A DNA stretch of 64,000 bases from Anaerolineales bacterium (GTDB lineage: Bacteria; Chloroflexota; Anaerolineae; Anaerolineales; Villigracilaceae), in NCBI GenBank assembly GCA_014379595.1, contig JACMLM010000040.1, forward strand, positions 1-64,000, read 5' to 3'. Shown here piece by piece: positions 1 to 64,000 of the stretch. Every line of letters begins with the position of its first letter. The stretch's first letter is position 1. Position numbers and translations under genes: made by a program. The notes under the pieces were generated by a model. The model made no database searches and was not told the origin of the DNA. It worked only from the letters and a program-made list of their open reading frames with translations.

Positions 1-24
1 GAAAAATGAAATTAAGGCTCATGG

Positions 25-30
25 TATAAT
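25..30 (+). promoter_or_regulatory. candidate -10 box for mreB
   Basis: A perfect TATAAT lies about 45 bases upstream of the mreB start. No convincing -35 hexamer is visible at the right distance, and the sequence is cut off at the window edge. An AGGAG ribosome-binding site follows at 68-72. Weak call based on the -10 match alone. Confidence 0.35.
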
Positions 31-77
31 TACTTTAGCAAGCCCTTTCCCTATGAAATCTTTTTCAGGAGCCTCTT

Positions 78-1151
78 TTGGCCTTCAACCCTATTAACTG
101 GCTGTTAGGCCTTTTTTCTCTGGACATTGCCATCGATCTTGGCACTGCGAACACGTTGGTTCATGTTCGTGGCAAGGGAATTGTTATTAACGAACCATCC
201 TGGGTCACAGTTGATAAGAAACTACGTCAGCCTTTGGCTATTGGTCTGGAAGCCAAGGAAATGGTTGGCCGCACGCCAAGCAACGTAATTGTAGTGCGCC
301 CTATTCGTGATGGCGTGATCTCTGAATTTGATGTGACACAAGTAATGCTTGAATATTTCATCGGTAAAGTACATGAACAAAGTATGGTTCCGCTGCCGCG
401 TCCACGTGTGATCGTTGGTTTGCCAACAGGTGTAACTGAAGTGGAAAAGCGAGCAGTATATGATGCTGTAATGGCTTCTGGCGCGCGTCAGGCAATGTTG
501 ATCGAAGAACCGATCGCGGCTGCGCTGGGAGCTGGTCTGCCCATCGGGGAAATTCGCGGCTCGATGGTTGTTGACATTGGAGGCGGTACAACTGAAGTAG
601 CTGTTATGTCTATGAGCGGCGTCGTTGCTTCCCGTTCACTCCGTGTTGCTGGCGATGAAATGGATCAGGATATTGTGCAGTATCTTCGTAATAAATATAA
701 CCTTCTGATCGGTGAAGGAATTGCCGAACAGATCAAATGGCAAATTGGCTCCGCCTATCCGTTGCAGCCTGAAAAAACAATGGAAGTTAGAGGTCGTAAT
801 CTTGTCACGGGTTTGCCCGAAACAGTTGAAGTCTCTTCCATTGAAATACGTGAATCTCTTGCGGCTTCTGTGCAAGTGATCATTGATACGGTCCGAGATG
901 CGTTAGATGAAATCCCACCCGAAATCGTTTCAGATTTAATGGATATTGGTATTTGTCTTGCAGGCGGCGGTGCATTATTACAAGGTCTTGCTGAACGTCT
1001 TACTGATGAATTGAAATTGCGTGTGTGGGTGGCGGAAGATCCGCTTACCTGTGTAGCACGTGGCGCGGCAATGATCTTTGAAGAATTTGATACACTTGGT
1101 CGTTATCTTGTTGGTCTGGAACGCGGTAGTACGCGTCACATGATTGGATAG
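78..1151 (+). CDS. mreB: rod shape-determining protein MreB
   Basis: Bacterial actin homologue that polymerises under the inner membrane and organises the cell-wall elongation complex with MreC, MreD, RodA and PBP2. The 357-residue product has the actin-fold phosphate loops (DLGTANT near residue 17, DIGGGTTEVAV near residue 166) and the C-terminal AGGGALL adenosine motif. Length is normal or slightly long for MreB. Translation most likely starts at the TTG at 78, which has AGGAG six bases upstream; no ATG fits before the conserved N-terminus. It is the first gene of mreB-mreC-mreD-mrdA. Identity is very secure. Confidence 0.97.
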   Translation: MAFNPINWLLGLFSLDIAIDLGTANTLVHVRGKGIVINEPSWVTVDKKLRQPLAIGLEAKEMVGRTPSNVIVVRPIRDGVISEFDVTQVMLEYFIGKVHEQSMVPLPRPRVIVGLPTGVTEVEKRAVYDAVMASGARQAMLIEEPIAAALGAGLPIGEIRGSMVVDIGGGTTEVAVMSMSGVVASRSLRVAGDEMDQDIVQYLRNKYNLLIGEGIAEQIKWQIGSAYPLQPEKTMEVRGRNLVTGLPETVEVSSIEIRESLAASVQVIIDTVRDALDEIPPEIVSDLMDIGICLAGGGALLQGLAERLTDELKLRVWVAEDPLTCVARGAAMIFEEFDTLGRYLVGLERGSTRHMIG

Positions 1152-1161
1152 CTATGTTGAG

Positions 1162-1180
1162 GGTCTCTTTTCGAGAGGCC
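1162..1180 (+). promoter_or_regulatory. intergenic hairpin covering the mreC ribosome-binding region
   Basis: GGTCTCT and AGAGGCC form a seven-pair stem (one G-T pair) with a TTTCG loop between the mreB stop and the mreC ATG at 1189. The purine-rich GAGAGG that would serve as the mreC ribosome-binding site is the 3' arm of the stem. No T tract follows, so it is not a terminator. It may lower MreC translation relative to MreB or protect the upstream mRNA end; that function is inference. Confidence 0.45.
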
Positions 1181-1188
1181 GGTAAAAT

Positions 1189-2025
1189 ATGAATTCCCGT
1201 TCTTTACAAACAACAATTATTTTTCTTGTGCTGGGGGGGATTCTTGCCCTGGCTCTTGGCGGTTTCTTTGGCCCTGCTTCACGGCAATTCGGCTCAGGCT
1301 TGATCGAGCTTCAAACTTGGTTTGCGGCCCGATTTCTTGGTATTCAGGATTTTTTTACAGCGCCTCGTGATATTGTTTCCTTGCGTGCACGTAATGATGC
1401 CCTGGAAAGCCAGGTATCACAATTGCAAACACAAATCATCGAACTTCAGCAACTCACAGGCGAGACTGAAAGACTAGCCTCACTTGTGGGTTTTGCCATC
1501 TCCAAACCTGAAAATACATATAGAGCTGCCTCCGTTATCGGACGCGACCCCAGCCCGTTTTTACATTACATCATTATCAATATCGGCTCCAACGATGATA
1601 TTCGTCGTGGTATGCCTGTCGTTACTAACCAAGGTTTGGTGGGCCGTGTAGATGCAGTCATTGCAGATGCTGCACGTGTACAACTCATTACAGACCCTGC
1701 TTCATCAGTTAATATATATTTGCAAAATGCTGAGACGAATGCTGTCTTATTCGGGTCTGTGACAGGTGATGTATCTTTGGATATGATCTCACAAAATGAA
1801 GTTGTGGAACCTGGCGATCTCATTCTGACCTCAGGCTTGGGTGGCGGATACCCATCTGATCTGACCATTGGGCAGGTTGTTACTGTCCGCACTCTTGAAT
1901 TTGAATTATTTCAGCAGGCCACTGTGCAGGCTGCAGTAGACTTTACTCGGCTTGAAATTGTTTTGGTCATTACTAATTTCCGCCCCGTTGATATTGCTCC
2001 ACTCGAACCTCAAACTACCCCATAA
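1189..2025 (+). CDS. mreC: rod shape-determining protein MreC
   Basis: Membrane-anchored scaffold of the elongasome that links MreB to the periplasmic/extracellular penicillin-binding proteins. The 278-residue protein has one N-terminal membrane segment (residues about 8-30), a coiled-coil (about 60-95, rich in LxxQ and LQxQ heptads) and the C-terminal beta domain with the family stretch SVNIYLQNAETNAVLFG and LTSGLGGGYPSDLTIGQV. Length is typical. It lies 37 bases after mreB and 12 bases before mreD, so it is co-transcribed. Confidence 0.95.
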   Translation: MNSRSLQTTIIFLVLGGILALALGGFFGPASRQFGSGLIELQTWFAARFLGIQDFFTAPRDIVSLRARNDALESQVSQLQTQIIELQQLTGETERLASLVGFAISKPENTYRAASVIGRDPSPFLHYIIINIGSNDDIRRGMPVVTNQGLVGRVDAVIADAARVQLITDPASSVNIYLQNAETNAVLFGSVTGDVSLDMISQNEVVEPGDLILTSGLGGGYPSDLTIGQVVTVRTLEFELFQQATVQAAVDFTRLEIVLVITNFRPVDIAPLEPQTTP

Positions 2026-2037
2026 CCTTATTTAAAT

Positions 2038-2538
2038 ATGCGAAATCTTATCGCTTTCCCTTTGCTCGGGCTGGGAGTTATTATACAGTCTGCAATAGTG
2101 AGCCAGATCAAACTACTTTCCGGGTATGCTGACCTGCCATTGCTTATGCTTGCGGGGTGGGCTTTACAGCAGCGGGTAAAATCTGCATGGCATTGGGCCT
2201 TACTCGTTTGTGTTATGCTTGGCTTTGTATCCAGTATGCCCTGGCCCATTCTTGTGGTCAGCTATTTAGGACTTGTTTTCTCAGCGCAAGCATTACAAAG
2301 GCGTGTATGGCAGGCTCCGTTGCTTGCGATGTTTAGTCTTACATTTTTAGGTACTTTATTTATGCACATATTGTCTTTTGGTGTTCTAAGCATTTTGGGA
2401 ACGCCCTTTATTTTTGCTGACGTAATGAGTTTGATCACCTTGCCAAGTTTGTTGCTCAATATGTTGTTTTCGATACCTGTTTATGCCTTTATGCGCGAGA
2501 TGGCTAAATGGGTTTATCCTATAGAGGAGTATGAATGA
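2038..2538 (+). CDS. mreD: rod shape-determining protein MreD
   Basis: Small polytopic membrane protein of the elongation complex. The 166 residues are almost entirely hydrophobic with about five membrane segments, which suits the MreD family in length and topology. The primary sequence of this family is poorly conserved, so the call leans on position between mreC and PBP2. No clear ribosome-binding site precedes the ATG; coupling to mreC (12-base gap) is likely. The stop overlaps the PBP2 start by four bases (ATGA). Confidence 0.88.
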   Translation: MRNLIAFPLLGLGVIIQSAIVSQIKLLSGYADLPLLMLAGWALQQRVKSAWHWALLVCVMLGFVSSMPWPILVVSYLGLVFSAQALQRRVWQAPLLAMFSLTFLGTLFMHILSFGVLSILGTPFIFADVMSLITLPSLLLNMLFSIPVYAFMREMAKWVYPIEEYE

Positions 2539-4736
2539 GTTCTGGTTCATTATCACGTCCTGGTCGTTTTGAGACGTGGCGCCTGGCTACTGTTTATGTT
2601 GTTGTAGTTTTGGCATTTACTGGTTTGATTTTTAGGCTAATCAACTTGCAGGTAACGGAAAATGCGCTCTGGACGCGGCAAGCTGTTGATAATTACACTT
2701 TCGAAGTCAGCGTACCTGCACCTCGTGGAATTATCTACGATCGTAATGGATCTATTCTTGCGCGAAACCTAGCTTCTTATAATATTGTTATAACACCAGC
2801 AGGGTTACCTGATGATGTTTCGGATATTCAACGTATTTATCGTGAATTATCTGAGTTGATCGATGTCCCTGTGGGTGGGCGGGTGGATGATGAAGCTTTA
2901 CTGGAAAACGCTAAACTTTTTAGTCCATGTGTGCCTGGCCCTGGAATTACCCAGCTTGTAGCTTTGCAGGATACCCTGGCTCCGTATAGCCCGGTAAAAA
3001 TAAAATGCAATGTTTCTGAAGATGTTGCTCGAGTGGTTGAAGAAAATTCGGTTGATTGGCCCGGCGTAACGGTCGAAATTGAACCGATCCGCGATTATCC
3101 AACAGGCTCGTTAACATCCAATGTCGTTGGTTTTTTAGGGCCAATCCCTGCGGCTCTTGAAGATGAATATCGCGCGCGGGGATTTATTCCCAATCGCGAT
3201 AAGATCGGATATTCAGGTGTGGAAGCCTCTTTGGATGACGTCCTTGCTGGCCGGAACGGTGGGCGTGTGGTGCAAATTGATGTGGCTGGGCAGGAGCTCC
3301 GCAATCTTGAACCTCCCCGACCTGCTGTGCCTGGTAATAACGTTTATCTCACCATTGATTCGCGTTTACAGGGTGTGGCAGAGGCTTCATTGATCCAGGA
3401 GATAAATTTCTGGAATACTTATTTCGGGACTGTTCGTATTTCAAGTGGGGTGGTCATTGCGATGAATCCAAAGACGGGCGAGATTCTTGCAATGGTTTCT
3501 TATCCATCTTATGAGAATAACCGTTTTGCGCGCTTGATTCCAGCCTACTATTACGAACAATTAAGTCAGGACCCGAGAAAACCATTATTGAATAATGCCA
3601 TCTCTGCAGAGTTTCCTCCTGGCTCGGTATTTAAACTTTCAACAGCAACTGGTTCAATCAATGAAGGCGTGGTGGATTTAGACGATATCATCCAGGCGCC
3701 CGGACAGTTATTGTTGTGTGAAAGGTTCAATCCTAGTGATGTTTGCACAGAGAATAATACGCGCCCATTTGTTGACCATATTTTTGAACAGAGACCGGAA
3801 GGGTTTGGTGCTGTTAATTTCCTGCAATGTATTGCATTTTCAAGCAATGTCTGTTTTTACAAATTGGGCGGTGGTTTTGAAGATGAAATTGTACAAGGCT
3901 TGGGAATAGAACGTTTAGAGCAATATGCGCGTGCGCTTGGGTATGACGAGGCTTCTGGTATTCAACTATTGGGAGAACAGGATGGTTTGATCCCTGATCC
4001 CGATTGGAAACGCATTAATACCGGCGAGAACTGGTCCACCGGTGATACGTATATTGCGAGTGTAGGTCAGGGATATGTACTAGCCACGCCGTTGCAGGTG
4101 TTAATGTCTGGTGCGACAATTGCCAATAACGGTAAATTGATGCAGCCAACCATTGTGCGAGATGTGACCGATGGCGAGGGCACTTCGATTGAAATGTGGT
4201 TCAATCCACAAGATTTCACTCTTGCCACTGAACAGACAGCAGGTAGTTATCAAATTTCGCCGTTCACTTCCAACTTAAAATGGGATATTACTGTCACACC
4301 AAAGATCCAAAGTTATTCCTGTAATGACTCGTTTTGCGATCTCGATGAAGATGACTTGAAGATTGTTCAGTCATCTTCTATTGATGCGGTACGCGAGGGT
4401 ACGCGGCTGGCAGTGACTGCTCCTCTGTTTGGTACGTTAAATGATCTCTTTGGTGATTTTCCGATTGCGGTCGCTGGCAAGACGGGCACAGCGGAGTATT
4501 GTGATGATGTTGCGCGTAATGCACAGCGCTGTCAGTTCGGAGCATGGCCGACTCACTCCTGGACTCTTGCGTATGCTCCTTATGACGACCCCGAAATTAT
4601 TGTCGTGGCTTTTGCCTATAATGGTGGCGAAGGTGCGAGCGTGGCCGGCCCTATTGTGGAACGTGTGATCAAAGCTTATTTTGAATTGAAATCCATTGAT
4701 ATCGCTGCTCAGGAAAACCCATCTGCAGGCCAATAA
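2535..4736 (+). CDS. mrdA: penicillin-binding protein 2, peptidoglycan DD-transpeptidase
   Basis: Class B PBP that cross-links peptidoglycan during side-wall elongation together with RodA. The 733-residue protein has an N-terminal membrane anchor (about 15-37), the PBP dimerisation domain, and a transpeptidase domain with the catalytic SVFK (Ser364), the SSN motif (in FSSNVCFYKLGG) and KTGT at Lys649. It is longer than the roughly 600-650 residues usual for the family, with an acidic Cys-containing insertion (SCNDSFCDLDEDD) between the SSN and KTGT motifs. AGAGGAG lies just before the ATG. Translationally coupled to mreD. Confidence 0.96.
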   Translation: MSSGSLSRPGRFETWRLATVYVVVVLAFTGLIFRLINLQVTENALWTRQAVDNYTFEVSVPAPRGIIYDRNGSILARNLASYNIVITPAGLPDDVSDIQRIYRELSELIDVPVGGRVDDEALLENAKLFSPCVPGPGITQLVALQDTLAPYSPVKIKCNVSEDVARVVEENSVDWPGVTVEIEPIRDYPTGSLTSNVVGFLGPIPAALEDEYRARGFIPNRDKIGYSGVEASLDDVLAGRNGGRVVQIDVAGQELRNLEPPRPAVPGNNVYLTIDSRLQGVAEASLIQEINFWNTYFGTVRISSGVVIAMNPKTGEILAMVSYPSYENNRFARLIPAYYYEQLSQDPRKPLLNNAISAEFPPGSVFKLSTATGSINEGVVDLDDIIQAPGQLLLCERFNPSDVCTENNTRPFVDHIFEQRPEGFGAVNFLQCIAFSSNVCFYKLGGGFEDEIVQGLGIERLEQYARALGYDEASGIQLLGEQDGLIPDPDWKRINTGENWSTGDTYIASVGQGYVLATPLQVLMSGATIANNGKLMQPTIVRDVTDGEGTSIEMWFNPQDFTLATEQTAGSYQISPFTSNLKWDITVTPKIQSYSCNDSFCDLDEDDLKIVQSSSIDAVREGTRLAVTAPLFGTLNDLFGDFPIAVAGKTGTAEYCDDVARNAQRCQFGAWPTHSWTLAYAPYDDPEIIVVAFAYNGGEGASVAGPIVERVIKAYFELKSIDIAAQENPSAGQ

Positions 4737-4773
4737 ATTTGTATTCGTTATACTTGCAGTGTCAAATCAATAA

Positions 4774-4803
4774 TTTCATTTATTGCAAAGCGTCGGGTAT
4801 AAT
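4774..4803 (+). promoter_or_regulatory. candidate promoter of minCDE
   Basis: TATAAT at 4798-4803 sits 30 bases before the minC ATG in the 97-base gap after mrdA. The best -35 match is TTTCAT (4774-4779) with an 18-base spacer, which is weak. It would allow the Min genes to be expressed separately from the elongation genes. Confidence 0.35.
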
Positions 4804-4833
4804 TCCAAGCAATAATTCATTTGAATTTATCTT

Positions 4834-5514
4834 ATGGAGCAAATTACTTCACTCGTCCAGATCAAAGGAATACGTGATGGACTTCTTGCGACATTTTCGG
4901 ATGCGCCGTGGGAAGACCAGCGTGCTGCATTACTTTTTCAAATTGAAGAGCGTTCCTCTTTTTTTCAAGGTGCACGGCTCGCAATGGATGTTGGTAACCA
5001 GATATTAAAAGTGAATGATCTGGTTGATCTCCGTGATCGTCTTTCAGAACGTAATGTAGCGCTGTGGGCAGTCGTCAGCGAATCGCCAACCACTGAACAA
5101 ACATCACAACTGCTTGGGCTTGCGACACGTATCTCCAAACCAAGACCTGAAGAGCAGAAACAGTATGCTGATACAATTTCAGATGATACTGCTTTGTTCA
5201 TCAATAAAACTCTCCGTTCTGGTACACGTGTTGAATTTCCCGGTAACATTGTCATCATGGGAGATGTAAACCCGGGTGCTGAGGTTGTAGCAGAAGGTAA
5301 TGTGATCGTGTGGGGGCGTGTGCGCGGCATGATCCATGCAGGAGCAAAAGGGAATCGATCCGCTTTTATCTGTGCGCTTGATCTTTCTGCGAATCAACTT
5401 CGCATTGCAGACGAAGTCTCAGCGATGCTCAAACCGCAAAAAGACCCTAAGCCTGAAATCGCTACCATCAATAGTGAAGGGCGCTTACAAGCCGAGCTTT
5501 GGCAAACGGGCTAA
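4834..5514 (+). CDS. minC: septum site-determining protein MinC
   Basis: Inhibitor of FtsZ ring assembly, recruited to the membrane by MinD. The 226-residue protein has the N-terminal FtsZ-inhibitory domain (about 1-100) and the C-terminal right-handed beta-helix domain with the family signature running from about residue 127 (GTRVEFPGNIVIMGDVNPG, then the VWGRVRGMIHAG turn) that binds MinD and dimerises. Length is typical. It is followed 20 bases later by minD and then minE, the standard order. No strong ribosome-binding site is visible. Confidence 0.95.
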   Translation: MEQITSLVQIKGIRDGLLATFSDAPWEDQRAALLFQIEERSSFFQGARLAMDVGNQILKVNDLVDLRDRLSERNVALWAVVSESPTTEQTSQLLGLATRISKPRPEEQKQYADTISDDTALFINKTLRSGTRVEFPGNIVIMGDVNPGAEVVAEGNVIVWGRVRGMIHAGAKGNRSAFICALDLSANQLRIADEVSAMLKPQKDPKPEIATINSEGRLQAELWQTG

Positions 5515-5534
5515 TCTAAAATTTAGGAAATAAT

Positions 5535-6332
5535 ATGACTGCTCAAGTGATTACCGTTACATCTGGAAAAGGCGGCGTGGGAAAAACCACAGCCGTTGCA
5601 AACCTTGCTACTGCACTTGCGGCAGACGGCAGGAAAGTTGTTTGTATTGACGGTGATATCGGCCTACGTAATCTTGATGTAGTCATGGGCCTTGAGAATC
5701 GTATAGTTTATGACATTGTGGATGTGATCGAAGGACGCTGCAAACTAAAGCAGGCAATGATCCGCGATAAGCATTATCCTGACATGTATTTGATACCAGC
5801 CGCACAGACTCGGGACAAGAATGCTGTTTCACCCTCGGATATGATTCGCATCTGTAATGACCTTCGGCCTGATACTGATTTCGTCATCATTGACTCGCCT
5901 GCGGGTATTGAACGTGGCTTCCGTAACTCCATCGCCGCCGCAGATCGTGTTTTAGTCGTGACCAATCCTGAGGTCAGCGCGGTGCGAGATGCGGATAGAG
6001 TAGTAGGCATTTTGGAAGCAGAAGAAAAAGGGAACCCGGCGCTTATTCTTAATCGGTTGAATCCTGTATTGGTTAGAAATAATGATATGCTCTCTGCCGA
6101 AGATGTATTGGATCTGCTCGGTATTCAATTAATTGGAATTGTGCCTGAGGATGAGTCTGTTATCATCGGTTCAAATCGTGGTGCGCCCGTTGTCACTGAT
6201 CCGAAGAGTCGGGCAGGGCAGGCTTTTCGCAATATTGCTAAACGCATTCAAGGTCAGAATGTGCCTTTCATGGACCTCGATCAACAAAGTGGTTTATGGG
6301 GTGCCATTCAAAAATTGACGGGGAGAAAATAA
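5535..6332 (+). CDS. minD: septum site-determining ATPase MinD
   Basis: Membrane-associated ParA-family ATPase that carries MinC and oscillates with MinE. The 265-residue product has the deviant Walker A box GKGGVGKTT (residues 11-19), the DGDIGLRNLD signature and the IIDSPAGIE switch region. The C-terminal tail (LWGAIQKLTGRK) is a plausible amphipathic membrane-targeting helix. AGGAAA precedes the ATG. Only one base separates its stop from minE. Confidence 0.97.
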   Translation: MTAQVITVTSGKGGVGKTTAVANLATALAADGRKVVCIDGDIGLRNLDVVMGLENRIVYDIVDVIEGRCKLKQAMIRDKHYPDMYLIPAAQTRDKNAVSPSDMIRICNDLRPDTDFVIIDSPAGIERGFRNSIAAADRVLVVTNPEVSAVRDADRVVGILEAEEKGNPALILNRLNPVLVRNNDMLSAEDVLDLLGIQLIGIVPEDESVIIGSNRGAPVVTDPKSRAGQAFRNIAKRIQGQNVPFMDLDQQSGLWGAIQKLTGRK

Positions 6333-6333
6333 A

Positions 6334-6585
6334 ATGAATTGGTTCACACGAAAACGAAGCGCCGAAAGTGCAAAAGAACGTCTGCAGCTTGTATTGGTGC
6401 ATGACCGCACAGATTTAACGCCCGGGCAATTGGAAGCATTGAAAGATGAGTTGCTCAAGGCTATTTCCCGCTATATTGATATTGACCCTGAAGCAGTTCA
6501 AATTGGATTGGAACGTGATGGCCGCTCTCAACGGCTGGTAGCGGATATTCCCCTGAGGAGCGTCTCGCGCAATCGCGCAGGTTGA
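6334..6585 (+). CDS. minE: cell division topological specificity factor MinE
   Basis: Small activator of the MinD ATPase that restricts the MinCD inhibitor to the poles. The 83-residue length and the pattern SAKERLQLVLVHDRTDL (MinD-binding segment) followed by the KDELLKAISRYIDIDPEAVQI dimerisation region are characteristic. It starts immediately after minD, so translation is coupled. A strong hairpin with a T tract follows 18 bases after the stop. Confidence 0.95.
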   Translation: MNWFTRKRSAESAKERLQLVLVHDRTDLTPGQLEALKDELLKAISRYIDIDPEAVQIGLERDGRSQRLVADIPLRSVSRNRAG

Positions 6586-6597
6586 TCTTATTTTTAC

Positions 6598-6650
6598 AAG
6601 GAGGCACGGATCAACCCAGTGTGTAACATTGGTTGTGTCCGTGCTTTTTT
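6598..6650 (+). terminator. hairpin with T6 tract between minE and rodA; terminator or structured rodA leader
   Basis: GCACGGA (6604-6610) pairs with TCCGTGC (6638-6644), extended inward by CAACC/GGTTG, and six T residues follow directly. This is a textbook intrinsic terminator for minCDE. However, the rodA ATG is at 6654, three bases after the T tract, and the only good Shine-Dalgarno (AAGGAGG, 6598-6604) lies on the far side of the hairpin. Folding the hairpin would bring that site to about nine bases from the ATG. Both readings are possible. Confidence 0.75.
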
Positions 6651-6653
6651 ATT

Positions 6654-7754
6654 ATGAACCGTGAACTTTCCTGGCGTAACTTTGATTTTCTTTTATTAGG
6701 TGCCATCGTGCTGGCCTCTTCTTTAGGCACGGCGATGATCCGTTCCGCCATCGCGGGCAATGAAGTATTGCAGCCACTGGTAGCTCGGCAGGTTTATTTT
6801 GCCTTGCTTGGTGTAGCTGTAATTTTTGTTGTGGCTTCAGTAGATTATCGATATTGGCTGGCTTTGTATCGCCCTATTTATTTTGGAATCATGATCTTTT
6901 TGATCTCACTATCCAGTTTGGGGCAAACAGCGTTCGGAGCACAGCGTTGGTTTCAGGTGGGCGTGCTATTTTTGCAGCCAACTGAATTTGCAAAAATAGT
7001 TGCGATCCTTGTCCTGGCACGTTATTTTGAACAGGCTCGCCATCAACCGAGGGACCTTCGTTGGGCTTTCAAAGCATTCCTTTGGGCCTTTGGATTGATC
7101 TTTTGGATATTGCTGCAACCCAACTTGAGCAACGTTGTTGTATTGATGGTGATCTTTATGGCAATGCTATGGATCAATGGATTGGATCTAAAGCAAGTGT
7201 TCTGGCTTGCAATAGGTGGTGTTTTACTTATATTAATAGCTTTTCCCTTTCTTGAGACTTATCAACAGGCGCGTGTGTTGACATTTATTTTCCCCGACCC
7301 GAACGCAACTTATGGCGCAACCTATAATGTGCAGCAGGCTTTGATCGCAATTGGTTCAGGCGGTATTTTTGGCCAGGGATATGGATACGGTACACAGACA
7401 CAATTGCGCTTCCTCAAGGTGCGTCATACAGACTTTATCTTTTCGGCTGTTTCAGAAGAGTTTGGTATGATCGGCGGCATCATTATTATTCTTACCTTGG
7501 CTTTCATCGTCTGGCGCTGTATTCGTGCCGCGCAAAAGGCACGCGATGTCTCTGGTTCAATGATCGCCTTCGGTGTGGCGATCTTGATCTTCTTCCAGGG
7601 TGCGATCAATATCGGCGTAAATTTAAACGTAGTACCTGTTTCGGGTTTGCCGCTCCCGTTTATAAGTTATGGTGGCAGTGGCCTTACCGCGCTTATGTTG
7701 GGTATTGGATTAGTTGAAAGTGTCGTAATGCGTCACAAACAAATGGAATTCTGA
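6654..7754 (+). CDS. rodA: rod shape-determining peptidoglycan glycosyltransferase RodA
   Basis: SEDS-family membrane glycosyltransferase that polymerises glycan strands for PBP2 during elongation. About ten membrane segments are visible, with the family stretches QRWFQVGVLFLQPTEFAKI, GSGGIFGQGYGYGTQTQL, FIFSAVSEEFGM and LPLPFISYGGSGL. From the ATG at 6654 it is 366 residues, a normal length; a longer reading from TTG at 6633 would put codons inside the terminator-like hairpin and is less likely. RodA is separated from its PBP2 partner by the Min genes, an uncommon order. Confidence 0.95.
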   Translation: MNRELSWRNFDFLLLGAIVLASSLGTAMIRSAIAGNEVLQPLVARQVYFALLGVAVIFVVASVDYRYWLALYRPIYFGIMIFLISLSSLGQTAFGAQRWFQVGVLFLQPTEFAKIVAILVLARYFEQARHQPRDLRWAFKAFLWAFGLIFWILLQPNLSNVVVLMVIFMAMLWINGLDLKQVFWLAIGGVLLILIAFPFLETYQQARVLTFIFPDPNATYGATYNVQQALIAIGSGGIFGQGYGYGTQTQLRFLKVRHTDFIFSAVSEEFGMIGGIIIILTLAFIVWRCIRAAQKARDVSGSMIAFGVAILIFFQGAINIGVNLNVVPVSGLPLPFISYGGSGLTALMLGIGLVESVVMRHKQMEF

Positions 7755-7775
7755 TTTTTGCTAGGAGCAATTTTC

Positions 7776-9257
7776 TTGTCTATCAAACCTGTTCGTACTC
7801 GTTTTGCACCCTCTCCCACCGGGCGTATGCACATCGGTAATGCCCGTTCGGCTCTTTATCCTTTCCTGCTTGCGCGTCATTTGGGCGGTACATTCATCCT
7901 GCGAATTGAAGACACAGACCAGAAGCGGTTTGAGCTTGGGGCAGAACAGGAATTGATCGACGGATTGCATTGGCTCGGCCTAAATTACGATGAAGGTCCT
8001 GACATCGGCGGGCCGCATGAACCATATCGACAGACCGAGCGACGCGCAATTTATCACGAACATGCCTGGAAATTGGTTGAACTGGATAAGGCCTTTCCAT
8101 GTTTCTGCACGTCCGAACGTCTCGGAACTGTACGCCAGGAGCAATTGAAGAACAAGCAGAATCCACGTTACGACGGCCTGTGTCGTACACTTGATTCCGA
8201 TGAAGCACGTCGGCGCGTCAACGATGGAGAGAAATACGTGATCCGTTTCAAAATGCCAAAGGAAGGCTCAATCACAACTGCCGACATCTTACGTGGCTCC
8301 ATCACAACGGAAAATTCCGCCCTCGACGATACCGTCCTCTTAAAATCCGATGGCTTGCCTACTTATCATCTCGGCGCAATGGTGGATGATCACGAGATGC
8401 AAATCACACACGTTATTCGTGGCTCTGAGTGGCTTCCATCCATGCCATTGCATATCCACGTTATCCGCGCCTTTGGCTGGGATGAACCGGTCTTTGCCCA
8501 TCTTTCCGTTTTCCTCAAACCCAACGGCAAAGGCAAAATGAGCAAACGTGACCGCGCGGACGATATGAAAGATGGCCATTCTATTTTTCTTGGGGATATG
8601 AAAGAGCTTGGATACATCCCTGAAGGTGTGCTTAACTGGATCGCTTTAATGGGATGGGGTGTTGCGGAAGATGACGTGATGACCATGAATCAAATGATAG
8701 AACGTTTTTCAATAGACTCATTGACTCCATCCCCCGCTGCGATCAACTTTCAAAAGCTAGATCATTTCAACGCGACACACATTCGCCTCCTCACGACCGA
8801 TGATCTGGCAGCACGTATCAAGCCTTATTTCACCCGCGAGGGACTCAATGTAGATGAGGAAGTCTTGCTAAAAGTTGTGCCATTATTACGCGAGAGACTT
8901 GTAACTTTGGACGATTGTCTCTCATTTGGTAGTTTCTTCTTTAAAGATAATGTAACTCCTGCTCCTGAAGATTTGATCGCAAAGGGACTGGATGCAGTTC
9001 AATCAGCACAGGTCGCCCAAAGGGCATACGAAATCCTTTCTGCGCAACCAACTATCAGTCATGAAAGATGCGAGCCGCCGCTGAGAGCTTATGTCGAAGA
9101 GAGTGGACTCAATGTCAATCAGGTCTTTGGTATTTTGCGGGTCGCAGTAACAGGGCAAAAAGTCAGCCCACCTTTGTTTGAGAGTATGGAAATTATCGGC
9201 CGCGAGAAATGTTTGCTGCGTATCAAAAATGCAATTGAAGTTTTAAAGAAGATGTGA
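7776..9257 (+). CDS. gltX: glutamate-tRNA ligase
   Basis: Class I aminoacyl-tRNA synthetase charging tRNA-Glu. The class I motifs are FAPSPTGRMHIGNARSALY (HIGN at 19-22), RIEDTDQKR, and KMSKRD after LKPNGKG. A C-terminal anticodon-binding domain completes about 493 residues, a typical length. I place the start at the TTG at 7776, because AGGAG (7763-7767) sits eight bases upstream; a TTG at 7758 would add six residues but lacks a ribosome-binding site. It follows rodA by 21 bases. A KMSKR motif rather than an alternative keeps this consistent with a standard bacterial GluRS. Confidence 0.95.
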   Translation: MSIKPVRTRFAPSPTGRMHIGNARSALYPFLLARHLGGTFILRIEDTDQKRFELGAEQELIDGLHWLGLNYDEGPDIGGPHEPYRQTERRAIYHEHAWKLVELDKAFPCFCTSERLGTVRQEQLKNKQNPRYDGLCRTLDSDEARRRVNDGEKYVIRFKMPKEGSITTADILRGSITTENSALDDTVLLKSDGLPTYHLGAMVDDHEMQITHVIRGSEWLPSMPLHIHVIRAFGWDEPVFAHLSVFLKPNGKGKMSKRDRADDMKDGHSIFLGDMKELGYIPEGVLNWIALMGWGVAEDDVMTMNQMIERFSIDSLTPSPAAINFQKLDHFNATHIRLLTTDDLAARIKPYFTREGLNVDEEVLLKVVPLLRERLVTLDDCLSFGSFFFKDNVTPAPEDLIAKGLDAVQSAQVAQRAYEILSAQPTISHERCEPPLRAYVEESGLNVNQVFGILRVAVTGQKVSPPLFESMEIIGREKCLLRIKNAIEVLKKM

Positions 9258-9265
9258 GCACTGAA

Positions 9266-9274
9266 TGATATAAT
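9266..9274 (+). promoter_or_regulatory. extended -10 promoter
   Basis: TGATATAAT is a perfect extended -10 element (TG, one base, TATAAT) nine bases after the gltX stop. No -35 match is needed for this class, and none is obvious. It precedes the 27-codon gene at 9373 by about 100 bases; the leader contains a small ATCAAC/GTTGAT hairpin near 9339-9353 just before the ribosome-binding site. Confidence 0.55.
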
Positions 9275-9372
9275 TTGTGATGGTTGGTGTCTTTGCTTAG
9301 GTATGCTTGAGCGAGGACTTAAAAATATTTCATCCAAAATCAACAGAGTTGATCTTTGGAAAGGAGTTAAAA

Positions 9373-9456
9373 ATGGCTAACAAAGAACAAGGAAAAGGCA
9401 AGGATAAAGATAAAAAGAAGAAGAAAAAGCAGGAGAAACCAAAGCCAAAGAAATAG
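9373..9456 (+). CDS. 27-residue lysine-rich small protein
   Basis: An ATG with a near-perfect Shine-Dalgarno (AAAGGAG, six bases upstream) opens 27 codons ending at TAG. The product starts MANKEQGKGK and continues almost entirely in Lys, Glu, Asp and Pro, with 17 lysines and no hydrophobic stretch. It has its own extended -10 promoter and is followed by a hairpin at 9501-9529, so it looks like a complete transcription unit. Such a polycation could bind RNA, DNA or the ribosome, but no function is known to me. The run of AAA/AAG codons also makes a chance ORF possible; promoter, ribosome-binding site and hairpin argue against that. Confidence 0.6.
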   Translation: MANKEQGKGKDKDKKKKKKQEKPKPKK

Positions 9457-9500
9457 TAGATTAATCCTGCCGTTTGAAAAGCAAATAAGAATTATTGTTT

Positions 9501-9529
9501 TCATCCCCTGAATTTATTTCAGGGGATGA
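9501..9529. terminator. perfect 12-bp hairpin after the small Lys-rich gene
   Basis: TCATCCCCTGAA and TTCAGGGGATGA are exact inverted repeats around a five-base loop. The T tract on the + side is weak (ATTCTTAAG), so it may act as a terminator or an mRNA-end stabiliser. The right arm recurs near 18895 upstream of glnS (ATTTCAGGGGATGA), so this may be part of a dispersed element. Confidence 0.55.
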
Positions 9530-9586
9530 TTCTTAAGTGTCAATATGCGATTGTGAATTATGGGGAAACTTGCTTTGTCTATAAAT

Positions 9587-10216
9587 TTACTCTGTATCGT
9601 TATCTAACTCAACATGTTCGTGGATCTGACCAAGCAAGGTGCGAATCTCTTCACGCTCGTTGACGGCCAAAAGCAGAGAATCTGTAAATGATTGTTTTTC
9701 TTGTTCAGGCACAGTTTCCAACAGACGCTCAATACGCGCGATTTGTGAAATTTTTTGATTTAGCTTTATTTTCAATCGTTTTTGATATCCTTCAAAAAAA
9801 TCAACTTCTTTGAGCGGTTCTGTTGGAGTATGTGCACCTTTTTCCAAAAGTTCTGAAATTGTGAGCATAAAATTTTCGAGATCGATCGGCTTTTCAATAA
9901 AACGAGTTGCGCCAATGGTGATCGCAAACGCTTTATCTTCAGGAGCAACATAGGTGGCTGAAAGAAAAACTACTGGAATGTTTCTAGTTTCAGGGTTAAT
10001 GCGTAATCTATGAACAAGACTGAAACCATCCATCTTCGGCATCAGGATATCGGTGATAACAATTAGCGGATGTTCTTTTTGAATTGCTTCCAACGCTTCC
10101 TGTCCATTGCGTGCAGTGACCACGCGATAGCCCTTGAATTTCAAAGTCGCGTCCATCAAATTCAAAATATCTGGAATATCTTCTGCAACGAGCAAATAAC
10201 CCTGTTGAGTATTCAT
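9587..10216 (-). CDS. response regulator receiver protein
   Basis: An N-terminal CheY-like receiver domain (residues about 7-125) has the phospho-acceptor Asp56 in ITDILMPKMDGF, acidic residues AED near the N-terminus and the conserved Lys in FIEKPIDLENF. The remaining 80 residues are charged and helical, with no DNA-binding motif, so the output is probably protein-protein interaction. It is the second gene after the cyclase at 10310 on the same strand (93-base gap), which suggests a shared role. Which kinase phosphorylates it is unknown. Confidence 0.85.
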   Translation of the reverse strand: MNTQQGYLLVAEDIPDILNLMDATLKFKGYRVVTARNGQEALEAIQKEHPLIVITDILMPKMDGFSLVHRLRINPETRNIPVVFLSATYVAPEDKAFAITIGATRFIEKPIDLENFMLTISELLEKGAHTPTEPLKEVDFFEGYQKRLKIKLNQKISQIARIERLLETVPEQEKQSFTDSLLLAVNEREEIRTLLGQIHEHVELDNDTE

Positions 10217-10309
10217 GAGGATATTTTAGCCTTTTCTTGATGTTTTCACCATTGCAATTTGGTTTCCATCGCAGTGATAACTTTGTGAGTTAAATTTTCA
10301 CCTATAAAA

Positions 10310-10930
10310 TTATTCGTCACGATAGTCAACTGCAAAAGCTGGGATTGTGATTCCTGATATTGAAACTGTAATTTCACGAGATTTAATTCCCGCATCCGCA
10401 GGAATCATTTGCATCGCCTCTTTCGTTACGAGAATTTTGCCTGCCGCGGCAATATCCTCTCCCATTTTGGATGCACGGTTGACAGGGTCGCCGAAGCATT
10501 CGTCATTGCCGACGATCAGCAATTTTCCATAATCAATTCCACAGGCGATATGAATATCAAGTTCGTCTGAGCTTAATATATTTGACGCCGCAAAAGCATG
10601 CTGCATCGAAATAGCTGCGCTCACTGCTGAAAGCGGATCTGGGAAAACTGCAAAACAATTATCCGCTTCATATTTGATCATATTCCCACCATAAGATTTG
10701 ATAATAGGCTCGGTTGTCATCTGCATACGCCTCACCATCGAAAGATAGTGGACGATCCCATACTTGCGCGTAAGCAATGAGAAGCCAGACATATCTAACA
10801 CAAAGACCACCAGTTCTGCGCCGTATTCGTTCCATAATTCAGCTTCCACTATTTTGCGGCCCGCATTATTGGTCTCTTGCGAGTACCGTAGCAGGGAACT
10901 CTGAAATTGCTTGGCTTGTTTTTTATTCAT
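10310..10930 (-). CDS. class III adenylate/guanylate cyclase catalytic domain protein
   Basis: The 206-residue soluble protein is essentially one class III nucleotidyl cyclase domain. Metal-binding aspartates are visible at Asp46 (LDMSGF) and Asp90 (IKYEADNCFAVF), and the transition-state region is DPVNRASKMGED. The usual KxxGD reads KYEAD, an Ala replacing the Gly before the second Asp, which is unusual but keeps the metal ligand. There is no membrane or sensor domain. It lies upstream of a receiver protein on the same strand. Substrate (ATP or GTP) cannot be assigned from sequence. Confidence 0.82.
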   Translation of the reverse strand: MNKKQAKQFQSSLLRYSQETNNAGRKIVEAELWNEYGAELVVFVLDMSGFSLLTRKYGIVHYLSMVRRMQMTTEPIIKSYGGNMIKYEADNCFAVFPDPLSAVSAAISMQHAFAASNILSSDELDIHIACGIDYGKLLIVGNDECFGDPVNRASKMGEDIAAAGKILVTKEAMQMIPADAGIKSREITVSISGITIPAFAVDYRDE

Positions 10931-11031
10931 GGAATCCTCTTATTCAATAAATAAGAAATTGTGAAATTAGTCTGTTGATTAAAGGATACTCCAAAACCCC
11001 CTAAATAAGTATATGAAATAAATATCATTAT

Positions 11032-11070
11032 TAATTGTAGGGGCATAGCGGCGCCATGCCCCTACAATTA
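11032..11070. repeat. 15-bp perfect inverted repeat overlapping the rtcB stop
   Basis: TAATTGTAGGGGCAT (11032-11046) and its exact complement (11056-11070) flank a nine-base GC-rich loop. The right arm contains the rtcB stop codon (TAA, complement of 11068-11070). The GTAGGGGC palindrome style resembles dispersed REP/MITE-like elements seen in many bacterial genomes. It can also terminate or stabilise the rtcB transcript. A copy-number search of the genome would decide. Confidence 0.75.
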
Positions 11071-12489
11071 GATATCGCCAGGCTCATCTGCCATTCTAAC
11101 GATGCGAGGGGTGAATTTGCCAAGCACATCCACAAGGTCAGTTTGTGCGGCGATCACATTTTCGATTGGCTTATAAGCCTGCGGCGATTCATCCATACCA
11201 CCGCCGAGCAGAGTAACATTATTCTTTTTGAGATATTCATCTCGCTCGGACCTGCTAATTGAATTCAAGGCGACAGTTCGGCTCATTCTCCGACCTGCAC
11301 CATGCGAGGCTGAAGAAAGAGAGTTGCTTACACCTTTACCACGCACGAGATAACCTGCATCTCCCATCGAACCTGGGATCACACCCAATACACATTCGCC
11401 AGCAGGAGTCGCTCCTTTGCGATGCACAATTACATTGCGTCCATCGGCAAGTTTTTCATTCCATGCAAAGTTGTGATGGTTCTCAACAACTGCGGTTTCT
11501 TTTAAACCAACTGCAGCAGCGACTCGTTTGTGAATGATGTAATGATTTGCAGAAGCAAACCTTCCAGCGAGTTCCATAGAAAGCCAGTATTCCAGACCAT
11601 CTTCTGAATCAAGTGGCAACCATGCAAGATGCTTGACACTCTTATCAAGATCAGGGTGTTTCTCCATGGCGAGTTTGCTGAAACGATCCGCGATCTTCGC
11701 GCCAACTCCACGTGATCCGCTGTGTGAAAGCAAGGCAAGATATTGACCAGGCTGCAAGCCAAACATGGGTTCATGTAGTTCAAACGAACCCCACTCAACA
11801 AAGTGATTGCCTGTTCCGCTCGTGCCGAGTTGATTCATGGCAGTATCTTTCAATGTCTTAAGCTGGCGAGTTGCATACCAGGCCTCATCGTCTAATACAG
11901 CATGTTGTGCCTTTTTGCTGCCAGTCCATTTTGAGCCCATGCCAAAGGCAGTTTGCTGCATCAATGCATCTTCGAACATACCTTTCTTTTGTCCAAGCAA
12001 AATGGGTGAGACTTCATAAAGCGAAAGTCTCATGCGGCAGGCGATATCCACGCCAACAGCATAAGGGATGACAACATTATCAGTTGCCAGCACACCGCCG
12101 ATAGGAAGCCCATAGCCAACATGGGCATCAGGCATCAATGCACCAGCGGCGGTAATTGGCAGCCGCATGGCATTGTTCATTTGTGCAACTGCGCCATCGT
12201 CAATTTGTTCGCGGCCCCAAATAGGAAAGGGGATTGGACTCTCAAGCAATGTATCTACTGAAGGTTCATCTTTTTGTGTGAGGCGGATGCACTCGCGTGC
12301 GAGGTCCGCCATTAATGGGTCAGCGAGATAATTGCCTGGATTATTCCGAACAGCATCCAGTTGACTAAGAACCGCTTCGCGATCTAACCCCTGGCTTGCC
12401 AACTGAGTCGAAATGTTTTTTGCAATCCCGATAATTTTTCCGTCGGGCCAGTTATTTAATTTCAGGATGTTTCCTGTGATAATGTCCAT
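11068..12489 (-). CDS. rtcB: RNA-splicing ligase RtcB family protein
   Basis: RtcB ligases join 2',3'-cyclic-phosphate or 3'-phosphate RNA ends to 5'-OH ends using GTP and Mn2+. The 473-residue protein keeps the family's metal and nucleotide motifs: MPDAHVGYGLPIGGV (Asp121), VGVDIACRM (Cys151), GTSGTGNHFVEWG, LSHSGSRGVG, and the guanylylated His in SASHGAGRRMSR (His396). DIACRM replaces the more usual DIGCGM. No archease gene or RtcR regulator is adjacent, so it appears as a single-gene unit, possibly for RNA repair. Its stop codon lies inside a 15-bp palindrome. Confidence 0.92.
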   Translation of the reverse strand: MDIITGNILKLNNWPDGKIIGIAKNISTQLASQGLDREAVLSQLDAVRNNPGNYLADPLMADLARECIRLTQKDEPSVDTLLESPIPFPIWGREQIDDGAVAQMNNAMRLPITAAGALMPDAHVGYGLPIGGVLATDNVVIPYAVGVDIACRMRLSLYEVSPILLGQKKGMFEDALMQQTAFGMGSKWTGSKKAQHAVLDDEAWYATRQLKTLKDTAMNQLGTSGTGNHFVEWGSFELHEPMFGLQPGQYLALLSHSGSRGVGAKIADRFSKLAMEKHPDLDKSVKHLAWLPLDSEDGLEYWLSMELAGRFASANHYIIHKRVAAAVGLKETAVVENHHNFAWNEKLADGRNVIVHRKGATPAGECVLGVIPGSMGDAGYLVRGKGVSNSLSSASHGAGRRMSRTVALNSISRSERDEYLKKNNVTLLGGGMDESPQAYKPIENVIAAQTDLVDVLGKFTPRIVRMADEPGDI

Positions 12490-12507
12490 TTTACTTCCTT
12501 TGATTGT

Positions 12508-12634
12508 CCGTCATTGCGAGGATGTTATTTGCTCTTTCCGACGAAGCAATCTCCAACACTATCACGGAGATTGCTCACCGCACTGGCGTACGGCGCAAGT
12601 GTCGGGCAAAAGAACATTTCCCTCGCAATGACGG
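12508..12634. repeat. MITE-like dispersed repeat with 14-bp terminal inverted repeats
   Basis: CCGTCATTGCGAGG (12508-12521) and its exact complement (12621-12634) bound a 127-bp element containing inner inverted segments (GCAATCTCC / GGAGATTGC near 12545-12577). The CGTCATTGCGAG / GAAGCAATCTCC family is a known type of dispersed palindromic repeat in diverse bacteria. The right end directly abuts the stop codon of the ABC gene at 12635. It encodes nothing. Confidence 0.8.
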
Positions 12635-14443
12635 TTAACTTTCTTCCAACTTCCATAACTCTCGCATCTCTTGACTTGTTTCAAGCAATTGATCGAGTTT
12701 GCCTTCTGCTTCAACTTTGCCGTCTTTTAGCACGATGATGTGATCTGCGCGCCTCAACAACGGACGGCGATGAGATACAACCAAGCAAGTCAGCTCTTTG
12801 CCTGATTCAAAGATTCGTTCCCAGAGTTGCTTTTCGGTTTCAACATCCAATGCACTGGAGAGATCGTCGAAGACGAGTAACTCAGGTTCGCGAATGAACA
12901 TGCGCGCCGCGGCTGTACGTTGTGCCTGCCCGCCAGAGAGTTTGACTCCGCGTGCACCAACCATGGTTTCGAGATTGTCGTCCAGTTGTTCAAGGTCACG
13001 ATCCATCACAGCGAGCCGAGTCGATTTATATATGTCCTCATCATTTTTGTTCATGCCGAGCAAGATATTATTTCGCAAGGTATTGCTGAATAAACGCGGA
13101 ACTTGTGCTGTGTAGGAACATCGTGGCGTGATCAGAAAATCACCAGGTGACGTTAATTTATTTTCGTTCCAATGTATCGCGCCCGATTCTATAGGCAACA
13201 AACCAAGCAAGGCACGCAGTACTGTTGTTTTGCCAGAACCAATGCGACCTGTGATGACTGTCAGCGAGCCGCGTTTGAGTTTGAAGGAAATGTCTTCGAT
13301 GCCGTTGACTGAGTCAGGGTAGTGAAATGTCAGTTGTTCAGCGACCAATTCATTCAGTCGGTCTGAAGCGGTTTTTGATTCATACTTAACTTCAGGCAAT
13401 GGACTCATTAAATCCACTTTGCTGTGTTCAACTAGAGCAGTCAATGGTGCATTTTCCATGAGCCGGTACATACGCTTAACGGAAACATCCAGTTGTTTAT
13501 ACCGTGCCCATAACATGCCACCGAAAGTTGTGAGGTCTCCCATTGAATTAAGGAGATAGACAAATAGCGAAAAGTCGCCGAGGGTGAAATTGCCTGTACG
13601 CATGGATTGACCGACGAGAACGAGAATCACGCCCGTGCCCAATGTGGATGTGTTGCGATAAATGGAACCAAGCACATCATCAAATAATTTTTCGCGGACA
13701 GTTAATATGCGGCGTTCATCATTAATTTTATGAAAGTGATTGATGATATTTTTTTCAGCATTTGCAACTTTAACTGCCTGCACTGCGCCAAAAAATTCAC
13801 CGATAAAACCTGCCACGTTTCCTGCTGCTTGACGTGATGCACGACGATAATGTTCGATGCGCCCTGTTGCAATGTTTGCTACGATGCCAACGATAATAAG
13901 CGGAATCAATGACATCACTGTGACCGATGGACTGATTTGAGCCATCAAGATAATTGAGTACGCGACGATGATCAGCCCAACCAAAATATCGTTGACTAGA
14001 ATGACAAAAAGCGGAATTTGATCCACGTCTGTTTTGAAGCGGCTAACGGCTTCACCAGGTGAGTCGGGTAATTGTGATGCACCTGGGCGTTTCAAAATGT
14101 AGGTTAATAAATTTTTTCGCAGCAAAGTGTTCATATCTGAAAAGATGGGAACATCGGCATAATAAAATCCGTAGGTTGCAAGCAATCGCCCAACCCACGA
14201 TGCAAGCAGGAAGGCAACGATTGCCCAGACGCCAAAGGTGAGTGTTGCTTCGCCTGTGATCATGTCGAAGAAGGCTTTGAGAATTAAGGCAGGTGCCACT
14301 TGCCCGCAAAAGCGAACCAAGCCCACGCTGAAAAAATCAACGATATCGAGCCATGGGCGAAAGCGAATCATTTCCCAGATGACTTTCCATGCGGGGAGTG
14401 ATGGGATGTTTAGTTCTTCTTGATTGATGGTTGTTTCAGTCAT
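12635..14443 (-). CDS. ABC exporter subunit, degenerate-site half (permease-ATPase)
   Basis: Half-transporter with an N-terminal six-helix membrane domain (about 40-320) and a C-terminal nucleotide-binding domain. Numbering from the longer ATG at 14461, Walker A is GRIGSGKT (405-412), the signature is LSGGQ (508-512), and Walker B ends LLVFDD, so Asp533 occupies the position of the catalytic Glu. That Asp marks the degenerate ATP site of an asymmetric heterodimer whose partner is the gene upstream at 14615. I prefer the ATG at 14443, which has AGGA eight bases upstream; the one at 14461 lacks a site. Likely a multidrug or lipid/peptide exporter; substrate unknown. Confidence 0.88.
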
Positions 14444-14472
14444 GTTATTTTCCTGTTTCATTCATACATTGA

Positions 14473-14607
14473 TGGTCGAGTAGGGCGAGTGTTTTTCTCG
14501 CCCGTATCGAGACCACATATCGCATGTTTACTTTTATTTTTTTGTTTCCCTTTAACTTGGTGGTTTCGATACGCCGCATAGACCAAGAGCGCGGCTACTC
14601 AACCACC
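14473..14607. repeat. composite palindromic repeat, copy 1 (two inverted units)
   Basis: Unit a (14473-14515) begins TGGTCGAGTAG and ends CGAGACCA with an internal GGGCGAG/CTCGCCC hairpin. Unit b (14559-14607) begins GGTGGTTTCGATACGCC and ends GGCTACTCAACCACC. Unit b is the inverted form of the same palindrome family, so the pair resembles a BIME (two REP units head to head). It fills the gap between the two ABC subunit genes. Two more composite copies lie at 46368-46518 and 46835-46965. Confidence 0.85.
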
Positions 14608-14614
14608 ATAATTC

Positions 14615-16360
14615 TTACGCAAGTACTTCTTCCAAGCCAGTTTGCAGAAGCTGATGAAATCTTGAATTTGAATCTTCGGCAAGTTCTTTGCGATTTCCAT
14701 ATTCAAGGACACTGCCTTTGTCCAAAATCAAAATATCTTCTGCACGTTGAATGGTATCGAGTTTGTGCGCAATGATGATAGCAGTTCTATTTTTTAGTAA
14801 TTTATCTATCGCATGTTCAAGTTTTTGTTCTGTGGCGGGGTCAAGACGAGATGAAGCTTCATCCAAAATTACCAAGCCTGGATTCTTCAAAAAGACTCGC
14901 GTGAATGCAAGTAATTGCGCTTCACCTGCGGAGAGTGATCTTGACCCTGTTTCGAGTTCAGTATCCAATCCGTTTGGTAAGCTTCGATACCAATCGCCGA
15001 GTTCAAGTTCTTCAAGCGTGTTGACAATTTTTTCATCAGAGATCGACCGATCAAAGAATGTTAAATTTTCCCGAATGCTGGCTCGAAACAATTGCACATC
15101 TTGTGTGACGATGGCGATGTTGCTGCGTAGTGAATCTAGTTGTATCTCGCATAAATTTGTGTCGTTGATCTTTATGCTTCCTTCGTTCACGTCATACAGA
15201 TGGAAGATCAATCGTCCGATGGTGGTTTTTCCGCTGCCCGTACGACCAAGCAATCCTAAAACAGAACCAGCTTTCAGATTAAGAGAGAGGCGATTAAGAA
15301 CTGCATCTGCTCCATTGTAAGAAAAAGTCACATCGTTGAATGTCAACTTAAGCGGATGCGATTCAATTAACTTGCCCGTTTCATTCTTAACTTCACGTTT
15401 GAGCGCTTTAAATTCGGTCAGTCTCTCCACACAAGCACCGATGGTTTGAAAACTTTCAATTTCATGAGTCATTGCCCAAAACGGTTCTTCAAGCAGGTTG
15501 ATGTAATGTACGAAAAGATAAACCGTGCCGATGGTGACGAGACCTGCGGTGAATAGCCAATATCCGCTGGTGATGGCAAGCAAGCCGCCAATAGTGAGCG
15601 CGAAACCCATTGCATTTTCGATGATCCATCTTTTGAAATGCGCGAGGCGATTGTGGGTGAGGACGATGCCTTGATGGCGAAACAATTCGCGGATGGTAAA
15701 ACCAACTGCGCCGCTGGAGCGAATATCTTCGGTGCCAGCGAGTTGTTCTTCGATGAAACCATAAAGATGAGCTTCGGCTTCACGTCTAGCTTTTTGATGC
15801 GGCACTGCAATATCTTTGACTCGACTCAAAATGGTGATCGTCAGGATCGAATAAATTGTGAAGGCCAAGCCTGCACGCCAATCTTCAATAAATAAAGCGA
15901 TGAGAATACCAATGAGAAGCAAGCCATTTGCAATCAGATTCAAAGCAAATTGCGAAAAGAAAGTTGCCAGTTCGGTGATGTCGCCATCAATGCGTTCGAT
16001 CAATTCACCAGGTGTGTGGTCATTGTGAAATTTCATATCCAGATGAAGTGCGTGGTCTGCGAGTTCGGCGCGTAGCGCGTTGGTAGCTGTCCATGCGACA
16101 TTTTCGCCGATATAGGTCACACCAATCGCAACCACTTGTTGAATCAAAGCAATGCTGATGAAAGCAATCGCCGTCCATGTGAGCGTTTGTAAGGCTTCGC
16201 CTGCCAATGCTGAGTCGATAAACTTTCGCATGATCTGCGGAGCGAAAATTCGCAAGCCGATACTGCCGAAGAGTAAAACGGCAAGCAAAGTGAATCGTCC
16301 CTTTTGCGGGCGGATGTGCTCAGCGAGGAGGTTATAGTAGGATTTGAATGAGAGGTTCAT
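14615..16360 (-). CDS. ABC exporter subunit, consensus-site half (permease-ATPase)
   Basis: The 581-residue half-transporter has about six membrane helices in residues 20-290 and an ATPase domain with Walker A GRTGSGKT (372-379) and Walker B LVILDE with the catalytic Glu501. Its signature reads LSAGE (476-480) instead of LSGGQ. In asymmetric heterodimers the non-canonical signature pairs with the Asp-type Walker B of the partner, which is exactly what the downstream gene supplies. The two therefore form one transporter with one active and one degenerate ATP site. The 5' leader contains a short ORF and a terminator-like hairpin. Confidence 0.9.
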   Translation of the reverse strand: MNLSFKSYYNLLAEHIRPQKGRFTLLAVLLFGSIGLRIFAPQIMRKFIDSALAGEALQTLTWTAIAFISIALIQQVVAIGVTYIGENVAWTATNALRAELADHALHLDMKFHNDHTPGELIERIDGDITELATFFSQFALNLIANGLLLIGILIALFIEDWRAGLAFTIYSILTITILSRVKDIAVPHQKARREAEAHLYGFIEEQLAGTEDIRSSGAVGFTIRELFRHQGIVLTHNRLAHFKRWIIENAMGFALTIGGLLAITSGYWLFTAGLVTIGTVYLFVHYINLLEEPFWAMTHEIESFQTIGACVERLTEFKALKREVKNETGKLIESHPLKLTFNDVTFSYNGADAVLNRLSLNLKAGSVLGLLGRTGSGKTTIGRLIFHLYDVNEGSIKINDTNLCEIQLDSLRSNIAIVTQDVQLFRASIRENLTFFDRSISDEKIVNTLEELELGDWYRSLPNGLDTELETGSRSLSAGEAQLLAFTRVFLKNPGLVILDEASSRLDPATEQKLEHAIDKLLKNRTAIIIAHKLDTIQRAEDILILDKGSVLEYGNRKELAEDSNSRFHQLLQTGLEEVLA

Positions 16361-16429
16361 GTCATAAGTTCCAAGTTATAGGTTTCAGGTGGACGATGAA
16401 AAATGGTCTGCGGTCTATCGTCAACAGTC

Positions 16430-16471
16430 AAATAAATAAAAAAGCCACGGTACAAAATGCACCGTGGCTTT
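16430..16471 (-). terminator. terminator-like hairpin in the ABC exporter leader (candidate attenuator)
   Basis: AAAGCCACGGT (16441-16451) and ACCGTGGCTTT (16461-16471) form an 11-bp perfect stem. On the - strand the stem is followed directly by TTTTTTATTTATTTG, a good termination tract. It lies between the promoter at 16610-16639 and the ABC start at 16360. A short CTTTG/CAAAG pairing upstream overlaps its 5' arm and could compete with it. Alternatively it simply ends transcripts of the lipoprotein gene upstream. Confidence 0.8.
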
Positions 16472-16489
16472 GAGCAAACAAAGGTAGAC

Positions 16490-16567
16490 CTAGGAATGGT
16501 CTATAGGCGCACTTCGAGAAGGATTGAAAATGTTTAGTTTACGTTCAATTTGTATTACTAAAAGCAT
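16490..16567 (-). CDS. candidate 25-residue leader peptide of the ABC exporter operon
   Basis: Downstream of the - strand promoter, GAAAGGAG (16585-16578) precedes an ATG at 16567 by ten bases. It opens 25 codons starting MLLVIQIERK and ending with a TAG at 16490. The stop falls 19 bases before the terminator hairpin, and the last codons overlap a TAGACC/GGTCTA stem. This arrangement is that of ribosome-mediated attenuators. The peptide is not one I recognise, and translation is untested. Confidence 0.45.
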   Translation of the reverse strand: MLLVIQIERKLNIFNPSRSAPIDHS

Positions 16568-16609
16568 TTGAAATGCGCTCCTTTCTTTAATAGATTTACT
16601 TACGTTGTC

Positions 16610-16639
16610 AGTTTACATGAGAGGGGGATAAGTTGTCAA
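16610..16639 (-). promoter_or_regulatory. sigma-70-type promoter of the ABC exporter operon
   Basis: On the - strand a perfect TTGACA (16639-16634) is followed after 18 bases by TAAACT (16615-16610). Transcription would start near 16603, giving a leader of about 240 bases before the exporter ATG that holds the small ORF and the hairpin. The promoter lies downstream of the lipoprotein gene (ends 16679), so the ABC operon is independent of it. Confidence 0.65.
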
Positions 16640-16678
16640 GAGTTAAACAACATATTTCATTTTTATATTTGCTAAATA

Positions 16679-17188
16679 CTAGGGGCCAGGTGTCATGACT
16701 GGATAGTCTGACAAAATGATGTGAGGGCCAATCTCCATATATTCTTGCTGGATCCAACAAGGATTATTAAAGTATGGATTCCTGATAACAACCCAACCTG
16801 GCTCGCTTCCAACTCCTAGAATCGTTACTATTTGTTTACCAGATTTTCTAATGCTTGGGTCAATATTGCTAATGAAGGTATAAGACTCATCAGGTCCTGT
16901 ATAACATGGAACAAAGGTAATAACGACCGGTGGCTGACGTTTTACTTCTTCAGTAGGCGGACTTGTTGTAGGAGTTTCTGTAGCACTTAAAGTAGCAGAA
17001 GCAGTAGGTACTACAGGAGTGGGAGGAATCGCCATAGCAGTTTGAGTTTGCATCACAATAACCAGTGCAACTGCCCTTGTGCCAACAGCATCTATGGTAG
17101 GTACGATATCAACTTTTGGTGTACATGCAGTTAGTAGGATTATGAAGATTATATAAATAATTCTCTGAAAAGACTTTGAAATATTCAT
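16679..17188 (-). CDS. lipoprotein of unknown function
   Basis: The N-terminus has a hydrophobic signal (about 8-20) ending in the lipobox LLTAC, so Cys22 should be lipidated. A Thr/Pro/Ser/Ala-rich linker (about 55-85) leads to a C-terminal domain of about 85 residues with CYTGPDESYTFISNI and GWVVIRNPYFNNPCWIQ, a layout resembling bacterial SH3-like cell-surface domains. Two cysteines in that domain may pair. Binding of wall or surface polymers is a guess. It is downstream of glnS by only five bases and may share its transcript. Confidence 0.75.
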   Translation of the reverse strand: MNISKSFQRIIYIIFIILLTACTPKVDIVPTIDAVGTRAVALVIVMQTQTAMAIPPTPVVPTASATLSATETPTTSPPTEEVKRQPPVVITFVPCYTGPDESYTFISNIDPSIRKSGKQIVTILGVGSEPGWVVIRNPYFNNPCWIQQEYMEIGPHIILSDYPVMTPGP

Positions 17189-17193
17189 TGATT

Positions 17194-18876
17194 TTACCTT
17201 TTCTCAATCTTTGTCCAAGTATCCTTCAAGTTAACCGTCAAATTAAACACAGGTTTTTCTTTTGTCGAATCTTTGTCCACACAAAAATAACCCAGACGTT
17301 CAAATTGGAAACGAGAACCAATTTCTGGTGATGCAAGATGCGGCTCGACAAATCCAGTGAGAATTTCCAATGAGTTGGGATTCAAACAATTTAAGAATCC
17401 TTCGTCGCCTTCCTCGGGGTCTTCTTTAGTAAACAAGCGATCATACATGCGGATCTCTGCTTCTTTTGCATGTTTCGCAGAAACCCAATGAATCGTGGAT
17501 TTAACTTTTCGACCATCAGAGGCACTGCCACCTTGTGTTGCAGGGTCATACGTCGCATGAACTTCGATTACTTCGCCTTTGTCATCTTTGACGACATGAG
17601 TGCATTTGATAAAGTAGGCATAACGTAATCTCACTTCATTGCCAGGGAACAGGCGATAATATTTGGGTGGCGGCGTTTCACGGAAATCATCCTGCTCAAT
17701 GTAAATGACTTTTGAAAACGGTACTTGTCGAGTACCTGCATTTGGATATTCGGGATTGTTGATCGCGTCCATTTCTTCAGTTTGATCTTCAGGGTAATTA
17801 TCAATTACAACTTTTAATGGCTTGAGCACAGCCATGCGTCTTAATGAATTTTTATTGAGGTCTTCACGCACACACGACTCAAGTAGTGCCACATCACTGA
17901 CACTGTAATTTTTTGCAACACCTACGCGGTTGATGAAATCCAGGATCGCTTCGGCAGTATAGCCGCGACGGCGCATGGCTCGTAAAGTAGGCATCCGTGG
18001 ATCGTCCCATCCACTCACGTGATTCTCTTCCACAAGCCTGCGCAACTTGCGCTTGTGCATCACGGTGTAATTCATGTTCAAACGTGCAAACTCAATTTGA
18101 CGCGGTTTGAATACATTCAGTTGATCTAAAAACCATTCATACAATGGGCGATGATTTTCATATTCCAATGAACATAATGAATGGGTGACCCCTTCCATTG
18201 AATCATTTTGCCCGTGAGACCAATCATAAAGTGGATAAATTTTCCACTTATCGCCAGTGCGATGATGTGGTTCATGCAAAATGCGATACATTGCAGGATC
18301 ACGCATATTGATGTTTGGATGTGCCATGTCAATTTTGGCACGTAAAATTCGCGCGCCAGCAGGGAACTCACCGTCCTTCATTCGTTCGAGCAAATCCATA
18401 TTCTCTTCCACATCACGATCGCGGTATGGAGAATTTTTTCCAGGCTCGGTCAATGTTCCTCGGTTGGCAATCACTTCTTCTTGAGTCTGATCGTCCACAT
18501 AAGCTTTGCCAGCCAATACTAATTTTTTTGCCCACTCATACAACTCGTCAAAATAATCCGAAGCAAATGTCACCTTTGCCCACTTAATTCCCAACCAACG
18601 AGCATCTTCTTCGATTGCTTCTACAAATTCAGTTTCTTCTTTTGTGGGGTTCGTATCATCAAAACGCAAAATCAACTCGCCGCCATTTTCTTTCGCAACG
18701 AGATAATCGATCATAAACGCCTTTACGTGCCCAATGTGTAAATACCCATTTGGTTCAGGAGGCAGGCGCGTGCGTACATTTTTGAAGCGTCCGTTTTTCA
18801 AATCTTCAGCAACGGCTTCACGAATAAAATCAGTCGGCTTACTATCCTTTAGGATTATTTCTTCTTCTGGACTCAT
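17194..18876 (-). CDS. glnS: glutamine-tRNA ligase
   Basis: Class I synthetase that charges tRNA-Gln directly. The 560-residue protein has [12 protein letters not shown] (HIGH at 47-50), LRFDDTNP and [22 protein letters not shown], and the C-terminal two-barrel anticodon-binding region. The KMSKS-equivalent loop reads VMHKRKL (272-278), with His where MSKRKL is the commoner form; the lysines that matter are kept. Many bacteria lack GlnRS and use GatCAB amidation, so its presence here is informative. A tRNA-Gln gene lies 0.6 kb upstream on the other strand. Confidence 0.95.
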
Positions 18877-19056
18877 TAATTTGCCTTCAAATGAATTTCA
18901 GGGGATGAGAAACCGCTTCTCTGGCACAGCCCCCTGCGGGCAACTTTTGGCCTGTTGCGCTAAAGAGATGTTTTTTCTACCCTGATGCTTTGTTGTCTTA
19001 CTGCTTGCGGTACTATGGAATTTCCATGATTATAACAATAAAAGGAAGGTCATTTC

Positions 19057-19416
19057 ATGTATAATATATTTATGAATGAATCGAACGAACAACATACAGG
19101 ATTTCTCGGCACATACTTTGACCGCGATGTTGTACTGCGTATGGTACGCCTCGCTGGCAATTTTGCATGGATCGTACTTGGAATTTACATTTTTACGACA
19201 TTGATATCCTTTACTCAATTCATGCTGCAATTTGCCACAGGAATATTCAATCAAAAAGGGATATTGGCTCTCGATCTTGTGAGCTACTTCACTCCATATC
19301 TGATTCAGTTCGTGCCTGGGCTAATTTACTTCTTCGGCCTGAAACTTGCTGGATATAGCCTGTTGATTTTGTTGGATATTGAAGATAATACACGCCGTAC
19401 TGCCCGAAAAAAGTAG
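19057..19416 (+). CDS. small membrane protein of unknown function
   Basis: The 119-residue protein has two or three membrane segments (about 32-55, 75-92, 95-108) and a basic C-terminal tail ending RRTARKK. GGAAGG lies seven bases before the ATG at 19057, which favours that start over the ATG at 19072. I do not recognise the family. It is divergent from glnS and ends about 80 bases before the tRNA-Gln gene. The 180 bases between it and glnS hold only short hairpins (GAGAAACCGCTTCTC near 18907). Confidence 0.6.
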   Translation: MYNIFMNESNEQHTGFLGTYFDRDVVLRMVRLAGNFAWIVLGIYIFTTLISFTQFMLQFATGIFNQKGILALDLVSYFTPYLIQFVPGLIYFFGLKLAGYSLLILLDIEDNTRRTARKK

Positions 19417-19497
19417 GCCTTGCTCGCACTTATGTAGTAACTGCCATCGTAAATTCAACTACAAAGAAATGAAAAGATGGTAAAATACCCGCCGTAT

Positions 19498-19568
19498 TGG
19501 GGAATCGTACAATGGCAGTACATGTCTCTCTGGAAGACAGAATCTTGGTTCGAATCCAGGTTCCCCAG
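19498..19568 (+). tRNA. tRNA-Gln (anticodon CTG)
   Basis: A complete cloverleaf is visible. The acceptor arms are TGGGGAA and TTCCCCA with G as discriminator base. The anticodon arm is TGTCT/AGACA around CTCTGGA, giving anticodon CTG, and the T arm is CTTGG/CCAGG around TTCGAAT. The U1-A72-type end and G73 are hallmarks of tRNA-Gln recognised by GlnRS. CCA is not encoded (CTA follows). An intrinsic terminator follows at once. Confidence 0.93.
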
Positions 19569-19570
19569 CT

Positions 19571-19600
19571 AAACCCGCTAGAAATAGCGGGTTTTTGCTT
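19571..19600 (+). terminator. intrinsic terminator after tRNA-Gln
   Basis: AAACCCGCTA and TAGCGGGTTT form a ten-pair stem with a GAAA loop, followed by TTGCTTT. It directly follows the tRNA. The rest of the gap up to 19700 shows no gene. Confidence 0.85.
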
Positions 19601-19700
19601 TAATGTAGATAGCGCATAGCCAATAGGTTCGAGTCGTAATCTGACATGATATTTAAAATCATGTACGTCCAATCTCGTTAACTGTATTCTGGCAACTGAT

Positions 19701-21674
19701 TTAATTAGGAGCGGGCCTTAGATGAACTATTAATGTAGTACCGCGATTCAATTCACTTTCAACATCAATTTTCCCGCCTAATTCCTCAACAATCGTCTTG
19801 ACGATGTAAAGTCCGATACCGCTTCCGGGAATCTCTGCAGCTGTAACATTTTTTGCACGATAAAATTTCTCAAATAAGTGGGGGATGGCTTCCGGCCCAA
19901 TTCCCATGCCCTGATCAACAATTGAGACATCAACAGAGTCATTTGAAAAGCTGACATTTATCGTAATGCTTTTGCCTTCCGGGGAAAATTTTCCTGCATT
20001 ATTTATCAAATTAATAAATACTTGCTGCAAAGCGCCATTTTCTCCTAAAACATTCACTGGCCTTTGCGGTGTATTCAAAATTAAATTAATTTTTTTCTTG
20101 TTAGCAATTGGCTTGACCGCTTGCATGGATTCTTCTAATACGGGAATTAGATCCAATGGAGTGCTTTCTAATTTCAACATGCCACTTTCGAGACGCCCTG
20201 CCATCAGCAGGCGATCAATCAAGATTTTCTGCCTATTTAATTCATTCTTGAGTACGCCCCAATACTCCTGTTGTTCTTCATCAGTGCCACCTTGTTGAAT
20301 AAGGTCGGTCATCAAGATGGCAGCTGTTAATGGCGTTCTTAATTCGTGAGATGCACGGTTAAGAAAGTCAGTTTTCATTTCATTCAGGTGAATGATGTCT
20401 GTAATATCCCGAATGATAATAAGTGCTTCGCGGCTGTTGATCGGGTGCAGACGGGATTCGTAGAAACTGCTGCTAAAGGGCAATTGAAACTCTTCCCACC
20501 AATGAGGGGCTGAAAATAAATTCTTATTCTCGTCTCCCAGGATCTTCATTACGATTTCCTCGGGCCATGTTTCAATTAATTTTTTACCGGTGATCATGTC
20601 TCGGTGAATAAATAAAGGATGATTTGGGCTGGAACTATAGTCAAGGATAAAACCGTCAGAATCAATCCGAATTAATAAGTCTGGAAATGCGTTTAGGATC
20701 GCATGATTCCTGAATTCATTTACTCTAATGGTTTCTTCATAGTGAATGCGCTGAAGGGCAGCACCAATAAGATTTGTGGCAGTCTGTACTACATCAAACT
20801 CTGGTAATACCCATGCCAGGCTGTTTTTACGGTCAAAAATTCCCAGAAAGCCTTGCGAACCAAGTGTGCCCTGAACCGGAAGAGCGAGGAAGGAATACTC
20901 AGGAATATCTTCAGTTTTGCCTGCTATTACCTCAGATAATACAGCATCAGGCTCTGAAATAATTCGTTTTACAAATGGTTGGATGGATGCCTGAACATCA
21001 AAATGACTTATATTTTGTTCCACCCAGCTATGTTGTATTTTGACCTGTGGATACCCTGAAAAGTTTTCGATTTCAAAAATAACACAAGAGAATACGTCCA
21101 GCGCATATCCAAGTGATTCCAACATTTCAGATATTCTGGATTCGATATTGGGAGAGCGAAATAAGCGGGCGGTGGCTTCACTGATTACCGAGAGGATTCT
21201 CCCATTTCTCTTTAGAAATTTTTCTGTTGCTTTTCTTTCAGAGATATCACGGACAATACTTTGGATATAAGCCGGGCTTCCATGCTCGTCAGATACAAGA
21301 GATGTGCCGATTTCAACGTGTATTAAGCTGCCATCTTTTCTCTTGAGGATTCTTTCATAAATATTTGTCTCATCTTCCCGTATAACTTGTTGGTCTGGCA
21401 GCTCCCCCGAGGAGACCACATCGCTGACATTCATACCTACGATCTCATGTTCATCGTAGCCAAGCAAATTAAGAGCTTGCCGGTTTGCAGCCAGATAACG
21501 TAAATCCATACCTATAATAAACACGCATTCAGCTATTTGCTCAAATAATGTGCGGCCAAATTGATCTATTTCCCACTTGGGTTTCTTTTTTTCAAGCATA
21601 TTCTTTATTTCATCTGGAAGTGCTTTTAAAGGAATAGTTTTATCATCCATAAACAATATCTTCTGGTCGAACAT
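19701..21674 (-). CDS. PAS-GAF-PAS sensor histidine kinase
   Basis: The 657-residue soluble kinase has a PAS domain (about 35-155, ending in the ISERK linker), a GAF-like region (about 165-320), a second PAS (about 335-425), a HisKA dimerisation domain with His443 in RASHELRTPL, and a HATPase domain with NNAGKF, DQGMGIG and GSGIGLYI boxes. No membrane segment is present, so it senses a cytosolic signal. It is the last gene of the nine-gene signalling run and overlaps the REC-kinase gene before it by 32 bases, implying translational coupling. Confidence 0.92.
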   Translation of the reverse strand: MFDQKILFMDDKTIPLKALPDEIKNMLEKKKPKWEIDQFGRTLFEQIAECVFIIGMDLRYLAANRQALNLLGYDEHEIVGMNVSDVVSSGELPDQQVIREDETNIYERILKRKDGSLIHVEIGTSLVSDEHGSPAYIQSIVRDISERKATEKFLKRNGRILSVISEATARLFRSPNIESRISEMLESLGYALDVFSCVIFEIENFSGYPQVKIQHSWVEQNISHFDVQASIQPFVKRIISEPDAVLSEVIAGKTEDIPEYSFLALPVQGTLGSQGFLGIFDRKNSLAWVLPEFDVVQTATNLIGAALQRIHYEETIRVNEFRNHAILNAFPDLLIRIDSDGFILDYSSSPNHPLFIHRDMITGKKLIETWPEEIVMKILGDENKNLFSAPHWWEEFQLPFSSSFYESRLHPINSREALIIIRDITDIIHLNEMKTDFLNRASHELRTPLTAAILMTDLIQQGGTDEEQQEYWGVLKNELNRQKILIDRLLMAGRLESGMLKLESTPLDLIPVLEESMQAVKPIANKKKINLILNTPQRPVNVLGENGALQQVFINLINNAGKFSPEGKSITINVSFSNDSVDVSIVDQGMGIGPEAIPHLFEKFYRAKNVTAAEIPGSGIGLYIVKTIVEELGGKIDVESELNRGTTLIVHLRPAPN

Positions 21675-22785
21675 CAGGTAATTCGGCTAGGACCAAGCAT
21701 CCGTTTGCGCTATCAATGATTCTTACATCGCCTCCCTGACTTCTAAAGATGGCGCGCGCAACGGTCAACCCCACTCCAAGCCCATCATATTTTCTGCTAT
21801 CTCCCTGACTGATCTGATAAAACTTTTCAAAAACTTTTTCACGCTCTTCCAATGGAATGCCCTGGCCTTCATCTGAAACTGCGACCTTGATACCGCCATT
21901 GGGACTTGTGTATATATCAAGATGTACTTTTTCATTTTTCGGACTGAATTTAAAAGCATTATCAACTAGATGAACAATGGATTGAGTAAGTTCTCTTCTT
22001 GGAGCTTTGATATCCCCGGACTCTACGATCTGGTGAGTAAAACTTAATTCTTTATTTTTATATCTTTCGAGACATTTATAGACCGGCCCAATAATATGGT
22101 CGTTAATGTTAATTGACTGCCGAACGGTGTTCAAATTGCCAAGATCAATATTTGAAAGAACAATAATATCTGAAACCAAAGAAGCAAGCTTGTCAGCGTT
22201 CGATAAAGCCATTCTTATAAAGTTGCTTTGTGTTTCAGGATCGTCGAATTTATTATTGACTGCCAACTCCAGCGGAGTAAGGATATTCATTAACGGGGTG
22301 CGTAATTCATGATGGAAATTTTGTAAAATTTCATTTCGTAATTTATCCATATCCTGGCGAGCAATTTCCATCATTTGCTTGCGGCCATGTTCCTGTTCAG
22401 TTCGGACACGCCTTAGCAATCCATCAACACGTGCCAATAGCTCGTCCATTACAAAGGGTTTGGAAATGTAATCATCGGCCCCATCGCGTATACCGGCGAT
22501 GCGATCATTTGCGCTTGAGCGTGCTGTGAGAAATATAAATGGAATGGATGCCAGAGTTGGGTCTGTGCTTAGCAGTTTTTTTAACTCGAAGCCATTGGGT
22601 GGAGGCATCATTACATCTGAAATGATCAAATCTGGATGATGGTCATTCGCCTTTTTCAGGCCGTCGTTACCGTCCAAAGCTTCGAGCACATGATACCCAT
22701 GTCGTTTAATGGAAACAACCAGACCTAGTCGAATTGACGGTTCATCATCAATTACGAGAATAACAGGAGTACGTTCTTCGTCCAT
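21643..22785 (-). CDS. receiver-histidine kinase hybrid
   Basis: The 380-residue protein begins with a receiver domain (Asp57 in ISDVMMPPPNGFEL) and continues with HisKA (His159 in NFHHELRTPL) and HATPase (DNAFKF, DEGQGIP, GLGVGLTV). Input by phosphorylation followed by kinase output suggests a relay step inside the cluster. The gene starts ten bases after the FHA gene and its end overlaps the next kinase. Partners cannot be named from sequence alone. Confidence 0.92.
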   Translation of the reverse strand: MDEERTPVILVIDDEPSIRLGLVVSIKRHGYHVLEALDGNDGLKKANDHHPDLIISDVMMPPPNGFELKKLLSTDPTLASIPFIFLTARSSANDRIAGIRDGADDYISKPFVMDELLARVDGLLRRVRTEQEHGRKQMMEIARQDMDKLRNEILQNFHHELRTPLMNILTPLELAVNNKFDDPETQSNFIRMALSNADKLASLVSDIIVLSNIDLGNLNTVRQSININDHIIGPVYKCLERYKNKELSFTHQIVESGDIKAPRRELTQSIVHLVDNAFKFSPKNEKVHLDIYTSPNGGIKVAVSDEGQGIPLEEREKVFEKFYQISQGDSRKYDGLGVGLTVARAIFRSQGGDVRIIDSANGCLVLAELPDVRPEDIVYG

Positions 22786-22795
22786 TGAAAGGCCC

Positions 22796-23176
22796 TTAAG
22801 AATCTGATGGATTACGCAAGCTTTGCGTTGTTCCAGTAGATTTAACCTGTATCTTTGAGTTGTTGTTTACAAACATAATATTGATGTTCGCAAAAGATAT
22901 TAAGTCCCCGGAATTGAGAAAACATTTTTCTATTTTTTTGCCATTTACAAATGTGCCACTGGTGGAGTTCTTATCATAAAGGACATATTTTCTCTCTTCG
23001 TAAACAACCTCAGCATGATACCGCGATAAAAATTCTTCATGGAAAACTATATCATTTCCTAAATGACGACCAAGGGTTGTCACGGATTTTACAAGTGGGA
23101 TCATTTGTCGATTTACAATAAGAAACACGCCCTTTTGAGATGCGATTTGATTTTCGGAAATATTCTTTTCATCCAT
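22796..23176 (-). CDS. FHA domain protein
   Basis: Almost all of the 126 residues form one forkhead-associated domain, with LGRHLGNDIVF, the SRYHAEV strand and NSTSGTFVNG, the residues that bind phosphothreonine. FHA adaptors normally read Ser/Thr kinase phosphorylation, but no such kinase lies in this window. Its place between HD-GYP and REC-kinase genes suggests it links Ser/Thr phosphorylation with the two-component relay. No membrane or output domain is present. Confidence 0.9.
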   Translation of the reverse strand: MDEKNISENQIASQKGVFLIVNRQMIPLVKSVTTLGRHLGNDIVFHEEFLSRYHAEVVYEERKYVLYDKNSTSGTFVNGKKIEKCFLNSGDLISFANINIMFVNNNSKIQVKSTGTTQSLRNPSDS

Positions 23177-23210
23177 TTTAGCCTTTATCCTTCAAACAGG
23201 AACTGTCTAC

Positions 23211-24209
23211 TTAGGTAGCCTGATCCATATCATCCATCATCTTTTGAAAAAGTTCCACTACATGAGGGTCAAAATGCTTACCGTTTTGTTCGTTAATGTG
23301 TTCCAAAGCTTTTTGTTTATCCCATGCAAGACGGTAGGGACGATCTGATGTGACTGCATCCCATACATCAATGATGGCGAAGATTCGTGCTGAGAGAGGA
23401 ATCTCTTCGCCTTTCAAGCCGCGTGGATAGCCGCTGCCGTCCCATTTTTCGTGGTGGCAGTATGGAATGTCTAATGCGGGGCGCAGGTATTCAATAGGTT
23501 GGATCATGTCATAAGCATACTTCGGATGCTGGCGCATGATGCTCCATTCTTCGTCTGTTAACTTAGCGGGCTTGTGCAAAATGGAATCAGGTACGCCCAT
23601 TTTGCCTATATCGTGTAAGAGCGAACCGCGCTGCATATTAATCAGCTCATCATTGCTCATTCCTGCCAGTTCGGCGAGCTTTTTTGTGAGAGCAGTCACG
23701 CGCTGGGTATGACCTTCAGTCTCTTTATCACGCAAATCCATGGCGCGGGACCAGCCCTCAATAGTAGCATCATAAGCAGATAACAACTTTGAATGTGCCT
23801 CTTCAATATGAACGCGGTCATCTACTAATTTTCGATAACGATTTAGGCGCGTTATGCCGAGTAAGCGGGCACGTAATTCAAACCGATCATATGGCTTTGT
23901 AATGTAGTCGTCGGCACCTGATTCCAATCCATTCAGTAAAGACTGTTTGTCATCCAGCGCTGTCAGCATAATGATGGGTATTTCAGCAAGAGCAGGATCA
24001 TTTCGGATACGGCGGCATACTTCGAACCCGTCCATGCCCGGCATCATTACATCCAACAAAATTACATCAGGCAAAATTTGACTGGCTTTTTTAAGCGCTT
24101 CCGCACCGTTTGCTGCCATTTCAAGATGATACCCTTGACCTTCCAAAATAGATTCTAGCGTATGCCGCCCCGCTGGCTCGTCATCTACAATTAATATAAT
24201 GCTGGACAT
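23211..24209 (-). CDS. response regulator with HD-GYP phosphodiesterase domain
   Basis: A receiver domain (Asp53 in LLDVMMPGMDGFEV) is joined by a helical linker to an HD-GYP domain. The metal dyad is His199-Asp200 (LLHDIGKMGVP), His252-His253 follow, and the signature GYP is at 260-262 (WDGSGYPRG). Such proteins hydrolyse cyclic-di-GMP when phosphorylated. The 332 residues are typical of the RpfG-like class. It is one of only two proteins in the cluster with an evident output. Confidence 0.94.
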   Translation of the reverse strand: MSSIILIVDDEPAGRHTLESILEGQGYHLEMAANGAEALKKASQILPDVILLDVMMPGMDGFEVCRRIRNDPALAEIPIIMLTALDDKQSLLNGLESGADDYITKPYDRFELRARLLGITRLNRYRKLVDDRVHIEEAHSKLLSAYDATIEGWSRAMDLRDKETEGHTQRVTALTKKLAELAGMSNDELINMQRGSLLHDIGKMGVPDSILHKPAKLTDEEWSIMRQHPKYAYDMIQPIEYLRPALDIPYCHHEKWDGSGYPRGLKGEEIPLSARIFAIIDVWDAVTSDRPYRLAWDKQKALEHINEQNGKHFDPHVVELFQKMMDDMDQAT

Positions 24210-24281
24210 AAGTGCTCCTTATGTAAAAAGTATATTTTGAGAACGCATACATCACCATACAGGGATTCACCCATTCATACC

Positions 24282-24932
24282 TTACTGATTCTTATCAACT
24301 AATCCATATTTGATTGCCAGGCGCACTAACCCTGCCAGATTACGTACATGTAGTTTTTCCATCAGGTTTGCGCGATGTTTTTCCACAGTTTTCTCGCTGA
24401 TAAAGAGAAGCTTGCCAATTTCGCCACTGGTGTGTTCCTCTGCAATTAATTGCAAAACTTCCTTCTCGCGAGGGGAGAGGATATTTAATGGATCATCAGT
24501 TTGCAAGGTGTGAGGATGTAAGGAACTTTCTACAACAATGGATGAAATTTCCTTACTCAAGTAAGTTTCGCCGCGTGCAACTATACGGATGGCTGATAAC
24601 AATTCTTCACCGACCGATGTTTTTAAGACATATCCTTTGACGCCGCTTTGGAGTGCCTGATGGACAAGCCCTTCATCTGAATACATGGATAACAAAAGGA
24701 TGTTTACAGGTAATTTCATGTCTCGGATCTGTTCCGCAGCGCGTATTCCATTCAAGCGCGGCATCATAATATCCATAACCAGTACATCTGGTTTTAATTC
24801 CATGGCCATGTTGACTGCCTCTTGTCCGTTGGATGCTTCACCTATCACATTAATATAATTTTCGCGTTCAAGTAAAGCATGCAAGCCTGCCCGTACCATG
24901 GAGTGATCTTCTGCCAACAGGAGTCGGATCAT
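24282..24932 (-). CDS. NarL/LuxR-family response regulator
   Basis: The 216-residue protein has a receiver domain with Asp54 (VMDIMMPRLNG) and a C-terminal LuxR-type helix-turn-helix (LSPREKEVLQLIAE, then the ISEKTVEKHRANLMEKL recognition segment). It is the only DNA-binding regulator of the signalling cluster. Its start overlaps the stop of the HisKA_3 kinase gene by four bases, the classic arrangement of a cognate NarX/NarL-type pair. Confidence 0.94.
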   Translation of the reverse strand: MIRLLLAEDHSMVRAGLHALLERENYINVIGEASNGQEAVNMAMELKPDVLVMDIMMPRLNGIRAAEQIRDMKLPVNILLLSMYSDEGLVHQALQSGVKGYVLKTSVGEELLSAIRIVARGETYLSKEISSIVVESSLHPHTLQTDDPLNILSPREKEVLQLIAEEHTSGEIGKLLFISEKTVEKHRANLMEKLHVRNLAGLVRLAIKYGLVDKNQ

Positions 24933-25999
24933 ATTTTTTCCTTGAGGCGATACGATTCTTCCAAAGGCAGATGGGCAGATATGATCGTGCCCTTTGCGGC
25001 AGACGAACGGATTACCAATTCGCCTCCTACAAGAGTTAATCGTTCTTTTAATCCCTTAATGCCGATACCTTTTTTGGATGTATCTTCTTCTGTTGAGAAT
25101 CCAGTACCATTATCTTGTACAGTAAGGACGATATTGTGTTCCTCAACAGTTAATTCCACCCATACATTTTTCGCCTTTGAATGTTTGATTACGTTTGTGA
25201 GTGTTTCTTGTAGGATACGATATAGTGTAATAGAGTAAACATCAGACATTTCAGGTAATTTTAAATCAGCTTCAAATATGATGGGCAGACCTGTGCGCAA
25301 ACTGAAATCACGGCTATATGTTTCCAAGGCAGAGCGTAGCCCGAGTGTGTCCAACAAAGTTGGACGAATATCATGAGCAAGCAGACGCATCTTGTTGATG
25401 GTTTGATTGGTATCTGCAATGAGAGTGTTCAGCCTTGCGGCTAACAGATCAGGCTGCATGGGTAATTCTGATTGCAGATTTCGCAAATTTAATGCGTGTG
25501 CGATCAATGCCTGGCCAAGATCGTCATGTAGTTCGCGCGATAGTCTCTTGCGCTCCTCTTCTTGTGCGGTAACAACACGTTCGGCCATTTGACGTAAATC
25601 TTCACGCTGGGTGAGCAGGGTGCGGTAACGATCGAGTCTTATGATCGTATTCACGCGCAGACGTAATTCTTCCCTGTCTACTGGTTTGGAGAGAAAATCA
25701 TCTGCTCCAGATTCTATACCAAGCAGGCGTGAGGAGCGGTCATCCAGGGCGGTGAGAATGATAATTGGGACTTCAGCAAGTTTCGGCGTGGCACGGATGC
25801 GCTGGCATACTTCAAATCCATCCATTCCGGGCATCATGATATCCAGCAGAATCAGGTCTGGTAATACTTCATCCGCTTTTTTGAGAGCTGCGGCACCGTT
25901 ATTTGCAGATGTGATCGAATATCCTTGTTTATCAAGGATGGATTTGAGTGTATCAATACCGAGGGGATCATCATCTACGATGAGTATTTTACTGTTCAT
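24929..25999 (-). CDS. receiver-HisKA_3 hybrid sensor kinase (NarX/DesK-type)
   Basis: The 356-residue protein begins with a receiver (Asp53 in LLDIMMPGMDGFEV) and continues with a coiled linker, a HisKA_3 domain (His158 in RLSRELHDDLGQ) and a HATPase domain (DNGTGF, GIGIKGLKERL). It should phosphorylate the NarL-type regulator that follows and overlaps it. The N-terminal receiver lets an upstream kinase, perhaps the giant protein whose gene overlaps it by 11 bases, control it. Confidence 0.93.
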   Translation of the reverse strand: MNSKILIVDDDPLGIDTLKSILDKQGYSITSANNGAAALKKADEVLPDLILLDIMMPGMDGFEVCQRIRATPKLAEVPIIILTALDDRSSRLLGIESGADDFLSKPVDREELRLRVNTIIRLDRYRTLLTQREDLRQMAERVVTAQEEERKRLSRELHDDLGQALIAHALNLRNLQSELPMQPDLLAARLNTLIADTNQTINKMRLLAHDIRPTLLDTLGLRSALETYSRDFSLRTGLPIIFEADLKLPEMSDVYSITLYRILQETLTNVIKHSKAKNVWVELTVEEHNIVLTVQDNGTGFSTEEDTSKKGIGIKGLKERLTLVGGELVIRSSAAKGTIISAHLPLEESYRLKEKI

Positions 26000-28900
26000 T
26001 GATTTCGTCTCTGGTAGGACCCAAATATTTTTCGATCATGTCTGCAAGATTTTGCATTTGTATAGGTTTACTGATGTAGTCGTTCATACCTGCGGCCAGG
26101 CATCTTTCGCTATCGCCGGACATGGCCAGCGCTGTCAGTGCAATGATAGGTGTGTTTTTCAGCGTTTTAATTGTACGTATCCTTTGAGTAGCTTCAAGCC
26201 CATCCATAATGGGCATCATTACATCCATAAGAATGAGATCGGGGTGTTCCTGTGTGGCTAATTGGATTGCGTGAGCACCATCGTGAGCTAGAATTACTTC
26301 ATAACCTTTATACCTTAAATATTCACTAATAAGCTGTACGACGACATCTGTATCTTCTACCAGTAAAATCCTTCCGTTGCGCTTTTCAGGTGGTTTTGGA
26401 GTGGGAAGTGAAAGCTCATCCACGATATCGGCCCTTTGTGTATGTTCGCTTGATAACCATGGCAAAGTGATAATGAAGCGGCTGCCTTTTTCTACTGTGC
26501 TTTCTACTCTTACCTGCCCGCCATGCAAGTTAACCATTTGAGCCACAAGCGCGAGCCCTAATCCTGTGCCTTGATATTCGCGCGCGAGGCCGGCATCCAG
26601 TTGAACGAATGGTTTGAAGAGGCGTTTTATGTCATCCTGTGCAATACCAACACCCTGATCCCAAACTGTGATTTCGACCTGATTCGTTTTCGTATTGCCA
26701 GAAACTTCCAGGCCAATTTCTTTTCCCTCTGGCGTGAATTTGACAGCATTACTAAGAAGATTCACAATCGATTGTTTCAACCTGCGTTGATCGGCGAGGA
26801 TAACTTCTATATTTCCTTTGACTTTAAAGGAAACATTCAATGATTTTTTCTGCGAAAGTTCCTTGATCATGCGTAAACTGGATTGGCAAAGTGCATCCAC
26901 TGATATTTGTTGAATATCAAGCTCCATTCGGCCCGCTTCTATCTTGGAAAGATCGAGGATATCGTTGATCAATTCCAATAAATGACGGCCGCTTTCTCGC
27001 ACAATGCCAATATATTTAAGTTGTTTCTCATTGAGATTACCAGCGATCTGTTCTTCAAGGCTTTCGGAAATGCCGAGAATGGAATTCAACGGAGTACGTA
27101 GTTCATGGCTCATATTTGCAAGAAATTCATTTTTGATACGTAAGGCACGTTCTATTTCTACTTTGGCGATGCGTTGAGCTTCCTCTGCTTTTTTATAAGC
27201 AGTAATGTCATGGGTGGTGTTGAGCACCAATTGCCTGTCATTAACTTTAAGCAGATACGAATGTAATTCGAGTGTATGAACGCGATCCCCGGGAACGTAG
27301 AATTCAAGCTCTACAGGGTCTGCTGGCTCGCCTCGCAAAATCTCTGATAAATATTTCTCTCTTTTTTCGAGCTCAGCTTCCGGGTATATCCCCAGTTGAT
27401 CCATGTGTTTGCCTCGGATATCAGCCCGAGAGAGATTATATTGTTTTTCGAATACTTCGTTGACGTCTACGATCAATCCGTTGTCTTCTGTAACAGATAC
27501 AGGATCAGGTACAGCGTCAAATAGCAAGCGCGCATAAGTTTCACTCTCGCGTAGAGATTGTTCTATTTGTTTGCGCTCTGTAATATCCATATTGATGCCG
27601 ATGATACGATCTGGTGTGCCATCAGGCGCATCAGCAGTGGCAGCGCTTGTCATAATATTGCGCACTGAACCATCAGGCCAAATGATGCGATGCTCATTAT
27701 TCATCAGCAAGTTTTTTGTAACAGCCAGTTGTCTATTGATTTGCGATTGTTCAATATCATCTGGGTGGATGAGCTGTGCCCATGTTTGCGAGGTTCCATC
27801 AAATTCCCCGGCAGGTACCTGGTGGATCATGTGCATGCGTTCATCCCAGATCACCTTGTTTTCTCTGGGATTGTATTCCCATACACCGATCTGTCCGGCG
27901 TGAGTAGCAAGCTCAAGACGGCGTTTTGTGACCTCGATCTGGGCAGTGCGTTCTGCTACACGTTGTTCTAGTTCTGCCGAGCGTTGGATGGTATCCTCGT
28001 AGAGACGCGCATTTTCAAATATGCTGGCAGCTTGTGTGGCTAAAATGGTTGTCAGTTGCTCATCTGATTTACTAAAAGCGTTTTCTTCTTCACTTTCAAT
28101 ACTGATCACGCCAATGATCCTGTCGCCGGCTTTGATGGGAACGTAAAGGCCTGAATGCAAACCTTCAAAGGTTTCAATATACCTATTATCATTTATTAAA
28201 TCGCCTGTGCGTACGGTCTCGCCATGTTGAATAACCCATCCAGTCAATCCCTGACCAGTATGTGAGATCATGGACTTGAAGCGCGTTTCCACTGCAAGCC
28301 GCTCTGCATCGCTTTTTATATCTGGTTGATGAAATGCGAGCAATTCCAACGTTTCATCTGCCGTGTTATATAAGCGAATAGCTGTATGATGCCAATTCAT
28401 TTTTTGTTCTAGGAGATCTATGATTTTCTGCCCTATCTCTTTGGGGTTGAGTAATTGGCTGATCGCCAAGCCACTTTCGTAGAGCAATTCCAATTCAGCG
28501 ACACGTTGGCGGGTTTCCTCAAATAGGCGGGTATTCTGAATAACAAGTGCGGCAGAGGATGCAAAAGTTGAAAGCGTAGTTAGTTCACCCTGGCTGAATG
28601 CCTCTTTGCGACTGGCATTATCCAAGGCGATGGCGCCTATGGCGCGACCATTAACCATAAGAGGGGCCACAATAGCACTTTGAACTGCCCCCATTTCTTC
28701 GATGTCCTGGTTATAACGGGTTGGTGCGTCGGCGCGAGCGTCGGCAATGATCAAAGGCTGAAGTTCTCTCACAGCGCGTGCAGAATAGCCGGAGGTGGAT
28801 GGGAAGCTGGCTGTGTGAATGCGTGGATCAAGATAACCGCTTAAAGCGCGAATTCTGAGAAAATTATCGGCGTCTAAAAGCAGAATCGCACCTTTTTCAG

Positions 28901-31900
28901 CTGCGGGAATGGCATGTAGTGCTGCGTCTAATAGGTTTTGCAGGAGGACATCCAAATCCAAGCTTTGGTTAAGCACCTGAGTTACCGAAGCCAATGCCTC
29001 CTGCTCACGTTCACGGTTCTTGCGGTCAGTGATGTCAGTGGTTGTGACAATGACTCTTGAGAAATCAGCCTCATAGCCTGGTGCAACAGACCAACTCAAA
29101 CTTATTTCGATTGGTTCGCCTAAAAGTGTTTCGTCGGTGCCTTCCCAATTTTGGCTCGTCTTTCCCTCGGCGATGGCTACTAGATCATCAATAACGTGTT
29201 CTAGTTCACCATCGCTCAAACCCTGGTCGAGAATCTTTAATAGAGCATCTTTGCTTTCTGCATGATACATCTTTAATGCAGTCTGGTTTATATCTAAAAT
29301 TTTGATCATTGCGGCGCATTCACGCAAGGCTTCGGGATTGGATTCGAAATACGCACGCAAATCTGTGATGCCTTGCTCCTTCATAGAATCCAGATATTTT
29401 TTAACGTCGGAAAAATCCTCCTCCCAAATTGCGATCGGCATATCTTCAAACAATCCGCGATAACGTTGTTCGCTTTCACGAACGGCCTTTTCCGCTTGCA
29501 TGCGTGCTGTAATATCGATCATTGAGATAATTACTTTGGAGAGATTAGCTTCATAGCCCGGCATAACGGATAGACTTAATTTGATAATGATCCGTCTGCC
29601 ATCAAGAGTTTGACTAACACCTTCCCATTCAAATTGGCTTTTTCCCTGCGCAATACTGATCAGTTCATTTTCGAATAACTCGGTCGGGTCATTATCTGTG
29701 AAGTGGGAAAGGATTTGGGTTAAATCATCCTTTGTTTTTGCCCCGAATAATTTCAGAGTAGCCTTGTTTACGTCGAGAATTTTTACGAGCGCAGCACACT
29801 CTCTTATCACCTGAGGATGCGTTTTAAAATAGACTCGGAAATCTTTTACGCCTTCATCTCGCAGCATATCCAGACGAAGTTTAATGGCTGAAAAATCCTC
29901 CTCCCAAAGCGAAACTGGTGAATCTTCAAATAGACTACGATAACGCGCTTCCCCTTCCCGTGCAGCTGCCTCTATTTGTTTGCGCTCGGTAATATCCTGG
30001 ATGATGCCAATGGAACCTTTAGGCATGCCTTTCTCATCAAGTACCTGAATGGAAGAATCGGAAATCCAGCGTTCCTCGCCTAAACGAGTGCGGATAAGAT
30101 GGTCACAGCGCCAAAAAATCCCGCTTTCTCCCTCACGCACAAGACTTACCGCTTCTGATAATGACATCCCTTCAAACCTTCCATGCATGACTGACTCTAC
30201 AATAAGTGTATCAAGCAAGGCTGGTGTGATCTCTTCAAGAACATAACCGGTAAGTTTTACAATTCCTTCGCCTATGAAAGTGTAATAGTCTGCGGCATAG
30301 TCCAGACTGTAGGGAATGGCATCTGCGGCGGCAATTGCCTGGCGAAAGCGTGCTTCACTTTCAGCAAGTATCTGATCAGCGTGTTTACGCTCAGTAATAT
30401 CACGCAATATTCCCTCGTGATATATTATTTTGCCCTGTTCATCATGCACATAGGATCCATGATCTTCGACCCATATTTCAGACCCATCCTTGCGCCGCAT
30501 CCGGTAAATATCCATCTCCTCCTGGCCGGTGTCTAAAATATGGCTTCCTCTTTCTTCAGGTTCAAAGTAAAGCTCATTTTTTATATCCACTGCCAGCATT
30601 TCTTCCCTGCTTGAATATCCAAACATATTAACCATGGCCGGGTTAACGTCTACAAACTTTCCTTCATGTTTGCTGCGGTATACACCATCCATCATGCGGG
30701 TGAACAATGAACGAAAGCGTTCTTCAGATTCTTGTAGAGCCTCTTCTGAGCGCTTGCGTTCGGTAATATCAATAAGGCTGCCTTCAAAAAATAATGGATT
30801 TCCAGCTTCATCTCTTATGACTTTAACATGATCCTCCAACCAAAAAGTTGCCCCATCTTTTTTGAGGAATTCCGCCTCCATGCTAGAGATGATATCAATC
30901 CTAACTATGCCGTCATTAAATTTCTTCATGATGGCAGGGTCAGCATAAAGGTCTTTGACCTTCACAGCTAATAAAGATTCCCGGTCTGGATAACCAAACA
31001 TCTTAACGAGTGTCGGGTTGGCATCCAGCATACGTCCGTCGATAGAGGTACGATAAAGTCCCACAGGGACATTTTCAAACAAGGTTCGATGCGCCTGCTC
31101 GGAATGCACAAGCGCGGCTTCGATTTGCTTGCGCTCAGTGATGTCGATCATCGAAACAATGACTCTGGACAGGGAATTTTCCGGGTCAGGAGCTGCGCGC
31201 CAACTTAAATCAATATTATTTGTTTTGCCATCCAGTGTTTTAATAATCCCTTCCCATCCGAAACTGGTTTTGCCCTCCGCGATGTTGACCAGCTCATTTT
31301 GAAATTGTTCAATGGGTTCGTCTTTTGACAACTCCGCGATGTTTTTAAGCAGGTCATCTTTTTTATGTGCACCGAATAATTTAATCGCTGCCTTGTTAAT
31401 ATCCAAAACTTTAACGAGAGATGCAAATTCGATTACTTTCTGGGGATGTAGTTTGAAGTATTCCTGGAAATTTGTTATCCCTTGTTTTCTCAAAGCTTCC
31501 AGGTGCTGTTTGACGGCTGAAAAATCCTCCTCCCAAAGCGCGATCGGCGAATCTTCAAAGAGACTTCGATAACGAGCCTCACTTGTATTCAAAGTCTTTT
31601 CCACTTGTTTTCGTTCGGTGATGTCATGGTTAATACTGAGGATGGCCTCTTTATTTTGATATTCAACAACCGAAGCATTAATCAGAAAATAGATCTTATC
31701 CCCATTCTTGTTTATGTGAATGCTCTCAAAATCACTATAAGACCCGCTTTTTAGCGTATCTCTGATCTGTGACTCGCCTTCCTCTATATTCATTGTCAAC
31801 TTTTTCAGGCTCATACCAATTAATTCGCTGCGGCTAAAACCGTATGTAGCACAGGCGGCCGCGTTAACTTGCAAGATGATCTCCTCCTCAGGCTCGAAAA

Positions 31901-33479
31901 TTATAATCACATCATTGGCACGATCGAAGAGACGCTGATAATCACCGCGGGTTTTATTGAGTGTCTCCTCGGCCTGCTTCCGTTCGGTGATATCGCGCGC
32001 CATACCTCGCACAACAGGCTCTGCGACGCCCTCACTTCGCACCGTATTTTGATATTCCCAAACGCGTCGTTCCCCGCTTTTGGTTTGGACCAATAAGACC
32101 CCAGATGCTGATCCGCGCCGTCTAAGTCTGCTTATATAATATTTGAAATGCTCCTTTACTTCGGGAGCTATAAAGTCATGAAGGTTTTTGCCAATTAACT
32201 CATTCAGTTTATATCCCAGTATTCGCGCCGATGCAGGGTTTGCGGTGAGGATGATGCCCTCCAGATCGTGTGTACAAATGAGATCCTGGCTGTTTTCAAC
32301 CAAGTCCCTGTAACGATCCTCGCTTTCTCTAATTCTATCTTCAGAGTCCTTCCGCTCGGTGACATCACGATAATTAATTACGATGGCTTGAACACTTGGC
32401 TCATTAAGCATATTAGTTGCAATCGCTTCAAACCAACGCCATGCCCCATCATTTCGCCTTAATCGGAAAGAGCCAGTCTGTCTGCTGGCTGGTTCTTGAA
32501 TAAGCTGCTTATATAAATTACTCATGTAATCTACATCATCTGGGTGCATTAACTCAAACATGTTGCGACCCACAAATTCATCTGGAGCATAGTCAAGATT
32601 GCGGATCACAGATGGGCTTTCCCAGATTAATGTCCCATCAGCAGCCAGAAGCGATATATCATCCAAGCTATTCTCGATCAGTGCACGGAAGCGTTTTTCA
32701 CTGGTATGTAATTCATCTTTAGCCTGCTTGCTTTCAGTGATATCTATTAAGGTTGACAAGATCGCAGGCTGCCCTTCATATTCTATTTGATCGTTAAATA
32801 CTTGTACCCAGCCAATAGATCCATCCTTTTTTAGAATTCGCACTTCAATATTTGGAGAAACGGTTTCGCCGGCCGTCCGTTTTTTGACACGTTCCTGTGA
32901 AATAGCGAGGTCATCCGGGTGTGTCATGGCAATAATCTGCTCTGCCGACATAGCCATAAGTTCTTTGTTTGTATATCCATTTATTCTGCTGAGGGCAGGG
33001 TTAGCAAATACCATTTTCTGTCTCTGAAAAATGGCGACACCCTGGATGGAGTTTTCCGTCAGGGTGCGGTATGTCGATTCGATCTGCTTACGTTCACGCC
33101 GAATTTCGGCATATTCAAGTTCACGCTCCACTGCAGGAACTAAGCGCGTTAAGTTGTCCTTCATCAGGAAGTCATGTGCACCAGCTTTCATCATAGCAAC
33201 AGCGGCTTCTTCCCCAATCGTGCCTGAAACAACGATAAATGGAATATCTAACCCTTCTTCACGCAAAAGCGAGAGTGCACTATAGCTGTCGAATTGAGGT
33301 AGGTTTTGGTCTGAGATGATAATATCCCAGGCGTGTATCTTTAGAGCTGTCTGCATTTGTTCCGCAGTTTCGACTCGTTCGAAAGTAAGCTTGTAGCCTG
33401 CTTTTTTTAATGCGCGGACGATCAACTGCGCATCACTTTCTGAATCCTCAACAATTAAAACGGCAAGCGGTTTTTGCAT
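25989..33479 (-). CDS. giant hybrid histidine kinase, REC-(PAS)x10-GAF-GAF-(PAS)x2-HisKA-HATPase-REC
   Basis: At 2496 residues this is far larger than an ordinary kinase. It has an N-terminal receiver (about 1-125), then ten PAS/PAC modules each ending in a DITERK-like linker, two GAF domains (about 1490-1830), two more PAS modules, HisKA with His2125 (ANMSHELRTPL), HATPase, and a C-terminal receiver (VILMDVMMPIMDG-like segment: LILMDVMMPIMDG). Three of the PAS modules share an unusual WEEDFS start (about 31.1-31.6, 29.5-30.0 and 29.0-29.5 kb) and look like internal duplications. There is no membrane segment. It follows the small receiver gene by two bases. Confidence 0.93.
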   Translation of the reverse strand: MQKPLAVLIVEDSESDAQLIVRALKKAGYKLTFERVETAEQMQTALKIHAWDIIISDQNLPQFDSYSALSLLREEGLDIPFIVVSGTIGEEAAVAMMKAGAHDFLMKDNLTRLVPAVERELEYAEIRRERKQIESTYRTLTENSIQGVAIFQRQKMVFANPALSRINGYTNKELMAMSAEQIIAMTHPDDLAISQERVKKRTAGETVSPNIEVRILKKDGSIGWVQVFNDQIEYEGQPAILSTLIDITESKQAKDELHTSEKRFRALIENSLDDISLLAADGTLIWESPSVIRNLDYAPDEFVGRNMFELMHPDDVDYMSNLYKQLIQEPASRQTGSFRLRRNDGAWRWFEAIATNMLNEPSVQAIVINYRDVTERKDSEDRIRESEDRYRDLVENSQDLICTHDLEGIILTANPASARILGYKLNELIGKNLHDFIAPEVKEHFKYYISRLRRRGSASGVLLVQTKSGERRVWEYQNTVRSEGVAEPVVRGMARDITERKQAEETLNKTRGDYQRLFDRANDVIIIFEPEEEIILQVNAAACATYGFSRSELIGMSLKKLTMNIEEGESQIRDTLKSGSYSDFESIHINKNGDKIYFLINASVVEYQNKEAILSINHDITERKQVEKTLNTSEARYRSLFEDSPIALWEEDFSAVKQHLEALRKQGITNFQEYFKLHPQKVIEFASLVKVLDINKAAIKLFGAHKKDDLLKNIAELSKDEPIEQFQNELVNIAEGKTSFGWEGIIKTLDGKTNNIDLSWRAAPDPENSLSRVIVSMIDITERKQIEAALVHSEQAHRTLFENVPVGLYRTSIDGRMLDANPTLVKMFGYPDRESLLAVKVKDLYADPAIMKKFNDGIVRIDIISSMEAEFLKKDGATFWLEDHVKVIRDEAGNPLFFEGSLIDITERKRSEEALQESEERFRSLFTRMMDGVYRSKHEGKFVDVNPAMVNMFGYSSREEMLAVDIKNELYFEPEERGSHILDTGQEEMDIYRMRRKDGSEIWVEDHGSYVHDEQGKIIYHEGILRDITERKHADQILAESEARFRQAIAAADAIPYSLDYAADYYTFIGEGIVKLTGYVLEEITPALLDTLIVESVMHGRFEGMSLSEAVSLVREGESGIFWRCDHLIRTRLGEERWISDSSIQVLDEKGMPKGSIGIIQDITERKQIEAAAREGEARYRSLFEDSPVSLWEEDFSAIKLRLDMLRDEGVKDFRVYFKTHPQVIRECAALVKILDVNKATLKLFGAKTKDDLTQILSHFTDNDPTELFENELISIAQGKSQFEWEGVSQTLDGRRIIIKLSLSVMPGYEANLSKVIISMIDITARMQAEKAVRESEQRYRGLFEDMPIAIWEEDFSDVKKYLDSMKEQGITDLRAYFESNPEALRECAAMIKILDINQTALKMYHAESKDALLKILDQGLSDGELEHVIDDLVAIAEGKTSQNWEGTDETLLGEPIEISLSWSVAPGYEADFSRVIVTTTDITDRKNREREQEALASVTQVLNQSLDLDVLLQNLLDAALHAIPAAEKGAILLLDADNFLRIRALSGYLDPRIHTASFPSTSGYSARAVRELQPLIIADARADAPTRYNQDIEEMGAVQSAIVAPLMVNGRAIGAIALDNASRKEAFSQGELTTLSTFASSAALVIQNTRLFEETRQRVAELELLYESGLAISQLLNPKEIGQKIIDLLEQKMNWHHTAIRLYNTADETLELLAFHQPDIKSDAERLAVETRFKSMISHTGQGLTGWVIQHGETVRTGDLINDNRYIETFEGLHSGLYVPIKAGDRIIGVISIESEEENAFSKSDEQLTTILATQAASIFENARLYEDTIQRSAELEQRVAERTAQIEVTKRRLELATHAGQIGVWEYNPRENKVIWDERMHMIHQVPAGEFDGTSQTWAQLIHPDDIEQSQINRQLAVTKNLLMNNEHRIIWPDGSVRNIMTSAATADAPDGTPDRIIGINMDITERKQIEQSLRESETYARLLFDAVPDPVSVTEDNGLIVDVNEVFEKQYNLSRADIRGKHMDQLGIYPEAELEKREKYLSEILRGEPADPVELEFYVPGDRVHTLELHSYLLKVNDRQLVLNTTHDITAYKKAEEAQRIAKVEIERALRIKNEFLANMSHELRTPLNSILGISESLEEQIAGNLNEKQLKYIGIVRESGRHLLELINDILDLSKIEAGRMELDIQQISVDALCQSSLRMIKELSQKKSLNVSFKVKGNIEVILADQRRLKQSIVNLLSNAVKFTPEGKEIGLEVSGNTKTNQVEITVWDQGVGIAQDDIKRLFKPFVQLDAGLAREYQGTGLGLALVAQMVNLHGGQVRVESTVEKGSRFIITLPWLSSEHTQRADIVDELSLPTPKPPEKRNGRILLVEDTDVVVQLISEYLRYKGYEVILAHDGAHAIQLATQEHPDLILMDVMMPIMDGLEATQRIRTIKTLKNTPIIALTALAMSGDSERCLAAGMNDYISKPIQMQNLADMIEKYLGPTRDEINEQ

Positions 33480-33481
33480 TC

Positions 33482-33928
33482 TTATCTCACTTTAGGCGGC
33501 GGCGGTTCATTCATCACCAGCCAGTACAGACCCAGGTGCTGGATCGCTTCTACAAATTTTGTGAAGTCAACTGGTTTGCGTACATAACTGTTGGCACGCA
33601 GATCATATCCCTGCGCGATGTCCGGTTCTTCCTGGGAGGTGGTCAGGATCACGACAGGCAATCGACTGGTACGCTCATCGGCGCGAATCTGCCTCAGAAC
33701 ATCCAGCCCGCCTACACGTGGAAGTTTAAGATCGAGCAGGATCAAGGCTGGCAGCTCGTTCAAATCTCGACCTGTATACTTGCCGCCTCCGAATAGATAA
33801 TCCAGCGCTTCCTGCCCGTCTTCCACTACGATCATTTCGTTTGCAATATGACTCTTGGCAAGCGCACGTTGGGTCAGACCAATGTCGCTGGGGTTATCTT
33901 CCACGAGTAGAATGACTTTTTGTTTCAT
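33482..33928 (-). CDS. single-domain response regulator, Rcp1-like
   Basis: The 148-residue protein is a lone receiver with Asp66 in LILLDLKLPRVGG and the conserved Lys in YVRKPVDFTKF. The insertion before the Asp strand and the LPRVGGLDVLRQIR pattern resemble the Rcp1 regulators that partner phytochrome-type kinases. It overlaps the end of the kinase gene at 33925 by four bases, so the two are a likely cognate pair. Confidence 0.93.
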   Translation of the reverse strand: MKQKVILLVEDNPSDIGLTQRALAKSHIANEMIVVEDGQEALDYLFGGGKYTGRDLNELPALILLDLKLPRVGGLDVLRQIRADERTSRLPVVILTTSQEEPDIAQGYDLRANSYVRKPVDFTKFVEAIQHLGLYWLVMNEPPPPKVR

Positions 33929-36900
33929 TTTTTATCCTCTAATGTAAAGTAGAAAGTAGCCCCTTGGTCCACTTCAGATGATGCCCATATACTTCCCCCA
34001 TGCCGATTAATAACACGTTGAACGGTTGCCAACCCAACGCCAGTGCCAGGAAATTCTGAAACCCTATGCATACGTTGAAAGGCTCCAAATAATTTATTTG
34101 CATACGTCATGTCGAATCCTGCGCCGTTATCACATACGAAGAAGGCATTTTCGCCCTCTACAACGGTTTGTCCAAACTCAATATGCGCATCTTGCTTCTT
34201 GCTTGTAAACTTGAAGGCGTTGCCTAAAAGGTTTGTAAGAACAATATCCAACAGTTTTGGGTCCCCCATTGCTGTCACCCCTTTTTGAATGACAAATTCC
34301 ACTTGTCTATCTTCCGATTTTATTTCCTGCAGGCGGGCTACTACGGTTTCGGCTATAGCACTCAAATCAACCTTTTCTTTATTCATCTCTGCACGAGTAA
34401 TGCGAGAGAGTTGTAATATATCATCAATGAGTACTCCCATACGCTGGGTTTCAGCACGTACTCGTTGAATATGAGCCTGCCCTTGTTCATCAAGCAGGCC
34501 TCCGTAATCCTCCAATAAAGCCAGTCCCCAACCATCAATGCCTCGTAATGGGGAGCGCAGGTCGTGGGAAACTGAATACGAAAATGCTTCCAGTTCTTTG
34601 TTAACTGCTTCAAGTTGGGAAGTACGTTCTGTGATACGTTCTTCAAGAGTTTCGTTTAGTATCCGAATTTCCTCTTCAGACTCTTTGCGTTCAGTAATAT
34701 CCTGACTGGTACCAAACCATGATATGGGGTGACGGGTGTCATCTTCGCCCTCATAGTAAACGCGTGCCTGCACAGCCAGCCAATGAACAGAGCCATTTGG
34801 ATGAATGACGCGATATTCCGTTCCATAACGGCCGTCGCTAGCGGGATCATTTGTAGTAGCGACGGCCTGATTTAATCGATCTATATCATCAGGATGGACA
34901 TGAGCAATAACATCTGCAAGTGGTACATTCTCTGCTTCAAAACCATAATGAGCACTAGCACGTTCATCAAAGTTAATCATTCCTGTTGTAATGATATTCT
35001 GCCATATACCGAGTTTGGCAGTGTCGTAACCGAGGCGTAATAATTCTTCACTTTTATACAACTCCGCCTCTACCTTTTTGCGCTGATTGAGTAAATGAAT
35101 ACGATCCAATGTCACTGCTAAATGGCTCGATAGTGCTCTTAGATAGTCTAATTGTGCTGAAGTAGGTATGTGAACGCCCTCATCACCAAAAGTTCCTGTG
35201 CCAAAAATACCCAGTTGTTTATCCATAAATATGATTGGGACATTTACAATCGTGCGATTTCCCAACTGTTCTACGATCTCTTTGTTAGTACGAGGATCGA
35301 TACGGGCATCCTCTACTAAAATAATATCCTTTCCTTCAGAAATTTCTTCTAGAAAACGATCTCCCTTAATTTTCAATGTCATAAAGTCATCTGTGACATC
35401 TTGCGATATTCCTCCTGTCATGGTCAACAGTTTTAGTTGTTCCTTATCTTCTGATAACAAATACGCCCATACATTTTGATAACCAAGAACGATTTTCACT
35501 TCATCAAGTGCAGCACCAAGCGCTTCAGAATAAGCCTGAGCCTGCTCCAACTTCTTGGAGAGACGTAATAAGGACCGGGCATTGCTCTCACTCTCACGTA
35601 ATGCATTTTCTGCATGATTGCGTTCTGTAACATCGAAAAAGATAGAAAGGATACAGGCTTCACCGCTAAGTGAAATTGTTTCTAATGAGAACAGCATGTC
35701 ACGTATACTGCCAGACTTTGTCCTAAGTTTAGTTTCGTAAGAGCGAACTGATCCGTGTTCGCTCAATTGCGCGTCAATTTTTTGACGCGCAGCAGGGTCA
35801 TCAATAATATTCAAGCTAAGCGCGGCATTGCCAACTAATTCTTCACGCTGATATTCTAGAATTTTTTCGTAACTTTCATTCACGTCGATTACTTGTCCAT
35901 CAGACATACGCGTAATGATCATTGCGGCTGGGTTGGATTGGAAAGCTTTTGAAAATCTTTCTTCTGATTGCTGCAATGCTGCTTCTGATTGTTTGCGCTC
36001 GCTGATATCGCGATTAATACTCAAAAGTCCTGTCACTTGTCCACTCTCATTGTAGAGGCTCACAGTGCTTGCATCAACATATACAGGTTGCCCATCCTTG
36101 CGGTATTGTGTAAGCTGAATATGATATTCACCACTTTCATGTAGTTGACGCAATATTTCATTCCTCTGAGTACTGGTCATATCAGAGGGTAATATCTCTG
36201 TTGTTTTATGCCCTACAGCTTCATCTGCACTCCAACCATATAATATTTCAGCTCCATGATTCCAGACTGTGATGTTGTATTGATCGTCGGTAGCGATGAC
36301 AGCATCATTAATTTTCTTTAACAAGTGAGCCTGGTATTCAACTTGTGCTTTGATTTGTTTGCTTTCAGTAATATCCTGAATAGTACCGATCATTTTTACA
36401 GGCCGATTCTCAGAATCAAATTCCAATTCGCCCAGAGTGTGCACCCAGCGTTCCGCCTGATCATTTTTTCTAATGATCCTATATTCCTTGTCGAAACGGA
36501 TGCGCTTACCGATCACTTCATTTGAAAAATAATCACTCATCATTTGCCTGTCATTGGGATGAATCAGAGTTGGCCATGTTTCCATGGTTCGTTCAAATGT
36601 ATCGTCAACACCTAATATATGATCAAATATTTCCGAGCCCTTCCAATTTCCAGTTGTCAGGTCAATAAAGTAATTACCCAGGCCGGCAATGCTTTGTGTT
36701 TGTTTTAGTTGTTTTTCGTTTTCCAACAAGGCCAGTTCCACCCGTTTGCGTTCATTGAGTTCAAGTTGAAGCTGATTGTTGGCCTCTATTAATTCGACTG
36801 TACGCTCCGCTACCTTTACTTCCAACTCATCCTTTGTGTTTCGCAAAAATTCTTCAGCATGTTTACGCTCAGTGATATCTCTGGAAATACCGAAGGTGCC

Positions 36901-38142
36901 AATGACCTTTCCCTCCTGGTTACGAAGCGGTACCTTGGTTGTTGAAACCCATGTCTTTTTGCCATCTGGCCAGATTACCTCTTCCTCGAAATCGACCAAG
37001 GGCTTGCCTGAGCGTATTATCTCCTGCTCTTCATCAAAAGACCGTTGAGCATGAGGAAAAAAATCAAAGTCTGTTTTCCCAACAACCAGCATTGGATCAT
37101 TCAGCCCCAGTGCAGCGGCCTGGGATTTGCTGTTTTTTATAAAGCGGCTCTCGGAGTCTTTGAAATAAATCTGATCAGGCACATATTCCAACATGGTTTC
37201 GAGTAGTGCAGTGGTTTGAGATAGCGCGGTTGTTCGCTGTTGAAATTGGCGTTCCAATTCATCATATATTTTTTGACTAGACTCTTCTGTCTGTTTCCGC
37301 CCGGTAATGTCAATGGCTGTGGAAAGTACACAGGTCTCATGGTTTAGTTCAATAATTTCCATTGAACCAAGGACAACGCACAGCCGGCCAGATTTATTCT
37401 TTAAGACCATTTCCTGATTATGAATAAAACCCTGTTCACTGATTTGGCGACTATAATCCTGCCGCTGTTCAGGGCTTGTAATATTTAATTCCAGAGAAGT
37501 CTGGCCGGTAAGTTCTTCAAGACTAAAGCCGGTAATTTCAGAAAAGGCATCATTGGCGTCAATATATGTGCCGTCTGACGCGCGCGTAATGGCAAGTCCT
37601 ACTGGAACTGAGCGAAAGGTTTTCCGAAAGCGTTCTTCACTTTCGTTTAGAACTTCTTCTGTTTTTTCCACTCGGGCGCGTACCGTTTCTGTCACCATGC
37701 GGCTCACGACCAACCCGGCTATCAGCATGGCATAATTTATGAGCGTGGCGATATTGGCATACACACCTGTGCCGCCGGCGCGCACAAGTAAAAGACCAAT
37801 GGTAACCACAGCGCTTCCAATGACCCAAAGCGGGTTAACCAGAACCAATGCCAGAATAGGAGCTAATAAAAGAAGAAATGGGGCGTACATGGTAACAAAC
37901 GGTTCTGGTAAAAACACAGCAACAATCAAAGTGATAAGTACAACCGATATGTGACGCGCATATTCCCAGCCGCGTATATAAGCAAAAAGCATCCCGCCAT
38001 AAACTACAGCGGCGATGCCGGCTCCTAATGTAAGATTACTATCGCTCTGTTTCGAGAAGATTTGGTTCAGCCAAAGGATAGTAATAGACATCCATTGAAA
38101 ACCGAGGACTGCGATTGTTGCTTGACGTTGTGAGATGTTCAT
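33925..38142 (-). CDS. membrane multi-PAS sensor histidine kinase with phytochrome-type kinase core
   Basis: The 1405-residue protein starts with five or six membrane helices (about 10-155). Five PAS modules, a GAF domain (about 870-1030) and a sixth PAS follow. The kinase core has a coiled [30 protein letters not shown]-type region (split here: key residues [10 protein letters not shown], His1193), [17 protein letters not shown] and GTGVGLATV boxes. That core is the cyanobacterial/bacteriophytochrome class, which fits the Rcp1-like receiver encoded next. No bilin-binding PHY domain is present. It is the first gene of the signalling run. Confidence 0.93.
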   Translation of the reverse strand: [1405 protein letters not shown]

Positions 38143-38313
38143 ACCGTCTCTGGTCTCAGTGTTTCCCTATCTGCCAATGAATTGTATATTTGAGCAGCCA
38201 TAACAAACTCCATTTGAGTCTATATCATAAAATTTGAATAATTTTCACATGAATTTGTTCACTAATGCATGGGTGGATTCCCTACCCCCAAATGACAGTA
38301 TCGTATGTATGAA

Positions 38314-38353
38314 AAGTCAACGGTTGACTTGCGCAATTGTATTGTGCTAGACT
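38314..38353 (+). promoter_or_regulatory. promoter with palindromic operator upstream of the Mo-hydroxylase operon
   Basis: TTGACT (38324-38329) and TAGACT (38348-38353) are spaced by 18 bases, with TG one base before the -10 (extended -10). The -35 box is inside the palindrome AAGTCAACGGTTGACTT (38314-38330), two eight-base arms around one base. A protein bound there would block RNA polymerase. No candidate regulator gene is adjacent. The rest of the 276-base gap (38143-38418) shows no gene. Confidence 0.65.
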
Positions 38354-38418
38354 CAAACTTATTCAACATTCATATATTCAGATTATGATCCCAGGCACTC
38401 AAATAAAAAGGAAATCAT

Positions 38419-38865
38419 ATGCTTTTAAAAGGCGACGTTACCATCAAAGCACCTCGAAAAAAAGTGTGGGATTTTCTCACTGACCCGAATCAACTAGCTC
38501 AATGTGTGCCGGGCGTGGAAAAAGTGGAAGAAATAGAACCTCTGAAAAAATATCGTGGGGTTGTATCTGTGGGACTTGGTTCTGTCAAAGCGCGATTTAA
38601 TGGCGAGGTGGACATTCTGGAACTGGAAGAGCCTAATCGAGCAAAACTCAAAGCACATGGAACAGCTACAGGCTCAGCCGCAGATGCGATCAGTGAGATG
38701 ACTTTGAGCGATGGTCCCGATAGTTCGACGGTTGTTACCTGGACTGCGGATGTGAGTGTATCGGGTCAGTTGGCGAGTCTTGTCTCGCGGTTGATGGTGC
38801 CTGTTTCGCAGAAATTGGCTGGGGTGTTTTATGCAGAAGTAAAGAAGAGGATAGAAAAAGAATAA
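38419..38865 (+). CDS. coxG: CoxG-like SRPBCC protein (carbon monoxide dehydrogenase subunit G family)
   Basis: The 148 residues match the CoxG family: KGDVTIKAPRKKVWDFLTDP at the start, the CVPGVEKVE strand, and a C-terminal helix ending AEVKKRIEKE. CoxG-type proteins assist membrane recruitment or assembly of Mo hydroxylases of the CO dehydrogenase type. AAGGAA precedes the ATG. It is first in the operon, followed after 35 bases (with a small AGGGT/ACCCT hairpin at 38870-38890) by xdhC. It lacks the long hydrophobic C-terminal tail some CoxG proteins have. Confidence 0.9.
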   Translation: MLLKGDVTIKAPRKKVWDFLTDPNQLAQCVPGVEKVEEIEPLKKYRGVVSVGLGSVKARFNGEVDILELEEPNRAKLKAHGTATGSAADAISEMTLSDGPDSSTVVTWTADVSVSGQLASLVSRLMVPVSQKLAGVFYAEVKKRIEKE

Positions 38866-38900
38866 CGGTAGGGTAGGGTCTTCCCACCCTGTGTATTTTT

Positions 38901-39986
38901 ATGCGCGATATTTTGGCAGATGTCGAAAAGTGGATGAAAGACGGGGAATCCATTGCGCTTGCCACAGTGATCCAAACCTGGGGCTCATCGCCGCGCAGAG
39001 TGGGATCAAAAATGGCACTGACGTTAAGTGGGAAGATTACAGGTTCGGTGAGCGGGGGATGTGTAGAAAATGCAGTTGTTGAAGCAGGAATTGAATCACT
39101 AAAAACGAAAAGACCCCAGTTTTTGCATTTTGGTGTTGCAGATGAAACCGCATGGGAAGTAGGTCTCGCATGTGGTGGGAGTATAGACATCTTTGTCAAC
39201 ACACTTGATGCTGAATTGTTTATACATCTTCATTCAATCTTGGCAAACGAATCGCCAGCAGTGCATGTGACTGTGATTTGTGCCTCGAATGACATCCTTG
39301 GGCGCGAGATGCTAATAGTCGAAAACGAAGTCAAAGGCTCAATTGGCAACGAATGGGATGCACAGGTGTTGAATCTGGCAATGAAGACTCTTGAGCAAGG
39401 AGTATCACGCCGTGTAATGCTGAGTGATGATGTTGAAATTTTTATGGAAGTTATCTTGCCACCGCCGACATTGATTGTTGTAGGCGGAGTCCACATCGCG
39501 ATTGCATTGGCTTCATTGGCAAAGGCTCTTGGCTATCGCACAATTGTCATTGACCCGCGCAAGGCTTGGGGAAATAATGAACGCTTCCCACACGCAGATC
39601 AACTGATTCAATCATGGATCGATGAGGCTTTTGGACAAATTCAAATCAACAGATCTACAGCTATTGCCATGCTCACACATGATCCAAAATTGGATGACCC
39701 TGCATTGAAGATTGCATTGAACAGCAAGGCATTTTATGTCGGTGCATTGGGAAGTAAAACGACAAACGCAAAACGTCGTGAAAGATTATTAAAGGATGGC
39801 ATGAGCGAATCGCGACTGTCTCGTTTGCATGCCCCGATCGGATTAGATATTGGAGCACAAACTCCTGAAGAAATCGCGTTAGCAATTATATCAGAGATAG
39901 TTGATGCTTATAGAAAACAAGCACAGCTCCCTGTGGGGAACCAAACTGAAGTTAAGAAAGAGGCGGAGCCAGTCTCCAGTCTCTAA
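38901..39986 (+). CDS. XdhC/CoxI family molybdenum cofactor maturation protein
   Basis: XdhC/CoxI proteins bind molybdenum cofactor, help its sulfuration and insert it into the large subunit. The 361-residue protein has the N-terminal WKDGESIALATVIQTWGSSPR-like signature (key residues TWGSSPRRVG and SVSGGCVEN) and a C-terminal Rossmann-type domain with VIDPRKAWG and YVGALGSKTTNAKRRERL. It lies between coxG and the FAD subunit gene, 21 bases before the latter. The length is normal. Whether it also binds NAD, as the Rossmann part suggests, cannot be told. Confidence 0.92.
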   Translation: MRDILADVEKWMKDGESIALATVIQTWGSSPRRVGSKMALTLSGKITGSVSGGCVENAVVEAGIESLKTKRPQFLHFGVADETAWEVGLACGGSIDIFVNTLDAELFIHLHSILANESPAVHVTVICASNDILGREMLIVENEVKGSIGNEWDAQVLNLAMKTLEQGVSRRVMLSDDVEIFMEVILPPPTLIVVGGVHIAIALASLAKALGYRTIVIDPRKAWGNNERFPHADQLIQSWIDEAFGQIQINRSTAIAMLTHDPKLDDPALKIALNSKAFYVGALGSKTTNAKRRERLLKDGMSESRLSRLHAPIGLDIGAQTPEEIALAIISEIVDAYRKQAQLPVGNQTEVKKEAEPVSSL

Positions 39987-40007
39987 TCTCTAATTCTCTG
40001 AGGTTTT

Positions 40008-40886
40008 ATGAAACCTGCTCCATTTGAATATCACGCTCCTGATTCAATCGAACAAGCATTGGGCTTGATGAGCCAGCACGCGGGTGAAGGGAAAATTTTG
40101 GCGGGCGGACAAAGCCTTGTGCCTGCGATGAATTTCCGCGTGGTTCAACCAAGCGTGTTGATTGACTTGAATCGCGTGGCGGAGTTGAGTTACATTCGCG
40201 AAGAGGACAATGCAATTCGAATTGGTTCGATGGCGCGTGAACGACATTTGGAATTTGACTCTTCAATTAAAAAGCGAACACCTTTGTTGCATGAAGCAGT
40301 GCCATTTATTGCGCATCCGCAAATTCGCAATCGCGGAACGATTGGTGGAAGCATAGTCAACGCCGATCCTGCGGCTGAATTGCCTGTCTTGATGTTGGCA
40401 CTGAGCGCGAGACTCAAAGCAAAAAGTAAATCAGGTGAACGTTGGGTGGAGGCAAAAGATTTTTTTGCAGGCATGTTCACCACCGCGCTTGAACCCGATG
40501 AAATTTTGGTCGAAATTGAATTGCCATTTATGATGCCGAATACAGGATGGTCGTTCATGGAAGTTGCGCCGCGTGCAGGCGATTACGCATTGATGGGAGT
40601 CGCCGCGCTAATCACATTAGATGGAAATGGAAAGTGTGAGGCTGCGAAGTTAGTCTATTTGAATGCAGGCGATGGACCTGTGGATGCCATAGAAGCTGCG
40701 GAAAGTTTGGTGGGTGAGGCGTTGAATGATAACTTGATTGAATCCGCTGCTGTGATTGCAAGTGAGAAAGAAATCAATCCGTTTGGCAATATGCATGCGT
40801 CAACAGATTTCCAACGTCATTTAGCTAAAGTGTTAACACAAAAAGCATTAAAACAGGCAACCCAACGCGCGGGAGAATCTCAATGA
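40008..40886 (+). CDS. Mo hydroxylase FAD-binding subunit (CoxM/XdhB-like)
   Basis: Medium subunit that passes electrons from the iron-sulfur subunit to FAD and an acceptor. The 292 residues contain both FAD pyrophosphate-binding motifs, AGGQSLVPAMNFRV (about 33-46) and TIGGSIVNADPAAELP (about 110-125). It overlaps the iron-sulfur subunit gene by four bases. Order M-S is usual; the large subunit, normally next, is displaced 6 kb downstream. Confidence 0.94.
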   Translation: MKPAPFEYHAPDSIEQALGLMSQHAGEGKILAGGQSLVPAMNFRVVQPSVLIDLNRVAELSYIREEDNAIRIGSMARERHLEFDSSIKKRTPLLHEAVPFIAHPQIRNRGTIGGSIVNADPAAELPVLMLALSARLKAKSKSGERWVEAKDFFAGMFTTALEPDEILVEIELPFMMPNTGWSFMEVAPRAGDYALMGVAALITLDGNGKCEAAKLVYLNAGDGPVDAIEAAESLVGEALNDNLIESAAVIASEKEINPFGNMHASTDFQRHLAKVLTQKALKQATQRAGESQ

Positions 40887-41359
40887 CGCAATCCATTTCC
40901 ATTACTTTGAAAGTCAATGATAAAGAGTACAAACGTGAAGTGGAACCGCGTTTATTGCTCAGCGATTTCTTGCGCCATGAACTTGGACTCACAGGTACAC
41001 ATGTCGGCTGTGAACATGGAGTGTGTGGTGCTTGTACGATTTTAGTTGATGAAGAATCTGCCCGTTCATGTTTAATGTTTGCGGTTCAAGCAGATGGTCA
41101 TAACATTATGACAGTCGAAGGATTAACAAAAGACAAAGATAACTTGCATCCGTTGCAACATGCTTTTTGGGAAGCGCATGGATTGCAATGCGGTTACTGC
41201 ACGCCAGGCATTTTGATGACCATGATTCCATTTCTCAAACAAAATCCAGATCCAACCGAAGATGAGATCCGCCACGCGCTTTCTGGCAATTTATGTCGTT
41301 GCACGGGTTATCAACATATAGTTGATGCTGTGAAATTGGCAAGTGAGAAAATGAAATGA
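40883..41359 (+). CDS. Mo hydroxylase 2Fe-2S subunit (CoxS/XdhC-small type)
   Basis: The 158 residues carry both [2Fe-2S] clusters: the plant-ferredoxin-type GCEHGVCGACTILVD with a further Cys in ARSC, and the helical C-terminal cluster QCGYCTPG with NLCRCTGY. All eight cysteines are present, so it should be functional. It overlaps the gene before and the amidase gene after by four bases each. Confidence 0.96.
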   Translation: MTQSISITLKVNDKEYKREVEPRLLLSDFLRHELGLTGTHVGCEHGVCGACTILVDEESARSCLMFAVQADGHNIMTVEGLTKDKDNLHPLQHAFWEAHGLQCGYCTPGILMTMIPFLKQNPDPTEDEIRHALSGNLCRCTGYQHIVDAVKLASEKMK

Positions 41360-42639
41360 ATGAAGAATTAATGAAATCACTTCGTACTGGAGATTTAACT
41401 CTCCCTGAATATCTTGCTCAAGTTGAAGCACACTTCAATGAACTTGAACCTTCCATGCTTGCATTTGTTCCCGAAGAAAATCGTTTTGCACGTTTGCAAA
41501 AAGAAGCCGATGAACTCGTTGAAAAATATACTGACATCATCACTCGACCGCCCTTATTTGGAATGCTAATTGGTGTAAAAGATATTTTTCATGTAGATGG
41601 ATTTACAACCCAAGGGGGAAGCCAACTGCCATCACATGAACTTCAAAGTAACGAAGCCGCGAGTGTTACCAATTTAAAAAATGCTGGCGCACTCATCATG
41701 GGCAAAACTGTTACCACTGAATTTGCATACTTCAACCCTGGTCCAACTCGCAACCCTTATCATCCCGCACATACACCTGGTGGTTCGAGTAGTGGTTCCG
41801 CCGCGGCAGTTGGCGCAGGTCTGTGCGATCTCACGCTTGGCACGCAAACTATCGGCTCCGTGATTCGTCCGGCCGCGTTTTGTGGCATCGTTGGGGTTAA
41901 GCCAACTTATGAACGCATCTCGCGTGATGGTGTTATTCCGCTTTCGCCCACGTTCGATCACATCGGATTTTTCACGCCCGATGTTTCCACTGCCAGGCTC
42001 ACCGCACCCTCTTTATATAATGATTGGAATGATTCAATTTCTTTGGATAAACAACTGACGCTTGGGATTCCCGATGGACCTTATCTTGCCTGCGCTTCAT
42101 ACTACGCCCTAACCTGCTTCAACACAATATGCGACTCATTAACTGAAGCAGGATACGAACTACGCCGTGTCCGAGTCATGGATGATTACCAAGAGATAAG
42201 AAATCGTCACGATGTGATCATGTCTTATGATGCGGCTCATGTACATGAAAATTGGTTTGCGAAATACGAAAACCATTATTCACCTAAATTTGCTGAACTC
42301 ATTAAACGCGGACAGCTAATTACTAATAACCAATTACAAAACGCACTAGAGTCTCGCGACGATTTTCATAATCAGATGACTCAAACGATGAACGATAACA
42401 ACATTGACTTATGGATTTGCCCTCCCGCAATTGGTCCTGCGCCAAAGGGACTCGATAGCACAGGTGATCCCGTCATGTGCCTGCCATGGACTCAAATTGG
42501 ATTCCCTGCCATCAATATTCCTACAACCAAAAATGAAGATGGTCTGCCAATGGGGTTACAAGTCGTTGGAAAATGGAATTCAGATGAATCACTACTCGCT
42601 TGGGCAGAAGATATTGAGAAAGTTGTGAGAAAGATATGA
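41356..42639 (+). CDS. amidase signature family hydrolase
   Basis: The 427-residue protein has the Ser-cisSer-Lys catalytic set: Lys75 in GVKDIFH, the GGSSSGS loop (143-148) and Ser168 in LGTQTIGSVIRPA. The nucleophile segment reads QTIGSV rather than the common DTGGSI, which may alter substrate choice. Its place among Mo hydroxylase and carbamoyltransferase-like genes suggests hydrolysis of an amide or ureide made from the ring substrate. It overlaps both neighbours by four bases. Confidence 0.9.
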   Translation: MNEELMKSLRTGDLTLPEYLAQVEAHFNELEPSMLAFVPEENRFARLQKEADELVEKYTDIITRPPLFGMLIGVKDIFHVDGFTTQGGSQLPSHELQSNEAASVTNLKNAGALIMGKTVTTEFAYFNPGPTRNPYHPAHTPGGSSSGSAAAVGAGLCDLTLGTQTIGSVIRPAAFCGIVGVKPTYERISRDGVIPLSPTFDHIGFFTPDVSTARLTAPSLYNDWNDSISLDKQLTLGIPDGPYLACASYYALTCFNTICDSLTEAGYELRRVRVMDDYQEIRNRHDVIMSYDAAHVHENWFAKYENHYSPKFAELIKRGQLITNNQLQNALESRDDFHNQMTQTMNDNNIDLWICPPAIGPAPKGLDSTGDPVMCLPWTQIGFPAINIPTTKNEDGLPMGLQVVGKWNSDESLLAWAEDIEKVVRKI

Positions 42640-44321
42640 CGGTCACAAAGTGGAACGTCCGCGCGGGTGCATATTATGACTCCGTTGTGTTGATGCAACT
42701 TCAACGCGGATTACTTGGCTTATCTGGAGTTGTAGACGCAGGTGTTGTTATGGCAACGCAAGCCAATCGCGACTTGCTTGCCGCAAATAATCTTCTGCCT
42801 GATTCGATCTCTGCCAATCCCGATGATTTGCTCATCGTTGTCAAAGCCAAAGATGATTCTTCTGCTACCGAAGCCATAGGCAAAGCGGACGAATTGCTTG
42901 CCCGCAGAAAATCTTCCACCGTTTCAGAAGATTTCCGTCCGCGCAGTTTAAGCGGGGCTGTCAAACAATTGCCCGAAGCAAATTGGGTCTTGATTTCAGT
43001 GCCAGGTCGTTATGCAGCAGGAGTTGCACGCGAAGCGCTTGAACTCAATAAACATGTTTTTCTTTATAGTGATAATGTTTCCATTGAAGATGAAATCGCC
43101 TTGAAGAAAACTGCGCGTGAAAAAGGTCTGCTCGTGATGGGGCCGGATTGCGGCACAGCCATCATCAACGGCATCGGTCTGGGATTTGCCAACCGCGTCC
43201 GCCGCGGAGGGATTGGTGTAGTTGGTGCCTCAGGAACAGGAACTCAGGCTGTGACTACTTATATTCATGCGCTTGGTGCGGGTATATCTCATGCAATTGG
43301 AACAGGTGGAAGGGATCTTAAATCTGAGGTTGGTGCTATTACAGCACATCAGGCACTGGATGTTTTGGCACGTGATATTGATACGAAAGTTATTGTATTG
43401 GTTTCAAAACCTCCATCGGATGAGGTTGCTATGAAATTGCTTACTTCAGCTCAAGCAACGGGCAAACTCATAGTTGTAGATTTTATCGGCTACTCACCAC
43501 CGTCTAGAAGTTTGGGCAACTTACATTTTGCTGCAAGTTTAAGTGAAGCAGCTGGTATGGCGACTAGTTTGGCTGAAGAGCAAATCTTGCATAATGAAAG
43601 CTCGAATTATCAGTCTCCGATCGCTAACCATTATTTACGCGGGTTGTTCTCGGGTGGGACTTTGGCTTACGAAACCACTCTCAGTTTACAAGCTCTGCTT
43701 TCACCGTTTTTTTCCAATACGCCTATTAAAGAGTCTCAAAGATTGATAGACCCACTCAGGAGTCAAGGACATACAATTGTAGACTTAGGCGACGAATTTT
43801 TTATGGTGGGGCGCTTACATCCAATGATAGATAATGATTTGCGAATTCGGCGTCTAAGGCAAGAGGCAGATGATCAAGATGTCGGATTAATCTTACTTGA
43901 CGTGGTTTTAGGAGAAGGTGCGCATCCTGACCCAGCAAGCGAGTTAGCCCCAGTCATCAATGAGATCAAAGATAAACGACCAGAAATTGAAGTGGTTGTG
44001 ATAGTAGTTGGCACTGATACCGATCCGCAAAATTTATCATTGCAAGTTGAACAATTAAGGGCAGCAGGGGCGATAATTTACCCAAGTGTGGATGCTGCAA
44101 TTGATTTTGTAGCACGCCTATTCCATCAAGCTCCAAGGAGTGAAGATACTCCCATTTCGTTGGCGGCTTTTAGTAATCCACTTGCCGCGATCAATGTTGG
44201 ATTGGAATCATTTTACGATAGTCTTGTCTCACAAGGCGCACAAGCCGTGCATGTGGAATGGCGTCCACCCGCAGGTGGAAATGAAAAACTAGCATCTCTT
44301 TTGGCGAGGATGAAAAAATGA
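42636..44321 (+). CDS. FdrA/AllF family protein (oxamate carbamoyltransferase subunit-like)
   Basis: FdrA proteins have acyl-CoA-synthetase-like folds; the E. coli homologue (AllF) acts with AllG and AllH to make carbamoyl phosphate and oxamate from oxalurate. The 561-residue sequence has the family start (GAYYDSVVLMQLQRGL), the CoA-ligase-like GPDCGTAIINGIGLGFAN and GASGTGTQAVTTYIHALGAGISHAIGTGGRDL (key GASGTG and GTGGRDL). It is in the middle of the operon, overlapped by the amidase and DUF1116 genes. The true substrate may differ from oxalurate. Confidence 0.9.
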   Translation: MTVTKWNVRAGAYYDSVVLMQLQRGLLGLSGVVDAGVVMATQANRDLLAANNLLPDSISANPDDLLIVVKAKDDSSATEAIGKADELLARRKSSTVSEDFRPRSLSGAVKQLPEANWVLISVPGRYAAGVAREALELNKHVFLYSDNVSIEDEIALKKTAREKGLLVMGPDCGTAIINGIGLGFANRVRRGGIGVVGASGTGTQAVTTYIHALGAGISHAIGTGGRDLKSEVGAITAHQALDVLARDIDTKVIVLVSKPPSDEVAMKLLTSAQATGKLIVVDFIGYSPPSRSLGNLHFAASLSEAAGMATSLAEEQILHNESSNYQSPIANHYLRGLFSGGTLAYETTLSLQALLSPFFSNTPIKESQRLIDPLRSQGHTIVDLGDEFFMVGRLHPMIDNDLRIRRLRQEADDQDVGLILLDVVLGEGAHPDPASELAPVINEIKDKRPEIEVVVIVVGTDTDPQNLSLQVEQLRAAGAIIYPSVDAAIDFVARLFHQAPRSEDTPISLAAFSNPLAAINVGLESFYDSLVSQGAQAVHVEWRPPAGGNEKLASLLARMKK

Positions 44322-45568
44322 GTATAGATATTGATCAAGCCAACACTACTGCTATCAACCGTCTTATGGACGCAAGACCAATATTAAAAGCAGTCGCTAC
44401 CGCTCGTGATGTAATTCCAGAAATGAAAGACAATCTGTTCCTGCACGCGGGTCTACCAATTGAATGGGGGCGGATGTCAGGCCCGTTGAAAGGTGCGATT
44501 ATCGGCGCGATGCTGTTCGAGGGAATCGCCAAATCGGAAGCAGAAGCAACATCAATGGTCGAAAAAGGTGAGGTCGAATTTGATTCGTGTCATCATCATG
44601 GCACAGTTGGACCGATGGCGGGAGTCACATCCGCTTCGATGAAAGTCTATGTCGTTGAGAATGTCGAACATGGAAATAAATCTTTTTCAAATTTGAATGA
44701 AGGTTATGGAAAAGTTTTGCGATACGGCGCTTATAGTGATGATGTGTTGAAGAAATTACATTGGATGAATGATGTGTTGGGCACAGCACTGGCGGATGCG
44801 CTTGCGCAATCTAATGGACTCGACTTGCGTGCATTGATAGCCGAAGCATTACACATGGGCGATGAGGGACATAATCGCAACAAAGCGGGCTCGTTGTTGT
44901 ATCTGAAATTAATTTCACCGTTAATTGCGAAAGTTGTGAAAGATGATGCAGTTGAATCTGAAATACTTCAATTTCTTGGAGATAACGCGTTGAGCGTATT
45001 GAACCCTGTGATGGCCGCGTGCAAAGCAATGACAGATGCGGCACATGGCATCGAAGGCAGTACGATTGTCACAACAATGGCGCGCAACGGCACGGACTTT
45101 GGAATCCGTGTCAGTGGGTTGGGAGAGAAACAATGGTTCACTGCACCTGCAGAAATTCCTGTCGGTTTATTTTTCTCAGGTTTTTCACAAGAGGATGCAA
45201 ATCCTGATATTGGCGATAGCGCGATCACGGAAACCGCAGGCATCGGTGGCTTTGCGATGGCAACAGCCCCCGCGATTGTCACATTTGTAGGCGGTACGCC
45301 AAAAGATGCCATTAACGCGACACTTGAAATGTACGAAATCACATTTGCTGAGAGTAAATACTTTACGATGCCTGTCCTTGATTTCCGCGGTACACCCACA
45401 GGCATTGACCTTCGCAAAGTCGTTGAACTAGGAATCACGCCGCGTATCAATACAGGTATTGCACACAAGAATGCGGGTGTGGGTCAAGTGGGGGCGGGGT
45501 TGGTGCGACCGCCGTTGAAAATTTTTGAAGACGCGTTGATTGCTTTTGCAGAAAAATATAATATCTAA
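44318..45568 (+). CDS. DUF1116 / AllG family protein (oxamate carbamoyltransferase subunit-like)
   Basis: The 416 residues match the DUF1116 family: HAGLPIEWGRMSGPLKGA, the histidine-containing DSCHHHGTVGPMAG, AHGIEGSTIVTTMARNGTDFGIRVSG and the C-terminal GITPRINTGIAHKNAGVGQVGAG (only motifs given). In E. coli the homologue YlbE is now AllG, partner of AllF and AllH. It overlaps fdrA by four bases, supporting a complex. The AllH-type third partner is encoded at 60866. Confidence 0.9.
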   Translation: MSIDIDQANTTAINRLMDARPILKAVATARDVIPEMKDNLFLHAGLPIEWGRMSGPLKGAIIGAMLFEGIAKSEAEATSMVEKGEVEFDSCHHHGTVGPMAGVTSASMKVYVVENVEHGNKSFSNLNEGYGKVLRYGAYSDDVLKKLHWMNDVLGTALADALAQSNGLDLRALIAEALHMGDEGHNRNKAGSLLYLKLISPLIAKVVKDDAVESEILQFLGDNALSVLNPVMAACKAMTDAAHGIEGSTIVTTMARNGTDFGIRVSGLGEKQWFTAPAEIPVGLFFSGFSQEDANPDIGDSAITETAGIGGFAMATAPAIVTFVGGTPKDAINATLEMYEITFAESKYFTMPVLDFRGTPTGIDLRKVVELGITPRINTGIAHKNAGVGQVGAGLVRPPLKIFEDALIAFAEKYNI

Positions 45569-45579
45569 CAGGAGAAAAC

Positions 45580-46362
45580 ATGACTAAGATTTACGACCTC
45601 TCTCAAGACTTGAATCAAGATGCCTCGTTCTGGCCGTTTTATCCGCCGTTTGAAGTGAAGTACATCAAACGCAAATCAGAGCATGGAGTCAATGCACAAT
45701 ATATCCAGACTTCGAATCACATGGGCACTCATCTGGATGCGCCGCGGCATTTTGTGACCAAAGGTAAGACGATAGATCAAATTCCGATCGAGTGGTGTTA
45801 TGGACCTGGCGTGATCGTGGACTTGAGTGACATGCTCGATGATGTCGGGATCTTCACACCTGAAGATATCGAGAAGCGCGCAGATGTGCAGGACGGCGAT
45901 ATTTTGTTCATCCACACAGGCTGGCATAAATATTCATTCTTTAGCCCCGATGCGGATGAAGAGCGATATATTCAAAGACATCCTGGCCCGCATTTTAGCA
46001 TTTGCGACTGGTTGTTGAAAAAGAAGATCCACATCTGGGGTGTGGATATGATCTCCACTGATCATCCGATGAACTTGCCGATAGGTCGTTTCCTTGGCAA
46101 AGGTGGATTGGAACACTGGCAGAGAGTCCGCGCGAAGACAGTGGAGAAATTTGGTGAAGATCAAATGGAAGTATTGTTCCCTGATTCGGCTTATCAGTTA
46201 ACACATAATGCCTTGTTCCCACATGACTGCATGCACGTTGAAAACCTTGGTGGTGATATTGGATTGAAGGAATTACATAACAAACGCATCACGCTCGGCG
46301 TCTTCCCGTGGAAGTTCAAAGGCGGCGAAGCAGCGTTTTGTAGAGCGGTGGCTTGGGCGTAA
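45580..46362 (+). CDS. cyclase-family metal-dependent hydrolase
   Basis: The 260-residue protein has the family metal motif HMGTHLDAPRHF (about 47-58) and a later GHGD-equivalent region with HTGWHKYS and VDMISTDHP. The family includes kynurenine formamidase and isatin hydrolase, which open N-formyl or lactam bonds. In this operon a ring-opening or ureide-cleaving step fits. An AGGAG lies before the ATG, 11 bases after the DUF1116 stop. It is the last gene before the repeat-flanked GIY-YIG cassette. Confidence 0.88.
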   Translation: MTKIYDLSQDLNQDASFWPFYPPFEVKYIKRKSEHGVNAQYIQTSNHMGTHLDAPRHFVTKGKTIDQIPIEWCYGPGVIVDLSDMLDDVGIFTPEDIEKRADVQDGDILFIHTGWHKYSFFSPDADEERYIQRHPGPHFSICDWLLKKKIHIWGVDMISTDHPMNLPIGRFLGKGGLEHWQRVRAKTVEKFGEDQMEVLFPDSAYQLTHNALFPHDCMHVENLGGDIGLKELHNKRITLGVFPWKFKGGEAAFCRAVAWA

Positions 46363-46367
46363 CCCCG

Positions 46368-46518
46368 TTGGTCGAGTAGGCGGTGTTCGTCCGCCGTACA
46401 CTTGCACCTGGCGCAAGTGCAGGTGTCGAGACCAACAGTTGGTTTCAAACTTTGAGTAACTTGAAAACCTGTGGTCTCGGTACGCCGCAAAGAGCAAGAG
46501 CGCGGCTACTCGACCACC
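46368..46518. repeat. composite palindromic repeat, copy 2 (two inverted units)
   Basis: Unit a (46368-46435) starts TTGGTCGAGTAGGCGG and ends CGAGACCAA, with an extra internal hairpin (CACTTGC/GCAAGTG) not seen in the other copies. Unit b (46471-46518) starts GTGGTCTCGGTACGCC and ends GGCTACTCGACCACC. It begins five bases after the cyclase stop and ends just before the GIY-YIG gene. Confidence 0.9.
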
Positions 46519-46543
46519 GACTTTGGATGAAACAAGAATTCAT

Positions 46544-46846
46544 ATGGCATGGATGTATATTCTCAAATGCTCAGACGATTCGTACTACGTTGGTTCAACA
46601 AAGAATCTTGATCTTCGTATGACTCAACATCAATCAGGTAAAGGCTCAAGATATACATCAGGAAGATTGCCAGTGGAGCTTGTTTATGGCGAAGAATACG
46701 ATAGAGTTTCTGATGCATATTATCGCGAGAAACAAGTACAAAACTGGGGCAGGTCGAAGAGAGAAGCATTGATTGATGGAAAGCCTGAATTGCTTTCTGC
46801 GTTGGCGAAAAAGAAGTTTTACAAGAATCCTCCGTTGGTCGAGTAG
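46544..46846 (+). CDS. GIY-YIG nuclease family protein
   Basis: About 100 residues form a lone GIY-YIG domain: WMYILKCSDDSYYVGST (the paired Tyr motifs), Arg in DLRMTQHQSG, and the metal-binding Glu in AYYREKQVQNW. No DNA-binding domain is attached. The start is taken at the ATG at 46544, where family similarity begins; an in-frame ATG at 46523 is possible. The last codons (PLVE, stop) are read from the TTGGTCGAGTAG repeat, so the repeat supplies the stop codon. The gene sits between two composite repeats and interrupts the Mo hydroxylase operon. Confidence 0.88.
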   Translation: MAWMYILKCSDDSYYVGSTKNLDLRMTQHQSGKGSRYTSGRLPVELVYGEEYDRVSDAYYREKQVQNWGRSKREALIDGKPELLSALAKKKFYKNPPLVE

Positions 46847-46965
46847 AGCGAGTGTTTTTCTCGCTCATACCGAGACCAACAAGTAACATGTAAACAAGTT
46901 ATTTCTTGAAACGTGGTGGTCTCGATACGCCCTTCGCAAACACCGCTCAGGGCTACTCGACCACC
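46835..46965. repeat. composite palindromic repeat, copy 3 (two inverted units)
   Basis: Unit a (46835-46879) starts TTGGTCGAGTAG, contains AGCGAG/CTCGCT and ends CGAGACCAA. Unit b (46915-46965) starts GGTGGTCTCGATACGCC and ends GGCTACTCGACCACC. It overlaps the last four codons of the GIY-YIG gene and ends 26 bases before the coxL start. Unit a is nearly identical to unit a of copy 1 at 14473. Confidence 0.92.
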
Positions 46966-46990
46966 GATTATGAATGTAATTGGAGTCTTT

Positions 46991-49324
46991 ATGACCACTC
47001 GATACTTCGGCGAACGGATCAAGCGCAATGAAGACCCGCGTCTGCTCACGGGGCAGGGATTGTTTGTAGACGATGTGGATTTACCGAACATGCTCCATGT
47101 TGCCTTCGTGCGGAGTCCGTATGCGCACGCGCGGATAAATAACATTGATGTGTCTCAAGCTTTGCAGCGCGAAGGCGTAGTTGCTATTTACACTGCGAAT
47201 GATTTGGGTGATTACTGGAAACCTGGTCCGTTGTTGGTTTCGCCGCCGCCAGTTGACGATATCGTTTTCAATGAAAAGACTCAGGTTCCCTTAGCCAAGG
47301 ATAAGGTCAAGTTTGCGGGGGAGCCGATCGTGATGGTACTGGCAGAGAGTCGCTACATTGCCGAGGATGCGCTTGCTGATATTCAAATAGATTATGAACC
47401 TCTTGAAGCGGTTGTTGATCTTGAAAAAGCACTTCAACCTGACAGCACTTTGATTCATGAAGAGATTGGTTCGAACATTGCCGCGCATGTTGTACAAAGA
47501 AAAGGCGATTATGAAGCCATAAAAGATAATGCTGCCTTAATTATTAAACGTCGTTTTCTTTACGAGCACGGATGCGCCGCCGCCATCGAGAATCGCGGCA
47601 TCGTCGCGGAGTGGGATGCGCGCGCGGGGCGATTAACTGTCTGGGACACGACACAAGCTCCAGTTGTGATCCGCAATGGACTCGCAGGTATGCTCGGGTT
47701 ATCTGAAAGACAAGTCCGCGTCATTGCACCGTTCATCGGTGGGGGATTTGGTCCGAAGATCATGATGTTCTATCAGGAGGAAGTGCTCGTCCCGTGGGCG
47801 GCGATGAAGTTGAACCGCCCCGTCAAATGGATCGAAGACCGCGCCGAAAATTTTGTCGCCACCACACACGAGCGTGGACAAATCCACGATGCGGAGATCG
47901 CATTCGATAAGGAGGGTCGCATTCTCGGCGTGCATGATGTTTTTCTGCATGACACAGGTGCGTATGCTCCGTATGGTTTGACCGTGCCGCTCAACAGCTC
48001 ATGCACCTTGCTTGGGCCATACGATATCAAAAATTATTACAGTGAATTCACAGCAGTTTTTACAAATAAAACAATCGTCACACCGTATCGAGGCGCAGGA
48101 CGTCAACATGGCGTGTTCGTCATTGAGCGTGCCTTGGATATTGCCGCAAAAGAATTAAAAATCGACCGCGCCGAAATACGTCGACGCAATTTCATCCCGC
48201 CCGATAAGTTCCCATACAACAACGAGATCATCTATCAGGACTTTGCTCCGCTTGTATATGATAGCGGCAACTATGAGCCGTTATTAGATCAAGCATTGGA
48301 ACGAATGGATTATCACAAATTCATCAATGAGATTCAACCGAAGTTACGCGCCGAAGGCAAACACGTTGGCATTGGCATTGTCGCGTATGTGGAAGGCACA
48401 GGCATTGGACCCTACGAAGGCGCGAAGGTACAGGTGATGAGCAGTGGACGAGTCTCGGTCGTCACAGGTGTTGGCACGCAGGGACAGGGTCATTTCACGA
48501 GTTTCGCGCAGATCGTCGCGGAGCAAATCGGCGTGGATGTAAACAAAATCGATGTCGTCACAGGTGACACCGACCAGTTCTATTGGGGTGCGGGGACGTT
48601 TGCCAGCCGCGGCGCGGTCGTTGCGGGCAATGCCATCAATGAAGCCGCGATCGTTGTGCGCAAGAAAATTCTCAAACTCGCATCCGAACATTTCAACGCG
48701 CCCGAAGATGAACTCGAACTCGCCGATGGAATGGTGAGCGTGCAGGACGTGCCGCGCATGTCCATTTCGCTGGGCGAACTGGCGGGCAAAGCGAATCCGA
48801 TGCGCGGAGCGGTCAAGCCAGGGACAGAGCCTGGTTTGGAAGCGACCAGCTATTTCGGTCCAGAAAGAGGCGCCACTGCCAGCGGCATCCACGCCATGAT
48901 CGTGGAGGTCAATCCCGAGACGCTGCAGATCCACATCCAAAAATATCTCGTCGTGCACGATTGCGGCAAGGTGATTAATCCTCTCATTCTCGATGGACAA
49001 ATTCACGGTGGTGTTGCGCAGGGAATCGGTAACGCCTTTTATGAACGTCTCGCCTACGACGAAAACGGGCAACTGCTCAACGGCACGTTCATGGATTATC
49101 ACCTGCCCACCAGCCTGGATGTGCCGCGCATCGAAACGGGACATGGCGTAACGCTTTCGCCGCTCAACCCGATGGGCGTGAAGGGCGCGGGCGAAGCTGG
49201 CGCGATCCCTGTCGGTCCGCTGTTTGCTCAGGCATTGGAAGACGCCTTGCATGATGTGGATTTTGAGATTTTGGAAATTCCACTGAATTCGAATCGGTTG
49301 TGGGAGATTGTGAATGGTAAATAG
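46991..49324 (+). CDS. Mo hydroxylase large subunit (CoxL/XdhA-like, form II type)
   Basis: Molybdopterin-cytosine-dinucleotide-binding catalytic subunit. The 777 residues have YFGERIKRNEDPRLLTG at the start, IGGGFGPK, and the C-terminal GVKGAGEAGAIPVGP with the catalytic Glu. The active-site loop reads TPYRGAGR, not the AYxCSFR of true aerobic CO dehydrogenase, so the substrate is not CO. I choose the ATG at 46991 with GGAG five bases upstream; longer readings run into the repeat. The gene has been split from coxM and coxS by four catabolic genes and the GIY-YIG cassette. A terminator follows. Confidence 0.94.
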   Translation: MTTRYFGERIKRNEDPRLLTGQGLFVDDVDLPNMLHVAFVRSPYAHARINNIDVSQALQREGVVAIYTANDLGDYWKPGPLLVSPPPVDDIVFNEKTQVPLAKDKVKFAGEPIVMVLAESRYIAEDALADIQIDYEPLEAVVDLEKALQPDSTLIHEEIGSNIAAHVVQRKGDYEAIKDNAALIIKRRFLYEHGCAAAIENRGIVAEWDARAGRLTVWDTTQAPVVIRNGLAGMLGLSERQVRVIAPFIGGGFGPKIMMFYQEEVLVPWAAMKLNRPVKWIEDRAENFVATTHERGQIHDAEIAFDKEGRILGVHDVFLHDTGAYAPYGLTVPLNSSCTLLGPYDIKNYYSEFTAVFTNKTIVTPYRGAGRQHGVFVIERALDIAAKELKIDRAEIRRRNFIPPDKFPYNNEIIYQDFAPLVYDSGNYEPLLDQALERMDYHKFINEIQPKLRAEGKHVGIGIVAYVEGTGIGPYEGAKVQVMSSGRVSVVTGVGTQGQGHFTSFAQIVAEQIGVDVNKIDVVTGDTDQFYWGAGTFASRGAVVAGNAINEAAIVVRKKILKLASEHFNAPEDELELADGMVSVQDVPRMSISLGELAGKANPMRGAVKPGTEPGLEATSYFGPERGATASGIHAMIVEVNPETLQIHIQKYLVVHDCGKVINPLILDGQIHGGVAQGIGNAFYERLAYDENGQLLNGTFMDYHLPTSLDVPRIETGHGVTLSPLNPMGVKGAGEAGAIPVGPLFAQALEDALHDVDFEILEIPLNSNRLWEIVNGK

Positions 49325-49357
49325 CAATTGGATGAAGTGCCCGCTTCACGCTTCGCG

Positions 49358-49393
49358 AAGCCGATGATTGATTCTGACCATCGGCTTTTTCTT
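49358..49393 (+). terminator. intrinsic terminator after coxL
   Basis: AAGCCGATG and CATCGGCTT pair around a 12-base loop and run into TTTTTCTTT. It lies 35 bases after the coxL stop and ends the catabolic operon. It also separates coxL from the convergent FRG gene. Confidence 0.8.
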
Positions 49394-49438
49394 TCGCCTA
49401 AGCCGCTTTTAGATTCGAGTCAAACAAAAATGGTTATT

Positions 49439-50542
49439 TTATTTTTTCTTGTCTAAGTGTAGAGTACTTTGTAACTTTCGAAGATTTTGTAATTGATCAC
49501 TAATTGAGTTCGTCTCAAGCCGTTTGGGTTCGTGGACTAAAATATTTCTAAACTTTCTTAACTCATCGATTCGGTAGGCTTGAAAACTGTCAATATATTC
49601 TGTTTTAAGTAAATGTTGAATTGATTCTCGAAGAGATAATGGTCGTGCCTCTTGACCCCTTGCTATTTTCAGAATCGATTGTTCTAACTGAACCCAATGG
49701 GTGAGAAATTCTCCAATATCGCCAGGATGTAATTCGGTTTGAATAGTGGTCTCTATACTTTGGCATAGTTTCTCAATTTGGTCGTTTTTAGGATACAGCA
49801 TAGATTCTGGAATCTTACTTAATTCTGAACCCCAAAACTGCTTTGTATTTGGGATTGCGAATTTGGCTATGAGCCGATTATTGAAGTCCAACTCTGATTT
49901 TGAATCATAATCGCTTGTAACATCAGAGGTTCCAGCTAAATATCCTTCTTGGAAATATGGTCTGAGTGCATCTGGAGGGCAAATACTTAATAGTCGAACA
50001 TTAACAATATCATGCTCGGAATTGATTGTGATGCGGTTCGTAATATACGGAAATCCAAATACATAGACAAAAACATTATCTTTAGTGTTGCTTTGTTGAG
50101 CAAATGAACAGGCTACTCTCAGTGAATGGGTAAAGTCAAGTAAAGGGGTAGCGCAAACACTGTAATGTTGCAAAATGCTCCACTGAATATAGCGTTTCCT
50201 GCTAACATCACTATGACCATCGACTTTGTTCTTTTTAAATAATTCTTTTAGTTGACGTGATGCTTGGTCTAATACTTCAAACCGATAGGCTACTTCTTGC
50301 TGTTGTAAATTATCTTCCCGATAAATGCTTGGATAAAATGTTGATGCTTCTGCCTTATTGAGAAAGTCTTGTGTCTGACCACGAAAGAATAATAAATCGT
50401 CTTTGTTGAGATAAGACAAATGTGCAACTTGTTCTACAAGTTGTCTGTAGGTCTTGATTGGATATGGCTGAGCTTTCCCCACATCCTTAGAGCCGACGTG
50501 ACGGATCAACTCTTTTGTTAGCGTAGGTTCGATTTTTCGCAT
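49439..50542 (-). CDS. FRG domain protein
   Basis: The 367-residue protein contains an FRG domain (named for the conserved Phe-Arg-Gly, here LLFFRGQTQDF at about 55-65, followed by FYPSIYR and later the QHYSVCATPLLDFTHSLRVACSFA segment, given by its key residues QHYS and LLDFT). FRG proteins occur in accessory and suspected defence or toxin loci, but their biochemistry is unclear. The C-terminal half is helical and unassigned. It stands alone between terminators at 49358 and 50604. Confidence 0.8.
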   Translation of the reverse strand: MRKIEPTLTKELIRHVGSKDVGKAQPYPIKTYRQLVEQVAHLSYLNKDDLLFFRGQTQDFLNKAEASTFYPSIYREDNLQQQEVAYRFEVLDQASRQLKELFKKNKVDGHSDVSRKRYIQWSILQHYSVCATPLLDFTHSLRVACSFAQQSNTKDNVFVYVFGFPYITNRITINSEHDIVNVRLLSICPPDALRPYFQEGYLAGTSDVTSDYDSKSELDFNNRLIAKFAIPNTKQFWGSELSKIPESMLYPKNDQIEKLCQSIETTIQTELHPGDIGEFLTHWVQLEQSILKIARGQEARPLSLRESIQHLLKTEYIDSFQAYRIDELRKFRNILVHEPKRLETNSISDQLQNLRKLQSTLHLDKKK

Positions 50543-50603
50543 AATTCTTTCCGAACATTATACGCTCTTCTCTGAGGCACTAGTGGTAAAACAGGCTAGG
50601 CTC

Positions 50604-50640
50604 GCACAAAAATGCTCTCGATCTTCGAGAGCATTTTTGT
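50604..50640. terminator. bidirectional intrinsic terminator
   Basis: Two 17-base arms, CACAAAAATGCTCTCGA and its exact complement, flank a TCT loop. A and T runs on both sides make it work in both directions. On the - strand it ends the AraC-SRPBCC operon. A related GCTCTCGA/TCGAGAGC stem lies at 52739-52763. Confidence 0.88.
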
Positions 50641-50656
50641 GATCGTTAATTACAAT

Positions 50657-51088
50657 TTACTCTTCCAATACCTTCTTCACTCTCTGCAAATGATCGCCAT
50701 CCTCTTTCTTAAGGATGGCTGCGACCAGGGGAAGCATTAATTTCTTAATACCTTTGGCTTTGACTTCACAAACCAGGTCAATGCGTGTGCCGTCCCTCTC
50801 GGGTTGGAAGTTGTAGCGATAGACAGTTTCGATTCCCTCGGTCACATTTTGCATGGCATATTTCCGAGCTGGCTCGAATTCAACGAGCTCCATCTCAGCT
50901 TGCTGTTCCTTACCGTGCATTAAACGAGTTTCGCGATAGCGCGTCCCCACGCGGGGAGGACCCTCTGTCAGCTTAACCATGCTTGTTACTGAGTTAACAA
51001 TTTTCGGCGCATTTTCAGAAGCAGCGATAAACTCAAAGACTTCTTTGGGCGGACGGGCAACCCACTCGCTCATATTAAATCCAGTCAT
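50657..51088 (-). CDS. SRPBCC family protein
   Basis: About 143 residues have a START/SRPBCC fold pattern: the opening MSEWVARPPKEVFEFIAA, a RYRETRLMHG strand and a C-terminal helix. Such proteins bind small hydrophobic ligands; no enzyme activity can be assigned. The start is the ATG at 51088, which has GGAG six bases upstream; a longer reading to 51178 would overlap the AraC gene and lacks a site. It is 19 bases downstream of the AraC-type regulator and probably its target. Confidence 0.85.
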   Translation of the reverse strand: MTGFNMSEWVARPPKEVFEFIAASENAPKIVNSVTSMVKLTEGPPRVGTRYRETRLMHGKEQQAEMELVEFEPARKYAMQNVTEGIETVYRYNFQPERDGTRIDLVCEVKAKGIKKLMLPLVAAILKKEDGDHLQRVKKVLEE

Positions 51089-51107
51089 TTTATTCTCCTT
51101 ATTAAAT

Positions 51108-52055
51108 TCAATTCTTGTGGTTTGATTGATTTTTTTCAACAGGCAGGTACACATCTGTGAAATGGATGCGTATGTCACCTTTTACCTGGGAATAACTATA
51201 AACTTCAAATGGCGTTTGTGTCCGCAAGCTATATTTTCCAGTGGTCACCAGTGAGTCGTAAATATGCATGTAAGCTTCTGCAAGATTATCGAATGAACCG
51301 TAATGCCTGCTCACGCCAAACATTCCTGCCGAAATAGTCTGGCATCCGATGTGACCTGACGGGTTACGAAATTCAGGGATCTGCACACATACGTCAAAGC
51401 GTTGCTTCTCAGGCGGCGTGATCGAAGGATCGTCCTGCGGAATCCCAATTAATAACGAATCAGCATTGATCAGCTTGTTTGCATTGCCCCATGCAAACAA
51501 CTCATCCCAAAGCAGGGACATGGGGGAGTCTTTATCCAGCAGTTTGTCATATGGACCCACATGACGCACAAATGCAACGATGATCGGGCGCACATGTTCC
51601 AATCGAATCTGCCTGGAAGTTGGTTCTGCCTTTGCATTATAGTCCGCGATGTATTTTGGCTGGGCTTGTTTCTTTCGTTCGCGTGAAGCACGGAGATAAT
51701 TCGTGCGGAATTCATTCGGCGTGATGCGAAACTGTCTTGTAAATGCTCGTGTAAATGACTCGTGCGTTTTGAATCCCGTATCCAGGGCAATGTGCAAAAT
51801 AGTTTCTTCACTCATCTTCAAACGATACGCGGCCCGCTCGATCCGCAGGCGGCGGACATATTCCTTCACAGGTTCGCCGATGATCTCGCGAAAGATCCGA
51901 TGATAGTGATAGGCCGAAAACCCAACGCGTTCTGCCAGCATATCCAGACTAAGTTCGCTTTCAAGATGCGTTTGAATATGGATCAGCGTTGAGAGGATTG
52001 CCTCTTCATATTTCTCATTGGTTTGAAAGATCACCTGCGGTGCCTCATGCCCCAA
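51108..52055 (-). CDS. AraC-family regulator with GyrI-like ligand-binding domain
   Basis: The N-terminal third has two helix-turn-helix motifs of the AraC/SoxS type (LSLDMLAERVGFSAYHYHRIF, abbreviated key LAERVGFSAYHYHRIF, and ILHIALDTGFKTHESFTRAF). The C-terminal part (about 145-305) is a GyrI-like effector domain with HVGPYDKL and HYGSFDNL repeats, as in Rob and BmrR relatives. It likely senses a small hydrophobic or cationic compound. It is followed by an SRPBCC gene and preceded by a promoter containing a palindrome. Confidence 0.9.
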   Translation of the reverse strand: MGHEAPQVIFQTNEKYEEAILSTLIHIQTHLESELSLDMLAERVGFSAYHYHRIFREIIGEPVKEYVRRLRIERAAYRLKMSEETILHIALDTGFKTHESFTRAFTRQFRITPNEFRTNYLRASRERKKQAQPKYIADYNAKAEPTSRQIRLEHVRPIIVAFVRHVGPYDKLLDKDSPMSLLWDELFAWGNANKLINADSLLIGIPQDDPSITPPEKQRFDVCVQIPEFRNPSGHIGCQTISAGMFGVSRHYGSFDNLAEAYMHIYDSLVTTGKYSLRTQTPFEVYSYSQVKGDIRIHFTDVYLPVEKNQSNHKN

Positions 52056-52098
52056 CTATACAACACAAACAAGTTCGCTACTTGACTTTTCTTGCTAT

Positions 52099-52128
52099 TT
52101 TATATTATGGGAAAGTCCCATATTCCAA
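52099..52128 (-). promoter_or_regulatory. promoter and palindromic operator of the AraC-SRPBCC operon
   Basis: On the - strand TTGGAA (52128-52123) and TATAAA (52104-52099) are 18 bases apart. The spacer holds a perfect seven-base inverted repeat, TATGGGA-CTT-TCCCATA (52122-52106). A regulator bound there would control transcription; autoregulation by the AraC protein is a natural guess. Confidence 0.6.
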
Positions 52129-52134
52129 CGTCTT

Positions 52135-52608
52135 TTACTTGTCCTCTGCTTTGGTCATGATCAAATCATAGCCACCACCCGGCCATTTCCAAGTACCAGA
52201 AATGGTTTTATGATCATTGCTAAACGTTCCCATAAAGGCCATGCCAGAATCCTTGCTCTCTAACCAAAAGTTCACGGATTTATCGTCCACTCCCCATATA
52301 TATGTATAGTGACTACCCGTACTGCTTTCGAACCAGTGTCCAATGACCTCTTCGCTCGGCTTTTCTTCTCCCCATTTTTTCTCGTATCCAATGATCATTA
52401 AGCCTTTAATATTTTTCCCAAACTCTTCATGATGGAAGGCCAGGAAAAAGCCTCCATCCATCCACTCGAAGGTATCCCGTCCGAACCATTCTTCGCCCGT
52501 CTTAAGATCCCGATGCTTTAGATTCCATGTGCCCACTAGTTTATCGAGAGACTGTAATCGAGGATCAGGAAGAGGTGTTTCGGCTTCTTTGTTATCATCG
52601 TTAGCCAT
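52135..52608 (-). CDS. DUF1579-like protein
   Basis: The 157-residue protein has the pattern LDKLVGTWNLKHRDL, WMDGGFFLAFHH and the terminal GTWKWPGGGYDLIMT, a lipocalin-like beta-barrel family close to DUF1579. It has a paralogue at 62117 with the same landmarks. Function is unknown; a small ligand or stress role is possible. Its ATG follows GGAGATATCGCT. It shares a 13-base sequence, TTAATTATCTCAC (+ strand, 52640-52652), with the leader of the VOC gene at 53206-53218. Confidence 0.7.
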   Translation of the reverse strand: MANDDNKEAETPLPDPRLQSLDKLVGTWNLKHRDLKTGEEWFGRDTFEWMDGGFFLAFHHEEFGKNIKGLMIIGYEKKWGEEKPSEEVIGHWFESSTGSHYTYIWGVDDKSVNFWLESKDSGMAFMGTFSNDHKTISGTWKWPGGGYDLIMTKAEDK

Positions 52609-52738
52609 AGCGATATCTCCTTAATGTTATCTAATATCTTTAATTATCTCACGCTGGCATCGTAAAAGATAAACTCCAGTAAAATCTCTTTTAGGGTAGG
52701 GAAGTATAGTGAGCGAACCTGCAACCACTCTAACTAAA

Positions 52739-52763
52739 ACGCTCTCGAAAATCGAGAGCGTTT
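52739..52763. terminator. intrinsic terminator after the VOC gene
   Basis: ACGCTCTCGA and TCGAGAGCGT pair around AAA or so, followed on the + strand by TTATTC and on the - strand by TTTTAGTTAG. It lies beyond the stop of the - strand VOC gene at 52818 and so should end that transcript. The stem core matches the terminator at 50604. Confidence 0.75.
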
Positions 52764-52817
52764 ATTCATTATATAATCAGCTTGTACTATAGCAAGACGT
52801 TCCCCAGACGCGACTTG

Positions 52818-53177
52818 CTATTCAATTGGATTCATCAATTGAAAGTAGTTTCCATCTGGGTCGGCCAATGTTGCAATGAAACCACCGCCCATATCATAAG
52901 GTTCTTTGATGACTGTGCCGCCAAGAGCCTTGATGCGATCAAACTCTTCTTTAACCTGAGCAGTTTCAAAGTTGAGCATCACACGCCCAGGGTCCTTGGT
53001 GTTTCCTCCCATTTCAGAATGATTCAATATTCCTAGAAATGTACCGCCCGCTTGCCATCCCCAAAAACCGTTTTCTGCATCATTCATATCTGCTGGCTTT
53101 TCTAAAACTTTTTCGTAGAAAGCTGCCAGCACTTCTGGTTGTGTCGTTCCAAGCATAACTGAGTTTAGATTCAACAT
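52818..53177 (-). CDS. VOC family (glyoxalase/bleomycin resistance-like) protein
   Basis: The 119 residues form one VOC fold of two beta-alpha-beta-beta-beta modules, with MLNLNSVMLGTTQPEVLAAFYEK at the start (abbreviated key AAFYEKVLEKP), VMLNFETAQVKEEFDRIKALGG, and the family ending LADPDGNYFQLMNP. Metal-dependent isomerase, dioxygenase or drug-binding roles are all possible. The promoter upstream carries an operator shared with the ArsR operon at 61.7 kb. Confidence 0.88.
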   Translation of the reverse strand: MLNLNSVMLGTTQPEVLAAFYEKVLEKPADMNDAENGFWGWQAGGTFLGILNHSEMGGNTKDPGRVMLNFETAQVKEEFDRIKALGGTVIKEPYDMGGGFIATLADPDGNYFQLMNPIE

Positions 53178-53222
53178 TTGTGCACATCCTTTTCTTTTCT
53201 AATGATTAATTATCTCACATAC

Positions 53223-53251
53223 ATTTTAGAACATATATTCTAATTTGACAA
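53223..53251 (-). promoter_or_regulatory. promoter of the VOC gene with operator-like palindrome
   Basis: On the - strand TTGTCA (53251-53246) and TAAAAT (53228-53223) are 17 bases apart. The spacer contains TAGAACATATATTCTA (+ strand, 53227-53242), with perfect outer arms TAGAA/TTCTA. It matches 14 of 16 bases with a sequence in the ArsR promoter at 61719-61734. A + strand TTGACA at 53245-53250 overlaps it and could drive the opposite gene. Confidence 0.65.
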
Positions 53252-53435
53252 GGTTCAATTAGGTTTTGTAATTATGTTCCACAATGTGAACGACAGTTCC
53301 ATTTTCTGTCCATCATTTAACATAACGATCAGACTCGGCGATTTGTTCTATATGAGAAGCCGCCACTAGGGGAACCTATACTTTACAGCCGGTGTATCTA
53401 TATCAGAAATGAATAATAGATCAAGGAGATGTTTA

Positions 53436-54458
53436 ATGAACTTAGGTTCCTATCTGAAATGGTTTTTTGTATTGATTTTTTTGAGTGCTTGCGCAAAAAG
53501 CGAGCCGTCGGTAAAGGCCACTGAAACTCTTGCGCCGCCAGAACCATTACCAACAGAGTCTGTGTTGCCTACTGCCCAGCTTCCAGATTCTGCAATTGAC
53601 CTTAACTTGCTCTCAGGCAAGATCGTATACTCTTCTGAAGGGGATATTTTTGTTGTAAATGCCGATGGAACTGGAAGGACACAAATAACTGATCACCCGG
53701 CAGAAGACTTCGATCCGGTCTGGTCGCCTGACGGTACACAAATCGCCTTTCGCACTCATCGTGATGGTGACGAAGAAGTCTATCTCATGAACGCGGATGG
53801 TTCGGATCAGCGTAATTTGTCAAACGCCCCTCGAACCGATTATTCCCCTGCCTGGTCACCGGATGGGCAATGGATTGCGTTCCTCTCCGACCGCACCGGC
53901 AACCATGGTATTTGGGTCATCAAACCTGATGGTTCGGGTCTTCGTCAAGTAACGGAGATTCCTGGCATATCGGAATACCCTACTTGGTCGCCTGACAGTA
54001 GCCGGATCGCCTTCCATTGCACCTTTGGTCGCATCCTTTCAACCGGCTCGGGCGACTTCGAAATCTGTGTCGTCAATTTCGATGGCACAGAACTAATTCA
54101 GTTAACCGATACCCCTGGCTCAAACAAATTGCCAGCTTGGTCACCCGATGGGACAAGACTGGCATTCGAATCAGATCGAGATGGCTGGCCCACTCTTCCT
54201 GATTATGAACCGCTTGGTTATGATGCGGGTGATTTTGGCGATTCTGAGATATACATCATGAACATTGATGGGTCAGAACAGGTTAATTTGACGAATAACC
54301 CTCGCGAAGGTGATACCTTTCCAGCGTGGTCGCGCGATGGTCACCTTGTGTTCTCCCGTTACGGCTGCCTGATGGTGATGAATGATGATGGTTCGGGGGT
54401 TGTTCAAATCGTTGGATGCATAGAAGGAGGACAGTTCCCAGATTGGTATCAGCCATAA
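53436..54458 (+). CDS. TolB-like WD40/PD40 beta-propeller lipoprotein
   Basis: A signal peptide ends in the lipobox FLSAC, so the mature protein should be membrane-anchored. About six PD40 repeats follow, each with a WSPDG core (PVWSPDGTQIAF, PAWSPDGQWIAF, PTWSPDSSRIAF, PAWSPDGTRLAF, PAWSRDGHLVF) and an NADG or NxDGS strand. The repeats should close one beta-propeller for protein or ligand binding. The ATG at 53436 is chosen because AAGGAG lies seven bases upstream; 53409 is an alternative. Function is unknown. Confidence 0.88.
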   Translation: MNLGSYLKWFFVLIFLSACAKSEPSVKATETLAPPEPLPTESVLPTAQLPDSAIDLNLLSGKIVYSSEGDIFVVNADGTGRTQITDHPAEDFDPVWSPDGTQIAFRTHRDGDEEVYLMNADGSDQRNLSNAPRTDYSPAWSPDGQWIAFLSDRTGNHGIWVIKPDGSGLRQVTEIPGISEYPTWSPDSSRIAFHCTFGRILSTGSGDFEICVVNFDGTELIQLTDTPGSNKLPAWSPDGTRLAFESDRDGWPTLPDYEPLGYDAGDFGDSEIYIMNIDGSEQVNLTNNPREGDTFPAWSRDGHLVFSRYGCLMVMNDDGSGVVQIVGCIEGGQFPDWYQP

Positions 54459-54492
54459 AATTTTGCGACTGCTGGAATAATCTCTTTCGCGT

Positions 54493-55491
54493 TCACTGGT
54501 TGTGCACTACAGTGATAACCACATTGCCTTTTTTCAGTCCAGCGTCTACATATCTATGTGCTTCGACGATCTGTTCCAGTGGATAACGTCTGTCAATAAC
54601 TGGTTTTATTTTCCCATTTTCGATTAGCTCTTTAAGCGCAAGCAGATTCTCAGTAGTATAACCACCTGTCCAAGTGACCACTTTCTTGTTATTACCCTTC
54701 AAAGCCCATTGCATCCAAATCCTATCAAACAGTTTAGGGTTGGCGTTTAGAAAGAGCCCATTTTCATTGAGTGATCTTAAACTTCCTGAAAACGGACTCT
54801 TGTCGAAAGTATCAATTATTACATCGTACAACTTCCCGCTTTTGGTGTAGTCTTCTTTGGTGTAATCAATGACATGATCAGCACCAATTGAGCGCAGCAT
54901 TTCCAACTTCGACATGTGGTCCACGCCGGTCACTTCTGCTCCATATAGTTTTGCAAATTGGACTGAATACGTGCCGATACTACCGCCTGCACCAACGATC
55001 AAAACTTTTTGTCCACGCTGAATATTTGCTGTTTTCATAGAATGCAGAGCTTCGAGTCCGCCAAACGGTACAGCGGCAGCTTCTTCATAACTCAAGTTGA
55101 TAGGTTTTTTCGCAAAGACTCCATCGAAGATTGAAGAGTTTTCAGTCAGGCACATATATTCGGCATAGGTTCCCATCTTAAGCCCTGTATATCCAAAAAC
55201 CTGATCACCCGGCTGATAACCAGTTACATCTTTGCCAACGGATTCGATCTCTCCGGCAAACTCTGTTCCAAGTATGGTTATTCGAGTTGGTTTTAGGAAA
55301 CCAATATAGAGCCGCAGAGGAATCACATACAAGGGGGGCAGTTTAAGCCTTCGGAATTCGGTATCCGGAGTCCCTGCGGTTGCAGCATGTATTTTGATCA
55401 GGACTTCATTATCTTTAGGAGTCGGTTTTTCTATCTCTCGAAGATGAAGACCATCCGGCGAGCCATATTTCGTCCATATAATTGCTTTCAT
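54493..55491 (-). CDS. NAD(P)-dependent alcohol dehydrogenase / quinone reductase (MDR family)
   Basis: Medium-chain dehydrogenase/reductase of the zinc-free quinone oxidoreductase type. The 332 residues have a GroES-like N-terminal domain (GTEFAGEIESVGKDV) and a Rossmann domain with VGAGGSIGTYSVQFAKLYGAEV and GADHVIDYTKEDY (motifs only). No structural-zinc cysteine cluster is visible. It is a paralogue of the next gene upstream on the same strand, 49 bases away, suggesting tandem duplication. Confidence 0.9.
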   Translation of the reverse strand: MKAIIWTKYGSPDGLHLREIEKPTPKDNEVLIKIHAATAGTPDTEFRRLKLPPLYVIPLRLYIGFLKPTRITILGTEFAGEIESVGKDVTGYQPGDQVFGYTGLKMGTYAEYMCLTENSSIFDGVFAKKPINLSYEEAAAVPFGGLEALHSMKTANIQRGQKVLIVGAGGSIGTYSVQFAKLYGAEVTGVDHMSKLEMLRSIGADHVIDYTKEDYTKSGKLYDVIIDTFDKSPFSGSLRSLNENGLFLNANPKLFDRIWMQWALKGNNKKVVTWTGGYTTENLLALKELIENGKIKPVIDRRYPLEQIVEAHRYVDAGLKKGNVVITVVHNQ

Positions 55492-55540
55492 AAAGGCATC
55501 CTTCCGTATTCTTTATCTACGGTAGAGGGCATGGATGGTT

Positions 55541-56500
55541 TCATACCATTGTTATAACGACTTTCCCTTTGGCATGTCCATCACTAACATAGCGCATCGC
55601 TTCAGGAATTTCATTGAAAGAATACTTTCTATCAATTACAGGACGGATTTTGCCAGTGGTACAAAGCTCTGTAATGGCAAGCAGATCTTTTTTATTCTGC
55701 GGAACCATTAAGATTCGTGGGCTCTTGCCAGTCATTTTTTTAATCAAGGGTCCAATGAGCAAAATCTGAAAAAGTGTGGAAACAGAACCTCCAACAAAGA
55801 AAGCAGTTCCGTTAGGCTTTAACGCGCGTGCATATGCAAAAACAGAGCGATGTGCGATCACATCAAGAATCAAATCATATTTATTCCTATTATTGGTGAA
55901 ATTCTCTTTGTTGTAATCAATTACATGGTCTGCACCAAGCGAGCGGATAAAGTCCAGCTTGCCCGTATTATCCACGCCAGTCACTTCCGCGCCATAAAGT
56001 TTGGCAAGCTGAACAGCAAATATTCCTGCGCTGCCGCCTGCACCGTTGATCAAAACTTTTTGACCTGGTTGAACCTTCCCTTTTTCGCGAATCCCATTCA
56101 GTGCGATCACCCCTCCTTGTGGAATTGCAGCCGCTTCATCGAAAGTTAGGCTGGCTGGTTTCAATGCCATGGTTTTTCCGTTAGTGCAAACATACTCTGC
56201 AAAGCCGCCATGATATCCAGGAATTTCGCCAAATATTTCATCGCCCACCTTAAACTGTGTATTGTTTTTCCCTACGGCTTCAACTCGCCCAGCAATGTCT
56301 GACCCAAGTATATTATTCTGGGACAGTCCTCCGATGCGAGTGTACAACGGCTTGCCTATCAGCCCTTCTCTGTCAGCGCCATTTATGGATACTACATGAA
56401 TCTTGATCAGTATTTCATCATCTGTTGGAACCGGCTTTGGTATATCTGTAATATGAAGAACATCGGGTGAGCCATAATTGTGATGGACAACCGCTTTCAC
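55541..56500 (-). CDS. NAD(P)-dependent alcohol dehydrogenase / quinone reductase (MDR family)
   Basis: The 319 residues have the same layout as the neighbour at 54493: LGSDIAGRVEAVGKN, NGAGGSAGIFAVQLAKLYGAEV and GADHVIDYNKENF. The Rossmann halves of the two proteins are clearly closer to each other than their C-terminal halves. It reduces quinones, enones or aldehydes with NADPH in related enzymes. Its start overlaps the stop of the zinc-ribbon protein gene by four bases, so the two are co-translated. Confidence 0.9.
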   Translation of the reverse strand: MKAVVHHNYGSPDVLHITDIPKPVPTDDEILIKIHVVSINGADREGLIGKPLYTRIGGLSQNNILGSDIAGRVEAVGKNNTQFKVGDEIFGEIPGYHGGFAEYVCTNGKTMALKPASLTFDEAAAIPQGGVIALNGIREKGKVQPGQKVLINGAGGSAGIFAVQLAKLYGAEVTGVDNTGKLDFIRSLGADHVIDYNKENFTNNRNKYDLILDVIAHRSVFAYARALKPNGTAFFVGGSVSTLFQILLIGPLIKKMTGKSPRILMVPQNKKDLLAITELCTTGKIRPVIDRKYSFNEIPEAMRYVSDGHAKGKVVITMV

Positions 56501-57219
56501 GTTGTTTTCCTTTCACGCAAGGTGATATCTATAAAATCATAAACTGTTTTTTCTCCTGCCGTATACCCCTCAACAGCTAACCCGACTAATCCCTTGCGGA
56601 AATAACCGTGTTCAACTTCATGTACGACTTGTCCATTGATCAAAAACGTAAAATGCGTTTCACGCGCGATGACTTCGAGCTGATTGACCCCATTTGGTTT
56701 GATCTTATCTGTTCGTGTCCAATCCACGATATTCACCCATTGGCTATCTCTTTGCAGTGAAACAGCAAAGAACTGCTGATCTGTCATGCGAAATGAATAA
56801 TAATTCTCGTTGTCCTTAACTTTGAAGATCACTGCCCAGCCACTGCCTGCTTTACTCCCTTTGATATGTTTACAGTTGACGGTGAGGTGAAAATCTGAGA
56901 CCTCATAAGCCGTTAACCAAATAGGTGAAATACTATTGACTTTACCCGTTTCTAATTCCCAACGATAACGTCCATCTCCAAGAGTCCGATTTAATGTCGT
57001 GAAATATTCGCTTTGCTGGGTTCCAACCCACCAGTTATTGTCATTGGATACAAAATTATCAGATACAAGAGTAGTCCATTGTGAGCCATCTAAATCCTGC
57101 CGCAATTCTTCTGGCACGATCACCGATGTATAACAATGTGGACAACTAATAACAGAGGCGTTTCCTCTGGGTTTCACTGGCGCACCGCAAGATGGACATT
57201 GGAATGATTGTGTGATCAT
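56497..57219 (-). CDS. zinc-ribbon protein with jellyroll/concanavalin-like domain
   Basis: A CPSC...CPHC zinc ribbon (about 7-30) opens the protein, followed by about 190 residues with a DUF1080/LamG-like beta-sandwich look (DNFVSNDNNWWVG, YEVSDFHLTVNCKHIKG, YYSFRMTDQQFFAV, GLVGLAVEGYTAG). The start is the ATG at 57219; a reading to 57285 would overlap the DinB gene. I do not know a function. The absence of a signal peptide makes a secreted glycan role unlikely. Confidence 0.7.
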   Translation of the reverse strand: MITQSFQCPSCGAPVKPRGNASVISCPHCYTSVIVPEELRQDLDGSQWTTLVSDNFVSNDNNWWVGTQQSEYFTTLNRTLGDGRYRWELETGKVNSISPIWLTAYEVSDFHLTVNCKHIKGSKAGSGWAVIFKVKDNENYYSFRMTDQQFFAVSLQRDSQWVNIVDWTRTDKIKPNGVNQLEVIARETHFTFLINGQVVHEVEHGYFRKGLVGLAVEGYTAGEKTVYDFIDITLRERKTT

Positions 57220-57229
57220 AAAGCCTCGT

Positions 57230-57727
57230 TCACTTAGATATTGGGATGAGTGCGTTTGTAGCTTCTCCATAACTCCAACCGTCAAGATTTAGGGGAGTCG
57301 CTCCCAGGGCTGTGAGCATATTGCTTATTTGCTCGCGGTGTTCGGTGGCATGGTTAATGATCTGGATCATGAGCACCCACGACTCTACAAGATGACTATC
57401 CCATGCTTGGAGCTGATCTGTTAGCGGTTTTTGATTTCCTCTTGCTAACGCCAATAATCCTTCTCCACTTTTGTTTGCAGACTCCTGTAAATCGGGGAAT
57501 TCCACGGTGACTGCATCACGCCTCTCCTCGATTGGTAAAGTCAACGTTCTCAGGTAGCTTTGCTGTGCAGATACAAGATGCACCAATGTGAGGCGAATCG
57601 TCCCTTTCGTTATGGATTGAGGTTCTGCGTCGAGCTGTTCATCACTGAGAGCAAGACAGACTTCGATCATTTTTTGATTTGCCCAGTTGTTGTGCTCAAA
57701 TAACTTTTCAAGAAAACTCTCAGTCAT
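57230..57727 (-). CDS. DinB family protein
   Basis: The 165 residues form a four-helix DinB/YfiT-type metal-binding bundle, with FEHNNWANQKMIE at the start, a central LVHLVSAQQSYL (first His) and a C-terminal NHATEHREQISNML (two more His). Members include bacillithiol or mycothiol transferases, though most are uncharacterised. It lies ten bases upstream of the zinc-ribbon gene and is probably in its operon. Confidence 0.88.
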   Translation of the reverse strand: MTESFLEKLFEHNNWANQKMIEVCLALSDEQLDAEPQSITKGTIRLTLVHLVSAQQSYLRTLTLPIEERRDAVTVEFPDLQESANKSGEGLLALARGNQKPLTDQLQAWDSHLVESWVLMIQIINHATEHREQISNMLTALGATPLNLDGWSYGEATNALIPISK

Positions 57728-57749
57728 TAGTGAACTCCTGTGTTGTGAA

Positions 57750-58132
57750 TTAATATTTCTTCTTATCAGTTCTTTTTAGATTTTCAGCAACTCTGAATTT
57801 AACAATTTTTGTTATCAATTTTAAAGGCATTGGATTATCCAATGGGAATTTCAATGTACCCTGACCTGTTTCCTAAATCGATAGAGCCTCTTTGAATTCT
57901 TTATTTCCTCTGGAGCACCATAAAACGCGATATGAGTTTTCCACCCGGCAAAGTAAACCAAATATGTTCCATTCAGTGTGAAGGTTGGCATGTTATAGCT
58001 AATTTTTTCTTCTGCTTGGGGAGCAGCGGCTTTTATCGTCGCTCGCAGTTTTTCCATTATTTTTTGTAGGTCTTTGGGGAAAGATGTAATGTACTCATCA
58101 ATTGAAGTAAAACCAGCCTTTTTACTTTTCAT
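57750..58132 (-). pseudogene. frameshifted DUF1801 (YdhG-like) gene
   Basis: The intact 5' part (58132 down to about 57915) encodes MKSKKAGFTSIDEYITSFP through FYGAPEEIK, a standard DUF1801 start with AAAGGAG before the ATG. The reading then goes out of frame and stops at 57851. The next frame continues the family exactly: EFKEALSI, a TAG, then ETGQGTLKFPLDNPMP and LKLITKIVKFRVAENLKR to a TAA at 57750. One missing base near AAAGAATTC and one in-frame stop explain it. With both lesions the gene should be dead, though one could be a sequencing error. Confidence 0.85.
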
Positions 58133-58164
58133 GCGTTCTCCTTTTAGATGGTGCCGGCCAACGG

Positions 58165-58704
58165 TCATTTTCCAAAGAACTGGATAAGGTTGCCTTCATT
58201 ATCTTGTATGATTACGTTTGCTCTCTGTTCGACGGTAGCAGGAAAAGGTCCAAAGGTAATAGTCACGTTTCGTTCTTTGAGAATTGCAACCGTTTTATCG
58301 AAGTCTTCAACGATGACGCCTACTTTAAAAATTCCATGGATCAGTGTCTTATCCGCTATTGTGGGTGCAGCTTCACTAAAAGGAAGCGCATCGTCATGTT
58401 GAATCAATTCGACGATTAATCCCCCGCCTTCCAATACGATCACCGCAGCTTGGCCCGTTTTCGGAGGCTGCATGACAATCTCCAAACCAAGCTTTTCCGA
58501 ATACCAGTCTGCGCTTGCATTGATATCAGCTACGGATAAAGCAAAGAAAGCTCCAGTGGTAGTAATGAGCGATGACTCAGTTGGAATACTGGTTGGCGTC
58601 ATACTCGGTAAGGGTGTGGCGGTTGGGGTAGGAGACGTATTGGCAGCGCAAGCAGTTAAAAAGGAAACAATCAAACTAAAGACAATGAAGTTCGGCTTTG
58701 TCAT
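58165..58704 (-). CDS. VOC-domain lipoprotein
   Basis: A signal peptide with lipobox FLTAC (Cys19) and a Thr/Pro-rich linker (22-45) precede a VOC domain (about 50-179) with FALSVADINASADWYSEKLG, VELIQHDDALPF and the ending IIQDNEGNLIQFFGK. VOC proteins are usually cytosolic, so an exported, membrane-tethered one is unusual. It probably binds or converts a small molecule outside the membrane. It is upstream of the broken DUF1801 gene on the same strand. Confidence 0.85.
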   Translation of the reverse strand: MTKPNFIVFSLIVSFLTACAANTSPTPTATPLPSMTPTSIPTESSLITTTGAFFALSVADINASADWYSEKLGLEIVMQPPKTGQAAVIVLEGGGLIVELIQHDDALPFSEAAPTIADKTLIHGIFKVGVIVEDFDKTVAILKERNVTITFGPFPATVEQRANVIIQDNEGNLIQFFGK

Positions 58705-58870
58705 TAACTCTCCTTCGATAATTTTTAAACTGAGTTGTATATTGAACTTAAAATGTTAAGTAACTGTGAACAAGCCCAATAATATCACTTCCGCCCTGTC
58801 GTGATCAATTTTTGTGCATCTCTTCAAGCCAACGCTATGACCACATAAAACCAATGCTCGCTTGTAAGCA

Positions 58871-59395
58871 TCAGCGGCTGCTTCTACTCATCATACGTGA
58901 CTTTGCAGAATATAACAGCAGTACCGAGTAGATTTTATGAAATCTTAGTAATATTTGAAATACAAATCCCAGTGAAGGTTCTGCTGTTTTTGAACTTCGA
59001 ACGGGTACAACCGCAGACCCAAAATATAAACGTGTTCGAGAACCATCAGCCGCATTTAAAGGAACTATCATGAACCAGGATCGAGTACGCCCTTGAAAAT
59101 CACACATCAATATTTCATTTTCTCCTCGGCCCTCTACGTGCCATGCAGCAAATTTTTCAGTAGCTCCATCAGCCAATTGTTTCGCCTGTGCATCTGTTGA
59201 AGGTTTTGAGACAGTCCATTTTAGGATGAAACGTTCCAGCTTAAAGAGTGGGGTCGTATAAAATGCGAGGACAAATTCGGGGAATGATATCTGCCCCGGA
59301 ATTTCCGTTGTATAACAATCCACGTAGCTGCCGTTTGTTGAATAATTAGCCAGAAGCGTATTGGTTGGAACTGCGCATTTCTCAATCGAAAACAT
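58871..59395 (-). CDS. hypothetical protein, 174 residues
   Basis: The start is the ATG at 59395, because GGAGGGCAAG lies just upstream; longer readings to 59452 lack a site. The product has FPEFVLAFYTTPLFKLERFIL, a Trp-rich WFMIVPL and YFGSAVVPV, and a basic C-terminus. I do not recognise a family. It is divergent from the NmrA-like gene. The 166-base gap to 58704 shows no gene. Confidence 0.65.
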   Translation of the reverse strand: MFSIEKCAVPTNTLLANYSTNGSYVDCYTTEIPGQISFPEFVLAFYTTPLFKLERFILKWTVSKPSTDAQAKQLADGATEKFAAWHVEGRGENEILMCDFQGRTRSWFMIVPLNAADGSRTRLYFGSAVVPVRSSKTAEPSLGFVFQILLRFHKIYSVLLLYSAKSRMMSRSSR

Positions 59396-59434
59396 ATCTT
59401 GCCCTCCGTTCATGGGATAATTGCCTTTATAAGG

Positions 59435-59463
59435 ATTATATGCTTGTGTCAATTTAGGCGCAA
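59435..59463 (-). promoter_or_regulatory. promoter of the gene at 59395
   Basis: On the - strand TTGCGC (59463-59458) and a perfect TATAAT (59440-59435) are 17 bases apart, placing transcription start about 30 bases before the ATG at 59395. The same gap must hold the promoter of the divergent NmrA-like gene. Confidence 0.55.
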
Positions 59464-59500
59464 GAACTATCTCTATTATGAACAGGTTATTGCTAAACTT

Positions 59501-60340
59501 ATGATTCTCGTCACAGGTGCTGGTGGCAAAACTGGCAGGACTATTATCAAGTCACTCTCAAAAGTTGAGAATGTTTGTGCGCTCGTTTATCGCGAAGAAC
59601 ATGTTTCGATTGCTAAATCTTTTGGTGCGGAGAAAATCATCGTCGGAGACATGCATTATGAATCCGCGATCCGTTCAGCAATGCAAGGTGTGCGAAGTAT
59701 TTATCATATTTGCCCAAATATGAATCCTGAGGAGGTGGGAATTGGCAAGTTGATAATTGACTCGGCGCTCAAGAGTGGGGTAGGGCATTTCGTATATCAT
59801 TCCGTTCTGCATCCACAAACGGAGAAGATGAATCATCATTGGCAAAAGATGCGCGTAGAAGAAATGGTATTTGAATCAGGATTGCCGTTTACTATTCTGC
59901 AACCCGCGCCGTATATGCAAAATTTATTGGCGAACTGGAAAAGCTTCTTTGAAGATGGAGTCTTACGAGTCCCATATTCTGTTGAATCAAAATTCAGTTT
60001 CATTGACCTTGAGGATGTCGCCGAAGCTGCCAAGATTGTATTGACTGAGCCAAATCACAGAAATGCAGTTTATGAACTTGCTGGCATATCCCCAATGTCA
60101 CATGTTGAAGTTGCTGAAATATTGGGTCACGTTTTGAAGTGTGAGGTCCACGCTGAGAAAGAAGAAATACAAGATTGGAAATCACGAGTAACTGGAATGA
60201 CAGATTATGCAATTGAGAATCTAGTCAGAATGTTTGAGTATTATCACAAATGGGGTTTAGTTGGAAATCCGAATATGTTGAAATGGATTTTGCGAAGGGA
60301 GCCAAATTCGTTCGAGAAATTTATTTATGCAATAATTTGA
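59501..60340 (+). CDS. NmrA-like NAD(P)-binding protein
   Basis: About 280 residues with the Rossmann start MILVTGAGGKTGRTII and the NmrA/atypical short-chain layout (GDMHYESAIRSAMQGVRSIYH, key residues; HFVYHSVLHPQ; TILQPAPYMQN). Such proteins act as redox sensors or reductases. The ATG at 59501 is used because it begins the conserved fold; a longer reading has no support. A small membrane protein follows after 14 bases. Confidence 0.88.
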   Translation: MILVTGAGGKTGRTIIKSLSKVENVCALVYREEHVSIAKSFGAEKIIVGDMHYESAIRSAMQGVRSIYHICPNMNPEEVGIGKLIIDSALKSGVGHFVYHSVLHPQTEKMNHHWQKMRVEEMVFESGLPFTILQPAPYMQNLLANWKSFFEDGVLRVPYSVESKFSFIDLEDVAEAAKIVLTEPNHRNAVYELAGISPMSHVEVAEILGHVLKCEVHAEKEEIQDWKSRVTGMTDYAIENLVRMFEYYHKWGLVGNPNMLKWILRREPNSFEKFIYAII

Positions 60341-60354
60341 AGGGAATTTACAAA

Positions 60355-60879
60355 ATGTCAAATCTGAAGCCTGACGTAGATATTAAAAACCGTGGAATAA
60401 AAATATTTATTACATGTATCGCTACAGCAATGGCGCCCGCCATCTTATATCCAGGGGTTTATTTTTTTTTTTCAACTATTCAGACACCTTCTGGTGATTT
60501 TCTCACTAACCTATATCATTTTACATATTCCATGAACCAAGCAAGAGAGGAATCTATATTTCTGGGCTTTTTTGCTTTCGTTGTTGCATTTTTTCATATA
60601 TGTCTATTAGGTTTACCATTATTTTTTTTAGGCTTACGATTAAGGATGATCCGATGGTGGACTATATTCATAGCATCGTTCATTGTTGGAAGTTTGCCCT
60701 ATACCTGTTTAGTCATTTTAGCTTCTGACACCATTCCTCAAGGACATCTTGGTGAGATTTTAGGCATAACCTTCTCTGCTTTTGGTCTATTCGGTGTGAG
60801 TGGTGGGGTCGTTTTCTGGCTTTTATGGCGATATTGGATTTTGGAAAAATCATCGAATAATCTTGATGAAGAAAATTAA
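60355..60879 (+). CDS. membrane protein of unknown function
   Basis: The 174 residues hold four membrane segments (about 15-38, 62-85, 95-118, 125-150). GGGA precedes the ATG at 60355. An 11-base T run (60472-60482) in the first membrane segment could slip. Its 3' end overlaps the DUF2877 gene by 14 bases. I recognise no family; a transporter-like partner of the downstream enzyme is possible. Confidence 0.65.
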   Translation: MSNLKPDVDIKNRGIKIFITCIATAMAPAILYPGVYFFFSTIQTPSGDFLTNLYHFTYSMNQAREESIFLGFFAFVVAFFHICLLGLPLFFLGLRLRMIRWWTIFIASFIVGSLPYTCLVILASDTIPQGHLGEILGITFSAFGLFGVSGGVVFWLLWRYWILEKSSNNLDEEN

Positions 60880-61693
60880 TACTATCTCTTTTACTGAAAA
60901 GGTGAAAAATTGGTTGTCAAATTCAGGTCAACCAAAAATTTTGCATGTCTTTGACAATGCCTGCAATTTGATCAATGAAGATAGGGAAGTTTTATCTATT
61001 GTCACGCCGCAAATTGGAAATGGACCATTTAATTTAGTTGTAAATAATAAAGTTTTATTTTCAGATTATCTCAGTGTTGAGTCCCCAGTTTCTATTCTTA
61101 GTAATCAAATAGCATTAGGCGATTTGACTATCAATACAGCGAATGCAGAACTTTGGAATCCATGCCCTGCTTGGGAACTATTACATGCTAAAAGAAACGA
61201 GATTCTCAATCAACTAACCAAATTACCAATCTCCGATTACGAACCTCTTCTTCCTAATTCTCTAATCTCTAATTTCTCCTTCGCCCTTGCTAATGCTGAT
61301 ATTTCAACAGCAAAATCATTAACCTCCCAACTTGCAGGTTTAGGAATCGGACTCACTCCCTCAGGTGATGACTTTATCATGGGTGCTACATATGCAACAT
61401 GGATCATTCATCCGTTTGATATTGCCAGTGTTCTTGCTAGAGAAATAACAAACACTGCTACACCGTTAACTACGTCACTTTCGGCGACGTGGCTTAGGTC
61501 AGCGGGGAAGGGGGGTGCGGGAATTTTATGGCATAATTTTTTTGATGCTTTAATATCGGCAGATATATCGCTAATTCAAATCACAATGAATGAAATTCTT
61601 AAGGTGGGAGAAACATCAGGAGCTGATGCCTTGGCTGGGTTTGTCGGCGTTTTTAAGAGTTCGTTTGAAATAAAAAGTACTACGCCCCAATAA
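60866..61693 (+). CDS. DUF2877 / AllH family protein (oxamate carbamoyltransferase subunit-like)
   Basis: The 275-residue protein has the family hallmark GLGIGLTPSGDDFIMGA (about 165-181) and a C-terminal TSGADALAGFVGVF. DUF2877 proteins are AllH, partner of AllF (FdrA) and AllG (DUF1116). Those two are encoded at 42636 and 44318, so this is the likely third subunit although it is 15 kb away. The ATG at 60866 overlaps the membrane protein gene. Whether the three form one enzyme here is inference. Confidence 0.88.
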   Translation: MKKINTISFTEKVKNWLSNSGQPKILHVFDNACNLINEDREVLSIVTPQIGNGPFNLVVNNKVLFSDYLSVESPVSILSNQIALGDLTINTANAELWNPCPAWELLHAKRNEILNQLTKLPISDYEPLLPNSLISNFSFALANADISTAKSLTSQLAGLGIGLTPSGDDFIMGATYATWIIHPFDIASVLAREITNTATPLTTSLSATWLRSAGKGGAGILWHNFFDALISADISLIQITMNEILKVGETSGADALAGFVGVFKSSFEIKSTTPQ

Positions 61694-61709
61694 TTTTCAA
61701 TTTTCCCTC

Positions 61710-61772
61710 TTGACAAAATAGAACACTTATTCTAGAATAAAGCATTGACATATTCCTATATAGGAATATAAT
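61710..61772 (+). promoter_or_regulatory. tandem promoters with palindromic operators upstream of arsR-like gene
   Basis: Promoter 1 is TTGACA (61710-61715), 17 bases, TAGAAT (61733-61738). Promoter 2 is TTGACA (61745-61750), 16 bases, TATAAT (61767-61772). Promoter 2's spacer is a perfect 20-base palindrome, ATATTCCTATATAGGAATAT (61750-61769). Promoter 1 overlaps TTATTCTAGAATAA (61727-61740) and TAGAACACTTATTCTA (61719-61734). The last matches the VOC promoter operator at 53227 in 14 of 16 bases. Strong autoregulated promoter region. Confidence 0.8.
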
Positions 61773-61779
61773 ACTGGTT

Positions 61780-62124
61780 ATGGCACGAACACCAACAACA
61801 CATGATCCTTTCAATGCAGTGGCTGAACCCAAAAGGCGACAAGTCCTTGCGGTTATGGGCACACAAGAACTATCAGTCAATGAGATCGTTGAAAGGCTTG
61901 GCTGGAACCAGCCGATGGTGAGTAAACACCTTAGAGTGTTGAAGCAGGTTGGGTTGGTGAGCGAGAGGCGCGTAGGCCGTCAGCGTATGTATCAGGTCAA
62001 TGCGGAAAAACTCAGGCCCATTTTTGACTGGGTAACGCCATTTGAAAAGCTTTGGAATGAGCGGTTTGACCGTCTTGATGAAGTCTTAGAAGAAATGCAA
62101 AAAAGGAGAAAAAATAATGAATGA
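61780..62124 (+). CDS. ArsR-family transcriptional regulator
   Basis: The 114-residue protein is a winged helix-turn-helix with the ArsR pattern: DPFNAVAEPKRRQVLAVM, then SVNEIVERLGWNQPMVSKHLRVLKQVGLV (key: QPMVSKHLRVL). No metal-binding cysteines are visible, so it is not a metal sensor of the classical kind; this subgroup commonly precedes SRPBCC/AHSA1 genes, as here. It likely represses its own operon via the palindromes at 61719-61769. It overlaps the next gene by eight bases. Confidence 0.92.
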   Translation: MARTPTTHDPFNAVAEPKRRQVLAVMGTQELSVNEIVERLGWNQPMVSKHLRVLKQVGLVSERRVGRQRMYQVNAEKLRPIFDWVTPFEKLWNERFDRLDEVLEEMQKRRKNNE

Positions 62125-62548
62125 ACAATCTACACCCAACCCTGACTTAAAAAGCTTGGATCGTCTAATCGGCACCTGGAAACAATCCGGAGAATTGGCT
62201 GGAGAAATCACCTACGAATGGGCGCCAGGGGGGTTCTTCCTGCTGCAACATGTTGACTTTGTCCATGGTGAAAACAAAATCAAAGGGCTTGAAGTCATTG
62301 GCCATGAATTTGCATTTGGAGCGGAACCAGGCGCAGATATCAAATCACGATTTTATAGTTATCTCGATGGCATGACTCTGGACTATGTATATGAAATTGA
62401 AGGCGACACTCTGACTATTTGGGGTGGTGAAAAAGGTTCGCCCGCATATTACAAAGGCGAGTTTAGCAAAGATGGGAATACACTCACTGGCGGTTGGCAT
62501 TACCCGGGCGGTGGTGGATACGAAGCCATATCAACTCGAATCAAGTAG
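62117..62548 (+). CDS. DUF1579-like protein
   Basis: The 143 residues ([43 protein letters not shown]) match the protein at 52135 in order and spacing of landmarks. The family is lipocalin-like and of unknown function. It is the second gene of the ArsR operon, overlapping arsR by eight bases. Its relative at 52135 lies next to the VOC gene that shares the operator. Confidence 0.75.
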
Positions 62549-62559
62549 AAGGAGAAAAC

Positions 62560-63051
62560 ATGTCAAAAAATAAAACTATCATCAAGGCTAAACCCGGCAA
62601 ACAGGAACTCTTTATTACCCGAGAGTTTGAAGCACCAAGAGAATTGGTTTTCAAGGCATACACCGATGAGAAAATCTATGCCCAATGGCTGGGTCCGCAT
62701 GGCCTCGAAACATGGTTTGAAGTATTTGAACCAGTGAGTGGCGGCAAATACAAATTCGTTCAAAAAGATAAAGACGGCAACGAGTTTTCATTTCACGGCG
62801 TTACTCATGAAGTGAATTTCCCCGAGCGGATTATCGGCACATTTGAATTCGATGGACTTCCAGAATCTGGGCATGTGGTTTTGGAAACAACAAGATTTGA
62901 GGCACTGCCGGGGGATCGTACCCGAATCACGTCTCAATCTGTCTTTCAATCTGTTTCTGACCGCGATGGCATGGTCGAATCTGGAATGGAGCACGGCGTC
63001 GTCGAAGGTTATGAACGCCTCGATGAAATTTTGGAAACATTGAAAAAGTAG
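62560..63051 (+). CDS. SRPBCC / AHSA1-like protein
   Basis: The 163-residue product has the AHSA1-like pattern: [37 protein letters not shown] (key: WLGPHGL), [13 protein letters not shown] and a C-terminal helix with [17 protein letters not shown]. These proteins bind hydrophobic ligands. AGAAGGAG lies directly before the ATG at 62560, so the longer reading from 62494 is rejected. Third gene of the ArsR operon. Confidence 0.9.
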
Positions 63052-63058
63052 ATCTCAA

Positions 63059-63865
63059 ATGAAAACAGTTACTTCAAAAGATGGCACCAAAATTGCGTTC
63101 GATCAAATCGGAAGCGGCCGGCTGATAATTCTTGTAGATTCTGCACTGGCAGATCGAACAATATGTGCGAAGTTGGCAAAATTATTGTCTGAAGAATTTA
63201 CGGTCATCAATTATGACCGTCGCGGTCGCGGTGACAGCAAGGACACACAACCCTATGCAGTGGGCCGTGAAGTGGAAGATATCGAAGCGTTGATCGATGG
63301 AGCAGGTGGTTCAGGATTTATCTTTGGGAGTTCATCGGGCGCGGTACTTGCTCTCGAAGCCGCGAGTAAATTACCAGCTAAAGTCAGAAAACAAATATTA
63401 TACGAACCACCATTCATTGTTGATGATAGCCGACCACCGATGCCAGAAGGTTTCCTCGAGCAGGTCAAAAAATCTCTTGCAGAAGATAAAAGAAGCAACG
63501 CACTCAAGCTTTTCTTCTCAACTGCTATGGGTATTCCCAATATATTCATATTCATAATGAGTTTGATGCCAAGCTGGTCAAAATCCAAAGCCGTGGCGCA
63601 TACATTGCCCTATGACCTTGCGGTCATGGGAGATACCCAACAAGGTCAAGCATTATCAAAAAGCCGCTGGGCAACTGCAAACATGCCAACACTGGTATTG
63701 ACAGGCGGAAAGAGTGAAGCGTTTTTCCACAAAGCTGGAGATGCATTGGCTGAAGTTCTTCCGAATGCAGAACATAAAATTCTCAAAGATCAACATCATG
63801 GTTCAGCTGTGATGTCACCAAATGTGATTGCTTCCGAAATGATAGAATTTTTCAAAGGCAAATAA
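63059..63865 (+). CDS. alpha/beta hydrolase
   Basis: The 268 residues have an alpha/beta hydrolase core with the nucleophile elbow GSSSG (Ser92) and the acid/His end KDQHHGS. The oxyanion region DSALADRTI is short. An esterase or lactonase role is likely, substrate unknown. It starts seven bases after the SRPBCC gene, in the same operon. A DHFR/RibD-like gene follows one base after its stop. Confidence 0.88.
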   Translation: MKTVTSKDGTKIAFDQIGSGRLIILVDSALADRTICAKLAKLLSEEFTVINYDRRGRGDSKDTQPYAVGREVEDIEALIDGAGGSGFIFGSSSGAVLALEAASKLPAKVRKQILYEPPFIVDDSRPPMPEGFLEQVKKSLAEDKRSNALKLFFSTAMGIPNIFIFIMSLMPSWSKSKAVAHTLPYDLAVMGDTQQGQALSKSRWATANMPTLVLTGGKSEAFFHKAGDALAEVLPNAEHKILKDQHHGSAVMSPNVIASEMIEFFKGK

Positions 63866-63866
63866 C

Positions 63867-64000
63867 ATGGGAAAAGTAACTTTCAATATGACCATGTCAT
63901 TGGATGGCTTTGTAGCTGGTCCAAACGATAACCCTGATAATGGATTAGGCGATGGTGGTCAAGGACTCTTCAATTGGTATTTCAATGGTGATACCGAAGT
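63867..64000 (+). CDS. RibD C-terminal/dihydrofolate reductase-like protein (partial, runs off window)
   Basis: The reading starts MGKVTFNMTMSLDGFVAG at the ATG at 63867 and continues open to the window end (44 codons seen). MSLDGFVAGP is the usual start of the RibD_C/DHFR-like family. It follows the hydrolase by one base and belongs to the ArsR operon. Confidence 0.8.
   Translation, partial: MGKVTFNMTMSLDGFVAGPNDNPDNGLGDGGQGLFNWYFNGDTE

What the first reader, a model, noticed from the sequence alone, without database searches (positions are those of the whole stretch)
46368..46965. GIY-YIG nuclease cassette bounded by composite palindromic repeats, inserted in a catabolic operon
A single-domain GIY-YIG gene lies between two copies of a two-unit palindromic repeat, takes its stop codon from the repeat, and separates coxL from the rest of its operon. 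A further repeat copy without a nuclease is at 14473-14607. The layout resembles REP elements and the RAYT transposases that move them, but with a GIY-YIG enzyme, which could be a repeat-cutting or -spreading endonuclease. No such system is known to me.
Basis: partly seen in the sequence, partly recalled or inferred. Interest (0 to 1): 0.75.

Follow-up and report, generated by a model that had tools for sequence, protein, structure and literature searches.

The report
DNA-cutting enzyme with matching hairpin repeats
A small DNA-cutting enzyme gene sits between copies of a scattered hairpin-forming DNA repeat, and the same pairing of enzyme and repeat recurs in bacteria of several phyla, suggesting that enzymes of this kind act on, and perhaps spread, such repeats.

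Summary
A single-domain GIY-YIG nuclease gene (46544-46846) lies between two dimers of a dispersed hairpin repeat, takes its stop codon from it, and a nuclease-free dimer lies at 14472-14607. The link is far wider. Of the 80 relatives kept (573 confirmed; ten phyla as labelled) 62 have a hairpin [stem]GAG...TCGA[stem'] within 350 bp: 3.5 per kb near, 0.09 per kb far, none near in reversed sequence. The base after GAG pairs with a distal base in 221 of 234 units, and hairpin class follows the protein tree even within phyla. In 61 related genomes 0 of 42 YxGWT-class GIY-YIG genes share repeats between their flanks, against 14 of 15 and 33 of 44 in two other classes; the last goes with TGTCATTCTGAG- and CGTC-type repeats. 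Of 35 Y1 transposase loci none has the repeat motif within 500 bp. The cassette is at this junction in 2 of 15 genomes, the own included. Best explanation: a repeat-partnered nuclease whose substrate is the hairpin, working like RAYT-REP with another enzyme. From memory, the GIY-YIG ssDNA nucleases Ssn (2025, not held) are nearest. Cutting and spreading are inferred.

The parts
46368..46518 (.). upstream repeat dimer: unit TTGGTCGAGTAG...GTGTCGAGACCAA, spacer, inverted unit GTGGTCTCGGTACG...CTACTCGACCACC
   Evidence: by eye in the unit printed, the left unit holds an extra small palindrome behind its inner stem
46544..46846 (+). single-domain GIY-YIG nuclease gene (100 aa), stop codon inside the downstream repeat
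   Evidence: PF01541 E 5.6e-18; Y5, Y15, G17, H29, E62 in 77 of 77 and R25 in 76 of 77 uninterrupted relatives
46835..46965 (.). downstream repeat dimer
   Evidence: DNA fold z -5.9
14472..14607 (.). same repeat dimer without a nuclease, between two genes that read as ABC transporters (by eye)
   Evidence: present in 4 of 19 junctions read, own included
45580..46362 (+). upstream neighbour: PF04199 cyclase
46991..49324 (+). downstream neighbour: molybdopterin-binding oxidoreductase large subunit (coxL-like)
12509..12633 (.). a repeat dimer of the second class (CGTCATTGCGAGG...CGAAGCAATCTCC with an inverted copy), not beside a GIY-YIG gene
   Evidence: one search lists no GIY-YIG hit near it

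Best explanation
The cassette is a repeat-partnered GIY-YIG nuclease. The protein recognises, and most likely nicks as single-stranded or cruciform DNA, the hairpins that flank its own gene and are dispersed through the genome. Shown here: the pairing of one GIY-YIG subfamily with one structurally defined hairpin family over several phyla, covariation within the hairpin, agreement of hairpin class with the protein tree, purifying selection and intact active-site residues, and presence or absence of cassette and dimers at orthologous sites. Inferred: that the hairpin is the substrate, that it is cut as ssDNA or as a branched structure, and that cutting followed by repair or recombination keeps, copies and relocates repeats and cassette. 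It works like a RAYT-REP pair, with a GIY-YIG enzyme in place of the HUH transposase.
For: All 12 strong subfamily hits in 61 Anaerolineales genomes have repeats on the flanks (11 by 11-mers shared between the flanks; G012 by motif). Of the 80 loci kept from a capped list, 62 have a descriptor hairpin within 350 bp, 36 on both sides; reversed control 0 near. 51 of 76 testable loci share repeats between the flanks. Base N after GAG pairs with N' in 221 of 234 units (shuffled 81.4, sd 7.1). Own genome: inner stem of 4 bp or more in 30 of 34 units read, 23 different sequences. Hairpin class GAGT/GAGC/GAGG needs 10 changes on the protein tree, 31.7 when shuffled (0 of 200 as low), 22.6 when shuffled within phyla (0 of 300). 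dN/dS 0.03-0.13 in 11 of 14 pairs, several with high dS. Cassette absent from 13 of 15 junctions read. 26 Chloroflexota cassettes fall in about ten contexts (my grouping). In the genus, genomes with the gene hold more repeats (10 v 27, Mann-Whitney p 0.0076). Motif within 500 bp of Y1 transposases: 0 of 35.
Against: No cleavage or mobility was measured. Four of 27 genomes of the genus without the gene are very repeat-rich (70-133 hits); two of these are incomplete assemblies (77 and 87%), but G021 is a single contig, 99% complete. The subfamily has one copy per genome here and several cassettes share a site across species, so recent movement of the gene is rare. 18 of 80 loci lack a descriptor hairpin near the gene and 25 of 76 lack shared flanks, partly because contigs end. 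None of the 13 cassette-free cyclase-coxL junctions holds a unit of this family, so insertion of the gene into an existing repeat is not seen. No target duplication was seen by eye. Agreement of class and tree is partly plain descent; the cross-phylum cases are few. The GAGG count in the genome of L108 (19 v 3 reversed) has a parallel in Nocardioides, a genome of the GAGT class (11 v 3).
Confidence: 0.7

Rival explanations
1. The repeats are moved by another enzyme (a RAYT or other transposase), and the GIY-YIG gene is only a passenger that was caught between two repeats and travels by recombination between them.
For: Repeats are abundant without the gene in G003, G004, G011, G021; the genome has eight Y1 transposase hits, and 10 of 35 Y1 loci have shared flanking repeats of their own.
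Against: 0 of 35 Y1 loci have the TGGTYGAGTAG motif within 500 bp and 1 of 35 any such hairpin. A passenger should not be one GIY-YIG class and not another (0 of 42 YxGWT), nor should hairpin class follow its tree. Other transposase families were not tested.
Confidence: 0.12
2. A GIY-YIG nuclease with cognate sites that limits or shapes uptake and recombination of incoming single-stranded DNA (transformation, conjugation), as I recall for Ssn of Neisseria; the repeats are kept as sites and are not spread by the enzyme.
For: A Neisseria relative has CGTC (dRS3-type) repeats on both sides; the Ssn paper is recalled, not read.
Against: Dimers are present at 4 of 19 orthologous places read, so repeats are gained or lost; nothing tested here speaks on uptake.
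Confidence: 0.35
3. Homing endonuclease: it cuts repeat sites that lack the gene and is copied in by repair using the flanking repeats as homology.
For: The gene lies between repeats, or inside a repeat dimer (G037); about ten contexts.
Against: 0 of 13 cassette-free junctions at this site hold a unit of this family; one copy per genome.
Confidence: 0.15
4. The repeats are ordinary transcription terminators or RNA elements that happen to collect at small foreign genes.
For: Stable hairpins in intergenic places.
Against: Small GIY-YIG genes of the YxGWT class in the same genomes have none (0 of 42); class follows the nuclease tree. Random small genes were not tested.
Confidence: 0.04

Closest known systems
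Ssn, site-specific single-stranded nuclease family of the GIY-YIG superfamily with a sequence (NTS) in hundreds of copies in Neisseria (recalled: Nature Communications 2025; not found or held)
   Same: Small GIY-YIG enzyme with a cognate sequence in many copies; the Neisseria GIY-YIG gene found here has CGTC/dRS3 repeats on both sides, as the window gene has its own.
   Different: The window protein is 30% identical to that Neisseria protein and belongs to another class (YxGST) with another hairpin ([S]GA-G-N..N'-Y-C-GA[S'] instead of CGTC). Whether the Ssn paper covers this class, and whether L360 is the Ssn gene, I could not check.
REP/REPIN repeats with RAYT (HUH Y1) transposases; GTAG REPs (PMC3733652: abstract, sections 5, 6, 8, 16, first part of 17 and passages seen)
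   Same: Short dispersed hairpins, inverted dimers, enzyme gene flanked by its repeats.
   Different: Enzyme is GIY-YIG; GTAG is not a terminal unpaired tag here and is absent in GAGC/GAGG classes; the Y1 genes tested are not beside the repeat.
CGTC REP superfamily (same paper: 'apparently lack a dedicated transposase')
   Same: Found here beside GIY-YIG genes of the second class: CGTC hairpins within 400 bp in 6 of 11 loci read, of 31 records hit.
   Different: The window repeat is not a CGTC repeat.
UPF0213 GIY-YIG proteins (PDB 1zg2, 1ywl)
   Same: Nearest solved structures by sequence and by fold.
   Different: The YxGWT class, which I take from memory to be the UPF0213/YhbQ kind, has no shared flanking repeats in 42 of 42 genes.

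Membership tests
RAYT-REP | HUH Y1 transposase linked to the repeat | tested here: not met
   Protein is PF01541; Y1 loci with the motif within 500 bp 0 of 35
RAYT-REP | terminal unpaired GTAG tag at the hairpin foot | tested here: not met
   GAGTAG lies inside the outer stem; GAGC/GAGG classes lack it
RAYT-REP | enzyme gene flanked by inverted repeat dimers | tested here: met
Ssn GIY-YIG nuclease (features recalled) | single GIY-YIG domain with intact active-site residues | tested here: met
Ssn GIY-YIG nuclease (features recalled) | cognate sequence repeated in the genome and near the gene | tested here: met
   that it is cognate is inferred
Ssn GIY-YIG nuclease (features recalled) | site-specific cleavage of single-stranded DNA | not testable with these tools
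   needs purified protein
Ssn GIY-YIG nuclease (features recalled) | sequence kinship with the Neisseria enzyme | tested here: inconclusive
   30% identity over 76 aa; profiles of the two classes match, E 1.7e-22, as GIY-YIG proteins would; identity of L360 with Ssn is my assumption
GIY-YIG homing endonuclease | gene interrupts its own target site, intact in alleles without it | tested here: inconclusive
   If the repeat is the target: 0 of 13 cassette-free junctions at this one site hold it; site B was not decisive; another target cannot be excluded
insertion sequence | target-site duplication and several near-identical copies | tested here: inconclusive
   one copy per genome; no duplication seen by eye in the elements printed

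The most novel reading that the evidence does not exclude
Small GIY-YIG nucleases are a second, RAYT-independent machinery for the dispersed palindromes of bacteria: distinct nuclease classes each recognise their own hairpin class (GAG/YCGA hairpins; TGTCATTCTGAG/CATTGCGAG hairpins; CGTC REPs), are inherited together with them, at times across phyla, and spread them by nicking single strands, which would account for large REP families so far without a transposase.
Probability: 0.35. Interest if true: 0.9.

Novelty: new variant of a known kind. Interest (0 to 1): 0.72.

Why it matters
Dispersed palindromes are widespread non-coding repeats of bacteria, and the CGTC superfamily was published in 2013 as apparently lacking a dedicated transposase (PMC3733652). 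Here several such families are tied to defined enzyme classes, with a hairpin consensus that can be made as an oligonucleotide and a protein of 100 residues that can be expressed. That makes the question of what makes and spreads these repeats directly testable, and gives predicted hairpin specificities for many nucleases.

Tried and rejected
RAYT as the partner: rejected for these repeats, although 10 of 35 Y1 loci have shared flanking repeats of their own; other transposase families were not tested. Search by exact motif alone missed Bacteroidota; replaced by flank-sharing and the structural descriptor. Search of the literature by repeat letters listed unrelated papers only. Ten paper searches were made; I saw the listed rows only: (20 of 280; 14 of 14; 20 of 89; 20 of 38; 20 of 67; 20 of 132; 20 of 101; 7 of 7; 0), 111 (20 of 44). 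No listed title or abstract start links GIY-YIG genes with dispersed palindromes. The library lacks most subscription papers and preprints, so this is no proof of absence. PMC5797428, PMC10928387 and PMC12306157: passages found by term only. PMC3733652: abstract, outline, sections 5, 6, 8, 16, first part of 17, and passages. The Ssn paper was not found and not read; all I say of it is recalled.

Counts and dropped rows. One search gave some wrong protein readings because those loci are in contig orientation; one search replaced it. The census used 111 rows of the listing, which was cut at its end; I left out the UvrC-type rows and their fragments and two hits in long frames (G042:C51, G038:C604). 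controls left out three truncated loci and the subfamily members. could test 76 of 80. One search read units in the window and in 30 own-genome loci, not in all 42 places. One search left out L106 (frameshifted) and loci without a unit: 68 rows labelled. The second-class test took 30 loci, one per genome, of 95 genomes with a hit among 198. Of 31 plasmid-collection records 11 were read. Of the 30 coxL loci, the 15 most alike were read. One search read 19 of 21 loci. One search tested 35 of 37 Y1 loci (two too short). Site B was not decisive: most relatives have other genes downstream.

Full report
The finding checked. The window holds a GIY-YIG gene (46544-46846; PF01541 E 5.6e-18) between two repeat dimers at 46368-46518 and 46835-46965; the stop codon is the TAG of TTGGTCGAGTAG. 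The neighbours are a cyclase and a molybdopterin-binding large subunit. A dimer without nuclease lies at 14472-14607. The genome (4.47 Mb, 72 contigs) has 63 exact TGGTCGAGTAG against 2 reversed, in 42 places. It has five GIY-YIG hits (one in a long UvrC-like frame); only the window gene has the repeat within 1.5 kb.

Is the pairing general? Among the GIY-YIG loci of 61 related genomes first read, the eight with this motif close to the gene are all of one subfamily (...YYVGST...REKQVQ.WSRAKREALI). In G037, of another family, which holds only four copies of TGGTYGAGTAG, two of the four bracket the gene. A profile of the subfamily gave strong hits (148 bits or more) in 12 of 61 genomes, one each; 11 of the 12 share repeats between their flanks and the twelfth, G012, has the motif on both sides.

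Beyond the order. A scan of genome contigs kept the best 80 of 573 confirmed relatives: 44 Bacteroidota, 15 Chloroflexota, 11 Actinomycetota, ten others (labels; one 'Bacillota' record groups with Microbacterium and may be mislabelled). Of the 15 Chloroflexota loci 14 have the window's motif within 500 bp (not L108; L118 on one side), of 11 Actinomycetota 10 do, 8 of them on both sides; Bacteroidota mostly carry other sequences. Without any assumed motif, 51 of 76 testable loci share 22 bp or more between 300 bp upstream and downstream; windows placed elsewhere in the same loci share 0-10 bp on average. The different sequences obey one plan: outer stem, GAG, inner stem and loop, YCGA, outer stem. 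The TCGA form occurs 187 times in 53.6 kb next to the genes (3.49 per kb) against 45 in 486 kb further away (0.093 per kb), and 0 times near the genes in reversed sequence (6 far); 62 of 80 loci have at least one, 36 on both sides. Of 41 other GIY-YIG loci 2 have it (L052, L053, whose proteins stand near the subfamily), of 8 own Y1 transposase loci none.

The hairpin is under structural constraint. With GAG and YCGA fixed by the search, the base after GAG and the base before YCGA were free; they are complementary in 221 of 234 units in 68 of 80 loci, 81.4 (sd 7.1) expected by shuffling; 8 of the 13 exceptions lie in one locus. In the own genome 30 of 34 units read have an inner stem of at least 4 bp, with 23 different stem sequences. 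This suggests tandem G-A mismatches and one bulged pyrimidine between two stems; this reading of the geometry is inference. Whole dimers can fold as a junction of several arms.

Hairpin class follows the protein. Labelling loci GAGT, GAGC or GAGG, the protein tree (92 columns, many weak branches) needs 10 changes; shuffled 31.7, none of 200 as low; shuffled within phyla 22.6, none of 300; Bacteroidota alone 8 against 15.8, none of 500. The Anaerolineales locus L108 nests among Bacteroidota-type proteins and carries GAGG hairpins. Its genome has 19 TGAGGNNCTCGAA against 3 reversed, that of L094 (Anaerolineales, GAGT) 3 against 1; but that of L173 (Nocardioides, GAGT) has 11 against 3, and those of L125 and L113 6 against 1 and 4 against 0, so the genome-wide counts support the point only in part.

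The gene is kept. dN/dS is 0.03-0.13 in 11 of 14 pairs, some with dS above 1; three pairs were saturated. Y5, Y15, G17, H29 and E62 are invariant in 77 of 77 and R25 in 76 of 77; 3 of 80 copies are interrupted, and that of G015 is frameshifted. That these are the catalytic positions is knowledge of the GIY-YIG family, not a call. The AlphaFold2 model (pLDDT 89.9) matches UPF0213 proteins and, weakly, the branched-DNA nuclease Slx1 (6seh, E 0.29).

Presence and absence. Of 15 cyclase-coxL junctions read, own included, 2 hold the cassette (G000, G015). G018 and G038 have two or three bases between the genes, G050 a short spacer, and ten hold palindromes of three unrelated families (G025 a further gene as well; by eye). 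L096 is another carrier. The junction at 14472 holds the dimer in 4 of 19 read (G000, G012, G015, G021), with different inner stems, and in G012 one unit sits inside another. The 26 Chloroflexota cassettes compared share a flanking gene in 63 of 325 pairs, which I group into about ten contexts. So the gene is inherited at some sites for long and changes place now and then. In the genus, gene-bearing genomes have more repeats (p 0.0076; repeat-rich 8 of 10 with, 11 of 27 without). Against: four rich genomes have no gene found.

A second class. In the same 61 genomes flank sharing was found for 0 of 42 YxGWT, 14 of 15 YxGST, 33 of 44 testable YxG[VIM]T and 2 of 9 other GIY-YIG genes; control windows 38 of 4804. 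The YxGST set is the 12 subfamily genes, L275, and two of another kind next to a tRNA-Pro gene (L086, L314). Several YxG[VIM]T genes have repeats such as TGTCATTCTGAGCG...CGAAGAATC, TGTCATCCTGAG..., CGTTGCGAGG...CGAAGCAATC. In the phylum of Chryseobacterium (L113) 25 of 30 loci of this class have flank sharing, control 15 of 285 windows. On plasmid-collection records 8 of 11 loci read show it, CGTC hairpins lie within 400 bp in 6 of 11, either in 10 of 11 (not L363), among them Neisseria, Azospirillum, Rhizobium, Shinella. CGTC repeats were described as apparently lacking a dedicated transposase and as including dRS3 of Neisseria (PMC3733652, abstract and section 6).

Interpretation. The evidence fits a nuclease whose cognate site is the hairpin. 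It works like RAYT-REP but is not a member: wrong enzyme, no terminal GTAG tag. The nearest known system, from memory only, is the Ssn family of GIY-YIG ssDNA-specific nucleases of 2025, worked out in Neisseria with a sequence present in hundreds of copies. If that paper already treats the YxGST class, the window gene is a plain member; the hairpin consensus, its covariation and its agreement with the protein tree may still be additions. Whether the enzyme spreads the repeats or only cuts them is open.

Noticed in passing
L086 286-361 and L314 72-147: In two genomes (G001, G033) the match of a further small GIY-YIG type (RRLQEHN.GRS) begins 4 and 6 bases behind a tRNA-Pro(TGG) gene; in L086 copies of parts of that tRNA lie on both sides (by eye).
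   Followed up: partly
cyclase-coxL junction, window 46363-46990; relatives L205-L216: The junction is a hot spot for unrelated palindromes: CATTGCGAGG type (G021, G004, G032, G025), AATTCTCCAATTCTC type (G001, G029, G039), AGTCTC type (G031, G011, G014); by eye.
   Followed up: partly
L404 (G012), junction matching window 14472-14607: A complete repeat unit sits inside another unit, as if a single unit had inserted.
   Followed up: no
window 12509-12633: Dimer of the second repeat class (CGTCATTGCGAGG) without a GIY-YIG gene beside it.
   Followed up: no
G131 contig C86 45030-46140 (listing): Three second-class GIY-YIG genes in a row; genomes of that phylum hold up to ten matches of this class.
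   Followed up: no
L361 1489-1782: In Azospirillum lipoferum a GIY-YIG gene with CGTC repeats lies between sufB and sufC, again inside an operon.
   Followed up: no
L365: In Planktothrix a second-class GIY-YIG gene with TGTCATTCTGAG repeats lies between an MmeI-type enzyme and drmA of a DISARM defence system.
   Followed up: no
window 27540-37661: Many diverged repeats of about 36-81 nt, with the look of a long series of related domains; not analysed.
   Followed up: no
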